Source of the DNA: an uncultured Alphaproteobacteria bacterium
GTDB taxonomy: Bacteria > Pseudomonadota > Alphaproteobacteria > HIMB59
Assembly: GCA_902599045.1 (NCBI GenBank)
Contig: CACKEA010000002.1
Coordinates: 226,501-290,500 of the forward strand
Direction of reading: 5' to 3'
Length of the DNA stretch: 64,000 bases
Shown: positions 1-64,000 of the stretch, one piece after another
Layout of the letters: each line of letters starts with the position of its first letter
How positions within the stretch are numbered: the stretch's first letter is position 1
Program-made: the position numbers and the translations under genes
The notes under the pieces: model-generated
The model's input: the letters and a program-made list of their open reading frames with translations, nothing else
Database searches by the model: none
Told to the model about the DNA's origin: nothing

Positions 1-2
1 AA

Positions 3-299
3 ACAGCTTTAATTTCCTCTATAGTTAGTAAAAGCAACAATAAAGCACTCTTCGTTTTTGATGAAGAAAGACTAGATGAAAAAAATATTTCAGATTTATT
101 AAAAAAAAATCAAAATAAAATGATCATTTTTGTTCTTACTAACTTATTAGATAATAAATTAGTAATTAAATTTCAAAATTACAAAAAATTATATTTTATT
201 TCAGACAAAAGTTATTCGGTTCATACAGCATTAAAATCAGATATGATTTTATTCTCAAAACAATCTTCTATTTACAATTCATACATAGTTAGCAACTAA
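3..299 (+). CDS. rplD: 50S ribosomal protein L4, C-terminal fragment (5' truncated by window edge)
   Basis: Open frame 3 reads TALISSIVSKSNNKALFVFDEERLDEKNISD... to TAA at 297-299, immediately upstream of rplW in S10-operon order. Confidence 0.85.
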   Translation, partial: TALISSIVSKSNNKALFVFDEERLDEKNISDLLKKNQNKMIIFVLTNLLDNKLVIKFQNYKKLYFISDKSYSVHTALKSDMILFSKQSSIYNSYIVSN

Positions 300-300
300 A

Positions 301-582
301 ATGGAATTCAACTTAATTAAAAAACCTGTTATTACAGAAAAATCAACAGCTAATGCCCAATTCAATAAATACATTTTTGAGGTTCGAAATGACGCAAATA
401 AAATAAATATTAAAAAAACTATTGAAGAAATTTATAAAGTTAAAGTTCAAAAACTTAATAGTTTAAATGTAAAGAGCAAGCCAAAGGTATTCAAAGGACA
501 AAGAGGTACAAGATCAGAACTTAAAAGAATAATAGTCACTCTTAAAGAGGGAAATACTATAGATATGAGTGGTAAGGTATAA
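301..582 (+). CDS. rplW: 50S ribosomal protein L23
   Basis: [15 protein letters not shown]...NKYIFEV motif; synteny. Confidence 0.95.
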
Positions 583-583
583 A

Positions 584-1408
584 ATGGGTTTAATCACTTA
601 CAAACCAACGACACCTTCTTATAGAAAAACCATAAAAATTGATAAATCTCAGCTTTTTAAAGGCCGTCCTGAAAAATCATTGCTTCAAGACTTACAACCA
701 AATTCAGGTAGAAACAATACAGGTAAAATTACAATTAGACATAGATCAGGTGGTCACAAAAAAAAATATAGACTCGTGAATTTTAAAAGGAATACATTTG
801 ATAAAATAGGCACAGTTGAAAGAATTGAATACGATCCAAATAGAAGTGCTTTCATAGCACTTATCAACTATCAAGATTTAAAAGAATATATTATAGCACC
901 GTCTGATTTAAAAATTGGTGATAAGGTTATTTCCTCAGCTAAAACTGAAATATCATCTGGAAATGCAATGAAGATTAAAAATATTCCTACTGGTACCTCT
1001 ATTCATAATATTGAACTAAAGCCAGGAGCGGGTGGCAAAATATGTAGATCTGCTGGATCTTTCGCTCAAGTGCTTGGAGAACAAGAAAAATATGTAATGG
1101 TTAAGCTTTCGTCACGAGAAACTAGATTAGTTCATGGTGAATGTATGGCGACTATAGGGGTTGTATCCAATCAAGATAATAAAAATAAAAAAATAGGCAA
1201 AGCTGGAATCAAAAGACATTTGGGTATTAGGCCTACTGTAAGAGGCGTTGTTATGAACCCTGTCGACCACCCACACGGTGGTGGAGAAGGAAGAACATCT
1301 GGCGGTAGACACCCATCCACACCATGGGGTATGAAGACAAAAGGTAAGAAGACTAGAAAAATTAAATTTACATCCAAAATGATTATTTCAAGAAGGGCTA
1401 AAAAGTAA
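584..1408 (+). CDS. rplB: 50S ribosomal protein L2
   Basis: [14 protein letters not shown] start (ATG 584 preferred over 569); [25 protein letters not shown] signature. Confidence 0.96.
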
Positions 1409-1692
1409 TGGCAAGATCTGTATGGAAAGGACCTTACTTTGATGTAACTCTTTTCAAAAAAGTTAAAAAATCAAAAGAAGAAAGTTCAAAATCTCCAATT
1501 AAAACATGGTCAAGAAGATCAACAATTATCCCAGATTTTGTTGGAGTAACCATTTCAGTTTATAATGGAAAATCTTTCATACCTGTGTATGTGACTGAAG
1601 ACATGGTTGGACATAAGCTTGGTGAGTTTTCTCCAACAAGAGTTTTTAAAGGTCATTCAGGAGATAAGAAAGCAGTTCAAGGTAAAAAATAA
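1408..1692 (+). CDS. rpsS: 30S ribosomal protein S19
   Basis: [53 protein letters not shown]. Confidence 0.96.
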
Positions 1693-1694
1693 AA

Positions 1695-2036
1695 ATGTCG
1701 AAAGAAGTAAAAGCAATTAATAAAATGATAAGAACTAGTTCTCAAAAACTAAATTTAATTGTTAAAGATATTAGAAAAAAAGATATCAATGCAGCTTTAA
1801 ATATTTTGAAGTTTTCAAATAAAAGAGTCAGTAAAGAAGTTTTAAAAACACTAAATTCTGCAGTCGCAAATGCAGAGAACAACAATAATTTAGATATTGA
1901 TAAACTTTTTGTTAAAGAGGCTTATGTAGGTAAAAGTCTTAGAATGAAAAGATTTAGACCAATGAGTAAGGGAAGAGCGTTTCAAATTATTAAACCCTTT
2001 TCTAGGCTAACTTTAGTGTTAGAGGAGAGATTATAA
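1695..2036 (+). CDS. rplV: 50S ribosomal protein L22
   Basis: [28 protein letters not shown]; synteny. Confidence 0.93.
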
Positions 2037-2701
2037 TGGGACAAAAAGTTAACCCAACTTCATTAAGAGTAGGAATTAATAAATATTGGCAATCAACATG
2101 GTTTGAAAAAAAAGATTATTCAAATTTTTTAAAAGAAGACTATAAAATTAGAAATTATATAGAAAAGAATTACTCAATCGCTGGCATTAGTTCTGTTATA
2201 ATTGAAAGAGCTGCAGCAAACCTTAAAATTATTATTCATACATCTAAGCCAGGAGTTCTTATTGGAAAAAAAGGTGCAGATATTGAAAAGCTAAGAAATA
2301 GACTATCAAAGCTCTCAGACAAGAGTATCTCATTAGACATCAAAGAAATAAAAAAACCTGAGACAGACGCTTCATTAGTAGCTGACTCTATTGCAAGGCA
2401 ATTAGAAAAAAGAGTAAATTTTAGAAAAGCTATGAAAAAATCAGGTTTATCTGCAATTAAACTAGGTGCTAAAGGTATTAAAATTGTCTGTGGTGGTAGA
2501 CTAGGTGGTGCTGAAATAGCAAGAACAGAAAAGTTTTCAGAGGGAAGTGTCCCTTTACATACTCTAAGAGCTGATATAGATTACGCAACAGCTCGAGCCC
2601 TAACAACTTATGGAATTATTGGAATTAAAGTTTGGTTATTTAAGGGTGAAAGTAAAAATACAACAAATAAATCTGAAGAGAAAAAAGAGAAAGCAAATTA
2701 A
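2036..2701 (+). CDS. rpsC: 30S ribosomal protein S3
   Basis: [16 protein letters not shown] domain [16 protein letters not shown]. Confidence 0.96.
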
Positions 2702-3114
2702 TGTTAATACCTAAGAATACTAAATATAGAAAACAGCACAAAGGAAGAATTCATGGAAGTGCTAAAGGTAATTACGAACTAACATTTGGTTATTATGGAC
2801 TAAAATCATTAGATGCTGAGAGAGTGACCGCTAGACAAATAGAGGCATCTAGAAGAGCTATTTCAAGATTTTTAAAAAGAGCGGGGAGACTTTGGATTAG
2901 AGTATTTCCTGATGTGCCAGTCACAGCTAAACCTGCAGAAGTTAGAATGGGTAAGGGTAAAGGTGCTATTGACAGATGGGTATGTAGGGTTAAACCTGGA
3001 ACTATAATGTTTGAGGTGGACGGTGTTGACAAGCACCTGGCTAAAAAAGCTTTTGAACTTGCATCCGCTAAACTACCAGTTAAAACAACATTTGTATCAT
3101 TGGATCAATTTTAA
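2701..3114 (+). CDS. rplP: 50S ribosomal protein L16
   Basis: [16 protein letters not shown]...; [19 protein letters not shown]. Confidence 0.96.
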
Positions 3115-3269
3115 TGGCTGATAAAGACGTTAACAGTTTAAAAAAGGAATTATTTAATTTAAAAATAATGAAAAAAAGTGGGCAGCTCACAGATACATCA
3201 CAATTTAAGAAAGTTAAAAAGCAAATTGCATCGCTCCTAACTAAAGAAAGGTCAAATAAGAGTGCCTAA
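3114..3269 (+). CDS. rpmC: 50S ribosomal protein L29 (51 aa, below ORF-track cutoff)
   Basis: Read directly: [51 protein letters not shown]; between rplP and rpsQ. Confidence 0.9.
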   Translation: MADKDVNSLKKELFNLKIMKKSGQLTDTSQFKKVKKQIASLLTKERSNKSA

Positions 3270-3489
3270 ACGTATTTTAAGTGGAAAAGTAGTAAAAAAA
3301 TCAGGAGATAAAACAATTTCTGTTTTAGTAACAAGACAAACTACACACCCAATTTATAAAAAATTAATCAGAGTTTCTAAAAAATATCTCGCTCATGACA
3401 CTGAAAATAAAATTATTGTTGGGGACTCCGTGAGGATTCAAGAAACTAAACCAATTTCAAAAAATAAATCATGGGAAGTTGTTAAATAA
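3262..3489 (+). CDS. rpsQ: 30S ribosomal protein S17 (GTG start)
   Basis: [34 protein letters not shown]. Confidence 0.95.
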
Positions 3490-3857
3490 TGATACAAGCC
3501 GAGTCTAATTTACAAGTGGCAGATAATTCTGGAGCTAGACTAATCAGCTGTATTAAAGTTATTGGTGGGTCTAAACGAAGATACGCAAGAATTGGTGATA
3601 TTATTGTTGTTTCTGTCAAAGATGCTATTCCAAGATCTAAAGTAAAAAAAGGTGAAGTACAAAGAGCAATTATAGTAAGAACAAAAAAACCATTAATCAG
3701 AGAAGATGGAACATCAATTAAATTTGACTCAAATGCAGCTGTTCTACTGGATAAACAAAATGAACCAATTGGAACAAGAATTTTTGGACCTGTTACAAGA
3801 GAGCTTAGAAAAAGAAATATGATGAAAATCGTTAGTTTGGCTCCTGAGGTATTATAA
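3489..3857 (+). CDS. rplN: 50S ribosomal protein L14
   Basis: [26 protein letters not shown]. Confidence 0.96.
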
Positions 3858-4165
3858 TGATAAAAAAGTATAAAAAAGGTGATGAAGTGATTGTTAAAGT
3901 TGGAAAAGATAAAGGAAAAATTGGAAAAATATCAAAGATTATCAATTCCTCTGACAAAGTAGTTATATCTGGCGTTAATGTAAGTAAAAAACACCAAAAA
4001 CCATCCCAAGAGTCTAAAGGCGGTATTGTGGACAAGGAAATGCCTATACATATTTCCAATATTCTAGCTTACGACTCAAAGTCTAAGAAATCCTCAAAAG
4101 TAGGTTTTAAAATAGAAAGTGGAAAAAAAATTAGAGTTTTAAAATCATCAGGAGACAAATATTAA
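3857..4165 (+). CDS. rplX: 50S ribosomal protein L24
   Basis: KOW motif KKGDEVIVKVGKDKGKIGKI. Confidence 0.95.
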   Translation: MIKKYKKGDEVIVKVGKDKGKIGKISKIINSSDKVVISGVNVSKKHQKPSQESKGGIVDKEMPIHISNILAYDSKSKKSSKVGFKIESGKKIRVLKSSGDKY

Positions 4166-4701
4166 TGTCAAATTCAATTCAAGAATTATTTAATGTTTCT
4201 GATCAGTTGGCTAAAAACTTAGAGATACCTCATAAGTTAGCTGTTCCAAAAATTTCAAAAATAGTGATCAATGCGGGTATTGGAACTATTAAAGAAGATA
4301 ACAAAGCTATTGAAAAAATGAAAAAAGACCTCTCTCTTATATCCGGTCAATCACCAGTGGTTAGAATGTCTAAAAAAGCTATTGCTTCCTTTAAAATTAG
4401 AAAAGGAATGCCAGTGGGTCTTTCTGTTACTCTTAGAAAAAACATGATGATGGAGTTTTACGATAGACTAGTAAATATTGCTATGCCTCGAATTAAAGAT
4501 TTTAGAGGTTATAACAAAAAATCATTCGATGGCCAAGGTAATATAACTATAGGTATTAAAGATCACATTATTTTTCCTGAAATAAGTGTTGAAAATGTTG
4601 AAAATATCTTTGGTTTTGATATCACAATTGCCACTTCAGCAAACAATGACAAAGAGGGATATGAATTGTTAAAATTAATGAACTTTCCATTTCTAAATTA
4701 A
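4165..4701 (+). CDS. rplE: 50S ribosomal protein L5
   Basis: [30 protein letters not shown]. Confidence 0.96.
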
Positions 4702-4703
4702 TC

Positions 4704-5009
4704 ATGGCAAAACAAAGCGCAATACAAAAAAATAATTATAGAAAAGCACTAATAGATAGACTTAGTGAGAAAAGAAAAAAACTAAAGAGTCTTTTATCTA
4801 GTAAAGACCTTCCGTTTGAAGAAAGATTAAAAATACAAATGAAACTTGAGTCCTTACCAAGAAATTCATCAAGAATTAGATACCGAAATAGATGTTTTTT
4901 ATCAGGTAGACCACGAGGAGTTTATAGTAAATTTAATTTATCTAGAATAGCTATAAGAGATATGGCAGGTAAGGGACAGATACCCGGTTTAACGAAAGCG
5001 AGTTGGTAG
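4704..5009 (+). CDS. rpsN: 30S ribosomal protein S14 (zinc-independent form)
   Basis: [41 protein letters not shown]. Confidence 0.96.
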
Positions 5010-5010
5010 T

Positions 5011-5397
5011 ATGAGCGATACACTAGCAGACATGATTACAAGAATTAGAAATGGACAAAAAGCAAATAAAGTCTCTGTAAAAGCAATTTTTTCAAAATTA
5101 AACGCTAATGTGTGTGATGTTTTAAAAAAAGAGGGATACATTGATAGTTTCGAAATATTAGGAGATACAAAAAAAGATATCTCAATTACTTTAAAATATT
5201 ATAAGGGCTCTCCTCTAATTAATAAGATTGAAAAAATTACTAAACAAGGCTGTCGTGTTTATAGCTCTGTAGATGAAATTCCTAAGACTATTGGTGGTTT
5301 AGGAACTACGATATTGTCTACTTCAAAAGGTGTTATGTCAGACGCTGATGCAAGAAATCAAAAAGTTGGAGGGGAAGTGCTAATAAGCGTTTTCTAA
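5011..5397 (+). CDS. rpsH: 30S ribosomal protein S8
   Basis: DTLADMITRIRNGQ; GLGTTILSTSKGVMSD. Confidence 0.95.
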   Translation: MSDTLADMITRIRNGQKANKVSVKAIFSKLNANVCDVLKKEGYIDSFEILGDTKKDISITLKYYKGSPLINKIEKITKQGCRVYSSVDEIPKTIGGLGTTILSTSKGVMSDADARNQKVGGEVLISVF

Positions 5398-5400
5398 GTA

Positions 5401-5916
5401 ATGTCAAGATTAGCAAGAAACCCTATAAATATCCCTGAAGATATTAAAATATCCATGACAGATAATGAAATTAATTTTGAGGGTAAGTTAGGAAAATCAT
5501 CAACTGTCCTACCAATTGGAATTAAAGTTGATCACAAAGATAACCTATTACACTTCTCTGGAGAAAATAAAGCACTTCTTGGCACTATTTATGCAAACGT
5601 TAAAAATGAAATAATTGGCAATTCTAAAGGCTTTGAAAAAAGATTAGAACTTATAGGAACTGGATATAAAGCTAATGTTTCTGGAAAAAAGTTAGTCCTT
5701 TCTCTGGGTTATAGTCATGACATAAATTTTGATATACCTGAAGGCATTTCTATTAAAGTTGAAAAAAATATTGTTATTGTAACTGGAACAAGTAAGCAAC
5801 TAGTAGGTCAAGTAGCAGCTGAAATTAAGTCATTTAGAAAACCAGAACCATATAAAGGCAAAGGTGTCCGATATGAAGGTGAAAGAATTTATAGAAAAGA
5901 AGGTAAGAAAAAATAA
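5401..5916 (+). CDS. rplF: 50S ribosomal protein L6
   Basis: PEPYKGKGVRYEGE...RKEGKKK. Confidence 0.95.
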   Translation: MSRLARNPINIPEDIKISMTDNEINFEGKLGKSSTVLPIGIKVDHKDNLLHFSGENKALLGTIYANVKNEIIGNSKGFEKRLELIGTGYKANVSGKKLVLSLGYSHDINFDIPEGISIKVEKNIVIVTGTSKQLVGQVAAEIKSFRKPEPYKGKGVRYEGERIYRKEGKKK

Positions 5917-6263
5917 TGAATAAAGATAAAATTAGAGCTACTAGAAGAAAATTAAGAGTGAGAAAAAAGCTAAATGAAATTAAAAAGCATAAGCTTTTAG
6001 TATTTCGATCTTCTAAACATATTTATGCTTCTGTTTTATCAGAAAGTAACGATAAAACATTATGTTCATTCTCTTCCGTTAAATTAAAAAAAGATGAAGG
6101 ACAAAAGAAAGTTGATATAGCTAAAATAGTTGGTTCAAAGATTGCTGAACTAGCTATAGAAAAAGGTATCAAAGAAGTGAAATTTGACAAGGGGTCCTAT
6201 AAGTATCATGGAAGACTTAAAGTATTAGCTGATGCAGCAAGAGAAAAAGGATTATCATTTTAA
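5916..6263 (+). CDS. rplR: 50S ribosomal protein L18
   Basis: [50 protein letters not shown]. Confidence 0.95.
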
Positions 6264-6775
6264 TGTTAGATAATAATGCAAACAAAGAATTTATAGAAAA
6301 ACTAATTTCAGTAAGAAGAGTATCTAAAGTTGTTAAAGGCGGAAGAAGATTTGGTTTTGCAGCACTCGTTGTAAGTGGTGACGGTCAGGGAAGAGTCGGT
6401 TTTGGATCAGGTAAGGCAAAAGAGGTACCTGAGGCTATTAGAAAAGCTTCAGAAGAAGCTAAAAAAACTATGGTAAGAATCCCATTAAGAGAGGGTAGAA
6501 CTATCCATCATGATGTTAAGGCGAAGTTTTCTTCAAGTACTGTAATCCTAAGATCTGCACCAAAAGGAACTGGAATAATATCTGGTGGTCCTTCAAGAGC
6601 TATTTTTGAAGCATTGGGTATATCTGATGTTGTATCTAAAGCAATTGGTACAAAAAACCCACATAATATTGTTCGTTCAACAATTAAAGCCCTCAAGAGC
6701 ATTAATACTCCAAAATCAGTATCTGCTAGAAGAAGTATAGAAATAAATTCTGTCATAAGTAAAAGAGAAAATTAA
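6263..6775 (+). CDS. rpsE: 30S ribosomal protein S5
   Basis: [48 protein letters not shown]. Confidence 0.96.
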
Positions 6776-6777
6776 GA

Positions 6778-7212
6778 ATGATTAATCAAATTTCCAAACA
6801 ACGTCAAACTTCAAGAAAAAGAAAAGGTAAAGGAATAGGCACTGGTTTAGGAAAAACAGCAGGTAGAGGTCATAAAGGGCAAAAATCTAGATCAGGTGTT
6901 GCAGTTCGAAATTTTGAGGGTGGACAAATGCCAATTTATAGAAAAACACCTAAAAGAGGTTTTAATTCATTAAAAAAAATCAACCCTAAATCTTTATCTA
7001 TATCTTTAGTAAGTTTTAACAAATTTGATGAAAATTCTTTAATTGATATTAAGTTTTTAATTGAGGTTGGTTTTCTTAAAAAGAAAGACCATAATAAATC
7101 TATAAAATTAATTGACTCAATTCAATTTAAAAAAAAGCTTCAATTTAAAGACTTCAAGGTAACTCCTGGAGCTAAGAAAAGAATTGAAGATCTTGGTGGA
7201 TCGACATCATAA
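6778..7212 (+). CDS. rplO: 50S ribosomal protein L15
   Basis: [41 protein letters not shown]. Confidence 0.95.
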
Positions 7213-7222
7213 TTTTTAGATT

Positions 7223-8551
7223 ATGAATATCAAAGTTCCTAGTATTGACTATAGCGAAGCAATTAAAAGCTCAGGCTTATTTAAAAAATTAGGTTTTGTT
7301 TTATTTGCAGTAGCTGTTTACCGACTAGGAACTTATATTCCTGTTCCAGGCATTAACTCAGCTGTTTTAGAGCAGATTTTCGAGCAACATCAAGGCGGAA
7401 TTTTAGGAATATTTGATATGTTCTCCGGTGGCGCTTTAATGCGTATGTCAATTTTTACACTAGGGGTTATGCCTTATATTTCTGCATCTATTATAATGAC
7501 ATTGATGCAATCCTCTTTTGATAGCTTGAAGGCTCTTAAAGAGCAGGGCACACAAGGTAGGAAAAAAATTCAGCAGTATACGAGATATTTAACAATAGTT
7601 TTGGGTCTTTTTCAGAGCTATGGTATCTCCAACGGTATACTAAATTTGTCTGATACAGTTGACCCAACTTTAGGAAGTGTTGCTTTTTTTCAGATATCTG
7701 CTGTCATAACTATGACATCAGGAACTATATTTTTAATGTGGTTAGGTGAGCAAATAACTGAAAATGGTTTTGGAAGTGGAATTTCCATAATAATTTTTTC
7801 AGGTATTGTTGCTAATCTTCCATTCGCTATTTTTAACACCTTTGAACTAGGAAGAACTGGTGCACTTTCAGCTATTGCAATTATATCAATTATTTTCTTA
7901 CTTCTTATACTAATAGTCGTCATCGTCTTCATAGAAAGAGCTCAAAGAAGGTTATTGGTTCAATATCCTAAACGCCAAGTGGGGAATAAGGTATTTGGTG
8001 GCCAATCCTCTTATCTTCCTATTAAAATAAATATAGCAGGTGTTATCCCTGCCATTTTTGCATCATCATTATTATTATTTCCAAATACTATTTCTAACTT
8101 TTCACCTGAAAGTACGGGTTTCTTATCTAGTTTAGGATTTTACTTATCTCATGGTAAGCCACTTTATATGGCCTTTTTTTTCGGTCTAATTGTTTTCTTT
8201 GCATTTTTCTATACTAGTATTGTTTTCAACCCTAAAGAACAGGCAGAAAATTTAAGAAATAACGGTGGTTTTGTTTTAGGTTATAGACCAGGAGAACAAA
8301 CAGCTACTTATTTAGAACATGTTATTTATCGATTAACATTCGTAGGTGCGGTATACTTAGGATTAATTGCTTTAATTCCTGAATTTTTAATTGCTAGATT
8401 ATCAGTTCCTTTTTATCTAGGAGGAACAAGTCTTTTGATTGTTGTGATTGTTGCTATGGATTTCTTTTCACAAATTCAAACACAATTATTTTCATCTCAA
8501 TATGAAAAACTATTAAGCAAAAACAAAGTTTATAAAAGTAAATGGTTATAG
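7223..8551 (+). CDS. secY: Preprotein translocase subunit SecY
   Basis: RLGTYIPVPGIN; multi-TM; ERAQRRLLVQYPKRQ; FNPKEQAENLRNNGGFVLGYRPGEQTATYLEHVIYRLT. Confidence 0.97.
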   Translation: MNIKVPSIDYSEAIKSSGLFKKLGFVLFAVAVYRLGTYIPVPGINSAVLEQIFEQHQGGILGIFDMFSGGALMRMSIFTLGVMPYISASIIMTLMQSSFDSLKALKEQGTQGRKKIQQYTRYLTIVLGLFQSYGISNGILNLSDTVDPTLGSVAFFQISAVITMTSGTIFLMWLGEQITENGFGSGISIIIFSGIVANLPFAIFNTFELGRTGALSAIAIISIIFLLLILIVVIVFIERAQRRLLVQYPKRQVGNKVFGGQSSYLPIKINIAGVIPAIFASSLLLFPNTISNFSPESTGFLSSLGFYLSHGKPLYMAFFFGLIVFFAFFYTSIVFNPKEQAENLRNNGGFVLGYRPGEQTATYLEHVIYRLTFVGAVYLGLIALIPEFLIARLSVPFYLGGTSLLIVVIVAMDFFSQIQTQLFSSQYEKLLSKNKVYKSKWL

Positions 8552-9096
8552 TTTTTATTGGCCCTCCCGGTTGTGGTAAGGGGACACAAGCAAATATCTT
8601 AAAAGACAGTATTTTACCAGATTTAAATATTCTAACTGTTAGTTCGCTTCTAAAAGAGAAATCCCAAGATGAAAGTATTTTAGGTCAAGAAATTAAGCAT
8701 AAAATGGATAATGGTGATTTAATCGAGGATACTGTTGTAATCTCAGTATTAAAAGAAAAAGTAAATTCTCTATCCAATGAACAGATATTGATTGATGGGT
8801 TTCCTAGAAGTTCTATTCAAGCTGACTCACTTCTTGAAATTTTCAATAATAAAGAACTAAGTATTATCAACTTTGAAGTTGAAGATAGTCAACTTCTTCA
8901 AAGAATAAAAAAAAGATCAATGGAAGAGTCTAGAGCGGATGATAGTTTTTTTGAAAAAAGATTACAAATTTATAAAAAATCTCATCAAGAAATAACAAAT
9001 TCACTCAAAAAAAACTATCAAGTTACTGATATTCAGGCTAATGATGAAATCAACGCTGTAACTGCTAAAATCGTTGATAAACTTGGATTAAATTGA
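8542..9096 (+). CDS. adk: Adenylate kinase
   Basis: P-loop GPPGCGKGTQ; DGFPRS motif. Confidence 0.93.
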   Translation: MVIVFIGPPGCGKGTQANILKDSILPDLNILTVSSLLKEKSQDESILGQEIKHKMDNGDLIEDTVVISVLKEKVNSLSNEQILIDGFPRSSIQADSLLEIFNNKELSIINFEVEDSQLLQRIKKRSMEESRADDSFFEKRLQIYKKSHQEITNSLKKNYQVTDIQANDEINAVTAKIVDKLGLN

Positions 9097-9107
9097 GGTA
9101 ATTTATA

Positions 9108-9136
9108 TTGACTTTTAAATACTTTTTCAATATTTT
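9108..9136 (+). promoter_or_regulatory. Candidate sigma70-type promoter for rpsM-rpsK-rpoA-rplQ
   Basis: TTGACT (9108-9113) - 17 nt - TATTTT (9131-9136) in the adk-rpsM gap, the largest gap in this operon (about 60 bp); AGGAG ribosome-binding site just upstream of the TTG start. Confidence 0.5.
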
Positions 9137-9157
9137 CACCCCTTCAGGAGATCTCAA

Positions 9158-9535
9158 TTGGCAAGAATAGCAGGTGTAAATTTACCAGTAAATAAAAGAG
9201 CATTAGTTTCTCTCACATATATCCATGGAATTGGTGCTAAATATGCGTTGGATATTTTAAAAGCAAACAGTTTAGATCCCACTAAAAGGATAAAAGATTT
9301 TTCTGAGGAAGAAATTTCTAAAATAAGAAAATCTATAGATGAAAACTATACTGTTGAAGGTGACCTTAGAAGAGTAGTATCTCAAAATATTAAAAGATTA
9401 AAAGACTTAGGTTGCTATCGTGGTTTAAGACATCGAAAACAACTCCCTACAAGGGGTCAAAGAACACACACTAATGCAAGAACAAGAAAAGGTAAGGCTG
9501 TTGCTATTGCAGGAAAGAAAAAAGTAACTAAATAA
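9158..9535 (+). CDS. rpsM: 30S ribosomal protein S13 (TTG start)
   Basis: [39 protein letters not shown]. Confidence 0.96.
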
Positions 9536-9536
9536 A

Positions 9537-9935
9537 ATGGCAAAAACTGAAAAAAAATCTTCTGATAAAAAAAAATCAAAAAAAAATTTTGGACAAAATG
9601 GTGTTGTTCATATCAAAAGTTCCTTTAACAATACAATTGTTACCATTTCTGATGTAAGTGGCAATGCAGTATCATGGTCCTCCAGTGGATCCATGGGTTT
9701 TAGGGGTTCAAAAAAATCTACTCCTTATGCTGCACAAATTGCAACAGATGCAGCAGGAAAAAAAGCTTATGACAGTGGACTAAGAAAACTTGATGTTCTT
9801 ATGAAAGGCCCTGGATCTGGTAGAGAGTCAGCTCTTAGAGCATTACAAAATATTGGATTTATTATAAATAATATTAAAGACGTTACACCGCTTCCACATA
9901 ATGGATGCAGACCTAAAAAGAAAAGAAGAGTATAA
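9537..9935 (+). CDS. rpsK: 30S ribosomal protein S11
   Basis: [38 protein letters not shown]-terminus. Confidence 0.96.
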
Positions 9936-9957
9936 ACTAAATTTATAGGAGTTAAAA

Positions 9958-10986
9958 TTGATAGAGAATAATTGGATTACCTTGGTTAAACCAAACAAAG
10001 TTGATTATAAAATCAGCGATAATAAAAAATTTGGAACAGTAGTTATTGAACCTTTGGAAAAAGGTTTCGGTACTACTTTAGGAAATGCCTTAAGGAGAGT
10101 ACTTTTGTCATCATTACAGGGCACTGCCATATCTTCAATTAAAATTAATGGTGTGCTTCATGAATTTTCTACAATAGAGGGCGTTAGAGAGGACGTAACT
10201 GATATTATCATGAACCTTAAAAATGTTACTTTCAATTCTAAAAGTAATCACTCCCAAAAGTTAAGTTTAAATGTGAAAGGACCTAAAGAAGTTCTTTCTT
10301 CAGATTTCGAAGAAAATCCTGAAGTTGAAATAGTAGATAAAGATGCCGTAATAATGAATGTTGACTCTAACAGAGAAGTAAATTTAGAAATATTCCTAGA
10401 TATAAATAAAGGTTACATTTCAGCTGAAAAAAATAAAGATAATGAAAATAAAAGTGTAGGTCAAATTATGCTAGATGCCACCTACAGTCCTGTAAAAAGA
10501 GTTTCATTTAATGTTGAAAATTCTCGTATTGGTCAAGACACTGAGTTTGATAAACTTATCTTAGATATTGAAACAAACGGAACAGTATCCCCAGATGATG
10601 CCGCTGCATTAGCTGCAAGAATTCTTCAAGATCAACTCAAACCTTTCATTAACTTTGAAGAACCAACTGAAGATGAAAGAAAAAAACTACAATCTTCAAA
10701 TGAACCGCAATTTAATAAAAATCTACTTAAGAAAGTTGATGAACTTGAGCTATCTGTTAGATCAGCGAACTGTCTAAAAAATGATAACATTTTTTATATT
10801 GGTGATTTAGTTCAGAAAACAGAAGGTGAAATGCTGAGAACACCAAATTTTGGTAGAAAGTCCCTTGATGAAATTAAGGAAGTTCTATCGTCAATGAGCC
10901 TTTCTATGGGAATGGACCTACCAGGTTGGCCGCCAGAGAATATAGAAGAATTATCAAAGAAATATGAAGATCCATTTAAGGTATAA
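9958..10986 (+). CDS. rpoA: DNA-directed RNA polymerase subunit alpha (TTG start)
   Basis: [26 protein letters not shown]-terminal domain [14 protein letters not shown]. Confidence 0.97.
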
Positions 10987-11342
10987 TGAAACACGGACTT
11001 AAACAAAGAAAGTTAAATAGAACTTCATCTCATAGATTAGCCTTACTAAAGAACTTATCTATCAGCCTTATTAAGCATGAGACTATTACAACAACTACTG
11101 AAAAAGCAAAAGAACTCAGACCTTTTATTGAGAAATTAGTGACCAAAGCAAAAAACGATAATTTAAGTAATAGAAAATATATACTGTCAAAGCTTTTTAA
11201 TAATAAGGAAGCTTGTCAAAAACTTTTTTCTGAAATTTCTAAAGAACAGAAAAGTAGAAATGGTGGGTATACTCGTATTATCAAAAAAGGCAATAGGTTT
11301 GGCGACTTTGCCCATACAAGTATCATTCAATTCGTAAAATAA
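10986..11342 (+). CDS. rplQ: 50S ribosomal protein L17
   Basis: [41 protein letters not shown]. Confidence 0.95.
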   Translation: MKHGLKQRKLNRTSSHRLALLKNLSISLIKHETITTTTEKAKELRPFIEKLVTKAKNDNLSNRKYILSKLFNNKEACQKLFSEISKEQKSRNGGYTRIIKKGNRFGDFAHTSIIQFVK

Positions 11343-11348
11343 TAATCA

Positions 11349-11705
11349 ATGTCATCTTATTTAGCGCTCGTGATAGGTGCTATATTAGGATCTAGCTTTC
11401 GTTACTTCTTTACTCTTTTAAATTTCACTATTTTAGGGCTACCCGCAGCAACTATATTAGTGAATATTATTGGATCTGCTATGGCAGGTTATTTTTTAAA
11501 TAAATTTAATGGTGCTCTATATATTTTTGTTTATATCGGTTTTTTTGGGAGTTTTACTACTCTATCTTCCTTCAATATGGAACTATTTTCATTAGTATCA
11601 AATAAATTTTTTATCAAAGCATTAATATATTTTTCTCTTAACATTTTTATATCTTTTCTTTTCTTTTATTTATTTCATATGATTAGTCTTAGATTTGCAA
11701 ATTAA
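11349..11705 (+). CDS. crcB: CrcB-like fluoride ion channel
   Basis: GAILGSSFRYF; TILVNIIGSAMAGYF; GFFGSFTTLSSFNMELF. Confidence 0.88.
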   Translation: MSSYLALVIGAILGSSFRYFFTLLNFTILGLPAATILVNIIGSAMAGYFLNKFNGALYIFVYIGFFGSFTTLSSFNMELFSLVSNKFFIKALIYFSLNIFISFLFFYLFHMISLRFAN

Positions 11706-12507
11706 GATAGATCAAAGCTATAAAAGATTAGATAAGTTTTTATTTCATTATTTTGAGTCTTTACCTTTATCTTTATTACAAAGATTAATTAGAAAATACA
11801 AAATAAAAATTAATAACAAAAAATCTAAAGCTAATTCATCATTAATAAAAGGGGACGTTGTATATATATATTATAAATTTGAAATCAGTAATGACTTATC
11901 AAATACTATTAAAATCAGTAAAGATAAAAAAAAGATTTTTGAAGATCAAATTATATTTCAAAACAATGATTTTATAGCTATTAACAAAATTGATGGATAT
12001 TCTGTTCAAAGAGGGTCTAAAGTATTAATTTCATTAAAAGACATATATGAAAATGTTATCGAGCATAAATTATATATAGTTCATCGATTAGATAAAGATA
12101 CTTCAGGGCTCATGCTTTTTGCAAAAAATAGAATCACTGCTAGTAAAATCTCATCATTATTTTTAAATAATAAAATTAAAAAATATTACATTGCTGTAAC
12201 AAATACTAAATTTTATAAAAATACTGATACGTTGATTAATTATAATTCTGATAAAAAAGAATTAAAACTAGCGTATAAAAAAATTCAACTAGATAATTAT
12301 GATAATTGTTATTTGATTAAATTATTTACAGGAAAAAAACATCAAATTAGACTTCAATTCTATCTTAATAAAAATCCTATCATTGGTGATAAAAAGTTTT
12401 CTGGTAATAAATTTAATAAACTACTTCTTTGCTCTTATAAAATTATTTTTGAATTAGATGGTAAATTTTATAAATTTAAAATAAATCCTAATAAAACACT
12501 CTCATAA
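11695..12507 (+). CDS. RluA-family pseudouridine synthase (RluC-like, S4 domain)
   Basis: VHRLDKDTSGLMLFAKN catalytic motif; GKKHQIRLQF. Confidence 0.88.
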   Translation: MQIKIDQSYKRLDKFLFHYFESLPLSLLQRLIRKYKIKINNKKSKANSSLIKGDVVYIYYKFEISNDLSNTIKISKDKKKIFEDQIIFQNNDFIAINKIDGYSVQRGSKVLISLKDIYENVIEHKLYIVHRLDKDTSGLMLFAKNRITASKISSLFLNNKIKKYYIAVTNTKFYKNTDTLINYNSDKKELKLAYKKIQLDNYDNCYLIKLFTGKKHQIRLQFYLNKNPIIGDKKFSGNKFNKLLLCSYKIIFELDGKFYKFKINPNKTLS

Positions 12508-13114
12508 ATTCCTCTTTAAGATCCTGATATATTTTTCCCTTATTATAATTTATTTTCAGAGCTTTTAAGCTGCTTATATCTTTGGAATTGAGACCACAAG
12601 GATCAATTTTCTGAAAATTATCTAAATCAAGATTAAAATTAATAGATAGCCCATGATGAATGATACCCTTTGAGTATCTTAAACCAATAAATATTATTTT
12701 TTTTAATTCATTATTGTTTTCAACCCACAAACCTCTATTTTTTTCTTTTTTTCTATAAAGTTTGATATTACTTCTCCCGAATGCTTTTATACATATATCT
12801 TCTAATGAATTTATGTAATCTATAATATTCTTTTTTCTTTTTTTTAAATTAATTAAGGGATAAATCACTAATTGGCCGGGCCCATGAAACGTAACTTTAC
12901 CACCTCTATTAACTTTAATGACAGGGATCTTATTTATTTCATTTTTTTTAAATTCTCTGGGAGTAGAACTTCCTGCAGTAAAGACATTTTCATGTTCTAA
13001 GAACCATATTTCCTCTTCTTTTATGTTTTCAGACATTTTTTGAATATGTTTATGCATTAATTGGGTTACTTCTTGATATTTTTTTTGCCCTTTTAGTTGT
13101 TTTATTTCAATCAT
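12488..13114 (-). CDS. lipB: Octanoyltransferase LipB
   Basis: NRGGKVTFHGPGQLVIYPLINL; GLSINFNLDLDNFQKIDPCGL. Confidence 0.93.
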   Translation of the reverse strand: MIEIKQLKGQKKYQEVTQLMHKHIQKMSENIKEEEIWFLEHENVFTAGSSTPREFKKNEINKIPVIKVNRGGKVTFHGPGQLVIYPLINLKKRKKNIIDYINSLEDICIKAFGRSNIKLYRKKEKNRGLWVENNNELKKIIFIGLRYSKGIIHHGLSINFNLDLDNFQKIDPCGLNSKDISSLKALKINYNKGKIYQDLKEEFMRVFY

Positions 13115-13139
13115 TCTTTATTAATTAAATCTATTAATT

Positions 13140-13227
13140 GCGGACGTGGCGGAACTGGTAGACGCGCAGCGTTGAGGTCGCTGTGGGATTAAATCCTGTG
13201 GAAGTTCGAGTCTTCTCGTCCGCACCA
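13140..13227 (+). tRNA. tRNA-Leu(GAG), CCA encoded
   Basis: GCGGACGTGGCGGAACTGGTAGACGCG...TTGAGGT anticodon loop...variable arm...GTTCGAGTC...CGTCCGCACCA. Confidence 0.96.
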
Positions 13228-13241
13228 TGTATATAATATAA

Positions 13242-14540
13242 ATGCAAAAATTTAATAAAAAAGAATATATTAAGTCAATAAAATCACTTCATTCAGCTGA
13301 TCAAGCAGACAGTATTGAAAGTCTTTCATTTGATTTACAGTCATCAATATTAAAAACTCATACTAAATACTTTCACCCAGACTTTATTGCCTATTTACGC
13401 GAAGAAACGCGGGATGATATTTTGCATATGATACCCAACAAACAATTGGTTAATTTAATTAAATATTTAGATTTAGATGATGCGGTTGAAATTCTTGGTG
13501 ATTTTGAAACTAAAGAATTAGTTGAGATACTTTCTAAGCTTGGATCTCAGCAAAGAGAAAGAATTGAAGAAAGCTTAAAGTATGATGAAAATTCTGCTGG
13601 TAGACTCATGAACAGAGACTATCTTTCTATTAAGTCTAACTTAACTGTTGGTGAACTAATAGATCAATTAAGAAATACTCGAAGAGGCCCTAAGGATTTT
13701 TATAATATTTTTATTGTAGACGACCAAAATACCCCCATTGGATATGTTCCTTCAGGAAGAGTTTTAAGATCAAAAAGATCCAAAAAATTAAGGGAAATTA
13801 TTTATAAGGACATACATATTATTAAATCTGATGAGAAAATTGAAGATATCGCATACACTTTTAGGCAGTATGGCTTAGTTTCAGCACCTGTTGTAAATTT
13901 GGATAATAAAATGATAGGTATCATGACAGTTGATGATGTTGTCGAAATTGATCATGAAGAGTCAGAAGATGATATGAGAAAATTAGGAGGTTTATTTGTA
14001 AATGACTTTTATAAAGGTGCTTTTACATCTGCCACTTCAAGATTTATCTGGTTAGGGTTAAACTTATTGACTGCCATATTAGCATCTCTTGTTATAGATA
14101 TATATTCAGAACAGTTACAGCAAATGATAGCAATAGCAGTTTTAATGCCCATAGTAGCTTCAATGGGAGGTAATGCAGGCACACAAGCTATGACAATATA
14201 TGTAAGAGCCATAGCCACAAAGGATATCAATAATTCAAACTATATTAAATTAGTTGTTAAAGAATTTTTAATAGGAAGTATTAATGGATTTGCACTTTCT
14301 TTAATAATGGGATTAATAGCTTATTATTGGTTTGATAGTCTTGTATTAGCATTTGCGATATCTTTTGCCATTTTAATAAATTTAGGTTTTGCTTGTTTAG
14401 TAGGTATAATTATCCCAATTACTATTAATAAAATGAAAATAGATCCTGCATTGGCATCTGGAATTGTTCTTACTACTTTCACAGATGTATTTGGTTTTTT
14501 ATCATTTTTATCAATTGCAACTTATATATTAAATTTATAG
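13242..14540 (+). CDS. mgtE: Magnesium transporter MgtE
   Basis: MgtE N domain, CBS pair (TVDDVVEIDHEESEDDM), TM domain PIVASMGGNAGTQAMTIYVRAIA. Confidence 0.94.
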   Translation: MQKFNKKEYIKSIKSLHSADQADSIESLSFDLQSSILKTHTKYFHPDFIAYLREETRDDILHMIPNKQLVNLIKYLDLDDAVEILGDFETKELVEILSKLGSQQRERIEESLKYDENSAGRLMNRDYLSIKSNLTVGELIDQLRNTRRGPKDFYNIFIVDDQNTPIGYVPSGRVLRSKRSKKLREIIYKDIHIIKSDEKIEDIAYTFRQYGLVSAPVVNLDNKMIGIMTVDDVVEIDHEESEDDMRKLGGLFVNDFYKGAFTSATSRFIWLGLNLLTAILASLVIDIYSEQLQQMIAIAVLMPIVASMGGNAGTQAMTIYVRAIATKDINNSNYIKLVVKEFLIGSINGFALSLIMGLIAYYWFDSLVLAFAISFAILINLGFACLVGIIIPITINKMKIDPALASGIVLTTFTDVFGFLSFLSIATYILNL

Positions 14541-14549
14541 TTTATCTCG

Positions 14550-15944
14550 ATGATCAACACAGAAATACTTAGAGAATACGATATTAGGGGCATTTACCAA
14601 AAATCATTGAAATTAGAAGACGTAGAAAATATTGCAAAAAAAATCTCAAATATAATTTCTCAGATTAACACTCCAAAAATCATCATAGGTCATGATGGAA
14701 GATTATCTTCCTTAGAAATTAAAAATAAACTGATTGATACTTTCAGAAAACATGGTGTTGATGTAGTAGATATTTCACTAATACCAACTCCAGTGAGTTA
14801 TTATGCTACAAAAAAACTAGATATTCCTAATTTAATAATGATTACAGGTTCTCATAATCCAAAAGAATATAATGGATTAAAAATAATTATTAATAATAAA
14901 CCTTTTTTTGGAGAAAAGATAAAATTGTTAAACGATATAGACGATGCCTCTTTATCTTCAACATTGGGTCTATTAACATTTAAAGATGTAATTACTCCTT
15001 ACACAGGGGAAATTATTTCACAATTTAATAATTTAGATAAGCTTAAAATAGTTTGGGATCCAGGAAATGGAGCCATTGCACCAATAATTCATAAAATTAT
15101 TAATTCGATAAAAGGAACTAATATTATTTTGAATAGAAGCATAGATGGTAATTTTCCAAATCATCACCCTGATCCAACAATTAAAAAAAATATTACTCAG
15201 ATATCAAATTATATTAAAGAAAAAAAATTCGACTTAGGTATTGCATTTGATGGAGATGGTGATCGAATTGGAATATTGGATAATAAAGGAGAATTGATTT
15301 ACTCGGATATTATTTTTTTACTTTTATGTCTTGATCTTTTAAAAGAAAAAAAAGACCTAGTTGCTATAGCTGATGTAAAGTGTAGCAAAATACTTTTTGA
15401 TACGCTTAAAAATAATGGTGTCGACATTCATATGTCAAAAACGGGACATTCTTTAATTAAAGAGATGATATCTACAAAAAATGCAGATATAGCTGGTGAA
15501 ATGAGTGGACATATTTTTTATAAGTATAAATATTATGGATATGACGATGCCATATATGCTTCTTTGAAATTAATTAAGATACTCAATAATACAAAAAAAA
15601 CATTAAATGAATTAACAAGTGTTTATATGAAATCATCATCAACACCTGAGATAAAACTATATTGTGATGAAAAAATTAAATTTAGTCTTTTAGATAAAAT
15701 AGTAGAGGATATACCTAAGCATTACGATACTGGAGTCAATTTAATCACAATTGATGGTGTAAGACTAGAAACTGAAAATTTCTGGTTTCTTCTAAGAGCT
15801 TCAAATACTCAAAATTGTATAGTATTTAGACTCGAACACTTTGTTAAAGATAAATTTAAAGAAGAATTAATTAAACTAATATCAATACTTAATACATATT
15901 CACTAGATATAAAGGAATTAACTAGTTTTAATCAAACAGTCTAG
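14550..15944 (+). CDS. Phosphomannomutase/phosphoglucomutase
   Basis: REYDIRGIY; MITGSHNPKEYNGLK; GIAFDGDGDRIGILD. Confidence 0.93.
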   Translation: MINTEILREYDIRGIYQKSLKLEDVENIAKKISNIISQINTPKIIIGHDGRLSSLEIKNKLIDTFRKHGVDVVDISLIPTPVSYYATKKLDIPNLIMITGSHNPKEYNGLKIIINNKPFFGEKIKLLNDIDDASLSSTLGLLTFKDVITPYTGEIISQFNNLDKLKIVWDPGNGAIAPIIHKIINSIKGTNIILNRSIDGNFPNHHPDPTIKKNITQISNYIKEKKFDLGIAFDGDGDRIGILDNKGELIYSDIIFLLLCLDLLKEKKDLVAIADVKCSKILFDTLKNNGVDIHMSKTGHSLIKEMISTKNADIAGEMSGHIFYKYKYYGYDDAIYASLKLIKILNNTKKTLNELTSVYMKSSSTPEIKLYCDEKIKFSLLDKIVEDIPKHYDTGVNLITIDGVRLETENFWFLLRASNTQNCIVFRLEHFVKDKFKEELIKLISILNTYSLDIKELTSFNQTV

Positions 15945-16982
15945 TTTATTTAATTTAATCTCATTACATAAGTTTTTTGCTGTTATATGATCAACAACAT
16001 TAATATAACTTATAAAATATCTACCATTTTTTTTTATATGATGCTCAAAACTTCTGAGTATTTTTATTTTATTTTTCAGTAAATTAATATGCATCTTTGA
16101 TTTACTAATTTTTTTGAAAGAGGATGTCTGAACAGAGTAATTACTGGTACTTTTTTTTTCATTTTTAACAATTAATTTTTTATTTTCTTCATTTTTGGAC
16201 GTATTTTTATTGCTATATTTATTCATAAGAAAGTTAATTTTATTATTCCTTTCTTTAGCAGAATTTCCACCAAAATATATACCCAATAAATAATTATCGC
16301 CGTTTATCGATAAAAGTGATATCTGAAACCCAGATTTTCTTATATAGCCAGTTTTTAAACCAATATAATGATCATATTTTTTTAATAATGTATTATGAGT
16401 TGTATGATTTTTACCTTTAATTTTAACTTTAGTTTTTTTAAATCGGTGTAGTTGCTGAGGGAAATCTTTAATAATTTTAGAGCTAAGTTTGAAAATATCA
16501 TAGGCAGAAGATAGGTTAGCTCTATCTGGAAGACCATGTGGATTTGAAAAAGTTGTATTTTTTAAATTTAACTTTTTTGCATAATTGTTCATTTTTATAA
16601 CAAATTTTTTTTCACTACCTGATATTTTTTCAGCAATCGCTACAGCTGCATCATTTGCCGATTTGACTATTAATGAGTCAATCAATTCATCAACAGTGAT
16701 AAAATCCTTCTCTGCTATGCCTAATTTAGAGGGTTGTTGATAAGTTGCATGTTTAGAGAAGTACACACGATCATTTAAATTAAGCTTTTTCTGCTCTAAT
16801 TCATCAAATATTATATAAAGAGTCATAATTTTAGTAAGTGACGCTGGATAATTTTTTGTGTCCTTGTTAACTTCAAAATATATTTCTTGTGATAGGGGAT
16901 TACCTATTACACTGGCTATTTTTGCAAATAATGGATGTGATAAATTGACTATTAGAATAAAAGTAATAAGTATTATTCTCAT
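15918..16982 (-). CDS. dacC: D-alanyl-D-alanine carboxypeptidase with C-terminal SPOR-like domain
   Basis: PASLTKIMTLYI (SxxK), SAN motif (VKSANDAAVAIAE), KTG (GLKTGYI); C-terminal YSVQTSSF...SPOR-like. Confidence 0.88.
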   Translation of the reverse strand: MRIILITFILIVNLSHPLFAKIASVIGNPLSQEIYFEVNKDTKNYPASLTKIMTLYIIFDELEQKKLNLNDRVYFSKHATYQQPSKLGIAEKDFITVDELIDSLIVKSANDAAVAIAEKISGSEKKFVIKMNNYAKKLNLKNTTFSNPHGLPDRANLSSAYDIFKLSSKIIKDFPQQLHRFKKTKVKIKGKNHTTHNTLLKKYDHYIGLKTGYIRKSGFQISLLSINGDNYLLGIYFGGNSAKERNNKINFLMNKYSNKNTSKNEENKKLIVKNEKKSTSNYSVQTSSFKKISKSKMHINLLKNKIKILRSFEHHIKKNGRYFISYINVVDHITAKNLCNEIKLNKLDCLIKTS

Positions 16983-17009
16983 AAAGTTATTAATTTGTTA
17001 TAAATATAC

Positions 17010-17318
17010 ATGTCTTTAGGTTTTAGATTATATTCTTATTTTAATGGTAATCTTGTTCATCAAGATTCGCTAGGTAATAAATATTATCATGATAAAAAAA
17101 ACTCTTCAAAACGATGGGTAGTCTATGCTCAGGGTTTTGGACCAGAGTCACTTCCAACACAATTTCATAATTGGTTACATAATACTTCTGATGAAATTTT
17201 AAATCTTGATATAGATACAAATAATCAAGAGAGTATGGTGAAAAGAAGAATACAAAAACATTCAGTAAAACATAAAGAAACTATTGATAAGGGTTATAAC
17301 AGTTGGAATCCAAAATAA
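17010..17318 (+). CDS. NDUFA12-family NADH:ubiquinone oxidoreductase accessory subunit
   Basis: GNKYYHDKKNSSKRWVVYAQGFGPESLPTQFHNWLH. Confidence 0.85.
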   Translation: MSLGFRLYSYFNGNLVHQDSLGNKYYHDKKNSSKRWVVYAQGFGPESLPTQFHNWLHNTSDEILNLDIDTNNQESMVKRRIQKHSVKHKETIDKGYNSWNPK

Positions 17319-17764
17319 CACAAGAACTTGACTCTTATGACTCAATATACCATTTTAAATTAGGTATTTTATTTAGTTTTATTTTAATATTTCTTTTTTT
17401 GCTTCTTAAAAATATTTCTAATAATGACCCCATCCCTTTTATTGCCACCTTTAATTATGTTGAGGGCATCAATAATAATTCTGAAGTAAAATTAGCTGGT
17501 ATAAAGATAGGCGATGTAAATAAAATAAAGATTTCTCCTGATGGAATTATTATTAATGGTTATATTGAAAGAAAATATAATATTCCGGAGGATTCAATTA
17601 TAAAAATTAAAAGTGAAGGTATTTTTGGAAGGAAAGCACTGTCTATAGAACCTGGATTTGGTGAATACTTAGATAAATCAAATCAAAAATATGTTTTTAA
17701 TCAAACTCAAGACTCATACTCTGTTGATATGTTTCTTAGATATTTAAATGATTTAAATGAATAA
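17303..17764 (+). CDS. MlaD/MCE-domain protein (paralog 1)
   Basis: N-terminal TM; NNSEVKLAGIKIGDVNKIKI; IKSEGIFGRKALSIEPG. Confidence 0.8.
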   Translation: MESKITQELDSYDSIYHFKLGILFSFILIFLFLLLKNISNNDPIPFIATFNYVEGINNNSEVKLAGIKIGDVNKIKISPDGIIINGYIERKYNIPEDSIIKIKSEGIFGRKALSIEPGFGEYLDKSNQKYVFNQTQDSYSVDMFLRYLNDLNE

Positions 17765-18197
17765 GAAAATAAATATAGAATTTATTCTTGGATTGTTGAT
17801 ATTAATAATATCTATAATTTGTATCTTTTATTATTCTTCTAAAATAAATCTTTTTAACAAAATCAAAACTTTTCAAATTAATTCTAGTTTTTTTGACATA
17901 GGTAATGTGAATATAGGTAACGATGTTAAAATTAAAGGTGTTAAAGTAGGGGAAGTTTCAGGTATTTCATTAGATCAAGAGAATTACATGGCAATTATTA
18001 CATCATCTATCGATGAAAGTGTAAAAATACCTAGTAACTCAACATTTAAAATATCTAATAACGGATTTATAGGATCTCCATATATAGAAATACAATTAGG
18101 AGAAAGTGAGGTACTACTTAAAAATAATGATTACACGTCTGATAATATTGATGCAGTGTCTTTGGAAGAAATTATTAATAATTTTATTTTTAAATAG
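17757..18197 (+). CDS. MlaD/MCE-domain protein (paralog 2)
   Basis: N-terminal TM; GNDVKIKGVKVGEVSGISLD; NNGFIGSPYIEIQLG. Confidence 0.8.
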   Translation: MNKKINIEFILGLLILIISIICIFYYSSKINLFNKIKTFQINSSFFDIGNVNIGNDVKIKGVKVGEVSGISLDQENYMAIITSSIDESVKIPSNSTFKISNNGFIGSPYIEIQLGESEVLLKNNDYTSDNIDAVSLEEIINNFIFK

Positions 18198-18492
18198 TAT
18201 TTTTTTTGGTCAATTAGAAGCTATAGAAATTAACAATATAAAACTACTCATTTTAGATAAATCTTCATCATCGAAATATGAGATTGAGTTTTCAAATTCA
18301 TATCAATTTAGAAATTTATCATTTGAATTAGTTTCTTGCAAAAACATTGAATTTGATAAATATCTTGATACTGCTGCTTTATTAAAAATTACTCAAAATG
18401 ACAATATATTTATTGGTTGGTTTTTTAAATATACAGACGAATTAAATTTGTATTCTAATAAGATATATGAAATTTCATTGACTGATTGCTAA
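18106..18492 (+). CDS. DUF2155-type protein (true start probably downstream of the 18106 GTG)
   Basis: ILDKSSSSKYEIEFSNSYQFRNLSFELVSC...FIGWFFKYTDELN...YEISLTDC pattern. Confidence 0.65.
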   Translation: MRYYLKIMITRLIILMQCLWKKLLIILFLNSIFFGQLEAIEINNIKLLILDKSSSSKYEIEFSNSYQFRNLSFELVSCKNIEFDKYLDTAALLKITQNDNIFIGWFFKYTDELNLYSNKIYEISLTDC

Positions 18493-19832
18493 TTAAATTT
18501 AGAAATATTTTTTTCTAGCCAATTTGTATTATAAATACCATTAATAAAATCATTTTGATTTAAAATCCATTTGTGTAATTCAATATTTGTATCTATTCCC
18601 TCTATGATTATCTCATCTAATGCTCTTTTCATTATTGATATAGACTCATTTCTATCTTTCCCTTTAGATACTATTTTTAAAATAAGACTATCATAATGAG
18701 GATTAACTTTATAATTTGTATATAAGGCTGTATCTATTCGAACTCCTCTTCCTCCTGGAACATTTATAAATTTTACTGTTCCTGGACTAGGTGAAAAATC
18801 TTTAGCGTTTTCTGCATTTATTCTACATTCAATAGTGTGATTTTTTTTTATTACATTACTTAGATCAATTTTATACCCAGCAGCAACCATTATTTGATAT
18901 TTTACTAAGTCAATATCAAATGCCTCTTCTGTTACAGGGTGTTCAACCTGTAATCTTGTATTCATTTCAATAAAAAATATTTCATTATCTTGATATAAAA
19001 ATTCTAAGGTTCCTAAGCCTTCATATTTGTTTTTAAGCAATAGATCTTTAATACTCTTCTCTATTACTTTTAAATTATTTATATCTACGAATTCAGATGG
19101 TATTTCTTCAATAATTTTTTGATTTTTACGTTGAATCGAACAATCCCTTTGCCCAATTATTTCTGCATAGTTATTCTTTGGATCTGATATTACTTGAAAT
19201 TCTATATGTTTTGCATTTGTCAAAAACTTTTCAGCATACATAGTGTCATCACCAAAATAATTTTTAGCTTCTGCTTTCAATTGAGAAAAGAATTTATCTA
19301 TTTCGCTACTATTTTTAAATACTCTCATCCCTTTACCACCGCCCCCATAGGCTGCTTTGATAACAACAGGCATACCAATTTCTTTTGATATTTTTTGAGC
19401 ATCAATTATATTGTCTATATTTTTAGAATTTTTATTTCCTAAAATAGGTAATTTAAATTCGCTTGCTAGTCTTAAAGCATTGCTTTTATTACCTAACTCT
19501 AAGATAGATTTTGAAGTAGGCCCTATAAACTTTACTTTGTGTGAACTTAATATTTTTGCAAATTTATCGTTTTCACTCAAAAATCCATATCCAGGATGAA
19601 CAGCATCAGCTCCTGTTATATCAATTGCGCTTATAATACTTGGAATATTTAGATAACTTTCATTAGGTAGGGCACTACCAACGCAGATACTTTCGTCAGC
19701 TAGTTTCACATGCATTGCTTCTGTATCTACATTAGAGTGTATGGCAACTGTTTTGATGTTAAGTTCTTTACATGCTCGTATAATACGAACTGCGATTTCC
19801 CCTCTATTTGCGACTAATATTTTTTTAAACAA
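18489..19832 (-). CDS. accC: Acetyl-CoA carboxylase, biotin carboxylase subunit
   Basis: KILVANRGEIAVRIIRACKEL; AYGGGGKGMR; EMNTRLQVEHPVTE. Confidence 0.96.
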   Translation of the reverse strand: MFKKILVANRGEIAVRIIRACKELNIKTVAIHSNVDTEAMHVKLADESICVGSALPNESYLNIPSIISAIDITGADAVHPGYGFLSENDKFAKILSSHKVKFIGPTSKSILELGNKSNALRLASEFKLPILGNKNSKNIDNIIDAQKISKEIGMPVVIKAAYGGGGKGMRVFKNSSEIDKFFSQLKAEAKNYFGDDTMYAEKFLTNAKHIEFQVISDPKNNYAEIIGQRDCSIQRKNQKIIEEIPSEFVDINNLKVIEKSIKDLLLKNKYEGLGTLEFLYQDNEIFFIEMNTRLQVEHPVTEEAFDIDLVKYQIMVAAGYKIDLSNVIKKNHTIECRINAENAKDFSPSPGTVKFINVPGGRGVRIDTALYTNYKVNPHYDSLILKIVSKGKDRNESISIMKRALDEIIIEGIDTNIELHKWILNQNDFINGIYNTNWLEKNISKFN

Positions 19833-20267
19833 TTACGATATTTCAAATAGAGGTTGGCCAAATTCAACTGCTTCACCATTTTTAACCATTACTGTTTTAA
19901 TTGTGCAATCTCTATCAGATTTAATTTCATTGAAGGTTTTCATTGCCTCAATTAAACAAATTGTATCACCTTTTTTAATCTTCTGACCCTTTTTTGCAAA
20001 GGGTGGAGAACTAGGTTTTGGAGTTAAGTATATAATCCCTACCATAGGACTATCAATACTTATAAAATTTTCAATTGTTTCATTCTTTAAATTAAGATTA
20101 TTTGTAGGTGAAATATTTTGAGTGTTTTGATTAGAGCCAAGTGTCATTGATTTATTAGAAATTTCAATAGTGTTTGTTTTATTTGATAATTTGATAGAAC
20201 CTAAATCATTGTCCTTAATTTTTTTTATCAAAGCATCAATTGTCTGATTAATTTGTTTATCTAACAT
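19833..20267 (-). CDS. accB: Acetyl-CoA carboxylase biotin carboxyl carrier protein
   Basis: Biotinylation motif CLIEAMKTFNEI; directly upstream of accC. Confidence 0.95.
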   Translation of the reverse strand: MLDKQINQTIDALIKKIKDNDLGSIKLSNKTNTIEISNKSMTLGSNQNTQNISPTNNLNLKNETIENFISIDSPMVGIIYLTPKPSSPPFAKKGQKIKKGDTICLIEAMKTFNEIKSDRDCTIKTVMVKNGEAVEFGQPLFEIS

Positions 20268-20317
20268 TCTGTCTAATATACCTGATAGATATCAAAATAA
20301 AACTCCTATATAACTTA

Positions 20318-21310
20318 CTACTTGAATTGTTTTGCTAACTTTAAGTTTTGATTAGAGTAACTAGATTTAATTGAAAGCCCATAGGTTTCTTTTTTGATTT
20401 CATCAATTTCATAATAATTTAGCTGACCTACTAGTTGACCATCTCTTATTATAAATGGTGTATCATAAGCACGCAGTTCAAGAACAGCAGGGGTGCCTGA
20501 TTTGCTATTACCAAATCCAGGATCAAAAAAACCAGCATAATGTACCCTGAAATTACCAAAGCTATCTTTAAAAGGCTCAAGTTCAGCAGCTTGATTATTT
20601 TTGACAATAATTGACTCCATAGATCTAAGTATATAAAACTCATCTCTTTCGATTATAAAATAACTGTCTTCAGGTATAATTTTTTCCCAATATTTACTTA
20701 CTTTATAAAAATTAATTTTATTTAAATCAATTGCCGATGTAATTTTTTTAGCCTTATATGCAGTAACTTGATTTTTTTTAATGGATACAGAAATATTTAT
20801 TTGTTTAAATTTACTTTCTATATTCGTACCTTGAAAAAATCTTATCTGATTTAAAGAAGTGTTTTTATTTATAATAATACTAAAAGATTGTGGAATAATT
20901 TCTAAGTATAATTTTCCTGTATATTTATAATCTATAAAATCGTATTCTCTTCCATTTTCTGTTATTACACGTGTAAATATGTCTAATCGTCCAGTTGTAC
21001 TTTTAGGATTTGATTTTCCCATTATATTATTTGGTAAGTTTAATTTTTCATTTAATTCACACAAATAAATACAATTTTTTTCTAAAAGTGTATTTTGATT
21101 TAAATCAATCTTTGATAGAGATAATTCTTTTATAACTTTTGATATTTTTATGTTGTTTGGAATAAAAGATGCTTTTATTCTATGACATTTGTCAGATAGT
21201 GTTAAATCTAATGAGGCTGGCTGTATTTGATTTTTAGTTAATGATTTATCAGAATAAATATGTTTTTTCTCAATAAGAGTTAATATTTGTTCTCTATTTA
21301 AATAGGGCAT
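20318..21310 (-). CDS. dcd: dCTP deaminase, long alphaproteobacterial-type form
   Basis: IQPASLDLTLSDKCHRI; AGFFDPGFGNSKSGTPAVLELRAYDTPFIIRDGQLVGQL. Confidence 0.88.
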   Translation of the reverse strand: MPYLNREQILTLIEKKHIYSDKSLTKNQIQPASLDLTLSDKCHRIKASFIPNNIKISKVIKELSLSKIDLNQNTLLEKNCIYLCELNEKLNLPNNIMGKSNPKSTTGRLDIFTRVITENGREYDFIDYKYTGKLYLEIIPQSFSIIINKNTSLNQIRFFQGTNIESKFKQINISVSIKKNQVTAYKAKKITSAIDLNKINFYKVSKYWEKIIPEDSYFIIERDEFYILRSMESIIVKNNQAAELEPFKDSFGNFRVHYAGFFDPGFGNSKSGTPAVLELRAYDTPFIIRDGQLVGQLNYYEIDEIKKETYGLSIKSSYSNQNLKLAKQFK

Positions 21311-22442
21311 ATGATTTATCTAATGTAGGAATGTCTTTGATATCATATTTTTTACAAAAAAAATCAGCTTTATTTTCTAAATTTACGGCTTTATAAAAAT
21401 TACAAAAATAAAAGTTAGCTAAATTTATAGACCCTATTTTGTTATAGTACTTACCATAAATAAAGTAGTAAAAATATTCATTAATCAAGTCTCTATCAAA
21501 TTTAAACTCTTCTATAATGTAATATTCATCATCTAAATTATTATCCAATAAATAGTTTATATATTCTATTTTTAGAAAAGAATTACCATTAATTGTTAAT
21601 AAATTTTGAAATTCATTATTCCAGTCATTTACAATAAAACCTTTTTTAAATGCCTCATATCTAATTAATTCTCGATTAATTTTATTTAATTTTTCTTCTT
21701 CATTAAATATACCTTTTTCTAAATTTTTAAAAAAAATATTAAAATTTTTATATTTTGAATTTTTGGAATACTTAGATTTAATCCATTCGAATTTTTCAGA
21801 ATTTTTAGACTTTTTATATTTGAATTTTTTCAAATTATTTATCCTATCTTCACTTCTTGGGTGTGTTCTAAAGTAATTATTATTAGGATCATCAACTTTC
21901 CTTAAAAAAGATTTTAATTCTGAAGTATTTATTTTATTTTTTTTTATTTGATTTATCATAAAATTATCTGCTTCAATTTCAAAATTGATTGAATGTTTAG
22001 AAATTTCATTAATAAGATTACTATTGAGAGAAATAGAACTACCGACCCCTATGTTTGCATTCCCTGTAAGTACAGCTAGACCAACAGAAAATAGATCAAA
22101 AAAATTAGCTTTATTTTTAGATTGTTGAATTTTAATTTTTTTACTTTGGAAATGGTTCTTAATAATATGCCCATATTCATGTAAATATATAGCTTTAAGT
22201 GTATCTTCATCGTTAATTACCTCTAATAGTCCAGTTGTAAAATAAATATTATCTTCAATAACAAAAGCATTAGACGTTTTATTTTTAATTAAAAAAACAT
22301 CTATTTTTTCTAATTTTAATTGATTACTTATATCTGAAAAATAATTCTCAAATATAGGATCTCTTATCAGCTCATAACTATATATATTATTAAAAATAAA
22401 TAAGAAATATGTAAGGCAAATAAATTTATACTTGTTTATCAA
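21294..22442 (-). CDS. M48-family metalloprotease
   Basis: HEYGHIIKNHF (HExxH); FEIEADNFMI; FRTHPRSEDRINNL. Confidence 0.88.
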   Translation of the reverse strand: MINKYKFICLTYFLFIFNNIYSYELIRDPIFENYFSDISNQLKLEKIDVFLIKNKTSNAFVIEDNIYFTTGLLEVINDEDTLKAIYLHEYGHIIKNHFQSKKIKIQQSKNKANFFDLFSVGLAVLTGNANIGVGSSISLNSNLINEISKHSINFEIEADNFMINQIKKNKINTSELKSFLRKVDDPNNNYFRTHPRSEDRINNLKKFKYKKSKNSEKFEWIKSKYSKNSKYKNFNIFFKNLEKGIFNEEEKLNKINRELIRYEAFKKGFIVNDWNNEFQNLLTINGNSFLKIEYINYLLDNNLDDEYYIIEEFKFDRDLINEYFYYFIYGKYYNKIGSINLANFYFCNFYKAVNLENKADFFCKKYDIKDIPTLDKSYALFK

Positions 22443-24082
22443 CTATTTTTTTTTATTTTTCGTCTATAAGATTTTTCAGTATTTAAATCTTCAATCTTAT
22501 TTTGTTGTATAATTTCTTTAGTGTTATTTTTAACTTTATTAATTAAATCTTGATTAAATTCATAAATATCCTTAGGTAAAGATGCATTAATAAATTTAAT
22601 TTCAAATGAAGGTTTTATAATATTAATTTTTTTATTAATTTCGTTGTTATTTTCACTAAAAAATTTTTCATCTATTTGAATTTCAACTACATCTTTATTT
22701 CCAATTGCATTAATACTCTTAATATTTGATATAATATTATGCATTATTATTGAGTTTGTTTTTTTAAAACCCCCACCACCACAGCAATTACATTTATTAT
22801 AGAATGTTTCATATATACTTTGCCCAATTCTTTGTCTTGATATTTCCATTAATCCAAATTGAGAAATCTTTGTTAATTGAACTCTAGATCTATCTTTATA
22901 AAATAATTCTTTTATCTTTCTTTCTACTTTTAAATTATTTGCATTTATATTCATATCAATAAAGTCAATCACAATTAATCCTGCAATGTTTCTTAATTGA
23001 ATCTGTTTAAATATCTCATCACTTGCTTCTAAATTTGTATTTAAAGCTGTAATTTCAATATTTTTTTCTGAAGTAGCTCGACCAGAATTTATATCAATAC
23101 TTGTGAGAGCTTCAGTTGGATTTATTACTAAATACCCTCCAGATTTTAAGTAGATATTTTCTTCTGTGAGGCTATTTATTGGATTTTTAATACCATAACT
23201 TTCGAAAAGTGGGAGCTTGTCTTTATAATGTGTTATTTTTTTTTTCGATTTTACACTAAAATCTTCTTCTAGTTTTTTGTATAGTTTCATTGTTTTTAAG
23301 TCTGAAAAAACAATTTCTTCTATCGTTCTTTGGTTAAAATCTCGTGCAACCTTAATAATAGGCGTATCCAGTTCAGCAATTAACACAGGTGCCTTTGATT
23401 TTAATGTATCCTCTCTTATCTTTGTCCATAATTTTCTTAAATAGCTAAAGTCGGCAATTATATCTACGTCTTCTGCAGATATTGCATTAGTTCTAATTAT
23501 TAATGACATTCCATCTGGTAGATTAAAATTATCGTGTAATCTCTTTAATCTTTTTCTATCTAGAGGATTTGAAATCTTCTTTGATACCCCACCAGTAGAG
23601 GAATTATTTGGTAATAAAACACTATATCTTCCAGGCAAGGATATAAAAGTTGTAACAGCCGCACCTTTTGTACCTCTTTCCTCTTTAACTATTTGAATTA
23701 AGAGAACTTGATCTTTTTTAATTACGTCCTGTATTTTATATTTACGATAAAAAGACAGGAAGTGCTTTTTATTTTCTTTTTCGTCATCAATCTCATTATT
23801 TTTTTGACTGCCATTTTTAAGCATCTTCTCATTGTGAGGTATTTTGAAATAACTTGGATGTATTTCATCAAAAGGAAGAAAAGCCTTTTTTTCTGACCCA
23901 AATTCAATAAATGCTGCCTGAAGTGAGGGTTCTACTCTGGATACAGTCCCAAGGTAGATATTATTTTTTTTGCTTGTGGCTAAATCATCTGAGTAGTCAA
24001 AATAATTGATTTCTTGCCCGTCTGCTGCAATGATACATAATTCGCTATTGATGCTACCATCAATAAAAATTCTTTTAGACAT
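22439..24082 (-). CDS. Ribonuclease E/G family protein (short form)
   Basis: IYLGTVSRVEPSLQAAFIEFGSEKKAFLPFDEI (S1); RGTKGAAVTTFISLPGRY; Zn-link CNCCGGGG. Confidence 0.92.
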   Translation of the reverse strand: MSKRIFIDGSINSELCIIAADGQEINYFDYSDDLATSKKNNIYLGTVSRVEPSLQAAFIEFGSEKKAFLPFDEIHPSYFKIPHNEKMLKNGSQKNNEIDDEKENKKHFLSFYRKYKIQDVIKKDQVLLIQIVKEERGTKGAAVTTFISLPGRYSVLLPNNSSTGGVSKKISNPLDRKRLKRLHDNFNLPDGMSLIIRTNAISAEDVDIIADFSYLRKLWTKIREDTLKSKAPVLIAELDTPIIKVARDFNQRTIEEIVFSDLKTMKLYKKLEEDFSVKSKKKITHYKDKLPLFESYGIKNPINSLTEENIYLKSGGYLVINPTEALTSIDINSGRATSEKNIEITALNTNLEASDEIFKQIQLRNIAGLIVIDFIDMNINANNLKVERKIKELFYKDRSRVQLTKISQFGLMEISRQRIGQSIYETFYNKCNCCGGGGFKKTNSIIMHNIISNIKSINAIGNKDVVEIQIDEKFFSENNNEINKKINIIKPSFEIKFINASLPKDIYEFNQDLINKVKNNTKEIIQQNKIEDLNTEKSYRRKIKKNS

Positions 24083-24136
24083 TTTTTTAAATCCTTTTGA
24101 TATAATAAGTTATTAATAATTTGGTTATTTAGTGAA

Positions 24137-26428
24137 ATGAAACTTTTTAAATATTTACAATACATTTTCTTGCTCTCTGTATTAGGCATATCCATAGTGA
24201 TTCTGTATTTATGGAATATTCAACAGGATCTACCTGATCATAATATATCTCAATATTTCCCAAATGAAATAACAAAAATTTATGATGATAAATATGAGCT
24301 TATGTATCATGTAGGTAACAGAGATAGATTTTATTTAGACTACAAAGATATACCTAAAGGTATGATTAACGCTATTATTTCTGCTGAAGATAAAACATAT
24401 TTTCGACATCAAGGATTTGATGTCAAAGGAATAGTAAATGCTTTTATTATAAATTTAAAAAATATTTACTCAAAAAAAAATAATAATTACGTTGGGGCAT
24501 CCACTATAACACAACAGTTAGTTAAAAATATTTTACTTAATAGAGATCAAACTATTTCAAGAAAAATAAAAGAGCTAATATTATCTCTTCGAATAGAACA
24601 GGAATATTCAAAAGAATTTATAATAGAATTATATTTAAATGAAATTTATTTTGGGAGACGCTCGTATGGTGTAGCTTCAGCATCATTCAATTATTTCAAT
24701 AAATCAATTTTTGACCTAGAAATACATGAATATGCATATCTAGCAGCATTGCCTAAAGGTCCTAACAATTATGATCCTAATAAAAATTATAAAAGAGCCC
24801 TTGATAGAAGAAATTATGTATTAAAACAAATGGAAATAAATAAATTTATAACTACAGATGAATTTAATTATTATTCAAATTTAAAGATAGAGCTATCTCA
24901 GAGAAATAATAAAAAATATAAGTCTGATTACAAGACTGATTTTATATTGAATTATCTGAATTCAAATTCATTCAATGAAAATGCATTTTATATTCAATCT
25001 ACAATTGATCAAAGTCTTCAAAAAATATCAGAAAAATCTTTGATAGATAATTTAGCATTATTTGAGAGAAAATATAGAAATTGGGAAGGAAGTTATAAAA
25101 ATTATGAAGATATTTCAAAGATTAACAATGAACATTGGCAGATAGCTAAAGTAGTTGATAAAAAATCTAATTTAATAAAGATATCAATTATTGATACAGG
25201 AGAAACTATATCTCTAAATAAAGATAATAATTTATATGGTCCCAAAAAAGTTTCCCCAAATAATTATCTAAATTTAAATGACTACATTTTTGTCACCCAT
25301 ATTGATAACTTTTTTTATGCAGTTCAGTTGCATAAAATTAATGGATCTGTGATTATTATGGACCCTTTTAACGGGGATATAGTTTCTATGGTTGGTGGTG
25401 TAAATTATGATGCTAGTAATTTTAATAGAGTCTCACAAGCTTATAGACAACCAGGGTCATCAATAAAACCTTTTATTTATGCAGAAGCTTTAGAAACAGG
25501 AAAATATTTACCGAATACCCTTATATTAGACTCTAATATTCTTTTAGACCAAGGAAACAATCTGCCTGTATGGGTACCTAAAAATTATTCTAATAAATCA
25601 TATGGAGAATTAACATTTAGAAGGGCATTAGAGACCTCAAATAATTTAGTAACACTAAAAATTGGTCTAGATTTAGGATTAAATAATGTAAATAAATTTT
25701 TAGATGAAATTAATTTTTATGAGAACAATATAAATACCGATGTTTACTCGACACTTCTTGGAGCAGTAGAAAATAATCTTTTAAATTTAACAAAATCATA
25801 TTCAATCTTTTTAAATGGAGGTTATATAGTTGAACCATCAATAATCAAAAAAGTTGTTTCAAATGAGGGAGAATTAATTATTAATAACGACTACTTTAGA
25901 TGTAACTATTGTTCATTTTCTAATGAAGACAGGTCATACAGAAAACCAATTATAGAATCTCAAAAGGGAAAAGTAATATCTCCACAAACCTCTTTTCAAA
26001 TCTTAAACATACTTGAAGGTGCTGTGAAAAGAGGTACTGGTAAGAATTTGAATAAAATTAATTATCCTATAGCAGGAAAAACAGGAACAACAAATGAAAG
26101 TAAAGATCTATGGTTTTTTGGACTTACTCCAAGATATGTAATAGGGGTTTATGTTGGCTATGATACTCCAAGGTCAATTGGATATAGAGAAACTGGATCT
26201 TCTGTTGCCTTACCTATATTTAAAACAATTATTGAGAATTATCTTTTACTCAATGAAAATAATAATGATAAATTTGTAATACCCAGTGACCTAATTATCA
26301 AAAAAGTTGATCAGAATAGTGGTGAAATTTCTAATGGACAAAATACAATTATTGACTATTTTACAAAAGATCAGTTGGAAATCATGGATAACATTAATAA
26401 AATTGAGAGTATTGGTGGTATAAATTAA
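24137..26428 (+). CDS. Class A penicillin-binding protein (transglycosylase/transpeptidase)
   Basis: AEDKTYFRHQGFD; GASTITQQLVKN; RQPGSSIKPFIYAEALE; AGKTGTTNESKDLWFFG. Confidence 0.94.
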   Translation: MKLFKYLQYIFLLSVLGISIVILYLWNIQQDLPDHNISQYFPNEITKIYDDKYELMYHVGNRDRFYLDYKDIPKGMINAIISAEDKTYFRHQGFDVKGIVNAFIINLKNIYSKKNNNYVGASTITQQLVKNILLNRDQTISRKIKELILSLRIEQEYSKEFIIELYLNEIYFGRRSYGVASASFNYFNKSIFDLEIHEYAYLAALPKGPNNYDPNKNYKRALDRRNYVLKQMEINKFITTDEFNYYSNLKIELSQRNNKKYKSDYKTDFILNYLNSNSFNENAFYIQSTIDQSLQKISEKSLIDNLALFERKYRNWEGSYKNYEDISKINNEHWQIAKVVDKKSNLIKISIIDTGETISLNKDNNLYGPKKVSPNNYLNLNDYIFVTHIDNFFYAVQLHKINGSVIIMDPFNGDIVSMVGGVNYDASNFNRVSQAYRQPGSSIKPFIYAEALETGKYLPNTLILDSNILLDQGNNLPVWVPKNYSNKSYGELTFRRALETSNNLVTLKIGLDLGLNNVNKFLDEINFYENNINTDVYSTLLGAVENNLLNLTKSYSIFLNGGYIVEPSIIKKVVSNEGELIINNDYFRCNYCSFSNEDRSYRKPIIESQKGKVISPQTSFQILNILEGAVKRGTGKNLNKINYPIAGKTGTTNESKDLWFFGLTPRYVIGVYVGYDTPRSIGYRETGSSVALPIFKTIIENYLLLNENNNDKFVIPSDLIIKKVDQNSGEISNGQNTIIDYFTKDQLEIMDNINKIESIGGIN

Positions 26429-27520
26429 TGGATAAATTTGAACTATTAAATCTAATTAAAGAAATAGAATCTCTAATAATTCTGACTAGGAGGAGTCTTT
26501 GACTATGATAAAACCAGCAAAGATATTGATGAATTAAACAAAATAATTAACAATCCTGATAATTGGAACGACATCAATTTAATAAATAAATCTCAAGAAA
26601 AACTTAAACAAAGTAAAGACGTAATAAATGACTTTGATTTTGTCTCAAATCAATTTACAGACTTCAAAGAGTTTATTCAAATATATGATTCTTTAAATGA
26701 AAATGAAATTAATGAGTTAGTTCATAAAATTAATGAATTGAAAAGAAAATGTGAAAAATTAAAAATAAAATCTCTTTTAAATAAAGAAACAGATGATTGT
26801 AATGCCTTTTTGGAAATTCATGCTGGTGCTGGAGGAACAGAGAGTCAAGATTGGGCTGAAATGTTGTCTAGAATGTACCTAAGATTTGCAGAACAAAATG
26901 ACTATAAAAGTAAGATAATAGACTATCAAAGAGGAGAGGAGGCAGGTGTTAAAAGTGTAACAATGATGATTTCTGGTTTTAAAAGCTTTGGTTATTTAAA
27001 GAATGAATCAGGAATTCATAGACTAGTTAGAATTTCGCCTTTTGACTCAAATAAGAGAAGGCACACAAGTTTTTCAAGTGTATGGGTTTACCCTGAGATT
27101 GATAAAGACATTGAAATTGAAATTAATAATAAAGATCTCAGAATTGATACATTTAGAGCATCTGGAGCTGGGGGGCAACATATCAATACAACCGATAGTG
27201 CCGTAAGGATAACGCATTTAACTTATAACATTGTAGTTCAAAGCCAAAGTGAAAGATCACAACATCGAAATAGGGATACTGCAATGAAGATGTTAAAATC
27301 TAGAATATATGAGATTGAGATTGATAAAAAAAATGAAGAGAAAAAGAAAGAAGAGAGTAATAAAAAACAGATAGGGTGGGGAAACCAAATAAGATCATAC
27401 GTTCTTCATCCATATAAAATGGTTAAAGACCTAAGAACTAATCATCAAACGTCAAACGCTGACGGGGTTTTAGATGGAGAAATATTTGATTTTTTAGAGG
27501 CAACACTAATAGATGTATAA
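26428..27520 (+). CDS. prfB: Peptide chain release factor 2, +1 programmed frameshift at 26497-26502
   Basis: ORF1 MDKFELLNLIKEIESLIILTRRSL then in-frame TGA (26500-26502); +1 frame continues LDYDKTSKDIDELNKIINNPDNWND... into the reported 26738-27520 ORF with the GGQ loop GAGGQHINTTDSAVRITH. SD-like AGGAGG 26488-26493. Confidence 0.95.
26488..26503 (+). promoter_or_regulatory. prfB: prfB recoding element: SD-like AGGAGG + CTT TGA C slippery stop
   Basis: AGG AGG AGT CTT TGA C matches the known prfB arrangement (SD-like hexamer, 3-nt spacer, CTT-TGA-C). Confidence 0.93.
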
Positions 27521-28544
27521 CAAAATTCTTTTTAAAATAATAATTTTGCTTTTAATACCAATTCAAGTAATAGCATACGATTTTAGCTATCAAAAAGACG
27601 ATATTTCATTAAAACTTGATTTTGACAATAATAAAATAAAAGAAATTAAATTTGATATCAAAACTAATGGTCAAAGAAACTTCGGAATAATTAATTATCA
27701 TAATAATGAAATTTATATACTTTTAAATACAGATCAAATTTCTTTTGATAATTTCAAAAAGCTATTTCCTAAACCTCAAGAAAATAAAAAATTAAATAAA
27801 AAAATAAATTTTAATTGGGAAATATCTGAAATGACAATTTCAGAAAAATATTCTCTTTTTTCTAATAAATTAAATTTTATTTATGATGAGGGGTTTGAGT
27901 CTATGATGTTTTATGACTCAAAAAAAGAATTTGAATTATCGATACTTCCACAATTAGATGGAAATAAACAAATCTATTTATTTTCAAAAAATGCTGGTCA
28001 ATTTTTTTACGCTCAAAAGATATCTAAACACATGAAAGGTGGTGCTTTAATTGGCAAAGGATTATTTAGAAAATTTAATGATTATGATCTTACTATTAAA
28101 GTCAAAGATTTTAGTATTGATAAAAATTCAAAATTCTACAACTTACTCTTTACCTCAAGAATGTTAGATATATTTTCAGTCTTGCAAAATAGTCAAGATG
28201 AATTTAATTACCTAGAAGTTCCCGTTCAAAGAAAAGGCAAAGTTTTTAATTTTGATCATGCTTTAATGTTAGGTGGTACAGTTGCTTTTTCCTTCAAAGG
28301 TGAAGCTAATCCCTCTGAAAAAATAGCTACTGTGAATGGTACTTATGGTCCTTTATATTTATTTGAACAGAATTTTAAAAATATCCCTTTTATAAATGAG
28401 TTATTTGGCAAAAATGTTGAAGAAAGTTTACTTGCTGCAGATTTTAAGGTTAATAAGAATGGAAATAAAACTGAATTTATATTTAATCCTTTATCAATTT
28501 TTACACCTGGTAAAACAAGAAACTTTTTCGATATTTGGGAATAA
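27513..28544 (+). CDS. Exported protein, AsmA/YhdP-like C-terminal region
   Basis: Signal peptide MYNKILFKIIILLLIPIQVIA; weak family resemblance only. Confidence 0.4.
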   Translation: MYNKILFKIIILLLIPIQVIAYDFSYQKDDISLKLDFDNNKIKEIKFDIKTNGQRNFGIINYHNNEIYILLNTDQISFDNFKKLFPKPQENKKLNKKINFNWEISEMTISEKYSLFSNKLNFIYDEGFESMMFYDSKKEFELSILPQLDGNKQIYLFSKNAGQFFYAQKISKHMKGGALIGKGLFRKFNDYDLTIKVKDFSIDKNSKFYNLLFTSRMLDIFSVLQNSQDEFNYLEVPVQRKGKVFNFDHALMLGGTVAFSFKGEANPSEKIATVNGTYGPLYLFEQNFKNIPFINELFGKNVEESLLAADFKVNKNGNKTEFIFNPLSIFTPGKTRNFFDIWE

Positions 28545-28991
28545 CTATTTAATTATTTTTATTTCATCAAAAGTTGAAATTAAACCAGACTTAACTATTT
28601 CTGCACGCACTCCACCTTTATTAGCCAGTAATTTAACTAAATTTTTAACATTTAATTTATTTTGAAGATATCTACATGGTTGACATAATTGATGAATTTT
28701 TAAAACTACATTGTTAATCTGTATTTTTTTATTTATCATTTTATTTAGATCAATTCCTGTTGTTATAATATTTCTTCTAAAATCTTTATAATTAAACTTA
28801 CTTTTGATGTTATTATTAAAATAACTAATCTTTTCAGACTCTATAAGGGTTACTTGCTTGTATTTTTCTTTAAAATTTTCATAATATCTATCATTAATAA
28901 TACCTTTATTTCTTTTTAAGATTGCTTGATTTATATATATAGTGCTCTCTCCACATAGATTTGTTATATTGATTGCTTTAATTTTTGGCAT
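28545..28991 (-). CDS. MOSC-domain protein
   Basis: KGIINDRYYENFKEKYKQVTLIESE; RRNIITTGIDLN; CQPCRYLQ; GVRAEIVKSG. Confidence 0.78.
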   Translation of the reverse strand: MPKIKAINITNLCGESTIYINQAILKRNKGIINDRYYENFKEKYKQVTLIESEKISYFNNNIKSKFNYKDFRRNIITTGIDLNKMINKKIQINNVVLKIHQLCQPCRYLQNKLNVKNLVKLLANKGGVRAEIVKSGLISTFDEIKIIK

Positions 28992-28993
28992 AT

Positions 28994-29299
28994 ATGAATA
29001 TATTTACTTTAGTTTATATATATATGGAAGATAACACAAATTTATATAGTCAAAGGAGTATATTAATTCGTAATTTCCTTATTTTTTCAAGGTTGGCTCC
29101 TTTTATAACTAGTTTTATTAGCTCTGTGCTTATTAACAAGATTTTTTTGAAAGCTCCTAATTTAATTAATTTAGACTTTATTTTGATCTTTATTTCTCTT
29201 TATCTAATTTTATATGTTTTTATTTCTCACACTAAGTCACTTTGTGAGCAACTTGCTGTTGTTAACCAAAAAATTAACTCACACGGCGACAATAATTAA
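28994..29299 (+). CDS. Small membrane protein of unknown function
   Basis: ORF (track start 28985 is TTG; ATG at 28994); hydrophobic segments. Confidence 0.5.
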   Translation: MNIFTLVYIYMEDNTNLYSQRSILIRNFLIFSRLAPFITSFISSVLINKIFLKAPNLINLDFILIFISLYLILYVFISHTKSLCEQLAVVNQKINSHGDNN

Positions 29300-29351
29300 T
29301 TTTATTTTACAAATTTTGCTATTTCTTTCGTGCTCATGATAGTTTATAAAA

Positions 29352-29366
29352 GAACAAAATATGAAC
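29352..29366 (+). promoter_or_regulatory. Putative LexA (SOS) box, alphaproteobacterial type GAAC-N7-GAAC (= GTTC-N7-GTTC)
   Basis: GAAC AAAATAT GAAC; the second half-site overlaps the umuD ATG (29361-29363). Confidence 0.75.
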
Positions 29367-29798
29367 AAAAATACTTTAGTAAAAAAACATAAAGACAACA
29401 GTCTTGAGACAGTACCTTATATTTTATCTAGAATTTCAGCTGGATTTCCATCTCCAGCCGATGATTATATAGAAAATAATTTAAGCATATCTGAACTATT
29501 AATTAAAAATCAACTATCAACTTTTTTAATGAAAGCTAGCGGCGAGTCCATGATAGAAGCTGGAATTAATGATGGTGATATATTAGTAGTAGATAGAAGT
29601 TTGGAGGCTAGAAGTAGAGATATAGTGATAGCTATATTTGAGGGAAACTTAACTGTAAAAAGACTGATCATCAAAGTAGATGGTTCTGCCATCCTAAAAT
29701 CTGAGAACCCATTATACAAAAATATACTAATATCAGAGTACACAGAACTAGAGATATGGGGAGTCGTCACTAGTGCCATACATCAATTTATTAAATAA
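29361..29798 (+). CDS. umuD: UmuD/LexA-like S24 peptidase
   Basis: FPSPADDYIENNLS; ASGESMIEAGINDGDILVVDRS; VKRLIIK. Confidence 0.9.
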   Translation: MNKNTLVKKHKDNSLETVPYILSRISAGFPSPADDYIENNLSISELLIKNQLSTFLMKASGESMIEAGINDGDILVVDRSLEARSRDIVIAIFEGNLTVKRLIIKVDGSAILKSENPLYKNILISEYTELEIWGVVTSAIHQFIK

Positions 29799-29800
29799 CG

Positions 29801-31075
29801 ATGAATATTGTAGCTTTAGTAGATTGTAATTCTTTTTATGCCTCGTGTGAGACTATTTTTAAACCTCATTTGAATAAAAAACCCATAGTTGTCTTATCAA
29901 ATAATGATGGATGTGTCATAGCCAGAAGTTCAGAAGCTAAAAAATTAGGAATTAAAATGGGAGTACCTTTTTTTGAGATAAAACAAATAATAAAAAAATA
30001 TCCAGTACATGTGTTCTCATCAAATTATAGTTTATATGGAAATATTTCATCTAGGGTAATGGGAGCATTAAAAGAGTACTGTGATAGACTAGAAGTCTAT
30101 TCCATAGATGAAGCATTTTTAATACTAAATAAATACTCTGAGAGAAGTTTTTTTTTAAGAGCAGAAGGAATTAAAAAAATTATAAAGAAATGGATAGGCA
30201 TACCTGTTAGCATAGGTATAGCTAACAATAAAACTTTATCTAAGGTGGCGAACCATTTAGCTAAAAAAGATGAATTAGGATCTCAAATAGTAGAAATCAT
30301 AAATAAAAAACAAATAGAAATATCTTTGAAGGTATTAGGGGTAGGTGATATTTGGGGCATAGGTGTTAGGATAGAAAAATTTCTTCAAAAAAATAATATT
30401 TACACTGCTTACGATTTATATAGAGCAGATCCAAGATGGGTTAGACAACACCTAGGAGTGGTAGGAGAGAGGACCTATAGAGAACTACACGGTGAAATAT
30501 GTATACCTATAGTTGAGAGATCTGAGCCAAAAAAACAATGTCGAGTATCAAGGTCCTTCGAAAACTATGTAACTAGTTTCGAAGAGTTAGAGAAAAGAGT
30601 AATATCTTATGCAACTAGGGCTTCAGAAAAGATTAGATCTGATGGCCTACAAGCAAAAAAGATTACTACATTTATTCGTTCAAATAAATTTAACAATAAT
30701 AATAAACAATACCATGCAGCTAGGACTTATGACTTTATATCTCCTTCAAATGATTTATTTGAAACGATAAGATTAGCTGTAAAAGCACTAAAATCTATTT
30801 ATCATCCAGAAATTAAATATAAAAAAGCAGGTGTTTTACTCTCAGACTTAACAATAGAAGGAGAGTACAACAGGGATTTATTTATTCACCAGTCAGAAGA
30901 GAGTCTTTTGAAAAAAGTTAGAGTAAACAAGGTATTCGACAATCTAAATAACAGATATGGTAGCGGGACTATTTGCGTTGCTAAAGAGAACTATGAAAAG
31001 TTCTATATAACCAGACGGCAAAACCTGAGCCCCGCATACACATCAAATTTTGATGAACTACCTAATGTAAATTAG
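29801..31075 (+). CDS. umuC: DNA polymerase V catalytic subunit UmuC (Y-family)
   Basis: ALVDCNSFYASCE; LSNNDGCVIARS; VYSIDEAFL; VSIGIANNKTLSKVANH. Confidence 0.95.
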   Translation: MNIVALVDCNSFYASCETIFKPHLNKKPIVVLSNNDGCVIARSSEAKKLGIKMGVPFFEIKQIIKKYPVHVFSSNYSLYGNISSRVMGALKEYCDRLEVYSIDEAFLILNKYSERSFFLRAEGIKKIIKKWIGIPVSIGIANNKTLSKVANHLAKKDELGSQIVEIINKKQIEISLKVLGVGDIWGIGVRIEKFLQKNNIYTAYDLYRADPRWVRQHLGVVGERTYRELHGEICIPIVERSEPKKQCRVSRSFENYVTSFEELEKRVISYATRASEKIRSDGLQAKKITTFIRSNKFNNNNKQYHAARTYDFISPSNDLFETIRLAVKALKSIYHPEIKYKKAGVLLSDLTIEGEYNRDLFIHQSEESLLKKVRVNKVFDNLNNRYGSGTICVAKENYEKFYITRRQNLSPAYTSNFDELPNVN

Positions 31076-32433
31076 TTCACAGCAGGTATTGAGCCCATAG
31101 ACTCTTCAAAAGCCTTTGAGTCAAATTTATCTTCAGCAAGATTACCAGAAAAATAGTCCATGTAAGCCTGCATATCAAAGTGTCCATGACCACAAAGGTT
31201 AAACAAAATAGATTTTGATTTACCTTCAGCTTTACATTTAAGTGCCTCATCAACAGCACCTTTAATAGCATGTGTAGCCTCAGGAGCTGGCATAATACCC
31301 TCAGTTCTGGCAAACTGAATACCAACCTCTAAACATTCCTTTTGTCCGTAAGCTCGAGGTTCCATATGTCCATTGTGAACTAGGTGAGATAACATTGGAG
31401 CCATTCCATGATATCTTAAACCACCAACATGAGTAGGTGATGGCATAAAATCAGAACCCAATGTGTGCATCTTTAACAAAGGAGCAGATTTTAGAGTATC
31501 ACCAAAGTCATAAGAGTATTTACCTTTTGTCAATGAAGGACAAGAGGAGGGTTCAACGGCAATTGCATGAACATCTTGTTCACCTCTAAATTTTTTGCCT
31601 AAGAAAGGATTACACAAGCCTGAAAAATTACTTCCACCACCAGTGCACCCTATAACTATATCTGGATAGTCGTCAGCCATTTCCATTTGAAGAAGCGCTT
31701 CCTGTCCAATAATAGATTGGTGCATTAATACATGATTTAAAACACTTCCTAGTGCATATTTAGTATCTTCATTTGTAGTGGCCACTTCTGCTGCTTCAGA
31801 TATGGCAATACCAAGAGAGCCGGCACTATTTGGATCTCTTTCTAAGATAGCCCTTCCAGAATTTGTTTCGTTTGAAGGACTCGCAACTACACTACCACCA
31901 TAACTCTCAATTATTGCTCTTCTATATGGTTTTTGATCATAGCTTACTCTTACCATAAAAACTTTAATTTCAATTCCAAATACAGCCCCGGCATAACTTA
32001 GAGCGGTACCCCATTGACCTGCACCTGTTTCAGTTGCTATTTTCTTTACACCAGCCTCTTTGTTATAAAATGCTTGTGCTAATGCAGTATTAGGTTTGTG
32101 ACTACCTGAAGGACTGGCACCTTCATATTTGTAATAAATCCTAGCAGGCGTATCTAAAGCTTTCTCTAAAGCTCTAGCTCTTACTAAAGGAGTACATCTC
32201 CAACGACTATAGGCCTCTAAAACAGGACCAGGGATATCAATATATCTCTCTTGTGAAACCTCTTGCATAATTAAATCCATAGGAAATAGAGGTGCTAAAT
32301 CATCAGGACCTAATGGTTGTTTTGTTCCAGGATTTAAGGGTGGGCTCATTGGCTCTTTTAAATCCGCTACCAGATTATACCATTGTTTTGGCACATCACT
32401 GTCTTTTATATAAAATTTACTATCCTCACTCAT
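31072..32433 (-). CDS. TrpB2-type tryptophan synthase beta-like PLP enzyme
   Basis: GASPSGSHKPNTALAQAF; ETGAGQWGTAL; GCTGGGSNFSGL; GIMPAPEATHAI. Confidence 0.9.
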   Translation of the reverse strand: MSEDSKFYIKDSDVPKQWYNLVADLKEPMSPPLNPGTKQPLGPDDLAPLFPMDLIMQEVSQERYIDIPGPVLEAYSRWRCTPLVRARALEKALDTPARIYYKYEGASPSGSHKPNTALAQAFYNKEAGVKKIATETGAGQWGTALSYAGAVFGIEIKVFMVRVSYDQKPYRRAIIESYGGSVVASPSNETNSGRAILERDPNSAGSLGIAISEAAEVATTNEDTKYALGSVLNHVLMHQSIIGQEALLQMEMADDYPDIVIGCTGGGSNFSGLCNPFLGKKFRGEQDVHAIAVEPSSCPSLTKGKYSYDFGDTLKSAPLLKMHTLGSDFMPSPTHVGGLRYHGMAPMLSHLVHNGHMEPRAYGQKECLEVGIQFARTEGIMPAPEATHAIKGAVDEALKCKAEGKSKSILFNLCGHGHFDMQAYMDYFSGNLAEDKFDSKAFEESMGSIPAVN

Positions 32434-32477
32434 AATGAATAACTTTATTGTATTTGTTAGATAAAAAGTAGGATTAT

Positions 32478-33389
32478 TTAATCGCTATAATATCTATTTA
32501 AAGCAGCTTCTTTGTTAATTAATGGTAAAAGTTGAGCAACTAAAACACCAATTAATATTAGAAAACAGCCAAAAACCTGAACATTTGTCAAATACTGAGA
32601 AAGTATAATCCATGCTGCTAAAGATCCAAATACACCCTCGAGAGAAAATGTAATTGCTGCTGTGGATGGTTTTACATACCTTTGCCCAAAAACTTGAAGG
32701 GTATAAGCAATTCCACTTGACATGACCCCTACATATAAAAGCTCAAAGATTTCTTTTGATATTCCCTCAATTGTAGGATTTTCAAATATAAACATGAAAG
32801 GCAAACTATAAAAAAAACATAATAGAAATTGGGAAGATGCCAAAGTAAATGGTGCATTTATAATTTCAAAGTATTCATCAATTAAAATGCAATGTATTGC
32901 AAAAAATAAAGCACATACAATTACAAGTATATCGGCAAATTGTGCTTCAAAACTATTCTCAAGAGTTAAGTAATAAGACCCTACTAGACATATTGATACG
33001 GATAGCCAAACACTCCAGTGTATTTTCTTTTTTAAAAACAATCTCGATATTATAGGAACAAATGGAACATATAATATTGTTAAGAAAGCTGCATTTCCTA
33101 CTTTAGTATACTGTAAAGCGTATTGTTGAAGGTAAGTTCCTAATAATAAACTTAAACCAGTTAAAAGAACTACAATTATAAATTTTTCTTTATTTTTAAG
33201 ATTTTTAATTTTATTAATTTCATAAAAAGCAAAAGGTAAAACTATTATCCCACCAATTAAAAAACGCATATTTGTAAACGTTAGTGGACCAATAAATTCC
33301 ATTCCTGTAGTTTGAGCCACAAATGCAGTACCCCAAATTATTGATGCTACTATGAGACATAAAGTAGATAAGAGAAGCTTGGAGTTCAT
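32478..33389 (-). CDS. EamA/DMT-family transporter
   Basis: About 10 TM; IWGTAFVAQTTGM; ITFSLEGVFGSLAAWIIL. Confidence 0.85.
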   Translation of the reverse strand: MNSKLLLSTLCLIVASIIWGTAFVAQTTGMEFIGPLTFTNMRFLIGGIIVLPFAFYEINKIKNLKNKEKFIIVVLLTGLSLLLGTYLQQYALQYTKVGNAAFLTILYVPFVPIISRLFLKKKIHWSVWLSVSICLVGSYYLTLENSFEAQFADILVIVCALFFAIHCILIDEYFEIINAPFTLASSQFLLCFFYSLPFMFIFENPTIEGISKEIFELLYVGVMSSGIAYTLQVFGQRYVKPSTAAITFSLEGVFGSLAAWIILSQYLTNVQVFGCFLILIGVLVAQLLPLINKEAALNRYYSD

Positions 33390-33396
33390 AAGAAAC

Positions 33397-33471
33397 TGGC
33401 TCCGCAGGTAGGATTCGAACCTACGACCTGTCGGTTAACAGCCGAATGCTCTACCGCTGAGCTACTGCGGA
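33397..33471 (-). tRNA. tRNA-Asn(GTT), CCA encoded
   Basis: Reverse complement TCCGCAGTAGCTCAGCGGTAGAGCATTCGGCTGTTAACCGACAGGTCGTAGGTTCGAATCCTACCTGCGGAGCCA. Confidence 0.97.
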
Positions 33472-33580
33472 ACGTTGCATCAAACTACAATAATTTTTTA
33501 ATTTTTCAATTAACATTTTTTAATTTGATTTTAAAAATAATTTTCAATGATATTAGGGTTTATTTGGATATAATGTATCC

Positions 33581-33838
33581 ATGGAAAAAATTATTTCACC
33601 TTGTATATCAATATGCAAAACTGATCCATCTACCGGATACTGCTATGGCTGTGCTAGAACTTCTGAAGAAAAAGCGATATGGAAAGACGCAAATACGACA
33701 AATGAATGGAAAATAAATAATATTTCTGAGTTAAAAAATAGACTTTCTGGTTGGCAATTATCATCATTTGAAGAGTCATATGATTTTAAAATAAAAAACG
33801 GAATATCTTTAGCAAAGCACAAAATGATGAATAAATGA
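33581..33838 (+). CDS. DUF1289-type cysteine-rich protein
   Basis: SPCISICKTDPSTGYCYGCARTSEEKAIW. Confidence 0.85.
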   Translation: MEKIISPCISICKTDPSTGYCYGCARTSEEKAIWKDANTTNEWKINNISELKNRLSGWQLSSFEESYDFKIKNGISLAKHKMMNK

Positions 33839-34257
33839 AAAAAATTAAAGGCTCGTGTCTTTGCAAGAAAATTAGCTTTGAGATTAAGAATGAATGTAGA
33901 TACTCAGTTTTTTGCCATTGCCATATGTGCCAGGCTTCAAATGCTGAATTTAGCTCTTATACAAAAGTAAAAAATGAAAATCTAAATTTTAAAAGTAAAA
34001 AAACTTTAAAGTGGTTTGTTTCTAGTAAACATTATAAAAGGGGTTTTTGTTCAATTTGTGGAAGTTCATTATTTTTTCAAAAAAAATCCTCAAATGATTA
34101 TATCTCAATATCAACAGGTACCTTAAATAAAAATATACCTTCTATTGGCCATATTTTTTACAAATATAGAAAATCAAAAATTAATTTCTCTAAATTAAAA
34201 AAATTTCCTCAATCTGCCCAAGGATATTTTGATAAATTTATTTACAGAATTAAATGA
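33835..34257 (+). CDS. GFA-family (CENP-V/GFA fold) zinc protein
   Basis: KGSCLCKKISFEI...FCHCHMCQASNAEF...GFCSICGSSLFF. Confidence 0.88.
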   Translation: MKKIKGSCLCKKISFEIKNECRYSVFCHCHMCQASNAEFSSYTKVKNENLNFKSKKTLKWFVSSKHYKRGFCSICGSSLFFQKKSSNDYISISTGTLNKNIPSIGHIFYKYRKSKINFSKLKKFPQSAQGYFDKFIYRIK

Positions 34258-35072
34258 ATTACTCATTAACAATCAAGATTATCTTAATATTACTATTTAT
34301 ATACCTTTTAATTATCTTTTATGTTTATACAAAACAAAGATCTCTTCTTTACGTCCCTCAAATTGATAATTATGATGATGAATTACTAATCATACCTGCG
34401 AAACAAGTATTTATTGAAAATAGCTCAAATATAAAATTAAGGTCTATTTTTTATAAACATCCATCTAATACTAAAACTACATTACTAATGTTTCACGGTA
34501 ATGCAGGTCCTATTGAAAATAGATTTTATAAAATTAACAAGTTATCAAAATATGACCAAAACATTTTACTTATTTCTTGGAGATCATATAGCGGTAATGA
34601 TGGTGAACCTACTGAGGATGGTTTATATGATGATGCTAGAAGTGCTATAAAATGGCTTGAAGAAAAAAATATTTCTAAAAAGGACATTATTATTTATGGA
34701 GAATCTTTAGGAACTGCTGTTACTATAGAAATAGCTCAGAATAATATTTTTAAGGGTTTAATCTTGGAAGCGCCATTTACTTCAATGATTGATGCAGCTA
34801 AATTTCATTATCCATACCTTCCTGTCTCAATCATGCTTAAAGATAAGTATTTAAGTGATAAAAAAATTAAAAACGTTATTTCCCCTATATTTATTATGCA
34901 CGCCATAGGGGATGATATTGTTCCATTTAGAATGGGTGAAAAAATGTACGAATTAGCAAATTCACCTAAAAGTAGTTATTTCGTTGATGAGAATGAACAT
35001 TTAGTAACATATGATGAAAATTTAATGAATAAGATGAATGAATTTTATGAAACTATAATTAATTATGAATAA
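34254..35072 (+). CDS. Alpha/beta hydrolase (membrane-anchored)
   Basis: FHGNAGPIENR; YGESLGTAVTIE; N-terminal TM. Confidence 0.87.
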   Translation: MNYSLTIKIILILLFIYLLIIFYVYTKQRSLLYVPQIDNYDDELLIIPAKQVFIENSSNIKLRSIFYKHPSNTKTTLLMFHGNAGPIENRFYKINKLSKYDQNILLISWRSYSGNDGEPTEDGLYDDARSAIKWLEEKNISKKDIIIYGESLGTAVTIEIAQNNIFKGLILEAPFTSMIDAAKFHYPYLPVSIMLKDKYLSDKKIKNVISPIFIMHAIGDDIVPFRMGEKMYELANSPKSSYFVDENEHLVTYDENLMNKMNEFYETIINYE

Positions 35073-36768
35073 ATTTAATAATCTTCCAGAATTATTTTAT
35101 TTTCAAGCAGATAAGAACGAAAATAATAATCACTTACTAAAACTCGACTCAAATGATCAAGTTGTTTCAATGAGTTGGTTAGAGACAAAAAATCTGACAA
35201 TGAAAATAAATAATTTTTTAGCAAACAAATATTTAGGTGAATTAGAGAGAGTTTTATTGGTTTCAGAAAATAGACCTGAATGGATGGCCTCTGATATCGC
35301 TATAATGTCTAATAAACTTATTTGTGTTCCCAACTATACAACATATACATCAAGAGATTTTGAGCATATTCTAAATGACTCTCAGCCTGTTGGTTTAATA
35401 GTTTCAAATAAAAATTTACTTCAGACAATTTTAACTGCCAGCGAAAAAATTAAATATAATTTCAAATTTATCTTATGTTTTGATTATTTTGAAAATAATT
35501 CAATTTCAAATTTAGCATTTTTAAATGACTTAACAGACGACAATAATGATAATAACAAAGAAAAAATTAAAGAAATTAAGCGCACAGATCCAGCTTGCAT
35601 TATATACACCTCAGGTACACAAGGATTACCGAAAGGTGTTATTTTAAGTCATGGGGGCATATTAAGCAATTGTGAAGGAGCATATGAACTTCTTAAAACT
35701 ATAAAGGGCCCAGATTTAACATTTCTTACTTGGTTACCTTTATCTCATTCATATGAACATTCAGTTCAATTTGTTCAGATTATTTTAGAATCAAAAGTAT
35801 TTTATAATAAAAGTATTGAAACACTTCTACCTACAATAAAAATTGCACAACCTCATATTATGACTGCTGTACCAAGATTTTATAATAATCTCCATGCAAA
35901 AATGAAGATCAATCTGAAAAATCAGTCTAATTTTAAAAAAAATTTGTTTAATAAGACTATCCAGTTAGGAACAAAAAAATTTAAAAATATTAAATTAAGT
36001 TTTAGTGAAAATATATTTAACCTAATATTAGATAAATTAGTCAGAAAAAAAGTAAAAAATAATTTTGGTGGCAGATTAGAGGCTTTTATATCAGGTGGAG
36101 GACCTCTTGATAGACAAGTAGGAGAAGCGCTTAATGCCCTTGGTTTAAAGACATTACAAGGTTATGGCTTAACAGAAACCTCACCAGTTGTAAGCTGTAA
36201 TTTATTAAATAAGGTAAAAGTTGATACAGTCGGTCCTATATTTCCTGGAGTTGAAGTTAAATTAGCAGAAGATGGTGAAATATTAGTTAAAGGTGAAAAC
36301 CTTATGCTGGGCTACTGGAATAATAAAGAAGCTACTGAGCAAACAATAAAAGATGGTTGGCTCCATACAGGGGATATTGGTGAATTTGATGAGGACAATT
36401 ATCTGAAAATAACAGATCGTAAAAAGGATATAATTGTTTCTCTAGGAGGTGATAATATAGCACCATCTAAGATTGAAAATTTATTAACTTTATCTCCTGA
36501 GATAGAACAAGCCTGTGTCTTTGGTGAACAAAAGAATTATATTGCAGCATTATTAGTATTAAGCTCAGAGAGTAAATCTAGTGATGAAGATATTCAAAGA
36601 TACATTGATGAAGTAAATAAAGACTTAACTCAACCAGAAAAAATAAAAAAGTTTATCTTTATTGACGAGCCTTTTAGTATTGAAAATAATCTAATGACTC
36701 CGACAATGAAAGTTAGAAGACATGAAGTACAAATAAAATATCAAAATCAAATTGATCAATTATTTTAA
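35065..36768 (+). CDS. Long-chain acyl-CoA synthetase / AMP-dependent ligase
   Basis: IIYTSGTQGLPKGVILSH; GYGLTETSPVVS; GWLHTGDIGEFDEDNYLKITDRKKD. Confidence 0.93.
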   Translation: MNKFNNLPELFYFQADKNENNNHLLKLDSNDQVVSMSWLETKNLTMKINNFLANKYLGELERVLLVSENRPEWMASDIAIMSNKLICVPNYTTYTSRDFEHILNDSQPVGLIVSNKNLLQTILTASEKIKYNFKFILCFDYFENNSISNLAFLNDLTDDNNDNNKEKIKEIKRTDPACIIYTSGTQGLPKGVILSHGGILSNCEGAYELLKTIKGPDLTFLTWLPLSHSYEHSVQFVQIILESKVFYNKSIETLLPTIKIAQPHIMTAVPRFYNNLHAKMKINLKNQSNFKKNLFNKTIQLGTKKFKNIKLSFSENIFNLILDKLVRKKVKNNFGGRLEAFISGGGPLDRQVGEALNALGLKTLQGYGLTETSPVVSCNLLNKVKVDTVGPIFPGVEVKLAEDGEILVKGENLMLGYWNNKEATEQTIKDGWLHTGDIGEFDEDNYLKITDRKKDIIVSLGGDNIAPSKIENLLTLSPEIEQACVFGEQKNYIAALLVLSSESKSSDEDIQRYIDEVNKDLTQPEKIKKFIFIDEPFSIENNLMTPTMKVRRHEVQIKYQNQIDQLF

Positions 36769-37268
36769 TGCAATTATTTGCAGCTATAGATTTTGAGACA
36801 GCTACAAGTGAGAGAACATCAGCTTGTGCTATTGGTTATGTAATATTTAATAAAACTAAAATAATAAAAAAAGCGTCTCATTTAATAAAACCACCTAAAC
36901 CTGAAGTTCATTTTACGGATATTCATGGTTTAACATGGGATATGTTAAAGAAAGCTAAAACATTTGATAGAGTGTGGCGTCAAATTAAGAGTGAATTATT
37001 AGCCGTTGATTACTTTTTTGCACATAATGCACCTTTTGATCGATCTGTCCTGCACTCCTGTTGCTATTTTTATAATATTGATCTTCCCCAACAAGAATTT
37101 AAAGATACTGTTCTTATCGCCAGAAAATATTGGGAATTTGAAAATAATAAACTAAATACTGTATGTAAAAATTTAAGAATCCCTTTAAATCATCACGATG
37201 CATTATCGGACGCTAAAGGATGTGCCATGATAGTTATTGAAGCTTTTAAAAAAGGTTATTTTATTTAA
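36768..37268 (+). CDS. DnaQ-type 3'-5' exonuclease
   Basis: AAIDFETATS (DxE); FAHNAPFDRSVL; HDALSDAKGCA. Confidence 0.88.
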   Translation: MQLFAAIDFETATSERTSACAIGYVIFNKTKIIKKASHLIKPPKPEVHFTDIHGLTWDMLKKAKTFDRVWRQIKSELLAVDYFFAHNAPFDRSVLHSCCYFYNIDLPQQEFKDTVLIARKYWEFENNKLNTVCKNLRIPLNHHDALSDAKGCAMIVIEAFKKGYFI

Positions 37269-38454
37269 TTTTATTACCTACAAAGCTCATAGAAGAAAAA
37301 ATAATTATTAAGGCAAGGCTCATGTAAATTAAAGCTCTCATAGAATTAGTCTCATCTAATATTAACCCATATAAAAATGGGGAGGCTGCTGAGGCTAAGA
37401 CCCCAAAAAAAGTTAAAAGTGCTCTAATTGCCCCTAAGTTTTTAACTCCATACATTTCTGCCCATAAAGAATTAGATATATTTTCTGTAAGGCCATTTGA
37501 TAGCCCTAGTCCTGCCATGTAAAGATATAATACAAAAATATGATTTGAAAATAGCATCATAATAAATATTAAAGCCATGGGAATTAAGTGAAAAGTGATT
37601 ATTCTTCTACCTGAAAATTTATCAACTAAAAATCCAGAAACTAATGAGCCACCAATACCACAAATTGCATAAAAAATAAAACTGTGCGCAATATCTAATA
37701 TTGTCCAATTATTTAATTGACCAATAAAAACCTGATGAAATAAAAAGCCTGTTACTGTAAATGACATAATTAATGTAAGAGGTAAATAAAGATAAAATTT
37801 TAAATCTTTTAAGACATCCCTTCTTCTCCAAGAAAACGAGTTTTGTTCATCTTCATTTTCAAATCCAGTTTCACTTTTAAAATTATTCTTACTTAATAAA
37901 TAGTATAATAAAACTCCAAAAAATAAGAGTATAAATATAGATGAACTAAACCAGGTAATTCTCCATCCAAATGTTATGATTAAAATTACTACTACAAATG
38001 GATAAATCATTTCACCAATAGAAAAACCAAATCCAGATATAGCTAAAGCTTTTCCCCTATTGGCTTTAAAATATCTTGCTATAGTTGTTCTTGAAGTGTG
38101 CCCCATTAGTCCTTGTCCAAAAAGTCTTAAAAAATAAATAACAAAAAAAAGTAAAATTACATTAAATACAATGCTTGCAAAAAAACATGTTATAGAAAGA
38201 CCTAATACAATGGCTAAAGTATATTTCTTAAGAGAGACTGTATCTATGAGTTTACCAGCCCATATAATAGTTAATGCACTTAAAATTGTAGCTATAGAGT
38301 AAAGACTACCAAATTGTGTATTACTTAAGTTAAAAACTTCTCTGAAATCTTCACTAAATAGAGAAATAAAAAATGTTTGTCCAAATCCTGATGCAAATGC
38401 TATCAAAAAGCCAAATATTAATAAGTTAGAATTTTTATATATAAAATTTATCAA
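37261..38454 (-). CDS. MFS transporter
   Basis: 12-TM pattern; AGKLIDTVSLKK; GHTSRTTIARYFKANRGKALAISGFG. Confidence 0.88.
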   Translation of the reverse strand: MINFIYKNSNLLIFGFLIAFASGFGQTFFISLFSEDFREVFNLSNTQFGSLYSIATILSALTIIWAGKLIDTVSLKKYTLAIVLGLSITCFFASIVFNVILLFFVIYFLRLFGQGLMGHTSRTTIARYFKANRGKALAISGFGFSIGEMIYPFVVVILIITFGWRITWFSSSIFILLFFGVLLYYLLSKNNFKSETGFENEDEQNSFSWRRRDVLKDLKFYLYLPLTLIMSFTVTGFLFHQVFIGQLNNWTILDIAHSFIFYAICGIGGSLVSGFLVDKFSGRRIITFHLIPMALIFIMMLFSNHIFVLYLYMAGLGLSNGLTENISNSLWAEMYGVKNLGAIRALLTFFGVLASAASPFLYGLILDETNSMRALIYMSLALIIIFSSMSFVGNKIK

Positions 38455-38501
38455 AACAAGAGGGATATTATGATTAAATGATTATATATCAATTATTATA
38501 A

Positions 38502-38924
38502 GTGAAAGGACTGCTCGTGAGCACAATTAAAAGGAATGATGATGAAAATCATCCAATTATAAAAGAAGTTTACCAAGATATTAAACAATCAAGAAACACA
38601 ACTTATATAGGTAATTTTTGGAGGTATTTAGCTTTCGATCCTGATTTACTCAAAAATGTATGGACTGATATTAAAAATATTATGGTAAAGGAAACCATAA
38701 TACCCAATAAGACAAAAGAAATGATTTATATGGCTGTTTCTATTACTAACAACTGTAGTTACTGTATTCACTCACATACAGCTGCAGCTAAAAAATTAGG
38801 TATGACTTCAGAGGAACACTCTGAATTTTTAAATATTATAGCGTTGGCTGCAAAAACAAATCAATTAGTAAATGGTATACAGGTACCAGTAGATGAAATT
38901 TTTAATGTAGATATAGAAAATTAA
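38502..38924 (+). CDS. Carboxymuconolactone decarboxylase / AhpD-like protein
   Basis: CxxC motif NNCSYCIHSHTAAAKKLGMT. Confidence 0.82.
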   Translation: MKGLLVSTIKRNDDENHPIIKEVYQDIKQSRNTTYIGNFWRYLAFDPDLLKNVWTDIKNIMVKETIIPNKTKEMIYMAVSITNNCSYCIHSHTAAAKKLGMTSEEHSEFLNIIALAAKTNQLVNGIQVPVDEIFNVDIEN

Positions 38925-38928
38925 AAAA

Positions 38929-39030
38929 ATGGATTTTTTAAATTGGTTTTGGAATGCAGGGGAGCTACTAATGATAATTGGTGTTGGAATAATTATTATT
39001 GGATTATTATTCTATAGGAAAAAAAAATAA
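38929..39030 (+). CDS. Possible 33-aa single-pass membrane microprotein
   Basis: Read directly: MDFLNWFWNAGELLMIIGVGIIIIGLLFYRKKK*; not in ORF track (too short). Confidence 0.4.
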   Translation: MDFLNWFWNAGELLMIIGVGIIIIGLLFYRKKK

Positions 39031-39095
39031 ATTTCTTACAAATTATTATTTAATTATTTTATTTATGAACATTCAATTTATTGTAATATAGATTT

Positions 39096-39332
39096 ATGTA
39101 TTACGATGATAATAATGACGACAATACTCTTTTAGGAAGACTTACGGAATTAAATAGAGCTTTAAGTCAAATGATGAGAAATACTAGTGAGAGAAACATA
39201 GTTGAAAAATTACATACTTACCAACTTGCTATAAAAAAAACTATTGAAGTAATGACTAAAAAACAACTTAATACTGTTTCTGAGTCCTCTAATGAATATG
39301 AGGATAGGTTAGAGCGTGGAGACTTTGATTAA
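39096..39332 (+). CDS. Conserved-looking small charged protein, unknown function
   Basis: ORF 78 aa, no recognised motif. Confidence 0.5.
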   Translation: MYYDDNNDDNTLLGRLTELNRALSQMMRNTSERNIVEKLHTYQLAIKKTIEVMTKKQLNTVSESSNEYEDRLERGDFD

Positions 39333-39335
39333 TAT

Positions 39336-40454
39336 TTAGTCTAAACTCTTAAAACCGTAACCAGTTTTTTTTACTCTTGTTTTAAAATAATTCTTATTAA
39401 ATTTATTTATAGTAGGTTTTGTATTTATTTGTTTAACTATTTTAATACCAGCTTTTTTAAGTGATGATACTTTAGTGAAATTATTTGTAATAATATTGAC
39501 CTTATTTACTTTTAGTAACTTCAATATTTTTGCAGCTATATTAAAATCTCTTTCATCATCTAAAAAACCTATATTGTGATCAGCGTCAATTGTATCCAAA
39601 CCTTTCGATTGAAGAGAATAAGCACGCATTTTATTAGCTAAACCAATCCCTCTGCCTTCTTGATCTAGATATAATATGATTCCACCTTTATTTTTAATCA
39701 TATAGTTGATGGAACTATTTAATTGCTCCCCACAATCACATTTTCTAGAGTGAAATATATCCCCCGTAAAACATGCAGAGTGTATTCTAAGATTTGTAGG
39801 CTGTTTTAAATTTTTTGGTTTAATTATAATTGCAATATGTCTTCTAGCACCAATATAAGATTTAAAAATATTAAAAGATGTTGAAGACACATTAGGGAGT
39901 GGAACATTAGCACTAGAAACTAATTTTATACTATTTGTGATAAATTTATTCTGATTTTTAAGTTCTTTGTGATTAAATTTTAACAAACCAAGTTGTAAAA
40001 TTAGATTATCAATATTTTTAAAATATTTAGAATTAATTTTTTTAAAAACAAGTGAGGGAATAACTTTAGCATTTTTTGCTATATCTAAGCAGACATTATG
40101 AAAGTCTCTACTTTTATTGCAAACTACATTTTTAAATAATAATTTATTTTGATTAGATAAGGGGTTAATAAATAAATTTAAAATTGATTTATTGGATATT
40201 TTTTTATCAATTTTTAAGAATATATTAGATGTGATTTTATTATTGAAAATAGATTGCGCTTTTTGTTTTGTAATTAAAAGATATTTTTCCTTTAGTAAGT
40301 ACTTATTAAATTGATTTAGAATTTTATTTTCAGAGTGTTCAATATTAAAGAACATCCAATAGTTTTTATTATCTTTTATAACTATTGGTCTTCCCGTTCT
40401 TAACTCATTGATAGATCTATCAATAAAAGTACCATAATTTGATTTTAAACTCAT
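39336..40454 (-). CDS. ribA: GTP cyclohydrolase II with divergent N-terminal extension
   Basis: RIHSACFTGDIFHSRKCDCGEQL (Zn Cys motif); YLDQEGRGIGLANKMRAYSLQ. Confidence 0.9.
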   Translation of the reverse strand: MSLKSNYGTFIDRSINELRTGRPIVIKDNKNYWMFFNIEHSENKILNQFNKYLLKEKYLLITKQKAQSIFNNKITSNIFLKIDKKISNKSILNLFINPLSNQNKLLFKNVVCNKSRDFHNVCLDIAKNAKVIPSLVFKKINSKYFKNIDNLILQLGLLKFNHKELKNQNKFITNSIKLVSSANVPLPNVSSTSFNIFKSYIGARRHIAIIIKPKNLKQPTNLRIHSACFTGDIFHSRKCDCGEQLNSSINYMIKNKGGIILYLDQEGRGIGLANKMRAYSLQSKGLDTIDADHNIGFLDDERDFNIAAKILKLLKVNKVNIITNNFTKVSSLKKAGIKIVKQINTKPTINKFNKNYFKTRVKKTGYGFKSLD

Positions 40455-40492
40455 AGACTATATATATACTTAATGACTGTTGATACAGATGA

Positions 40493-41326
40493 TTGATGAT
40501 AACAAAGCATAATATTTCCTCTCTATTTGAGTTTGTAAAAAATCAAAAAAAATCAAATAATTTAGGAGTTGATTTAATTAACAAATCGTTTGTCCTTAGT
40601 CAACATTCTAAAATAGCTGATATTTCAATAAACAAATATAAAGTTGTATTTAATTGTAAAATTGAAAAAAAGATTGAAGAAATTGGCCAAATATTATTGC
40701 CTATCTTAATGTTAAAAAAAAAATTTTATATTGGACAAATAGGCCAAAGCTTAGATGGTAAAATTGCTCTTTTAAATGGTAATTCTCATTATATAAACGA
40801 TAAAAATAGTATTTCTTATCTTCATAGTCTTCGTTCAATATGTGATGCTGTGGTGGTGGGGGTTAACACTATCAGAAAAGATGACCCTTTATTAACTACA
40901 AGAGCTATTAAGGGTCCAAACCCTCAACGAATAATTATCGATCCCTCATTAAAATTAACAAATAAATATCAAGTGTTTAAAGATGGTATGCCTAATATTA
41001 TATTTACCCATTCTAAATTAAATAAAAAATTTAATAACACTCAAATATACCAATTACCTGAAAGAAATTTTACCAATCTTATTTACCAAAATATTAATAG
41101 ATTAGGATATAAATTAGTATTAGTTGAAGGTGGTTCTAAAACTATATCTAAGTTTCTTGAAAATAAATTATTAAATATTATGCAATTTATTATTGCACCA
41201 ACTATTATCGGCTCTGGAATTAATTCTATAAATATTGAGCCTATAACTAATTTAAAAAATGTTATAAGGACCAAAAACAATATTTTTAAGTTTGGTAAAG
41301 AGATTATTGTAAGTTTAGAGTTTTAA
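40493..41326 (+). CDS. RibD C-terminal / DHFR-like reductase family protein
   Basis: GQSLDGKIAL; DAVVVGVNTIRKDDPLLTTR; LVEGGSKTISKFL. Confidence 0.85.
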   Translation: MMITKHNISSLFEFVKNQKKSNNLGVDLINKSFVLSQHSKIADISINKYKVVFNCKIEKKIEEIGQILLPILMLKKKFYIGQIGQSLDGKIALLNGNSHYINDKNSISYLHSLRSICDAVVVGVNTIRKDDPLLTTRAIKGPNPQRIIIDPSLKLTNKYQVFKDGMPNIIFTHSKLNKKFNNTQIYQLPERNFTNLIYQNINRLGYKLVLVEGGSKTISKFLENKLLNIMQFIIAPTIIGSGINSINIEPITNLKNVIRTKNNIFKFGKEIIVSLEF

Positions 41327-42103
41327 AGCTAAAAAATCTTTATTCCTTAATAATAATTTAGATTTATTAAGTCTGATATTTTCCCTTCTAAATTTTATCC
41401 ACGGTTCTAGGGAAATTTTATTTTTTTTAATAACGTTTTCGCAAAAGTTTATAAACATGTCTTGAAACATTTTATTTTTGGACACATTCCAATTTGAATT
41501 AAGTACAAAAGTTTTATGAGTTTTTGTGAAAACTTTATTTATTATTTGACTACAATTTTTTCCAACAGCTTTTTTTCCGATTCCTTTATCAGACTCCTGA
41601 TCTTTATTAAATAGTTGTAGAACATATTCATCATCTTTGTGTTTTGGATAAAATTTAAAATATCCATCATAATTAATTGAAAAATATATTACTTTTGTAT
41701 TTAAGTTCTGTTTCTTAAATTCATGAAACCACTTTTTGGGCATTATATCTAAATATGCTGATCCAGTGATAAGATCGTAATTTTCAAATTTAAATTTTTT
41801 TATATCTTTAATTAAATCAAATTTTTTATAATTAATATTAATAATTTTATTTGTATTAGCTGTTATTTTTTTGAACTCTTTGATTGACTCAAAAGATATA
41901 TCAATCATATCCCATTTTTGCTTAAACTTTATCTTAGGATACATATATCTATAGTTTGATCCTGTACCACATCCTAAATCTGCTATAGACAATATTTTAT
42001 GATCTTTAAAATATTTGTTTATTTTTTTGATTATTTTTTCATTTCTTGAAATTGCATCAATCTTTTCTCTATAAAATAGCCAATCATTATTAAATTTATG
42101 CAT
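41315..42103 (-). CDS. Class I SAM-dependent methyltransferase
   Basis: SIADLGCGTGSNYRYM; WDMIDIS. Confidence 0.85.
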   Translation of the reverse strand: MHKFNNDWLFYREKIDAISRNEKIIKKINKYFKDHKILSIADLGCGTGSNYRYMYPKIKFKQKWDMIDISFESIKEFKKITANTNKIININYKKFDLIKDIKKFKFENYDLITGSAYLDIMPKKWFHEFKKQNLNTKVIYFSINYDGYFKFYPKHKDDEYVLQLFNKDQESDKGIGKKAVGKNCSQIINKVFTKTHKTFVLNSNWNVSKNKMFQDMFINFCENVIKKNKISLEPWIKFRRENIRLNKSKLLLRNKDFLALKL

Positions 42104-43139
42104 TTTTAATTTCCTTTATGAATAAGTCTGCTGACTGTATGGGTGTTAGAAACTTTCTTTGATTTTTTCTGATCTTGTTTTGAATTTTAACATTATTAAA
42201 ATTTCTTAATATCAATTTTGACAAACTTTTTTCTTTAAAATCATTTAGATATATAATTCCATCTTTTTTAAGTGTGTTCATTAAAGTTAGAGTTTTAAAT
42301 GTGATTATCATTTTTTTTTGCTGTAGTGCATTTGCAAGGGACATCCCAAATCCTTCATATCTACTAACAGATATATAAAAATCACACTGTGAATATAGCT
42401 GTGATAAATGTTTTGTTGAGATATTGCTATAAAAACTTATTTTTTCTTCTAGTCCATAATTACTAATTATGTTTTGTAATTTGTTATAATATTTGCTCTC
42501 TCTTGTTGTATCCCCAACAATTTTTAATTTTACATTATCAATAAATCTTAATTCTTTAATGAGATATTGGTAATTTTTTCTCTCAATAATACTGCCAACT
42601 GATAGCAAATTAATATTTTTATCTTTTTTGACTTTAAATTTTTTTAATTTTTCAATTCCAGGCTCTACTATTTGAATTTTTTGTTTATTTATTTTAAATT
42701 TTTGAGCAATTAAATTTTTTGTTTCATTTGAAGTGACAATAATTTTGTTAGCTTTTGGATATAATTGCATTGCTTGCTTAACAAAATATTTACTTCTTTT
42801 ACTTTTAAATTCTAAATAAATAGGGTGATGTATTAATGCTATTATTTTGAATCTTTTAAGATTGACTATGATTTTATCAATAGTTTCAAAGACTAGTCCA
42901 TCAAAAACTAAAACTGAGTTATCTGATAGTTTATTTATAATATTTTTAAGAGTGATGATATCATTTTGTTTTTGAAAAGGATAATTTTCACTTAATTGAA
43001 AAGCTTTTAAATTAAAATTTAGTGTCTTAGCTCTTTGTAAAATATTTTTTTCATATATATATCCACCTGTTTTAGTATTAATGTCTCCAGGATAGAAAAA
43101 ATAGTAGGTTCTATTTGATTTCGTTGATATTTTGTTCAT
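42096..43139 (-). CDS. Glycosyltransferase family 4-like
   Basis: LLSVGSIIERKNYQYLI; CDFYISVSRYEGFGMSLANALQ. Confidence 0.85.
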   Translation of the reverse strand: MNKISTKSNRTYYFFYPGDINTKTGGYIYEKNILQRAKTLNFNLKAFQLSENYPFQKQNDIITLKNIINKLSDNSVLVFDGLVFETIDKIIVNLKRFKIIALIHHPIYLEFKSKRSKYFVKQAMQLYPKANKIIVTSNETKNLIAQKFKINKQKIQIVEPGIEKLKKFKVKKDKNINLLSVGSIIERKNYQYLIKELRFIDNVKLKIVGDTTRESKYYNKLQNIISNYGLEEKISFYSNISTKHLSQLYSQCDFYISVSRYEGFGMSLANALQQKKMIITFKTLTLMNTLKKDGIIYLNDFKEKSLSKLILRNFNNVKIQNKIRKNQRKFLTPIQSADLFIKEIKNA

Positions 43140-43518
43140 AAGAAGCCCAAGCTACATTTGACTCGGTTAGAATAATTTTAATTTTATGTAACTTGTCATA
43201 ATCTTCTGAGTATTCTTTTTGTAACTTTGAGCTTATTTTATCAAATATATCTTTAGCTAGGAATTCAGTAGATGTTATTGTGTTTTTAAATTCTTCAATT
43301 TCATCTAAATTTTTGTAACTATAAAATTTAAGTACATCAGATAGTATCTCTGTTACAACTCCTAAATCCATAATGATATTATATTTATTAACTTCTTTTG
43401 CATAAAACTCTGCATCAACTATATAGGTTGCACCATGCATATTTTGGGCGGGACCAAAGACTTCTCCAGGTAGTGAATGTGCTATTAAAATATTGTTTCT
43501 TACTGTTATTGAATACAT
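43111..43518 (-). CDS. 6-pyruvoyl-tetrahydropterin synthase / QueD-like protein (divergent active site)
   Basis: IAHSLPGEVFGPAQNMHGATYIVDAEF...IIMDLGVVTEILSDVL resembles the PTPS fold pattern. Confidence 0.7.
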   Translation of the reverse strand: MYSITVRNNILIAHSLPGEVFGPAQNMHGATYIVDAEFYAKEVNKYNIIMDLGVVTEILSDVLKFYSYKNLDEIEEFKNTITSTEFLAKDIFDKISSKLQKEYSEDYDKLHKIKIILTESNVAWASYEQNINEIK

Positions 43519-43519
43519 A

Positions 43520-44482
43520 TCAATACTTTATAGCATGCATTACGCTGTCTGGATTATTTATTATTGAAATATAATTTTTATCTAATTTGTTAAAGTCACT
43601 CTCTGTATTGACCAGTTTGAGAAGTTTATTATTAGACAACGCATCGATTGCCATGTTCAATCTACTTTTATAATTAAATCTTTTTGACATATATCTTGGT
43701 ATGTTAGAAACCTGAGAGCCAATTATTTTAAGTCTTTTGGAGTGAAAATTCCCTCCCAATTTGATCTGTCCTTTTTTATTACCATACCAACTTGCTTCAA
43801 TTAATTTTCCTTCTAATGTTAATTTATCAAGAGACTGATTTAATACTTCATAATTAGATGTAGTGTTAATTATTACATCAGCTTCTTTAATTTTTTTAAA
43901 ATTAGTGAATTTTAATCCTAATATTTTTGAAAACTTCTTCTTTTTGATATTATTGTCAGTGATATATACATTTTTAAATTTTTTTAATTTATAGTAGTAA
44001 GCGGTTAAAATACCAACAGAGCCCATTCCTAAAATTACTATTTTGTTATTCTTATGTGCTTGAGCATCCCAAAAGATATTAATTGCTGTTTCCATATTTG
44101 CTGTAAGTAAATATTTTTTTAAATTATTATTACTTTTCAAGATATGCACATCATTTATATCCATTTCAAACAAGGACTGATGAGGAAAGAGACAAAAAGT
44201 TTTTTTATTTAAATATTTTTTTGGACCATTGATAACTTCACCTACATTTATATATCCATATTTAATAGGATAAGAAAATGTTCCTTCTTGAAAAGGTGAT
44301 TTCATGATTTTAAATTGATCTTTACTAATTTTACCTGAGGCAACTAATTTCTCTGTTCCTTTACTGATACCCGAATAGTGTGTCTTGATGAGAACAGTTT
44401 TAGAATTTACTTTAAAATTTAAAGATTTTTTCTTGATAATTGGTTTATTTTTATTTTCAAGCCATAGAGAATAAGTTTCCAT
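43520..44482 (-). CDS. Zinc-type medium-chain alcohol dehydrogenase-like protein
   Basis: HYSGISKGTEKLVASG; KSPFQEGTFSYPIKYGYINVGEV; Rossmann VILGMGSVGILTAYYYK. Confidence 0.78.
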   Translation of the reverse strand: METYSLWLENKNKPIIKKKSLNFKVNSKTVLIKTHYSGISKGTEKLVASGKISKDQFKIMKSPFQEGTFSYPIKYGYINVGEVINGPKKYLNKKTFCLFPHQSLFEMDINDVHILKSNNNLKKYLLTANMETAINIFWDAQAHKNNKIVILGMGSVGILTAYYYKLKKFKNVYITDNNIKKKKFSKILGLKFTNFKKIKEADVIINTTSNYEVLNQSLDKLTLEGKLIEASWYGNKKGQIKLGGNFHSKRLKIIGSQVSNIPRYMSKRFNYKSRLNMAIDALSNNKLLKLVNTESDFNKLDKNYISIINNPDSVMHAIKY

Positions 44483-44511
44483 AATAATTATATAAATGTT
44501 AAATATCAGTT

Positions 44512-45270
44512 ATGCTATCAAAGTTTTGGATTGATTTAACTTCAGATGACATAAAAAAATTAGGTAAAAATAAAGTACTTATTATGCCTTTTTCATCTGT
44601 TGAGCAACATGGCGACCATCTACCTTCAGGTACTGATAAATTGATTTTAGACGGTATTTTAAATACTTTTATTAAAAACAATCCAAAATTAAATAACTTT
44701 TTAGTTTTACCAAATATCTCAATAGGATCAGCTAGTGAGCATAATAGCTTTGAAGGCACTATCTCAACAAGTTCTACAAATTATATTGATTACATTATTA
44801 GTGTAGTAGAGGATTTATGTATTCGTAAATATAAAAAGTTTGTCTTCTTAAATAGTCATGGAGGACAAATTAGTCATTTAGATATAGCTGCAAAAGAAAT
44901 TAAAAGCACATTCAAAAATGTCGATATAGTGAAGGCTCATTATTTTTTATTTAAAGGTTTTGAAAAAATTATTCCTAAAAAAGAACTGCTTTATGGTTAT
45001 CATGGAGGTGAATTTGAAACCTCAGTTATGCTTCATCTTCATCCAGAATTGATAAAAATTAATAAAATTAAAAAAAGTAAACTCTCATCTGATATTAATT
45101 CAAAAAAAATTATTTCTTATGAAAAAACAATAAAAAGAGCTTGGAACACAAAAGATTTGTCGGAAACAGGCATAATAGGTAATCCTACAAACTCCTCTGC
45201 AGACAAAGGAAAGAAAATCCTAGATCTTGCATCAAGAACCTTAAAAAAAATAATTAATGAAATGAAATAG
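44512..45270 (+). CDS. Creatininase-family amidohydrolase
   Basis: MPFSSVEQHGDHLPSGTD; FLNSHGGQISHL; YHGGEFETSVML. Confidence 0.9.
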   Translation: MLSKFWIDLTSDDIKKLGKNKVLIMPFSSVEQHGDHLPSGTDKLILDGILNTFIKNNPKLNNFLVLPNISIGSASEHNSFEGTISTSSTNYIDYIISVVEDLCIRKYKKFVFLNSHGGQISHLDIAAKEIKSTFKNVDIVKAHYFLFKGFEKIIPKKELLYGYHGGEFETSVMLHLHPELIKINKIKKSKLSSDINSKKIISYEKTIKRAWNTKDLSETGIIGNPTNSSADKGKKILDLASRTLKKIINEMK

Positions 45271-45321
45271 CTCAGATTTATTTCTGGATAAAGTTAAATG
45301 ATGCGAAGATATGCCTATGTT

Positions 45322-45343
45322 CACAAAATACTTTTTATTTGTG
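45322..45343. other. Weak imperfect inverted repeat (CACAAAata...TTTGTG)
   Basis: CACAAAATACTTTTTATTTGTG in the 104-bp gap between the creatininase and polymerase-like ORFs; AU-only interior, no trailing T-run. Confidence 0.25.
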
Positions 45344-45374
45344 TTAAGTAACCAACTACATTTATAATTATAAC

Positions 45375-46865
45375 ATGAAAATAGCAAATAGAGGTAATTG
45401 GATATCTATTCCAAAAAATTTAGATAAATTTTGGCGAGAGATAGATATTAGACTAATAAATGAGCAACACTACCTTGATCAAGTTTATACAAAAGAAATT
45501 AAGCACAATAATACATTATTTTTTTCAGAGTCAGATGTATTCCATATTAATTATACGTTAAGTGGCTCACATGTTGATTTATGCATTGATAATTTAATTA
45601 AACTTCTTTATTTAAATCAAAAACTTTCTAAATCTTTAAAAGAAAATATTAGTGACGCCTTAAAGGGAATATTGGCAAATGCACTTTTATCTTATCATAA
45701 ATTTGGTGGCTCTGGTTTTGTCAGAATAAAAAGTGGTAATGATGAATATAATAAAAATAGATATAACCCTTTGATGACCAAAAAAAGCACTTTAGATGTC
45801 CTAGACAAATTAACTAAGGTTGGACTGATTGAATATTACTCTGATAAGTTTTTGGAAAGGAGATACAAGAATAAGATAAAAAAACATTTCTTAAGATACA
45901 GATTTAAATGGGAAATATTTACAAAATTTATTGAGTATGAAATAGGATACAAAGATTTATATCGAGTAAGTGATTTTGTTATGCTCAAAGGCCCTAAAAT
46001 TAAATCATCAATAATAGAAACTTCTAAAAATTATAAAGATACAGATGAAACCAAAAAGATGAGAAAAGATTTAGAGAAATATAATGACTTATTACGCAGA
46101 AATCATATGAATATTAGCGGAAATTTGATTGATCAAGAAGGTAAGGACTTTCAGTTTCAGAATTATGGTAAAAGATTTTATTATCGTGTCTTTACTAAAA
46201 ATAATTTTAGTTGTGGTGGTAGATTTTATGGTCATTGGGTATTAGAAATACCAGCCTTAGCTAGACAGTTTCTTAACATTAATGGAAGACCAACTAGGCA
46301 AATAGATTATTCAGCATGTTTACTGCATATAATGTATTCGACGCTTAACATTGTTCAACATACTGGCAAAGATTTATATGCAATGGTTGATGAAGATAGG
46401 TCATGGGTAAAGGCCTTTTGTATTATAGCACCTAACACAATTAAATTAAGAGATGCATGTGAGCAGACAGTTCAAGAATTAGGACTCAAATGGAATAAAA
46501 AGAATGAAAAAAGAGTATACAAACTTGCCAATTTGATTTCTAAGGCTCATAGTGAAATTTATAATGCTTATTTTTTTAAGGGTAATGTTAATGGACAAAA
46601 ATTTATAAATCATGAATCAAATATAGCTAATGAAATAATCATGCACTTTGTGAATAAAGAAATATTAATTCTATCTGTAAATGATGGTTTTATTATTGAG
46701 AATAGATACAAAATAGAATTAGTGCAAATTATGGAAGATAAGTGGGTTAAACATTGGAAAGCTAGAGGATTAAATTCATCTAAACCATTGATAAGAGAAA
46801 CTAAACATTTAACTGCTTACAATAGTCCAATTGAAGATATCTTCGATAAGTATGTTCCTTTGTAA
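45375..46865 (+). CDS. Uncharacterised 496-aa protein with motifs resembling a family A / T7-RNAP-like polymerase palm
   Basis: GGRFYGHWVLEIPALARQFLNINGRPTRQIDYSACLLHIMYS (motif A-like D311), DRSWVKAFCIIAPN (R342xxxK346, motif B-like), ILSVNDGFIIE (motif C-like D437). Confidence 0.5.
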   Translation: MKIANRGNWISIPKNLDKFWREIDIRLINEQHYLDQVYTKEIKHNNTLFFSESDVFHINYTLSGSHVDLCIDNLIKLLYLNQKLSKSLKENISDALKGILANALLSYHKFGGSGFVRIKSGNDEYNKNRYNPLMTKKSTLDVLDKLTKVGLIEYYSDKFLERRYKNKIKKHFLRYRFKWEIFTKFIEYEIGYKDLYRVSDFVMLKGPKIKSSIIETSKNYKDTDETKKMRKDLEKYNDLLRRNHMNISGNLIDQEGKDFQFQNYGKRFYYRVFTKNNFSCGGRFYGHWVLEIPALARQFLNINGRPTRQIDYSACLLHIMYSTLNIVQHTGKDLYAMVDEDRSWVKAFCIIAPNTIKLRDACEQTVQELGLKWNKKNEKRVYKLANLISKAHSEIYNAYFFKGNVNGQKFINHESNIANEIIMHFVNKEILILSVNDGFIIENRYKIELVQIMEDKWVKHWKARGLNSSKPLIRETKHLTAYNSPIEDIFDKYVPL

Positions 46866-46873
46866 AGATTTGT

Positions 46874-46947
46874 TGGAGGCCCACCCCGGAATCGAACCGA
46901 GCTACAAGGATTTGCAGTCCTCTGCATAACCAATCTGCCAGCGGGCC
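46874..46947 (-). tRNA. tRNA-Cys(GCA), CCA encoded
   Basis: Reverse complement GGCCCGCTGGCAGATTGGTTATGCAGAGGACTGCAAATCCTTGTAGCTCGGTTCGATTCCGGGGTGGGCCTCCA. Confidence 0.96.
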
Positions 46948-46968
46948 ATAAAATTTAACATAACACTT

Positions 46969-47667
46969 TTATTGATATTTGTAATCGGGATTAGTGCCAG
47001 ACGTATATTCAATACCATCTATTATTACTTTTGGCCAAGTCCCAATATCAATTAATTTAGGCCTTGAATTAAGATATTCGGAAATACCTTTAATTTTTTC
47101 AAAATCATTCATGAACCTTTTTAAATTTGTATAATTATCTAATATATTTTGATCAAGTATTAAAGCTAAGGAAATGTGATGATAAACATTATAGTCACAA
47201 TAAAAAACTCTATCACCTAAGAAAAATTTTCCTTCATATTTATCAAGTAACTTTTCAAAATTATTGAATGCTTTGGGTAAAATTTTTTCAATTAAATCTT
47301 TTTTATTCTTTAAATGCATTTCTCCAACCCATACATTTATTGTTGGATTTAGTGGTAAAAATAAATCATGAGCTGACTCAAAGATTGAGTCCGCATAAGC
47401 TGCCATTTCATCATTGTCTGGTATATTATTAGTAATTTTAGCGATGTATCTTGAAATGGTGTTGCTTTGCCATATTTCTATTTCTTCATCTATTACAAGC
47501 AACGGTAATTTATGAAAAATAACATCTTTCTTTATTTCAGACCAAGGTTTTTTAAAATAATTCCATGCCATTTCATAAGAATATTCGATTTCAGCATTGT
47601 GTAACATCATTCTTGGTGCTTCACACAAGGCTCTTAAGTTGAAATAAATTAACTGAAGTTTTCGCAT
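46969..47667 (-). CDS. Glutathione S-transferase family protein
   Basis: LQLIYFNLRALCEAPRMML; LPLLVIDEEIEIWQSNTISRYIA. Confidence 0.82.
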   Translation of the reverse strand: MRKLQLIYFNLRALCEAPRMMLHNAEIEYSYEMAWNYFKKPWSEIKKDVIFHKLPLLVIDEEIEIWQSNTISRYIAKITNNIPDNDEMAAYADSIFESAHDLFLPLNPTINVWVGEMHLKNKKDLIEKILPKAFNNFEKLLDKYEGKFFLGDRVFYCDYNVYHHISLALILDQNILDNYTNLKRFMNDFEKIKGISEYLNSRPKLIDIGTWPKVIIDGIEYTSGTNPDYKYQ

Positions 47668-47746
47668 ATACCTTTAAATTGTATTATATTACTTCTCTTA
47701 AAAATGCAAAATATATACACACCTTTAAAATCTTTTTTATGAAATT

Positions 47747-49133
47747 ATGAAAAAAAATTCCTACATATTAGAGGCACAAAACTTTCTTAAAAATAACCCA
47801 GATATAAAATCATTTGATATTGTTATGCATGATTGTAATGGTATTGGTAGAGGAAAAATAATACGTCGGAACGAATTAATTAAAATTTATAAATCTGGAA
47901 GACAATTTCCTCTCTCTTTAATGGGCATGGATATAACAGGGGAGGACGTCCCAGAAACAGGATTAATATTTAATCAAGGAGATGGCGACATCAAAGCCTG
48001 GCCTATCCCCTCATCACTTAAACCAATACATAAATCCAAACCCGCAAGGGGAGAATTATTTATGAACATGCATGATATTAAAGGGAATAAACTATCTACA
48101 GATCCTCGCAATCAATTAGAAAAAAAAATTGGAGAGTTTAAAAAAAAAGGAATTTCTTTTCGTGCAGCTTTTGAACTTGAATTTTTTTTAGTTTCAAATG
48201 AATTAGATGAATATGGAAAATTGAAGCCAGCAAAATCAGTATTAGGAAAAAAATCATCTAGACGTAAAACAGATGTTTATTCAGTTGATATCCTTCATGG
48301 CATGTTACCTTTGTTTGATGATATTTATGAGGCTACAGTATTAGCAAATATTGAAGCTGAAACAATCATATCAGAATACGCTCCTGGTCAATATGAGCTA
48401 ACACTAAAACATCAAAATTCTATCCTTAAAGCTGCTGATGATATTTTGAGATTAAAAAAGAATAATAAGAGCTCAGGCCAGATTACATGGTGTTACTGCC
48501 TGCTTTATGGCCAAACCTATGGAGGATGTTTCAGGTTCTGGCATGCACTTTCATATTTCTCTTTATAATAAAAAAAATAAAAACCTTTTTGCTGAAAAAA
48601 ATAAAAAAAAAATAAGTAAATATTTGTCCTATGCTTTAGGTGGATTATCAAAAACTATGGGAGAGAGTATGTTAATCTTTGCACCTAATGCAAATAGTTG
48701 GAGGAGGTTTAAAAAAGGCTCATATGCTCCCATTAGTCCAAACTGGGGAATTGATAATAGGTCTGTAGCTTTTCGAATACCAAGCAGTGATGTTCAAAAC
48801 ACAAGAATCGAACATAGAGTTTCAGGTGTAGATGCAAATCCTTATTTAGTAGCGCTAACAGTTGTTTCAGCTATTGAGAAAGGATTTAAAAATAAAATTG
48901 ATGCAGAAAGGCAAACAACTGGTAATTCTTATTTAAAAAAAACTTCTAGCAAAAATAAAATACCAACAGATTGGAACTCTTCGATTAATTTATCAAAAAA
49001 ATCTTTATTTCTAAAAGAAACCTTAGGACCAGAATTGCATAAAGCCTTTATAGCCATAAAAGAAATGGAGTACAATAAAGTAGCTAGTACTGTTTCAGAA
49101 CTAGATATAGATTTATATTTGGACTCTATTTAA
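47747..49133 (+). pseudogene. Glutamine synthetase-like (GlnA/PuuA family), split by a 1-nt frameshift in an A6 run
   Basis: ORF 47747-48568 gives the N-terminal part (AAFELEFFLV...GQYELTLKHQNSILKAADDILRLK); frame of ORF 48507-49133 gives ...RAQARLHGVTACFMAKPMEDVSGSGMHFHISL...; deleting one A at 48454-48459 joins them. Confidence 0.85.
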
Positions 49134-49134
49134 T

Positions 49135-50283
49135 TTAAATTTTAAATAATTTTTCAGAATAATTTTTAATATCTTGATCCCAAAACACGTCCCTTTTAAT
49201 TTTTTCAAAGTCAGTATCAAAGACACTCGACATAGCAGATGCATAGATAGATCTTGCATCAATAGTACTATTAAGATCTCTTCCTTCAAATAAACTACTT
49301 TTTTTCAAACCTGGCCAATCAGTAAATACTTGAGATCTTTTCAATAATCCTCCTGCCATCAGAATAGCACCCCCGTAACCATGTTCTGTTCCATTCCCAC
49401 CATTTTGTTCAATAGTCCTACCAAATTCTGTTAAAGTTATTATAAGGGTGTTGTTAAAAGACTTTCCCATGTCCTGATAAAGATTTTTTACAATTAAATC
49501 GATATCTTGTAAGTTATCTGCATGCTCTCCATTTTCATTTCCCTGAGCTGTATGTGTATCAAATCCCTCTAAATCAAAAACAGCAACTCTTGGACCAAAT
49601 GGATCATTCAATATTTTTGCAGCTCTTTTTGATAAGCTATCTAGAGAGTCATTTCCTCCTTGCATAGTTAATGGTCTATTTAAAATGACATCATATACAT
49701 TACCTAAATCATCTTTTTTGACATCACCATATGCCTCTGTAACTATTTTAATCAAATCTCTATTTGGTAATTGGAGATGTGTTGGAAAATAATTATTGTT
49801 ATCAATAGCACCTCTTAACAAAAGTGGCATTGGTAAGCTTAATGCTAAACTTGTTTCATATAAACCTGCTGATTTCATCCCCCTACCAAGCCATCCTGTT
49901 TTTTCGATATATGGTTTGAGAGCTCCTGTTTCCATCATATTTTGGCCATCAAAATGTGATCTTTTGGTATATGGGATATTTGTAGCATGAACCACTGAGG
50001 CTAAGTCCTTGTTCCACAAATCGTAAAATGTTTTTAATTTAGGATGAAGTGAAAAATCACTATTTAAATTTAATTTTTTATTAAGGACTAAATCAGATCT
50101 GTATTTTGATATCATTTGATCAGAAACAGGAACAGCTGTTAAACCGTCCATTCCTCCCCTTAGACTTATAACGACAATGTTTTTTTTAGGATTTTGAATT
50201 GACCCATATAGTGGAATATTAAAATTAGAAAAAAATATTGTAGCCAGACTACCTTTTAAAAAACTCCTTCTGGTGCAGTTCAT
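49135..50283 (-). CDS. DUF1501 family protein with Tat-type signal
   Basis: MNCTRRSFLKGSLA; VVISLRGGMDGLTAVPV; LTEFGRTIEQNGGNGTEHGYGG. Confidence 0.88.
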   Translation of the reverse strand: MNCTRRSFLKGSLATIFFSNFNIPLYGSIQNPKKNIVVISLRGGMDGLTAVPVSDQMISKYRSDLVLNKKLNLNSDFSLHPKLKTFYDLWNKDLASVVHATNIPYTKRSHFDGQNMMETGALKPYIEKTGWLGRGMKSAGLYETSLALSLPMPLLLRGAIDNNNYFPTHLQLPNRDLIKIVTEAYGDVKKDDLGNVYDVILNRPLTMQGGNDSLDSLSKRAAKILNDPFGPRVAVFDLEGFDTHTAQGNENGEHADNLQDIDLIVKNLYQDMGKSFNNTLIITLTEFGRTIEQNGGNGTEHGYGGAILMAGGLLKRSQVFTDWPGLKKSSLFEGRDLNSTIDARSIYASAMSSVFDTDFEKIKRDVFWDQDIKNYSEKLFKI

Positions 50284-51731
50284 GACCTCATTACCTCTGG
50301 ACTATTAGCAAATAATACAAACTGATCAGAATAGCTTAACGAATTGCTTAATAGTTTTAATAATTTATCTGGTTTATCAAAATTATTTAAGACAACTCTC
50401 TCAAAAAACTCACTATCGTAGGTAATATTTGTATTGGCTATGCCAGTAAATCTTTTTGCAACTGCTAATCTACGAATAATTAATTCTGGTGATAACCATT
50501 CACTCTCCAAGTCTATGTACCCATTTGGTTGTTTTGCCCTATATATACTATGCCCTAAATCATAAAGCATATTCTTTAATCTTTTCTGAGATCGATTAGG
50601 GTTACCACCATTAAATTCAAATCCATCTGGATAATTATCTATATATCTTAAGTCTAGCATTTTAGCATTTTGTAATACCCATAGTTCAGGCATTGAGAAT
50701 TTCTGATGAATTTCACTAAAATCGAAAACAATATCTAATAAAGTTTTATGAATTTCTATAAGATTACCATCATTTTTATTCCAAGTTTGGACAATAGGTT
50801 CAATCATGTCATTAGTTGGTTCATCGCATATGAAATGTTGACAAAGCTTTCTTGATATATGTTTTATAGTTGAAGGGTGGTTTGCTAAATCTTTGATTAC
50901 TATTTTTAGTTCTTTACCCTGATTTACAGTATTAAAATCTCTAATATCATATAATTTTCCTAAAATTTTATACGGTCCATTTTCATGAAATGAAGATTGG
51001 AATTTTATAGGTCCTGCCTCTAAGTCTTTTTTGTTCCACAAATGGGCCCAACCTGTCATTACTTTAGCCATATTTATCACGTCTTCTTGACTATAATTTG
51101 CATCAGGAGAGACAGTGTGTAATTCTAACAATTCTCTGGCATGATTTTCATTTAGTCCCACTTTTTTATTTTTATTGTTTAATCTCACACCTTCTTTTGA
51201 ATTTGGCCCAATATTTTCAGCATTATCAAGGTGATGTAGCATGCACCAAGAAGTAGTAACTTGATATACTAAATCTTCGAATGAACCACACATGTTAGGT
51301 CTAATAACATCTCTTTGATAGACACCAGTTGAAAAACTAGCAAGAAAATCTTTTTCACTTATAGCAAAAAAATTTGACCAAAAATGCCACATTCTCTCAA
51401 AAACAGGATTTGTTGTCCTTAAAGCAGTATTATGTCTTATAGATAATTCTAACGACTCAAAGAATTTTTCACCTGTTTTTGCTCTGAGTAAATCTTTTTC
51501 TTTTTCATACATGAGGCGATCATTTTTAAATTTTTTCCTAAGTACTTCTCTATCACCATAGACCCATTCTCCATATTTTTTTCTTTGATCAACTAAACTA
51601 GGTAGTTTATAGCTCCATATAAAGTCAGGTACGTTATTAAATTGACTCTTTGACCAAACTAAAGGATCTTCATTTATTTTTTCTTCGGGACCTAAACCAA
51701 AAGCAACTTTTCTGAAAAAGTCTTTTTTCAT
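50280..51731 (-). CDS. DUF1800 family protein
   Basis: MWHFWSNFFAIS; NENHARELLELHTVSPDANYSQEDV; adjacent to DUF1501. Confidence 0.87.
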   Translation of the reverse strand: MKKDFFRKVAFGLGPEEKINEDPLVWSKSQFNNVPDFIWSYKLPSLVDQRKKYGEWVYGDREVLRKKFKNDRLMYEKEKDLLRAKTGEKFFESLELSIRHNTALRTTNPVFERMWHFWSNFFAISEKDFLASFSTGVYQRDVIRPNMCGSFEDLVYQVTTSWCMLHHLDNAENIGPNSKEGVRLNNKNKKVGLNENHARELLELHTVSPDANYSQEDVINMAKVMTGWAHLWNKKDLEAGPIKFQSSFHENGPYKILGKLYDIRDFNTVNQGKELKIVIKDLANHPSTIKHISRKLCQHFICDEPTNDMIEPIVQTWNKNDGNLIEIHKTLLDIVFDFSEIHQKFSMPELWVLQNAKMLDLRYIDNYPDGFEFNGGNPNRSQKRLKNMLYDLGHSIYRAKQPNGYIDLESEWLSPELIIRRLAVAKRFTGIANTNITYDSEFFERVVLNNFDKPDKLLKLLSNSLSYSDQFVLFANSPEVMRS

Positions 51732-51732
51732 C

Positions 51733-52518
51733 TTATTTAATTTTATTTAGAAAATTATTGAGCTCTTTTTCTTCCATTCTTAATTGATGTTTGTCTTCTG
51801 GGTATTTCCCATTATTAACTTCATCGATAAACATTTTAAATCCATTAACTCTTAATTCTTGTAATTCATTTTCTTTAGACAGCATATTGACATATTTCTT
51901 TGCATGTCTTGGATAATGACCTGTATTAGTTCCAAGTATGTCATTACAAAAAAGATATTGTGTATCACAAACATCCCCACATCCCATTCCCATCGTAATC
52001 ATTTTCGTATTTTTTGTAATATGGTCTGCTACTTCAATGGGAATTACCTCTACTTCTACACAAGCAGCACCAGCATTCTCAAGATCTTTAACCTTTTGAC
52101 ATACTTGGAGTGCTTCTTCTGCTGTTTTCCCAACTGCTCTAAAGTTGGTCCAAGTGGATAGATTGGGTACCAAACCAACATGAGAAGTAATGGGTATTCC
52201 TTCTTTTGCCATAGCTTCTATAAAATATATAGAATGAGAACAATAGACCGCATCGGCTCCCATTTCTAATATTTCAAAACCATATTTTATTGCCTCTTGA
52301 GGTGAACTTACAGAACCATGTCTAAGTCCTACGGACAAAAAAGCAGTAGGTGCTACTTTTCTTACTTCTTTAAAATGATGGTCCGGTTCACAAGAGATGA
52401 TTTCTATACCTGCCTGATAAGCTGCTTCTGCTTCTTTAGCGTTATCAATGTGTGTTTGAGGCCACTTTTTTTTTCCTTTTTGACTCCATAAATCAAAAAC
52501 GGAAGTTCTTTTAACCAT
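51733..52518 (-). CDS. PanB-like (ketopantoate hydroxymethyltransferase superfamily) protein
   Basis: GIPITSHVGLVPNLSTWTNFRAVGKTAEEALQVCQKVKDLENAGAACVEVEVIPIEVADHITK. Confidence 0.75.
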   Translation of the reverse strand: MVKRTSVFDLWSQKGKKKWPQTHIDNAKEAEAAYQAGIEIISCEPDHHFKEVRKVAPTAFLSVGLRHGSVSSPQEAIKYGFEILEMGADAVYCSHSIYFIEAMAKEGIPITSHVGLVPNLSTWTNFRAVGKTAEEALQVCQKVKDLENAGAACVEVEVIPIEVADHITKNTKMITMGMGCGDVCDTQYLFCNDILGTNTGHYPRHAKKYVNMLSKENELQELRVNGFKMFIDEVNNGKYPEDKHQLRMEEKELNNFLNKIK

Positions 52519-53503
52519 TTGAATTTGATGGGACTGGAACTTCTAGAACATAATTAGGATCTTTTGCTTGTTTCATAATAGTAGGAATAATCTCAGAATA
52601 GGCTCCCCATAATCCTTTTTTAGCTGGAGGCATTTGTTCTTTAATTAAATTATGGAGTTTTGGTAAATTGTGAGATGGTACGGTTGGGAACATATGATGT
52701 TCTATATGATACTCCATTTGCCAATACAGAAAGCTAAAAACTGGGTTTAAATGCATGGTGCGTGTACTGTATCTGTGATCTTTAATATTATCTTTTAAAC
52801 CAGTATGCTGTGTTAAACCAAACAATCTTTTAAGTGTTATTCCATAAAAGTTCGGTAATAGTAAATAAAGAGCAGGCAACCAAGACTGAAAAATAATAGA
52901 AATAATTATTATGGATACCCATATGCCGACATGAAGTCTGGATGAATTAATACACTTTTGCTGTTCTCTTTCAGGTATCACTTGTTGCATCACCTCAGTT
53001 TTTACCCCCAAAGCATGTAATATAGTTTCATATTGAGTTGTTTTTTTAAAATTTAACAAATCAAGGAAAGGAACAAACAAACTAAAAAAATAAAAAATAT
53101 CAGCTGGTTTTCTAATCGCTATTTCAAAATCTAAGGGGTCATCAAAATAAGTGTAACCATGATGGCGGAAGTGAGACCATCTCCATCTTACAGGTTCAAA
53201 ACCATTCATGTAACTTCCTATCTGATAAAAAAAGTTATTCCAATAGTTAGTTTTAAATGCAGTTTTATGACCAGTCTCATGCCAAATTGGATCAGCACAA
53301 TTCCAAATATTACCATAGATTAAAAAAAATAATAATGACCACCATGTGCCCCAAGTTATATATGCTAATAAACCAAAAAAAAATAATGACCCAAAGAATA
53401 TGGCCATGTGTTTAAAACCCTCATAGTCTGACTTTTTTAGAAGTTTTACAAAATCTTCTTTATTTACTTCACAGTGATACCATTTATCCAAATCAACTTT
53501 CAT
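52511..53503 (-). CDS. Fatty acid desaturase family protein
   Basis: Three His boxes: HETGH, HFRHH, HIEHH. Confidence 0.9.
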   Translation of the reverse strand: MKVDLDKWYHCEVNKEDFVKLLKKSDYEGFKHMAIFFGSLFFFGLLAYITWGTWWSLLFFLIYGNIWNCADPIWHETGHKTAFKTNYWNNFFYQIGSYMNGFEPVRWRWSHFRHHGYTYFDDPLDFEIAIRKPADIFYFFSLFVPFLDLLNFKKTTQYETILHALGVKTEVMQQVIPEREQQKCINSSRLHVGIWVSIIIISIIFQSWLPALYLLLPNFYGITLKRLFGLTQHTGLKDNIKDHRYSTRTMHLNPVFSFLYWQMEYHIEHHMFPTVPSHNLPKLHNLIKEQMPPAKKGLWGAYSEIIPTIMKQAKDPNYVLEVPVPSNSNG

Positions 53504-53541
53504 AGTAGGAAATTATCATAATAGAAAAAAAAAATAAATAT

Positions 53542-53964
53542 CTAGGCAAATGAGCCAATTGCCCCAGCTATAGCTAGTACCAAACCAACTCTTGAAATAG
53601 TTGCAGAATATTTCAGATATGACTGATTTGGCGATGATTTTTTTTGTGATGAATTGTATAAATGAAAGTTAATAAAAGTCACAGATATCAACACAAGCGT
53701 TGCACCAAAAAGCTTCATATGGAATGCCCAACCCAGAGCAAAAGAGCCATATATGTAAATGACCAAAATTACACCTGTAACCCACATTGTAAGGATAGCT
53801 AAAAGTGATAAAAAAGCCAAAATTTTAAAACCCTTTGATAGATGAGGTTCAGGAGCTTTTCCTTCTTTTATATATATGGATTGAATAACAGCGCTACCTA
53901 TGCCCCCACCTCCTGCTACAAAAAGAGATATTAAATGAAGAAATTTACATACAAATAAAAACAT
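53542..53964 (-). CDS. Integral membrane protein, about 4 TM (DUF2269-like)
   Basis: Hydrophobicity pattern; FLHLISLFVAGGGGIGSAV. Confidence 0.5.
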   Translation of the reverse strand: MFLFVCKFLHLISLFVAGGGGIGSAVIQSIYIKEGKAPEPHLSKGFKILAFLSLLAILTMWVTGVILVIYIYGSFALGWAFHMKLFGATLVLISVTFINFHLYNSSQKKSSPNQSYLKYSATISRVGLVLAIAGAIGSFA

Positions 53965-54018
53965 ATAAAAATGATATCTTAAATAGTTAGTATTTACTTA
54001 ATATAATTATATTAATTT

Positions 54019-55158
54019 ATGACGAGTAATTCTTTAAAAAAACCATCCAAATCATTACCCTTTGATTGGTATTATAATTCTAGAATTTATAATAGAGAGA
54101 TAGAGACAATTTTTAATGAAGAGTGGTTGTATGTTTGCCATGTTAATACAATTCAAAGCAAACATTATAGAACTCTTCAAGTAGATAATAAAAATATAGT
54201 CATAATAAAAAATAAGAATAATGAAATATCAGTTTTCTTTAATACATGTATGCACAGAGGCTCACAAATATTTACAGAAGAGCAGGGGAAACTTCATTCA
54301 CCTGTTATAGTTTGCCCATATCATCAATGGTCGTATAAAAGTGATAATGGTGAATTAATAAATACCACTTCAATTAAATATAATTCCTTTGATAATAAAA
54401 AATACAATCTTAAAAAGGTTAATTACTATGTCTGGAAGGGATTAATCTTTATTAATTTTAAAAATAACAAAAAATTTAAATTAAAATCTGTTTTTCAATA
54501 TTATGACACTGCAATTGAAAAAGTTAATTTGGAGAACTTTGTCAGTGGGCATATATGGAAAAAAACTGTCCAATGTAATTGGAAAATATATTGGGAAAAT
54601 TATAGTGAGTGTTTGCACTGTCCTAATATTCACCCTGAATTATCAGAACTTGTGCCTTTATACAAAAGAAGGTTAGTGGATATTAAAGATCATCCAGAAT
54701 GGAACGTCTTAAAAGAAAATAATCAATCTGAGATGTACCATGGCGGTCTCAAAAAAGGTTCAGAAACATGGTCTTACAATGGTAGTGCTCAGGGACATAT
54801 GATGAAAGAATTAAAATTAGACCTTGAAACGAGAGGACAAATTTTTATTTCAACTTGGCCATCAATGTTTCTTGGTATTTATGGTGACCATATTCGTATC
54901 GTAAGGTTAATATCTAAAGGACCTGAGCAAATGGAGTTAACAGTTGAGTGGCTATTTGACGAAAATACATTGAAAGATCCAAAATATGATAAAACCAACG
55001 TAGTCGACTTTGCTATTTTGGTAATGGAACAAGATGCATCAATTTCTGAGGTTAACCAGCGTGGTTTATATAATCTTCAAAATAGTCAAGGTGTTTTAAT
55101 GCCAGAGGAATACATGATAAGAGATTTTCAAAAATATATTAGAAGTAAAGTAAAATAG
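54019..55158 (+). CDS. Rieske-type aromatic ring-hydroxylating oxygenase alpha subunit
   Basis: Rieske CMHRGSQ...CPYHQW; mononuclear Fe site region NYSECLHCPNIHPEL. Confidence 0.92.
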   Translation: MTSNSLKKPSKSLPFDWYYNSRIYNREIETIFNEEWLYVCHVNTIQSKHYRTLQVDNKNIVIIKNKNNEISVFFNTCMHRGSQIFTEEQGKLHSPVIVCPYHQWSYKSDNGELINTTSIKYNSFDNKKYNLKKVNYYVWKGLIFINFKNNKKFKLKSVFQYYDTAIEKVNLENFVSGHIWKKTVQCNWKIYWENYSECLHCPNIHPELSELVPLYKRRLVDIKDHPEWNVLKENNQSEMYHGGLKKGSETWSYNGSAQGHMMKELKLDLETRGQIFISTWPSMFLGIYGDHIRIVRLISKGPEQMELTVEWLFDENTLKDPKYDKTNVVDFAILVMEQDASISEVNQRGLYNLQNSQGVLMPEEYMIRDFQKYIRSKVK

Positions 55159-55244
55159 ATTTTACTAAATAATTTGAATTCAACAAATCTGAGGCGATTA
55201 TGATCTATGAAAAACAGTTAATTTTGTTATAAATCAATTTTATC

Positions 55245-55907
55245 ATGAATTTTGAACAAGCAAGATCAAACATGGTTCTTAATCAACTAAGAGCTAATCG
55301 TATCAGAAATTCATCTCTAATTGAAAAAATTGAATTATTTCCAAGAGAAAGTTTATATCCGAAGGAATGGAAACACATGGCATACTCAGATAAAATTTTA
55401 TTTTTAGATGACGGTCGTTTTGTCCTGCCTCCTTTAACATCATTTCACTTAGTTCAGGCTTTAGGAGAGTTTAATAATGATCACATTTTAGAAATAGGAT
55501 CTGGGTTTGGAACATCTACATCAATTATGAGTGAATTTTCATCTAATATTGACTGCGTAGAGACCTCCAACCAAATGACACGGGTGTTTAAAGACAGTAT
55601 GGAAGAGGGTTTGTTCAATGCATCTTTATTAGATTTATCTATTGATGAATTTTTTAATAATAAAAAAATAAAAATTCAGAAGTACCAAAAGATTATTATT
55701 AATGGTTCTTTAGATGAAGAACCCATAGATATTATTAAAAATGCATCAGATAATGCTGAAATAGTCTGTATTATTGACAATAAAAATTTTAAACACAAAA
55801 TAGTGAAGTATCTTAAAGTAGAGGGTAATTCTAATAGATTTATTATAGATGAAGCATCATCCTCTTATATTTATAAATATGTTCAATCTGAACCATTTGT
55901 TTTTTAG
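55245..55907 (+). CDS. Protein-L-isoaspartate O-methyltransferase-like
   Basis: LRANRIRN; LPPLTSFHLVQALGEFNNDHILEIGSGFGTSTSIMS. Confidence 0.82.
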   Translation: MNFEQARSNMVLNQLRANRIRNSSLIEKIELFPRESLYPKEWKHMAYSDKILFLDDGRFVLPPLTSFHLVQALGEFNNDHILEIGSGFGTSTSIMSEFSSNIDCVETSNQMTRVFKDSMEEGLFNASLLDLSIDEFFNNKKIKIQKYQKIIINGSLDEEPIDIIKNASDNAEIVCIIDNKNFKHKIVKYLKVEGNSNRFIIDEASSSYIYKYVQSEPFVF

Positions 55908-55910
55908 CAA

Positions 55911-58508
55911 ATGGATGATTATCAAAATAAAAAAGAATATGAAAATGAAATTTACCAACTGTGGTTAGAAAAAGAATGTTTTAAACCTAAATACAATTTT
56001 GATAAAAATTTTTCTATTTGTATACCACCACCAAATGTCACTGGCTCTTTACACATGGGGCATGCCTTAAATAATACAATTCAAGATATATTAACTAGAT
56101 ATCACCGGATGAATGGTTTTAATACTTTATGGCAACCAGGCACAGATCACGCAGGTATAGCTACTCAAATGGTCGTTGAAAGAAACTTAGCTGAGAAAAA
56201 TATTTATCGAAAAGATTTATCACGAGATGAATTCATTGAAAAAATATGGGAATGGAAAGAATATTCAGGCTCTACTATTATCAACCAATTAAAAAGATTA
56301 GGAAGTTCATGTGATTGGTCAAGAGAAAGATTTACAATGGACGATGGATTATCCTCTGCTGTTAGAAAAGTCTTTGTATCATTATATAACGAAGGTTTAA
56401 TTTACAAAGATCAAGCTCTTGTAAATTGGGATACTAAATTTAAAACAGCTATTTCAGATTTGGAGGTTGTTCCTACTGATGTTAGTACTCAAATTTATTA
56501 TATTAAATATCCCTGTTCTAACTCAAAAACCATAACTGTCGCTACTGTAAGACCAGAAACCATTTTTGGTGATGTTGCCATTGCAGTGAATCCTGAAGAT
56601 AGTAGATACCTTTCTTTGAAAAATGAAACTTTTACAATTCCTTTAACATCAAGATCAATCCCACTTATACTCGATGAATATTCTGATCCAGATATGGGAA
56701 GTGGTGCAGTTAAAATTACTCCTGCTCATGATTTTAATGATTTTGAAATTGGTAAAAGGCATAATTTAGAGTTGCTAAATATCCTAAATGACGATGGATC
56801 ATTAAATGAAAATTGCCCAATAGAATTTCAAGGATTAGATCGATTTGAAGCTAGAAAAAAAGTTGTTCGCTTATTAAAAGAAAAAGGCTTCATAGAAAAA
56901 ATTGAAGATTATAAAACTACAATACCCTACGGAGATCGCTCAAATACAATTGTAGAACCTTACTTAACCCATCAGTGGTTTTGTAATGCTGAAGAATTAG
57001 CAAAGCAGGCAATGAAAGTTGTAAAAGATGGTGAAACAAAATTTTTTCCATCAAATTGGGAGAAGACTTATTTTCAATGGATGGAAAATATAAAACCATG
57101 GTGTATTTCTAGGCAAATATGGTGGGGTCATCAAATACCTGTTTGGTATGGTCCAGATGGTAAAGAATTTTGTGCAGAGACTGAAGAAGAGGCTAAAAAT
57201 TTAGCTATAGACTTCTACAAGGCAGATAAAATTATTTTAAAAAGGGACCAAGATGTCTTAGATACATGGTTTTCTTCAGCTCTTTGGCCTTTTTCTACGT
57301 TGGGATGGCCCGATAAAGAACAAACCTTAGATACGTTTTATCCAAACTCTGTCTTGGTTACAGGTTTTGATATTATCTTTTTCTGGGTTGCCCGCATGAT
57401 GATGATGGGAAACAAATTTATGTCAGAAACGCCTTTTAAAACTGTTTATGTTCATGCCCTTGTCCGGGATGAAAAAGGGCAAAAAATGTCTAAATCAAAA
57501 GGCAATGTCATCGATCCATTAGAAATAATTGATAAGTATGGAGCTGATACACTTCGTTTTACCTTAACATCATTAAATACTCCTGGAAGAGACGTAAGAT
57601 TAAGTGAGCAACGTATTGCAGGTTATAGAAATTTTGTCACTAAAATCACTAATGCATATAAATTTGCAGAATTTAAAGAAATCTACCCTCTAAATTTAAA
57701 GGACAATATTAATCCAGAACATATATTTAATCTTTGGATCATTAATGAATTTCAAGATTTATATAAAAAAGTACAAGAAAATTATAAAAAATATTATTTT
57801 CATGAAGTGGCCAACCAATTATACCATTTTACATGGCATACTTTTTGCGACTGGTATATTGAATTATCTAAAAATTTATTAGATGACAATCAATATGCCA
57901 ATGAAACTAAATTTACTTTTCATTTGGTATTTAATTCTTTACTGCAACTTTTACACCCGGTCATTCCATTTATAACTGAAAAGTTATGGGGTAAAAATAA
58001 CAAAGATATTTTAATGAATCATCAATGGGACTATATTGATTTAAAGATTGATAGTGAAAATGTATCTAAAACAAAATTATTTATCGACTTCATAGAAGAG
58101 TACAGATCAATTGAAAAACTTTTTGAAATCAAAAAAGAAGATGATGTAAGAATTTTTTCTAATAACCAATCAATCCAATTAATATTATTTGATAACAAAG
58201 AAACTTTTGAATTTTTAACAAGAAAAAAACTTTCTACTTCACAAAATGAAAATAGTGTTACATTACCTTTTAAGGAGTTTGATTTTGAAATTTCTACAAA
58301 TCAAATAGATAAATCTAAAATTAAAGTAAAACTTAATGATAATAAAAATGCTTTAGAAAAAGAAAAAAACACTATTGATAAAAACTTATCAAATGAAAAT
58401 TTTGTATCTAGAGCCCCTAAGCAATTAATCGACCAAAATACAGAAAGACAGGGATCAATAAATATGGAATTGTCTAAAATTGATAGTATATTAAAAAATA
58501 TTCAATAA
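55911..58508 (+). CDS. valS: Valyl-tRNA synthetase
   Basis: PPPNVTGSLHMGHALNNTIQD; KMSKSKGNVIDPLEII; C-terminal coiled coil. Confidence 0.97.
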   Translation: MDDYQNKKEYENEIYQLWLEKECFKPKYNFDKNFSICIPPPNVTGSLHMGHALNNTIQDILTRYHRMNGFNTLWQPGTDHAGIATQMVVERNLAEKNIYRKDLSRDEFIEKIWEWKEYSGSTIINQLKRLGSSCDWSRERFTMDDGLSSAVRKVFVSLYNEGLIYKDQALVNWDTKFKTAISDLEVVPTDVSTQIYYIKYPCSNSKTITVATVRPETIFGDVAIAVNPEDSRYLSLKNETFTIPLTSRSIPLILDEYSDPDMGSGAVKITPAHDFNDFEIGKRHNLELLNILNDDGSLNENCPIEFQGLDRFEARKKVVRLLKEKGFIEKIEDYKTTIPYGDRSNTIVEPYLTHQWFCNAEELAKQAMKVVKDGETKFFPSNWEKTYFQWMENIKPWCISRQIWWGHQIPVWYGPDGKEFCAETEEEAKNLAIDFYKADKIILKRDQDVLDTWFSSALWPFSTLGWPDKEQTLDTFYPNSVLVTGFDIIFFWVARMMMMGNKFMSETPFKTVYVHALVRDEKGQKMSKSKGNVIDPLEIIDKYGADTLRFTLTSLNTPGRDVRLSEQRIAGYRNFVTKITNAYKFAEFKEIYPLNLKDNINPEHIFNLWIINEFQDLYKKVQENYKKYYFHEVANQLYHFTWHTFCDWYIELSKNLLDDNQYANETKFTFHLVFNSLLQLLHPVIPFITEKLWGKNNKDILMNHQWDYIDLKIDSENVSKTKLFIDFIEEYRSIEKLFEIKKEDDVRIFSNNQSIQLILFDNKETFEFLTRKKLSTSQNENSVTLPFKEFDFEISTNQIDKSKIKVKLNDNKNALEKEKNTIDKNLSNENFVSRAPKQLIDQNTERQGSINMELSKIDSILKNIQ

Positions 58509-60220
58509 TGGTCGATAAAAGTAAATTACCAAGTAGGCACGTATCTGTAGGCCCTAAAAGTGCTCCTCATAGAGCTTTTTATTATGCTATGGGAATTACA
58601 GAGGAACAAATAAACCAACCTTTTGTAGGTGTTGTAACTACCTGGAATGAGTCTGCACCTTGTAATATTTCACTTTCTCGTCAAGCCCAATCAGCTAAAA
58701 AAGGTGTTTGGGATGCTAAAGGTACACCAAGAGAATTCACTACCATTACTGTAACAGATGGTATTGCTATGGGGCATGAGGGAATGAAATCATCTTTAAC
58801 AAGTAGAGAGATTATAGCTGACTCTACTGAACTTTCTGTAAGAGGGCATTGTTATGATGCCTTAGTTGGTTTAGCTGGATGTGATAAATCTTTACCTGGA
58901 TTGATGATGGCAATGCTTCGGCTTAATGTGCCTTCTGTATTCATGTATGGCGGTTCTATATTACCTGGCGTGTACAAAGACAGAGATGTAACGATTGTCG
59001 ATGTTTTTGAAGCTGTTGGAAAACACTCTACTGGAAAAATATCAGATCAAGAACTTCATGACATAGAGTGTGTTGCCTGTCCCTCTGCTGGATCTTGCGG
59101 TGGTCAGTTTACTGCTAATACTATGGCATGTGTGTCAGAGACAATTGGTTTAGCTCTTCCTGGATCTGCAATGACACCTGCACCATATGAGAGTAGAGAT
59201 AAATATGCCTACGAAAGTGGAAAAGTTGTTATGGATTTAATTGAAAAAAATTTAAGGCCTAGAGACATAGTAACTAAACAATCTTTAATTAATGCAGCTG
59301 TAGTTGTATCAGCTTCTGGAGGATCAACTAATGCAGGTTTACATTTACCTGCCATGGCTCATGAGGCTGGTATTGAATTTACATTAGAGGATGTATGTAA
59401 AATTTTCCAATCCACTCCTTACATTGGTAATTTGGCTCCTGGTGGAAAATATGTTGCTAAAGATTTATATGAAGTAGGAGGAGTTCCTGTATTGATAAAG
59501 ACTCTTATTGATGGAGGATTAATTGATGGCTCATGCATGACTGTTACTGGAAAAACACTAGCAGAAAATGTAAAAGACGTTGAATTACCAAAAAACCAAG
59601 ATGTTATTTTTCCTGTAAGCAATCCGATAACTAAAACGGGTGGGGTAGTTGGTTTAAAAGGTTCACTTGCTCCAGATGGGGCTATTGTAAAAATAGCAGG
59701 TCTTAAAAAATTACAATTCAAAGGTAAGGCAATTTGTTTTGAACGAGAAGAACACGCCTTAGATGCTGTGTTAAATGGTAAAATAAAACCTGGTCATGTT
59801 GTAATCATTAGATATGAGGGTCCAAAAGGTGGACCTGGCATGAGAGAAATGTTATCCACCACTAGTGCTTTATACGGACAAGACCTTGGAGAAGACGTAG
59901 CATTAATTACTGATGGCAGATTTTCAGGTGGGACCAGAGGCTTTTGTATTGGTCACGTAGGTCCAGAGGCTTATGATTGCGGACCAATAGCATTAGTTGA
60001 AGATGGTGATGTAATAGAGATAGATGCAGATAAAAATTTATTAAATTTAAACGTTGATGAAAAAACTTTAGCTGAAAGAAAAACTAAATGGGTCAATAAA
60101 GAGCCAGAATTTACCTCAGGCACTTTATGGAAATATATGAATTGTGTTGGACCTGCGCACTTAGGTGCAGTTACTCATCCTGGTGCAAAAATAGAAAAGA
60201 AGACTTACTCAGATATTTAA
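58508..60220 (+). CDS. ilvD: Dihydroxy-acid dehydratase
   Basis: GCDKSLPGLMMAMLRL; CPSAGSCGGQFTANTMA; GRFSGGTRGFCIGHVGPEA. Confidence 0.96.
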   Translation: MVDKSKLPSRHVSVGPKSAPHRAFYYAMGITEEQINQPFVGVVTTWNESAPCNISLSRQAQSAKKGVWDAKGTPREFTTITVTDGIAMGHEGMKSSLTSREIIADSTELSVRGHCYDALVGLAGCDKSLPGLMMAMLRLNVPSVFMYGGSILPGVYKDRDVTIVDVFEAVGKHSTGKISDQELHDIECVACPSAGSCGGQFTANTMACVSETIGLALPGSAMTPAPYESRDKYAYESGKVVMDLIEKNLRPRDIVTKQSLINAAVVVSASGGSTNAGLHLPAMAHEAGIEFTLEDVCKIFQSTPYIGNLAPGGKYVAKDLYEVGGVPVLIKTLIDGGLIDGSCMTVTGKTLAENVKDVELPKNQDVIFPVSNPITKTGGVVGLKGSLAPDGAIVKIAGLKKLQFKGKAICFEREEHALDAVLNGKIKPGHVVIIRYEGPKGGPGMREMLSTTSALYGQDLGEDVALITDGRFSGGTRGFCIGHVGPEAYDCGPIALVEDGDVIEIDADKNLLNLNVDEKTLAERKTKWVNKEPEFTSGTLWKYMNCVGPAHLGAVTHPGAKIEKKTYSDI

Positions 60221-60976
60221 ATCTATCATTATTGGACAGTGATCAGAGGGTCTCTCCAAATCTCTATATTTTTTTAAAACTTTTAATTTTAACATTTTGC
60301 TTTTTATAAATGGAGATAAAAGAAAAAAATCAATCCTTATACCCTCATCTTTGCCAAACTTATATGTTTTATAATCAAAGAATGTGTAGCTTTGCTTTTT
60401 TGGAATAGTCTTGAATACATCTATTAAATCTAAATTTATTAATTTGTCGAATTCTTTTCTAGATTGAGGTTGAGCAAGAGCATCGTTTTTGTATTTTTTG
60501 ATATCATAAGCGTCTTCATCGTCAGGAATTACATTAAAATCCCCAGTTAATAATATTTCATAATCATCTTTTAAACTTTTAATTTCCTTATAGAGTGTTT
60601 TCATCCATTCAATTTTATTAATAAATTTTTCAGTATCTATAGGATTACCGTTAGGAAAATAACAATTTATTATTACTAATTTCAAATCCTCAAGAATAAT
60701 TGTATTATTTCTTGCTTGTATTAAATTTAATTTTTTTAAGGGTATTTCTTTTAAATTTATATCTTCTTTACATGAAATGCTGACTCCATTATAGCTTTTT
60801 TGTGTTTCTGATAATGTTTTTAATGAAAACTTTTTAAAAAAACTTTCAACATAATCTTTATCTAAGATTTTAAGCTCTTGCAGACATAAGATGTCTGGTT
60901 TTTCTGTTAACACTAACTTCTCTAAAAGGGGCTCTCTAGCTCTTAATGAGTTTACATTCCAACTTATTACTCTCAC
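60209..60976 (-). CDS. xth: Exodeoxyribonuclease III
   Basis: SWNVNSLRAR; CLQELKI; LTGDFNVIPDDEDAYD; PSDHCPIMI. Confidence 0.94.
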   Translation of the reverse strand: MRVISWNVNSLRAREPLLEKLVLTEKPDILCLQELKILDKDYVESFFKKFSLKTLSETQKSYNGVSISCKEDINLKEIPLKKLNLIQARNNTIILEDLKLVIINCYFPNGNPIDTEKFINKIEWMKTLYKEIKSLKDDYEILLTGDFNVIPDDEDAYDIKKYKNDALAQPQSRKEFDKLINLDLIDVFKTIPKKQSYTFFDYKTYKFGKDEGIRIDFFLLSPFIKSKMLKLKVLKKYRDLERPSDHCPIMIDLNI

Positions 60977-60978
60977 AA

Positions 60979-61305
60979 TTAAACGCTAAATGATGTACCA
61001 CAACCACAGGAGTTTTTAGCATTAGGATTTGTAATAGAGAAACTCGAACCTATTAATTCATCTTTATAATCTAATTCAGATTCATTTATGAAATCCATAG
61101 AATTTTTATCAATTAAAATTTGAAGATTTTTAAAGTTGAAAATAATATCTTTGTTTTCATTAATTGAATCTTCGCTTTTAAATACATATTGGAAACCAGA
61201 GCAGCCACCACCTTTTACTCTTATTCTAAAATATTTCATATTTTGCTCTTTTAAAACTTCTTGAATTTTACTTATGGCTTTATCTGTTATATTAATATTT
61301 CCCAT
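60979..61305 (-). CDS. A-type iron-sulfur carrier (ErpA/IscA-like)
   Basis: RIRVKGGGCSGFQY; NSCGCGTSFSV. Confidence 0.92.
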   Translation of the reverse strand: MGNINITDKAISKIQEVLKEQNMKYFRIRVKGGGCSGFQYVFKSEDSINENKDIIFNFKNLQILIDKNSMDFINESELDYKDELIGSSFSITNPNAKNSCGCGTSFSV

Positions 61306-62415
61306 ATGTTCAGTAATTTAGCAGTTTTACCAGAAAATTCAAAAGGAAGACTTTATGATGAGATAAATGACCACCGATCTCTTTATGAAAGAGATAGAGA
61401 TAGAATATATCACTCAACTGCTTTTAGAAAACTGAAGGATAAAACACAAGTGTTTATGTTCGAAAAGGGGGATTATTATAGAAATAGGTTAACTCATACT
61501 CTTGAAGTTTCTCAAATAGCAAGATCTATCAGTAGAAAATTATCTTTAAACGAAGATCTCACTGAATGCATCGCTTTGTCTCACGACTTAGGACATAGTC
61601 CATTTGGTCATGTCGGTGAAGAAATAATTTCACAAGAACTAGATGCAAATTTTAATCACAACTATCAATCGTTTCGACAAATAACCTTTTTAGAAAAAAG
61701 ATATGTAAATTTCGATGGATTGAATTTAACCTGGGAAACTATTGATGGATTAATTAAACACAATGGAATAATTCAAGAAACTATTAAGACTTATGATCTC
61801 TCAAAAAATTTCACATTTGATTTATATAAGAACCCTTCTTTAGAAGCTCAAATAGCCTCTTTGTCAGATGATATAGCATACATAGCTCATGATTTTGATG
61901 ACGCTTTAAGATCAGGTATTTTTTCCATCTCAGGATTAGCTAAAAATCAAGATCAATTCAATTTTATAGATTTTTCATATATTGCAAATTTAGATAAAAG
62001 TGTAGCAAGAAATTATTTCTCAAGATCAATTATGAACTTTCTAATTTTAGATCTTTTAAACCAAACAGAAACTACTCTTATGAATTCACCGCAAATAAAA
62101 TCATATTTGGATGTCATTAATAATCCTAATTTTTTAGTAAAATTCAGCCCAGTGGTATTAGAAAAAGTAAAATTTCTCAAAAATTATTTATTTGAGTATT
62201 TTTATACATCTGATTTTGTTTTTAAAAATAGAATACAAGCAGAAAAAATCTTAGTATCAATTATAAAATTACTAAATAACGATATAAATATTCTTCCATC
62301 TAAATGGAGAGATAAAATACAAAAGGATAAAGATAAAAAACAAACAATAGTTGATTATGTATGTGGCATGACAGATCAGTATGCTATAAATTTCTATAAT
62401 ACTTATGCTTCATAA
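61306..62415 (+). CDS. dgt: Deoxyguanosinetriphosphate triphosphohydrolase-like protein
   Basis: RDRDRIYHSTAFRKLKDKTQVF; RLTHTLEVSQIARSI; LSHDLGHSPFGHVGEE; ATG 61306 preferred over the TTG extension at 61261. Confidence 0.92.
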   Translation: MFSNLAVLPENSKGRLYDEINDHRSLYERDRDRIYHSTAFRKLKDKTQVFMFEKGDYYRNRLTHTLEVSQIARSISRKLSLNEDLTECIALSHDLGHSPFGHVGEEIISQELDANFNHNYQSFRQITFLEKRYVNFDGLNLTWETIDGLIKHNGIIQETIKTYDLSKNFTFDLYKNPSLEAQIASLSDDIAYIAHDFDDALRSGIFSISGLAKNQDQFNFIDFSYIANLDKSVARNYFSRSIMNFLILDLLNQTETTLMNSPQIKSYLDVINNPNFLVKFSPVVLEKVKFLKNYLFEYFYTSDFVFKNRIQAEKILVSIIKLLNNDINILPSKWRDKIQKDKDKKQTIVDYVCGMTDQYAINFYNTYAS

Positions 62416-64000
62416 TTTAAAAAAAAATCTCTTTGAAATTCTTGTTAAAATTGACAAAAATATCACGATCAATATTGATGATATAGAAGTTGAAACTCTA
62501 TTTGATCAAAGAGGTGATTTTACAACTAATACTGCTCTTAAATTTTCAAAAATATACAACTCAAATCCAAAACAATTAGCAGATTTAATTATAGATAATC
62601 TCAATATAAATGATTTTGAAAAAGTAGAAATAGCAGGTCCTGGTTTTATTAATTTCACTCTTAAAGAAGGAAATTTTAATTCTCAATTAATTAATCAAAA
62701 AAAAGAATTCAATAATACTGATAAAGTAAATATTGAATTTGTCTCTGCAAACCCTACAGGACCATTACATTTAGCACATGGTAGAGGTGCTGTTGTTGGA
62801 GATATTTTATCTAATTTATTTGAATATTTCGGGCATAAAGTTACCCGTGAATACTATGTTAACAATACAGGTAATCAGATAAATGAATTTTTATCATCAA
62901 TTCTTTACTCAATATCAAATAAAAATAATTTAAGTCTCGATGAAAATCAATTTTATAAAGGTGATTATATAAACGATATTGCTAATAACTGTTACAAAAA
63001 TTTTAAATCCCTATTCAATAAAGAACTCAGTCCAGATGACAGAATAAATATTGTAAATTTTGCTATTGAAAATCTTGTTAATCAAACTATTCAAACGCTT
63101 GGTAGTGCAGGTATTAATTTTGATGAAATTTCATATGAGACAAACATTATGGAAAAAGGATATCTACCTTTAATTTTACAAAAACTTTATGAAAGTGATC
63201 TCACTTACAAAGGACAATTAAATGCTCCAAAAGATTATACTGGCACTCAAAAAGATAATGATCTAACGATATTTAAATCAACACTCTTTGATGACGATGA
63301 GGATAGGGCATTAACTAAAAATGATGGATCTCCAACATATTTTGCAAACGATATAGCTTATCATGAAGATAAATACCGAAGAGGTTATAATAAATTAATA
63401 AACATATGGGGTGCAGATCATTTAGGTTATCTTAAAAGATTATCATCAGCTATAAAATCCCTTCATCCTAAAATAGATTTTTCAGTTGTGTTTTGTCAAA
63501 TTGTAAATTTAAAACGCAATAATAAAATACAAAAACTATCAAAAAGAGAAGGTAATATTTTTGAATTAAAAAATTTAATAAACGAAATTGGAATGGATAA
63601 CTTTAGATATTTTATGTCGTATAGAAAAAATGATACTCACATGGACTTAGATATTGACTTAATTAAAAAAGAAAATAAAGAAAATCCTATATACTATATT
63701 CAGTACTCTTATGCCAGAACACAGTCTGTCTTAGACAAAACAAATAAAATTATTGACACTCAAGTATTGGTTACACCAGAATTAAAAAACTTATATAAAA
63801 AATTACTAGAGTGGGAAAACGTCATTAAATCTGCATATCAAAAAAAAGAGGTTCATTTAATTGCCCATTATTTAGAGAGTCTATCATCTTACTTTCATAC
63901 ACTATGGTCTTCCTCAAAAAATAATCCAAAGGCTAAATTTCTAGATAAAGATAACAATATTTCCTCTGATTTACATAAGTTACTATGTAATTACCAAAAT
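62405..64000 (+). CDS. argS: Arginyl-tRNA synthetase, 3' truncated by window edge
   Basis: Read directly: MLHNLKKNLFEILVK...; NIEFVSANPTGPLHLAHGRGAVVGDILSNLFEYFGHKVTREYYVNNTGNQ; open to end of window. Confidence 0.94.
   Translation, partial: MLHNLKKNLFEILVKIDKNITINIDDIEVETLFDQRGDFTTNTALKFSKIYNSNPKQLADLIIDNLNINDFEKVEIAGPGFINFTLKEGNFNSQLINQKKEFNNTDKVNIEFVSANPTGPLHLAHGRGAVVGDILSNLFEYFGHKVTREYYVNNTGNQINEFLSSILYSISNKNNLSLDENQFYKGDYINDIANNCYKNFKSLFNKELSPDDRINIVNFAIENLVNQTIQTLGSAGINFDEISYETNIMEKGYLPLILQKLYESDLTYKGQLNAPKDYTGTQKDNDLTIFKSTLFDDDEDRALTKNDGSPTYFANDIAYHEDKYRRGYNKLINIWGADHLGYLKRLSSAIKSLHPKIDFSVVFCQIVNLKRNNKIQKLSKREGNIFELKNLINEIGMDNFRYFMSYRKNDTHMDLDIDLIKKENKENPIYYIQYSYARTQSVLDKTNKIIDTQVLVTPELKNLYKKLLEWENVIKSAYQKKEVHLIAHYLESLSSYFHTLWSSSKNNPKAKFLDKDNNISSDLHKLLCNYQN

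Follow-up and report, generated by a model that had tools for sequence, protein, structure and literature searches.

Seven contiguous genes occupy positions 39336 to 45270 of the window, by which we mean the whole analysed stretch of 64,000 nucleotides, and all seven open reading frames listed there in the preliminary description were recovered and could be given Pfam identities:

39336 to 40454, minus strand: GTP cyclohydrolase II (GCHII), 372 aa; Pfam GTP_cyclohydro2 PF00925 at 2e-47 and NF006456 at 268 bits
40493 to 41326, plus strand: RibD_C-type reductase, 277 aa; Pfam RibD_C PF01872 at 3e-29
41315 to 42103, minus strand: class I SAM methyltransferase (MT), 262 aa; Methyltransf_25 PF13649 at 1e-6
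42096 to 43139, minus strand: GT4 glycosyltransferase, 347 aa; Glycos_transf_1 PF00534 at 7e-24 and family alignment
43111 to 43518, minus strand: PTPS-fold protein of the FGPAQ (PTPS-IV / SCO6650) subfamily, 135 aa; PF01242 at 6e-22
43520 to 44482, minus strand: BchC-like medium-chain dehydrogenase (DH), predicted to be zinc-free, 320 aa; weak ADH_zinc_N match and BchC TIGR01202
44512 to 45270, plus strand: creatininase-superfamily metal hydrolase, 252 aa; Pfam Creatininase PF02633 at 5e-54

Neighbouring genes are separated, in cluster order, by 38, -12, -8, -29, 1 and 29 bp. The window lacks ribB, ribE and ribH, as had been noted before, and at genome level the rib operon was located on a different contig. 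The reported absence of queC from the window was likewise confirmed, the genome yielding weak partial QueC matches only, none of them in the window. No credible defence-system match was obtained for the cluster genes, the methyltransferase giving only a weak match to mad2.

The same arrangement of the seven genes recurs in relatives from the genus and in a second family of the taxonomic order; as all flanking genes differ between the two families while the seven stay as they are, the unit consists of exactly these genes. Among 40 sampled Pseudomonadota loci, 37 show a colinear DH-PTPS-GT4-MT core and 34 have a deaminase-less RibD_C reductase; GCHII was counted inside the fetched flank in only 16, so that most carrier genomes must supply GCHII from elsewhere; DH, GT4 and MT are more constant neighbours of the FGPAQ protein than GCHII is. 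The creatininase gene was found in 7 of the 40 other loci and is an accessory gene outside the order of the window. The linkage is reciprocal: of the 23 loci selected through DH, 22 contain PTPS, and all 17 selected through PTPS contain DH. Streptomyces and Microbacterium have the cluster too, and haloarchaea have part of it (the carrier organisms named here come from a plasmid collection). Among the culturable carriers are Methylosinus trichosporium OB3b, with plasmid pOB3b1, and Streptomyces coelicolor, at its SCO6650 locus. Streptomyces globisporus carries all seven genes together with genes for a CDP-alcohol transferase and an LPG-synthase TM protein; creatininase is also present in Streptomyces clusters, and one haloarchaeal cluster has a creatininase-family protein nearby. 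In haloarchaea, GTP cyclohydrolase III (III/IIa), which is unrelated to GCHII, is encoded directly before DH (followed by PTPS and MT in Haloarcula pelagica), and because of this position the conversion of GTP to an opened pyrimidine appears to be kept as the starting reaction although the enzyme differs. Gene trees of the cluster members correlate with Pearson coefficients of 0.49-0.84, a correlation that shared species history alone could give, and the FGPAQ PTPS gene is found on some Streptomyces plasmids where the other cluster genes are missing, which counts against a single pathway. Altogether 25 of 187 sampled alphaproteobacterial genomes (about 1 in 8) have the cluster, and the seven genes probably form one compact, transferable biosynthetic unit.

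The GCHII domain is C-terminal (residues 183-343) and follows an N-terminal half of the RibB-like/PRK08815 type. PF00925 scored above its cut-off, and residue alignment found the three zinc cysteines (C...CDC), the EGRG motif and the active-site Tyr of ILYLDQEGR intact, which makes the protein a GTP cyclohydrolase II; the Tyr is present in every cluster GCHII examined, including two from Streptomyces. The only other PF00925 copy of the genome is a RibBX without the zinc cysteines, located in the rib operon beside a full deaminase-reductase RibD. With no other intact GCHII in the genome, the window enzyme probably doubles for riboflavin synthesis. According to the preliminary description, a sole ribA/ribD in the genome, with neighbours from unrelated pathways, would refute the proposal, and this applies by half: GCHII is unique as an intact copy, RibD is not, and cluster-bearing genomes of the second family contain a standalone ribA separate from the cluster. 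The RibD-like protein of the window consists of RibD_C alone by Pfam, has neither an HAE nor a PCxxC motif in its N-terminal 80 residues and is hence not a bifunctional RibD. The best solved relatives of its profile are the APy reductases 6p8c (8.5e-44) and 2azn (3.3e-40), with RibD proteins ranking below, and its predicted role is reduction of the ribosylamino chain in the GCHII product ahead of any deamination.

A full-length match to PDB 3d7j (SCO6650; 1.9e-32 by sequence, 7e-62 by profile) and the signature at residues 21-25, whose G, P and A positions are kept in 49/49 aligned members, place the PTPS-like protein in the FGPAQ subfamily. In the same 49 members the catalytic Cys and the third zinc His are gone and HGH has become HGA, and the Asp-His pair of PTPS is mostly Asn-Tyr in cluster members. 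The motifs of QueD / PTPS-I, PTPS-II and PTPS-III (CxxxHGH, CxxxxxHGH and ExxHGH, with zinc triad and Asp/His pair) are absent, and the QueD model scored 40 bits against a cut-off of 89. Having lost the Asp/His pair along with the catalytic Cys and one zinc His, the window protein cannot carry out PTPS or QueD chemistry, even though protein databases label the gene 6-carboxytetrahydropterin synthase. Retained is the ring-anchoring Glu (Glu119 in the window protein), invariant in 50/50 sequences, which holds 2-amino-4-oxo rings. The structure paper on SCO6650 reportedly describes a loss of zinc and of the catalytic triad together with a kept pterin-like pocket. SCO6655, a GCHII encoded near SCO6650 in Streptomyces coelicolor, reportedly gives formylated FAPy owing to a Met in place of the Tyr, in contrast to the Tyr-type cluster GCHIIs seen here. 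Our literature search found neither a published biochemical activity for the PTPS-IV subfamily nor a published account of the full seven-gene cluster. In the AGeNNT study (PMC5445326) PTPS-IV (FGPAQ) forms cluster-node 62, with GCHII (PF00925) and RibD_C (PF01872) in its genome neighbourhood; its main text mentions no further neighbour families, describes PF00925 as a FolE2/GCHI domain and puts forward no pathway. That node shares the signature and both neighbours with the cluster; DH, GT4 and MT as neighbours and the archaeal swap are added here.

For DH the best NCBIfam match was BchC TIGR01202 (6e-14, 52 bits), far below the cut-off of 291, so that it is BchC-like without being a BchC. At the catalytic-zinc positions the equivalent of Cys46 is Ser and that of GHE is YGY, and SGIS(R/K)GTE and YGY occupy the ligand positions in essentially all 51 DH sequences in place of GICGSD and GHE. 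The earlier label of a zinc dehydrogenase was accordingly dropped, since the sequence of the protein is not that of a zinc enzyme. MT, which is of an unassigned family, adjoins GT4 in nearly all sampled loci; an AlphaFold2 model built from genome loci reached a pLDDT of 94, and its nearest folds are generic small-molecule methyltransferases (3mgg, TM 0.65). In the creatininase-type hydrolase the metal ligands E31, H33, D42, H116 and E169 are intact, and its scores lie below the NCBIfam equivalog cut-offs (MftE 109 against 172, creatininase 90 against 235). A GCHII with the canonical, APy-type Tyr, as seen in every cluster GCHII examined, should not require a deformylase, and this weakens the idea that the hydrolase has an obligatory role in deformylating FAPy.

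The sequences show which genes are present, that their linkage is conserved and which active sites are intact or lost, and we consider it likely that the cluster converts GTP to a glycosylated, methylated pterin-type metabolite via a reduced diaminopyrimidine that keeps its 2-amino group. The earlier proposal of one pathway to a glycosylated and/or methylated pterin- or pyrimidine-type product is supported in part: the co-conservation and the exchange of GCHII for GTP cyclohydrolase III in haloarchaea speak for it, and the PTPS-like protein and the dehydrogenase had to be reinterpreted. From the enzyme families we infer that GCHII would open GTP to 2,5-diamino-6-ribosylamino-4-oxopyrimidine 5'-phosphate (APy) and that the deaminase-less RibD_C protein would turn the ribosyl into a ribityl chain, reduction preceding deamination and the 2-amino group being retained. 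The order and substrates of the subsequent steps and the identity of the product are conjecture: DH may oxidise a side-chain hydroxyl after the reduction, the FGPAQ protein may hold the 2-amino-4-oxo ring via its Glu and assist ring closure or a side-chain rearrangement to a pterin-type bicycle, GT4 may add a sugar to and MT methylate the product, and the creatininase-type hydrolase may take off an acyl, formyl or amide group at some step. Tentatively, and with a rather small chance of being right, this may be a GCHII-based route from GTP to a pterin in which the RibD-type reductase and then the BchC-like DH replace the Amadori rearrangement of GTP cyclohydrolase I by two redox steps and a rewired PTPS fold closes the ring, the glycosylated methylated pterin being a new cofactor of Proteobacteria, Actinobacteria and haloarchaea (there with GTP cyclohydrolase III). 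The gene set, kept together in two bacterial phyla and partly in haloarchaea, very likely makes a widespread small molecule or cofactor that metabolic maps do not contain. Annotation routinely files its members under queuosine synthase, zinc alcohol dehydrogenase or riboflavin genes. In its minimal form of seven genes, defined here in a genome of 1.4 Mb, the cluster offers a short, testable pathway and gives context to a PTPS-fold protein with a solved structure.

The proposed route shares its GCHII first step and a RibD-type reduction with the bacterial riboflavin pathway (RibA, RibD, RibBX, RibE, RibH), but the cluster has no deaminase, RibE or RibH and the same genome holds a separate rib operon. 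With the archaeal flavin route (GTP cyclohydrolase III and the creatininase-type deformylase ArfB) it has reduction before deamination in common and, in haloarchaea, GTP cyclohydrolase III, whereas in the bacterial clusters the GCHII is of the Tyr type and ought to work without a deformylase, and a creatininase is seldom included. The toxoflavin cluster has three enzyme classes in common with the window cluster, namely GCHII, a RibD-like protein and a methyltransferase; toxoflavin loci are not known to contain a PTPS-fold protein, GT4 or BchC-like dehydrogenase.

In an unlikely alternative, the product would be a redox cofactor anchored in the envelope or to a lipid, or would be attached to such a cofactor. 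The glycosylated ring would then be tethered via a CDP-alcohol phosphatidyltransferase and moved by an LPG-synthase-TM-like protein, with cytochrome b561 and YceI servicing it, and the window would have a stripped-down version. Such genes do recur in the 40 neighbourhoods (MdoH-like GT2 in 15, CDP-alcohol transferase in 14, cytochrome b561 in 11, LPG-synthase TM in 8 and YceI in 7), and the CDP-alcohol transferase is also found in Streptomyces, Microbacterium and Haloarcula clusters. However, none lies beside the cluster of the window or those of its order, none is universal, and CDP-alcohol transferases, b561 and YceI are common genes. Somewhat less probable still is a flavin- or lumazine-type compound, a toxoflavin-like azapteridine or an F420-like deazaflavin instead of a pterin. 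GCHII and a RibD-type reductase are established parts of flavin, toxoflavin and deazaflavin routes, and PTPS-IV has been said, with reference to unpublished work, to act in F420 synthesis (PMC5041015), but nothing in the cluster would remove the 2-amino group, no FO synthase or lumazine synthase recurs among the named neighbour families, and the PTPS fold with its Glu anchor indicates a 2-amino-4-oxo ring. Roles in queuosine (QueD), biopterin (PTPS-II) or folate supply (PTPS-III or a stand-in for the missing FolE) are very improbable and were rejected. The database name would fit them, and no tested genome of the order has GCHI while 6/7 have HPPK; against this stand the lost active-site residues, the lack of a convincing QueC, the absence of GCHI from the order irrespective of whether a genome has the cluster, one HPPK-bearing genome of the order without the cluster, and the GCHI present in 13/13 cluster carriers outside the order. 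That a housekeeping ribA lies by chance beside unrelated genes is scarcely credible, even with the only intact GCHII of the genome here and with MT, GT4 and creatininase belonging to promiscuous superfamilies: unless all linkage is neutral hitch-hiking, it is contradicted by the synteny across different flanks in two families, the reciprocal linkage across the phylum, the actinobacterial and archaeal versions and the separate ribA of the second family.

Every open reading frame of the seven-gene neighbourhood claimed at 39336-45270 in the preliminary description was found at its position, and Pfam and NCBIfam profiles led to the following assignments.

Genes of the cluster, in their order within 39336-45270
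First, strand (-): GTP cyclohydrolase II (GCHII)
Second, strand (+): RibD_C reductase
Third, strand (-): SAM methyltransferase (MT)
Fourth, strand (-): GT4 glycosyltransferase
Fifth, strand (-): PTPS-like protein
Sixth, strand (-): BchC-like MDR dehydrogenase (DH)
Seventh, strand (+): creatininase-type hydrolase

Intergenic spacings along the cluster are 38, -12, -8, -29, 1 and 29 bp, and the block has a G+C content of 24.3% versus 28.5% for the window; the host genome comprises 1.37 Mb in 16 contigs, is 94.8% complete and is similar in composition and gene content to streamlined marine Alphaproteobacteria of the HIMB59/AEGEAN-169 kind. The block is colinear in same-genus relatives, and all seven genes were also detected, in the order and orientation of the window, in a second family of the same order (G019, G022, G024 and G030). 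There, the seven genes share 49-72% identity with those of the window and no flanking gene is in common; judged by eye from their sequences, the neighbours are a peroxiredoxin-like gene at one end and a citrate-lyase-like/succinyl-CoA-synthetase-type block at the other. The cluster boundary is exactly seven genes. Neither the DH nor the PTPS gene was found in G055, a same-genus genome that is complete in a single contig; the cluster is patchy and therefore an accessory, probably transferable unit. Complete or partial clusters were observed on annotated plasmids of Rhizobiaceae, Rhodobacterales, Methylosinus, Thiodictyon, Streptomyces and Microbacterium.

Among 187 good genomes of Alphaproteobacteria, at least 25 carry DH, and at least 32 of 392 good Pseudomonadota genomes have the PTPS-like gene; these counts, derived from a loose first look at even genome samples, are lower bounds. 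When 40 of the loci were annotated using HMMs derived from the proteins of the cluster, DH-PTPS-GT4-MT proved colinear on a single strand in 37, and the linkage was reciprocal (PTPS in 22/23 loci chosen by DH, DH in 17/17 chosen by PTPS), bearing out the expected co-conservation for this core. Conservation of all seven genes holds for the second family and for Streptomyces globisporus, which additionally carries CDP-alcohol transferase and LPG-synthase TM genes, but not generally, as RibD was present in 34, GCHII in 16 and creatininase in 7 of the 40 loci. Co-inheritance and species history were not separable in the gene-tree correlations among cluster genes. Recurrent accessory families were MdoH-like GT2 (15 loci), CDP-alcohol phosphatidyltransferase (14), cytochrome b561 (11), FkbM methyltransferase (9), LPG-synthase TM protein (8) and YceI (7). 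The gene for the MdoH-like membrane GT2 glucosyltransferase lies near DH, mostly divergent from it, in many Pseudomonadota clusters (loci L018, L137, L140-L142, L145-L147, L160, L163, L165, L167, L168 and L171-L173). FGPAQ-type PTPS genes without other cluster genes occur on Streptomyces plasmids (L187:8001-8426, L188:8001-8399), one of them adjoining a MEKHLA-domain gene.

The opening of GTP to a formamido- or diaminopyrimidine is catalysed by GTP cyclohydrolase II and also by GTP cyclohydrolase III, a protein unrelated to it. In Natrarchaeobaculum, GTP cyclohydrolase III (PF05165, 1.7e-87) immediately precedes DH, and Haloarcula pelagica shows a row of CDP-alcohol transferase, GTP cyclohydrolase IIa, DH, PTPS and MT. 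That one of these enzymes takes the other's place at this position is the strongest evidence for a pathway beginning with the opening of GTP. With about 26% identity, the PTPS of haloarchaea is a more remote relative that retains an HSHH zinc-like motif; in Haloarcula marismortui (L021:8937-9374) the gene appears frameshifted relative to H. pelagica.

As the window GCHII retains the Zn cysteines, EGRG and a Tyr common to all cluster GCHIIs, it should form 2,5-diamino-6-ribosylamino-4-oxopyrimidine 5'-phosphate (APy). SCO6655 of S. coelicolor, a close neighbour of SCO6650, presumably makes the formylated form, FAPy, owing to a Met in place of this Tyr. The RibD-like protein is devoid of a deaminase domain and best matches APy reductases, so that it should reduce the ribosyl chain with the 2-amino group staying in place. 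An FGPAQ signature marks the PTPS-like protein, which matches SCO6650 (PDB 3d7j); 49/49 aligned members have HGA in place of HGH and lack the catalytic Cys, Asn-Tyr mostly replaces the Asp-His pair, and there is no variation at Glu119, which anchors the ring in T-fold enzymes. Ser and YGY occupy the positions of the zinc-ADH Cys and GHE in DH, and the metal ligands of the creatininase-type hydrolase are all retained. Gene content, linkage and the intact or lost state of the active sites are firm, and conversion of GTP to APy by GCHII, followed by reduction by the RibD-like protein without deamination, is well supported by what is established for these enzyme families. Conjecturally, DH may then oxidize a ribityl hydroxyl to a ketone condensing with the 5-amino group, reductase and dehydrogenase together amounting to the Amadori step of GTP cyclohydrolase I (GCHI) and yielding a dihydropterin; the PTPS fold might hold the ring, with GT4 adding a sugar and MT a methyl group.

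Concerning another ribA in the host, a second PF00925 copy exists (RibBX; G000:C3:51344, L042:6327-7400), but its GCHII half is without Zn cysteines and EGR motif, leaving the cluster GCHII as the only intact one, which probably also supplies riboflavin synthesis. RibBX lies in a separate rib operon with RibE, RibH, NusB and a full RibD, and the cluster reductase is accordingly not the genome's only RibD. Same-genus genomes without the cluster have a different GCHII (about 44% identical), and a standalone ribA accompanies the cluster GCHII in the second family, evidence that the cluster enzyme has a dedicated role in those genomes. The occurrence of GCHI (PF01227) speaks against the cluster being simply a substitute for FolE: none of the tested genomes of the order (G000-G029), cluster-bearing or not, yielded a GCHI, and 13/13 tested carriers outside the order have one. 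GCHY-1 (PF02649) was absent from 6/6 tested genomes of the order, and HPPK was found in 6/7 despite the missing GCHI.

A set of 561 FGPAQ-type PTPS sequences with neighbours including PF00925 and PF01872 has been reported, with no pathway proposed (PMC5445326), and PTPS-IV in F420 synthesis has been mentioned as unpublished, with PTPS-V called unclear (PMC5041015). Our literature search, most subscription journals lying outside it, found no paper on the full cluster; the claim made here extends at most to setting out the full cluster with its exact boundary and archaeal variant, and to showing that it fails as a queuosine or folate route.

Between the cluster and tRNA-Cys, the window encodes a 496-aa ORF (45375-46865) with zero matches in Pfam, NCBIfam and PADLOC. 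It is also found in G003, and its start in G012, and is missing from other same-genus genomes; it looks like a recent insertion beside the tRNA gene. Further on (47747-49133), a glutamine-synthetase-like gene, a single ORF of 461-484 aa in same-genus relatives, is split into two overlapping ORFs of 273 and 208 aa in different frames, reflecting a frameshift that is either real or an assembly error.

Follow-up and report, generated by a model that had tools for sequence, protein, structure and literature searches.

We propose that a 496-amino-acid ORF beside a tRNA-Cys gene encodes the polymerase of a kind of integrative element that is analogous to the pipolins, and that the copy in the window (the 64,000-nucleotide stretch of alphaproteobacterial DNA that we analyzed) is a stripped, non-autonomous insert. 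We put the probability of this reading at roughly 60%. We call the protein POL. In an intact element, the integrase would excise the element and insert it, and POL would bind the excised DNA via its N-terminal domain and then start or perform the copying of the element. POL would presumably be catalytically active, make DNA, and initiate synthesis by itself. In the window, the integrase and the end repeats would have been lost from the insert, and POL would have been kept intact by selection. A bolder version is that POL is a third, self-starting branch of the PolA/single-subunit RNA polymerase group; that together with the integrase it defines widespread, self-replicating elements of marine alphaproteobacteria; and that the POL in the window was kept as a stand-alone gene. 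We hold this version tentatively and lean somewhat against it.

The POL family is present in hundreds of genomes and in about 240 phage records, yet it is missing from Pfam and its members are annotated as hypothetical. In a literature search that omitted most subscription papers, we found no description of the POL family or of PolA-type integrative elements.

The ORF and its conserved motifs

The features of the locus, in window positions, are:

44512..45270, + strand: left flanking host gene, which we take to be creatininase-like; its stop codon is directly followed by the insert here and by the tRNA in sister genomes
45271..46873, no strand: insert of 1,603 bp, missing in sister genomes, with no duplicated tRNA end and no integrase (from the sister-locus comparison)
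45375..46865, + strand: POL ORF (predicted polymerase fold, 496 amino acids, ATG start), the sole ORF of the insert
45507..45974, + strand: POL N-terminal domain, residues 45-200, modeled as winged-helix-like (its structural matches are all weak)
46218..46235, + strand: GRFYG motif, G282-H287, with R283 invariant (family alignment and spacing)
46305..46316, + strand: motif A, D311-Y-S-A, with D311 invariant (family alignment)
46371..46379, + strand: D333-x-Y335 (compare DIY569-571 of T7 RNA polymerase and DIH of Pol I)
46398..46436, + strand: motif B, R342-x3-K346-x7-N354, with N where Pol I and T7 RNA polymerase have Y (alignment and spacing)
46671..46691, + strand: motif C, L433-S-V-N-D437-G-F, with D437 invariant and N436 where the family usually has H (family alignment)
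46874..46947, - strand: tRNA-Cys (GCA), the insertion target, with its 3' end towards the insert (tRNA call and sister loci)

The initial annotation, which was made from the sequence alone, described a 496-amino-acid ORF at a distance of 8 bp from the tRNA-Cys 3' end. This is what we see, with the 8 bp counted from the stop codon (45375-46865 versus 46874-46947). The peptides that it quoted are also present: GGRFYGHW at residues 281-288, QIDYSACLLHIMYS (which includes D311), DRSWVKAFCIIAPN (R342 and K346), and ILSVNDGFIIE (D437).

We aligned 63 relatives, which are about 20% identical to the window protein. Eleven residues are invariant across the 63 sequences (G282, R283, Y285, G286, R297, D311, Y335, K346, G407, L433, and D437), and R342 and N354 are each kept in 62 of them. 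The four residues that had been singled out beforehand (D311, R342, K346, and D437) are invariant or nearly so, and thus appear to be catalytic-type positions. R283, R297, Y335, and G407 are invariant residues that had been overlooked. By its order and spacing, the GRFYG motif is the counterpart of TGR in Pol I and of GRVY in T7 RNA polymerase.

At several positions where the family is nearly invariant, the lineage in the window has another residue (E309Q, H316L, H436N, and S438G). Where the family reads DYSGLH, N, and HDS, the window protein reads DYSACL, N354, and NDG. The histidine-to-asparagine change in motif C, which had been noticed from the single sequence, is real and is specific to this lineage: 62 of the 63 relatives have H at this position. 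The GRxY, DxY, and HDS(F/Y) signatures all occur in the family, with GRFY, DLY, and NDGF as their counterparts in the window, and most members have a Q near the position of the QNIP motif.

Predicted fold and kinship with known polymerases

We ruled out a housekeeping or otherwise annotated family, as POL has zero matches in Pfam, NCBIfam, or PADLOC. The only library match is to phrog_4756 from PHROGs v4, whose function is unannotated (E = 1.3e-19; residues 91-459 align to 57-426 of 440). The match of this model to the copy in Vibrio phage 11895-B1 has E = 1.6e-136. phrog_4756 is the same family as POL, but it covers the phage copies only and leaves the integrative elements outside. The Pfam model of family A DNA polymerases (PF00476) does not match the window protein at E = 10, nor eight of its relatives at E = 1; the same model does detect the host's own Pol I. 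Pfam searches with the window protein and the eight relatives also gave no match to PF00940 (single-subunit RNA polymerases) or to PolB profiles. By sequence, we found no relatives of known structure, whether we used the single sequence or a profile of the 63 sequences. Patterns derived only from the sequence of the window protein gave no close viral relatives; the family alignment was required to find them.

We modeled the structure with AlphaFold2, using the 63-sequence alignment as input. The model (pLDDT 83, pTM 0.81) has a palm/fingers/thumb fold. In a Foldseek search of the PDB with this model, the highest-ranked hits are family A DNA polymerases (E = 1.3e-5). With VIA-align, the top match is yeast mitochondrial RNA polymerase (Z = 15.2, 3.5 Å over 251 residues), and Pol I-type enzymes (apicoplast, Bst, and Taq) score about 13-14, with about residues 198-480 of the model being matched. 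The initial annotation had read POL as a single-subunit palm nucleotidyltransferase, and had named the lack of a palm fold or a lack of conservation of D311, K346, and D437 as grounds to refute this. We checked for both and saw neither: the predicted structure does contain a palm and resembles DNA polymerases of the PolA type as well as single-subunit RNA polymerases, and the three residues are invariant. The motif A aspartate, the motif B R...K, and the motif C aspartate also occur in the expected order. The modeled N-terminal domain (pLDDT 84) has a best Z of 5.9, and most of its matches are to winged helices of the MarR, PadR, or HxlR types, which is below the level that we trust; with Z under 6, we do not claim that it is a winged helix.

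The model and the motifs support the placement of POL in the superfamily of family A DNA polymerases and single-subunit RNA polymerases. This placement rests on structure and motif order because profile-profile comparison is weak for Pol I and absent for T7 RNA polymerase: using hhalign, we detected nothing between the POL family and T7 RNA polymerase, and the match to an alignment of Pol I from this order is not significant (E = 0.008, probability 5%), with motif A in register. The family as modeled is unnamed, about 430-530 amino acids long, and consists of a compact palm/fingers/thumb and an N-terminal domain that is possibly a winged helix. We did not recognize an exonuclease domain in the family.

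POL shares with the family A DNA polymerases (PF00476) the palm/fingers/thumb, the order of motifs from a TGR-like motif onward, DYS in motif A, R...K in motif B, and x-D in motif C. It differs from them in having no Pfam match and no recognized exonuclease domain, in having N at the tyrosine position of motif B (K+8), in lacking DYSxxE in motif A, in having HDS or NDG for HDE, and in a far shorter interval from motif B to motif C. Among the single-subunit RNA polymerases (T7 and mitochondrial, PF00940) it has its top structural Z, and the family's GR-x-Y, D-x-Y, and HDS(F/Y) resemble theirs, but POL has no Pfam or hhalign match to them, its motif A is DYS and not DGSC, and it is about half as long. 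The successive spacings from the GR motif to motif A, DxY, motif B, and motif C have medians of 28/21/21/90 in the family, compared to 37/27/24/124 in the host's Pol I and 112/32/62/181 in T7 RNA polymerase. The signature of the family reads as mixed, with DYS and the R-to-A spacing as in Pol I and with GRxY, DxY, and HDS(F/Y) as in T7 RNA polymerase.

Instead of copying DNA, POL could be a single-subunit RNA polymerase whose role is to transcribe the element or to make RNA primers. We consider this unlikely, but it is the alternative that we take most seriously. In structure, POL is most similar to a mitochondrial RNA polymerase, if only by 15.2 versus 13.8, which is close to a tie; and the GR-F-Y, D-x-Y, and HDS(F/Y) motifs (the latter as in the family's motif C) resemble T7 RNA polymerase more than Pol I. 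However, motif A is DYS as in Pol I instead of DGSCxGxQH, the spacing from the GR motif to motif A is similar to that of Pol I (28 versus 37, and 112 in T7 RNA polymerase), most members have the Q near the QNIP position, and Foldseek puts Pol I first. Also, one element encodes a single-stranded DNA-binding protein similar to gp2.5 of phage T7 (see below), which points towards DNA replication. If POL is active, then it would be a compact polymerase that lies between Pol I and the T7-type RNA polymerases, and it would be informative about how these two lines diverged.

Relatives in integrative elements and phages

Within the same genus as the window's genome, some genomes have copies of POL that are 94-97% identical to the window protein. 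More distant relatives, at 30% identity, are found in G001 (same genus) and G037 (same order). Scanning with the family alignment, we found matches in 20 of 289 genomes of the class, and in 24 of the 398 genomes in a sample of the phylum (23 of these 24 are from the window's own class). A scan of GTDB genomes gave 252 relatives, and those with a name are nearly all alphaproteobacteria (SAR116, Rhodobacteraceae, and Rhodospirillaceae among them); we retrieved the loci for 79 of the 252. Phage and plasmid records contain further relatives.

To describe the neighborhoods of these genes, we used 34 loci flanked by 9 kb or more on each side, and as controls we used 17 stretches (which is few) from genomes in the same survey. 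A tyrosine integrase lies within 8 kb at 31 of the 34 loci and at 0 of the 17 controls (Fisher p = 8e-11; the integrase model was derived from the loci themselves). A tRNA gene with its 3' end towards POL is present at 27 of the 34 loci and at 1 of the 17 controls (Fisher p = 5e-7). Direct repeats of the 3' part of the tRNA (17 to 66 bp, the shortest being less certain) delimit many of the elements, which are then about 3-12 kb long. When we clustered the ORFs of 17 delimited elements, exactly two families were common to all of them, the integrase and POL; the set is conditioned on POL, as the loci were gathered by the motif GR[FL][YW]G..WWQ and the presence of POL. The integrases belong to PF00589, often with DUF6538. 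The cargo is varied and includes type II, IIG, and III restriction-modification systems, guanylate cyclases, peptidases, and an OLD/AriA-like ATPase; among the 25 listed of the 38 cargo families, none is a primase, a replicative helicase, a Rep protein, or a capsid protein. Our best reading is that the POL family and a tyrosine integrase are the hallmark of elements that insert at the 3' ends of tRNA genes, mostly in alphaproteobacteria.

Two of the elements illustrate this arrangement. The element in G001 is about 4.8 kb, lies at tRNA-Thr between 66-bp repeats, and encodes the POL relative, an integrase, two orphan proteins, and the gp2.5-like single-stranded DNA-binding protein (L168, 11811-12437; Pfam 3.6e-15, PHROG 4.5e-17), which we found as a neighbor in this element only. 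The element in G037 is 10.4 kb, lies at tRNA-Gly between 51-bp repeats, and contains a type III restriction-modification pair and an integrase. We also observed a decaying element in G208, where the POL relative (L172, 9297-10715) is broken by a stop codon and lies between two copies of tRNA-Gly.

The pipolins of E. coli have nothing in common except the polymerase and the att sites (PMC7385651). Like POL elements, pipolins are integrated in a tRNA gene between att repeats and carry variable cargo, and what stays constant is the recombinases and a polymerase that the element itself encodes. The pipolin polymerase (piPolB) is of family B, whereas POL elements encode a protein that is PolA/ssRNAP-like by its predicted fold. 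Because the polymerases are from different families, the likeness is one of organization and not of descent. Among PolA-type polymerases, POL elements would be what pipolins are for family B. The tRNA-derived att repeats and the recombinase are found in the family's elements but not around the copy in the window. POL elements also resemble the tycheposons and other tRNA-associated genomic islands of marine bacteria (PMC10872708) in having a tRNA border, a tyrosine recombinase, marine hosts, and variable cargo; they differ in that the main text of PMC10872708 does not mention a polymerase, and the insert in the window has no recombinase. POL elements would offer an explanation of how a large group of tRNA-bound islands of marine alphaproteobacteria, which often carry defense genes, could be replicated.

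The POL gene is also present in about 240 records of lytic phages, mostly large phages of Vibrio, Aeromonas, and Rheinheimera. These copies are nearly always labeled "hypothetical protein" and a few are annotated as "DNA polymerase." Five of the six phages that we examined also encode a separate PolA-type polymerase (one of the five is just below the Pfam cutoff), so in phages POL is probably accessory and not the main replicase. In Vibrio phage HNL01, the gene adjoining POL encodes a DNA helicase. Vibrio phage 11895-B1 (HQ634157.1) has two diverged copies of POL, at 31888-32934 and 76986-77969 (L009 and L210), and several other vibriophages have two or three copies.

The cargo and the phage copies could also suggest that POL is a gene for defense or for some other benefit to the host, for instance by untemplated synthesis against phages, in which case the lone copy at tRNA-Cys would have been retained for this benefit, and the phage copies would be a counter-measure or a weapon against competitors. 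Consistent with this, the elements of relatives carry type II, IIG, and III restriction-modification systems and the OLD/AriA-like ATPase, the gene is common in phages, and the copy in the window is under purifying selection (see below) though its insert holds nothing else. We think that this is quite improbable. The PADLOC models do not match POL, and restriction-modification cargo is common in all kinds of genomic islands. Also, the cargo varies from element to element while POL does not, which argues that POL belongs to the core of the element and is not cargo.

The insert at tRNA-Cys

In about a dozen sister loci, the insert is precisely absent: the stop codon of the left flanking gene runs directly into the 3' end of tRNA-Cys, as TAG|TGGAGGCCCACC with no gap. 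Since this joins window position 45270 directly to 46874, the insert is exactly 45271-46873. The filled loci are in G000, G031, G021, G003, and G012, and the filled copies in other species have identical ends and nearly equal lengths. The initial annotation had suggested a stranded mobile element, and both the exact empty site and the presence of relatives in integrase-bearing, tRNA-integrated elements support this suggestion. It had also stated that there was no integrase beside POL, which is correct for the copy in the window but does not hold for the family, whose members lie together with a tyrosine integrase between repeats of the tRNA 3' end.

Like the islands that tyrosine integrases insert at tRNA genes, the insert abuts the 3' end of the tRNA precisely and has an empty site in relatives; unlike them, it has no integrase and no duplicated tRNA 3' end. 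We found no repeat of the tRNA end at its left boundary. AGATTT occurs near both ends (45271-45290 and 46863-46873) in the filled copies and could be a remnant of an end repeat, or it could be chance. Because end repeats are limited to this chance-like hexamer, we do not claim an att site. With its integrase and repeats lost, the copy in the window is not expected to be mobile on its own.

These losses raise the question of whether POL is simply the dead remnant of a mobile element that is drifting towards loss. The substitutions at several near-invariant sites and the interrupted relative in G208 fit with such decay. Nevertheless, we consider this very unlikely, as the ORF is open in all five copies, dN/dS among them is 0.12-0.19 (with dS of up to 0.26), which is comparable to that of the flanking host gene (0.07-0.16), and all of the invariant residues are retained. 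POL in the window is under purifying selection. The window copy and the precise empty sites in sister species provide a natural comparison for any benefit of a lone polymerase to its host. Although the assemblies are fragmented (16 contigs), we dismiss the idea that misassembly or misbinning joined POL to the tRNA locus, as at least four other genomes contain this insert with identical ends, and about twelve have the empty site.

The locus recombines. In flank trees, G023, whose site is empty, has a left flank that is sister to that of the window's genome (97.6% identity) and a right flank that is unrelated, and in G021 and G031 the right flank of tRNA-Cys is of another type. Because the content or sequence type of the right flank (window position 46948 onwards) varies among sister genomes, tRNA-Cys marks a recombination boundary. 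Given these trees, the distribution of the insert may reflect exchange at the tRNA or precise loss of the insert.

Other inserts occur at the same tRNA-Cys. The insert in G017 is another one, about 1.9 kb long (L176, 1986-3977), with a 50-bp repeat of the 3' part of the tRNA; it has no integrase and no polymerase, and its ORFs have no Pfam matches. G018 has a polymerase-free insert of about 2.6 kb (L177, 14631-17263), in which we detected no repeat and which has one ORF family in common with the G017 insert. Since these inserts lack an integrase and one of them has intact 50-bp repeats, small passengers do use this tRNA-Cys.

Beyond the tRNA, a glutamine-synthetase-like gene (PF00120, window positions 47747-49133) is split into two ORFs by an extra A in an A-run near 48454. 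This is either a real frameshift or an assembly error; in sister genomes, the gene is a single ORF of 461 amino acids.
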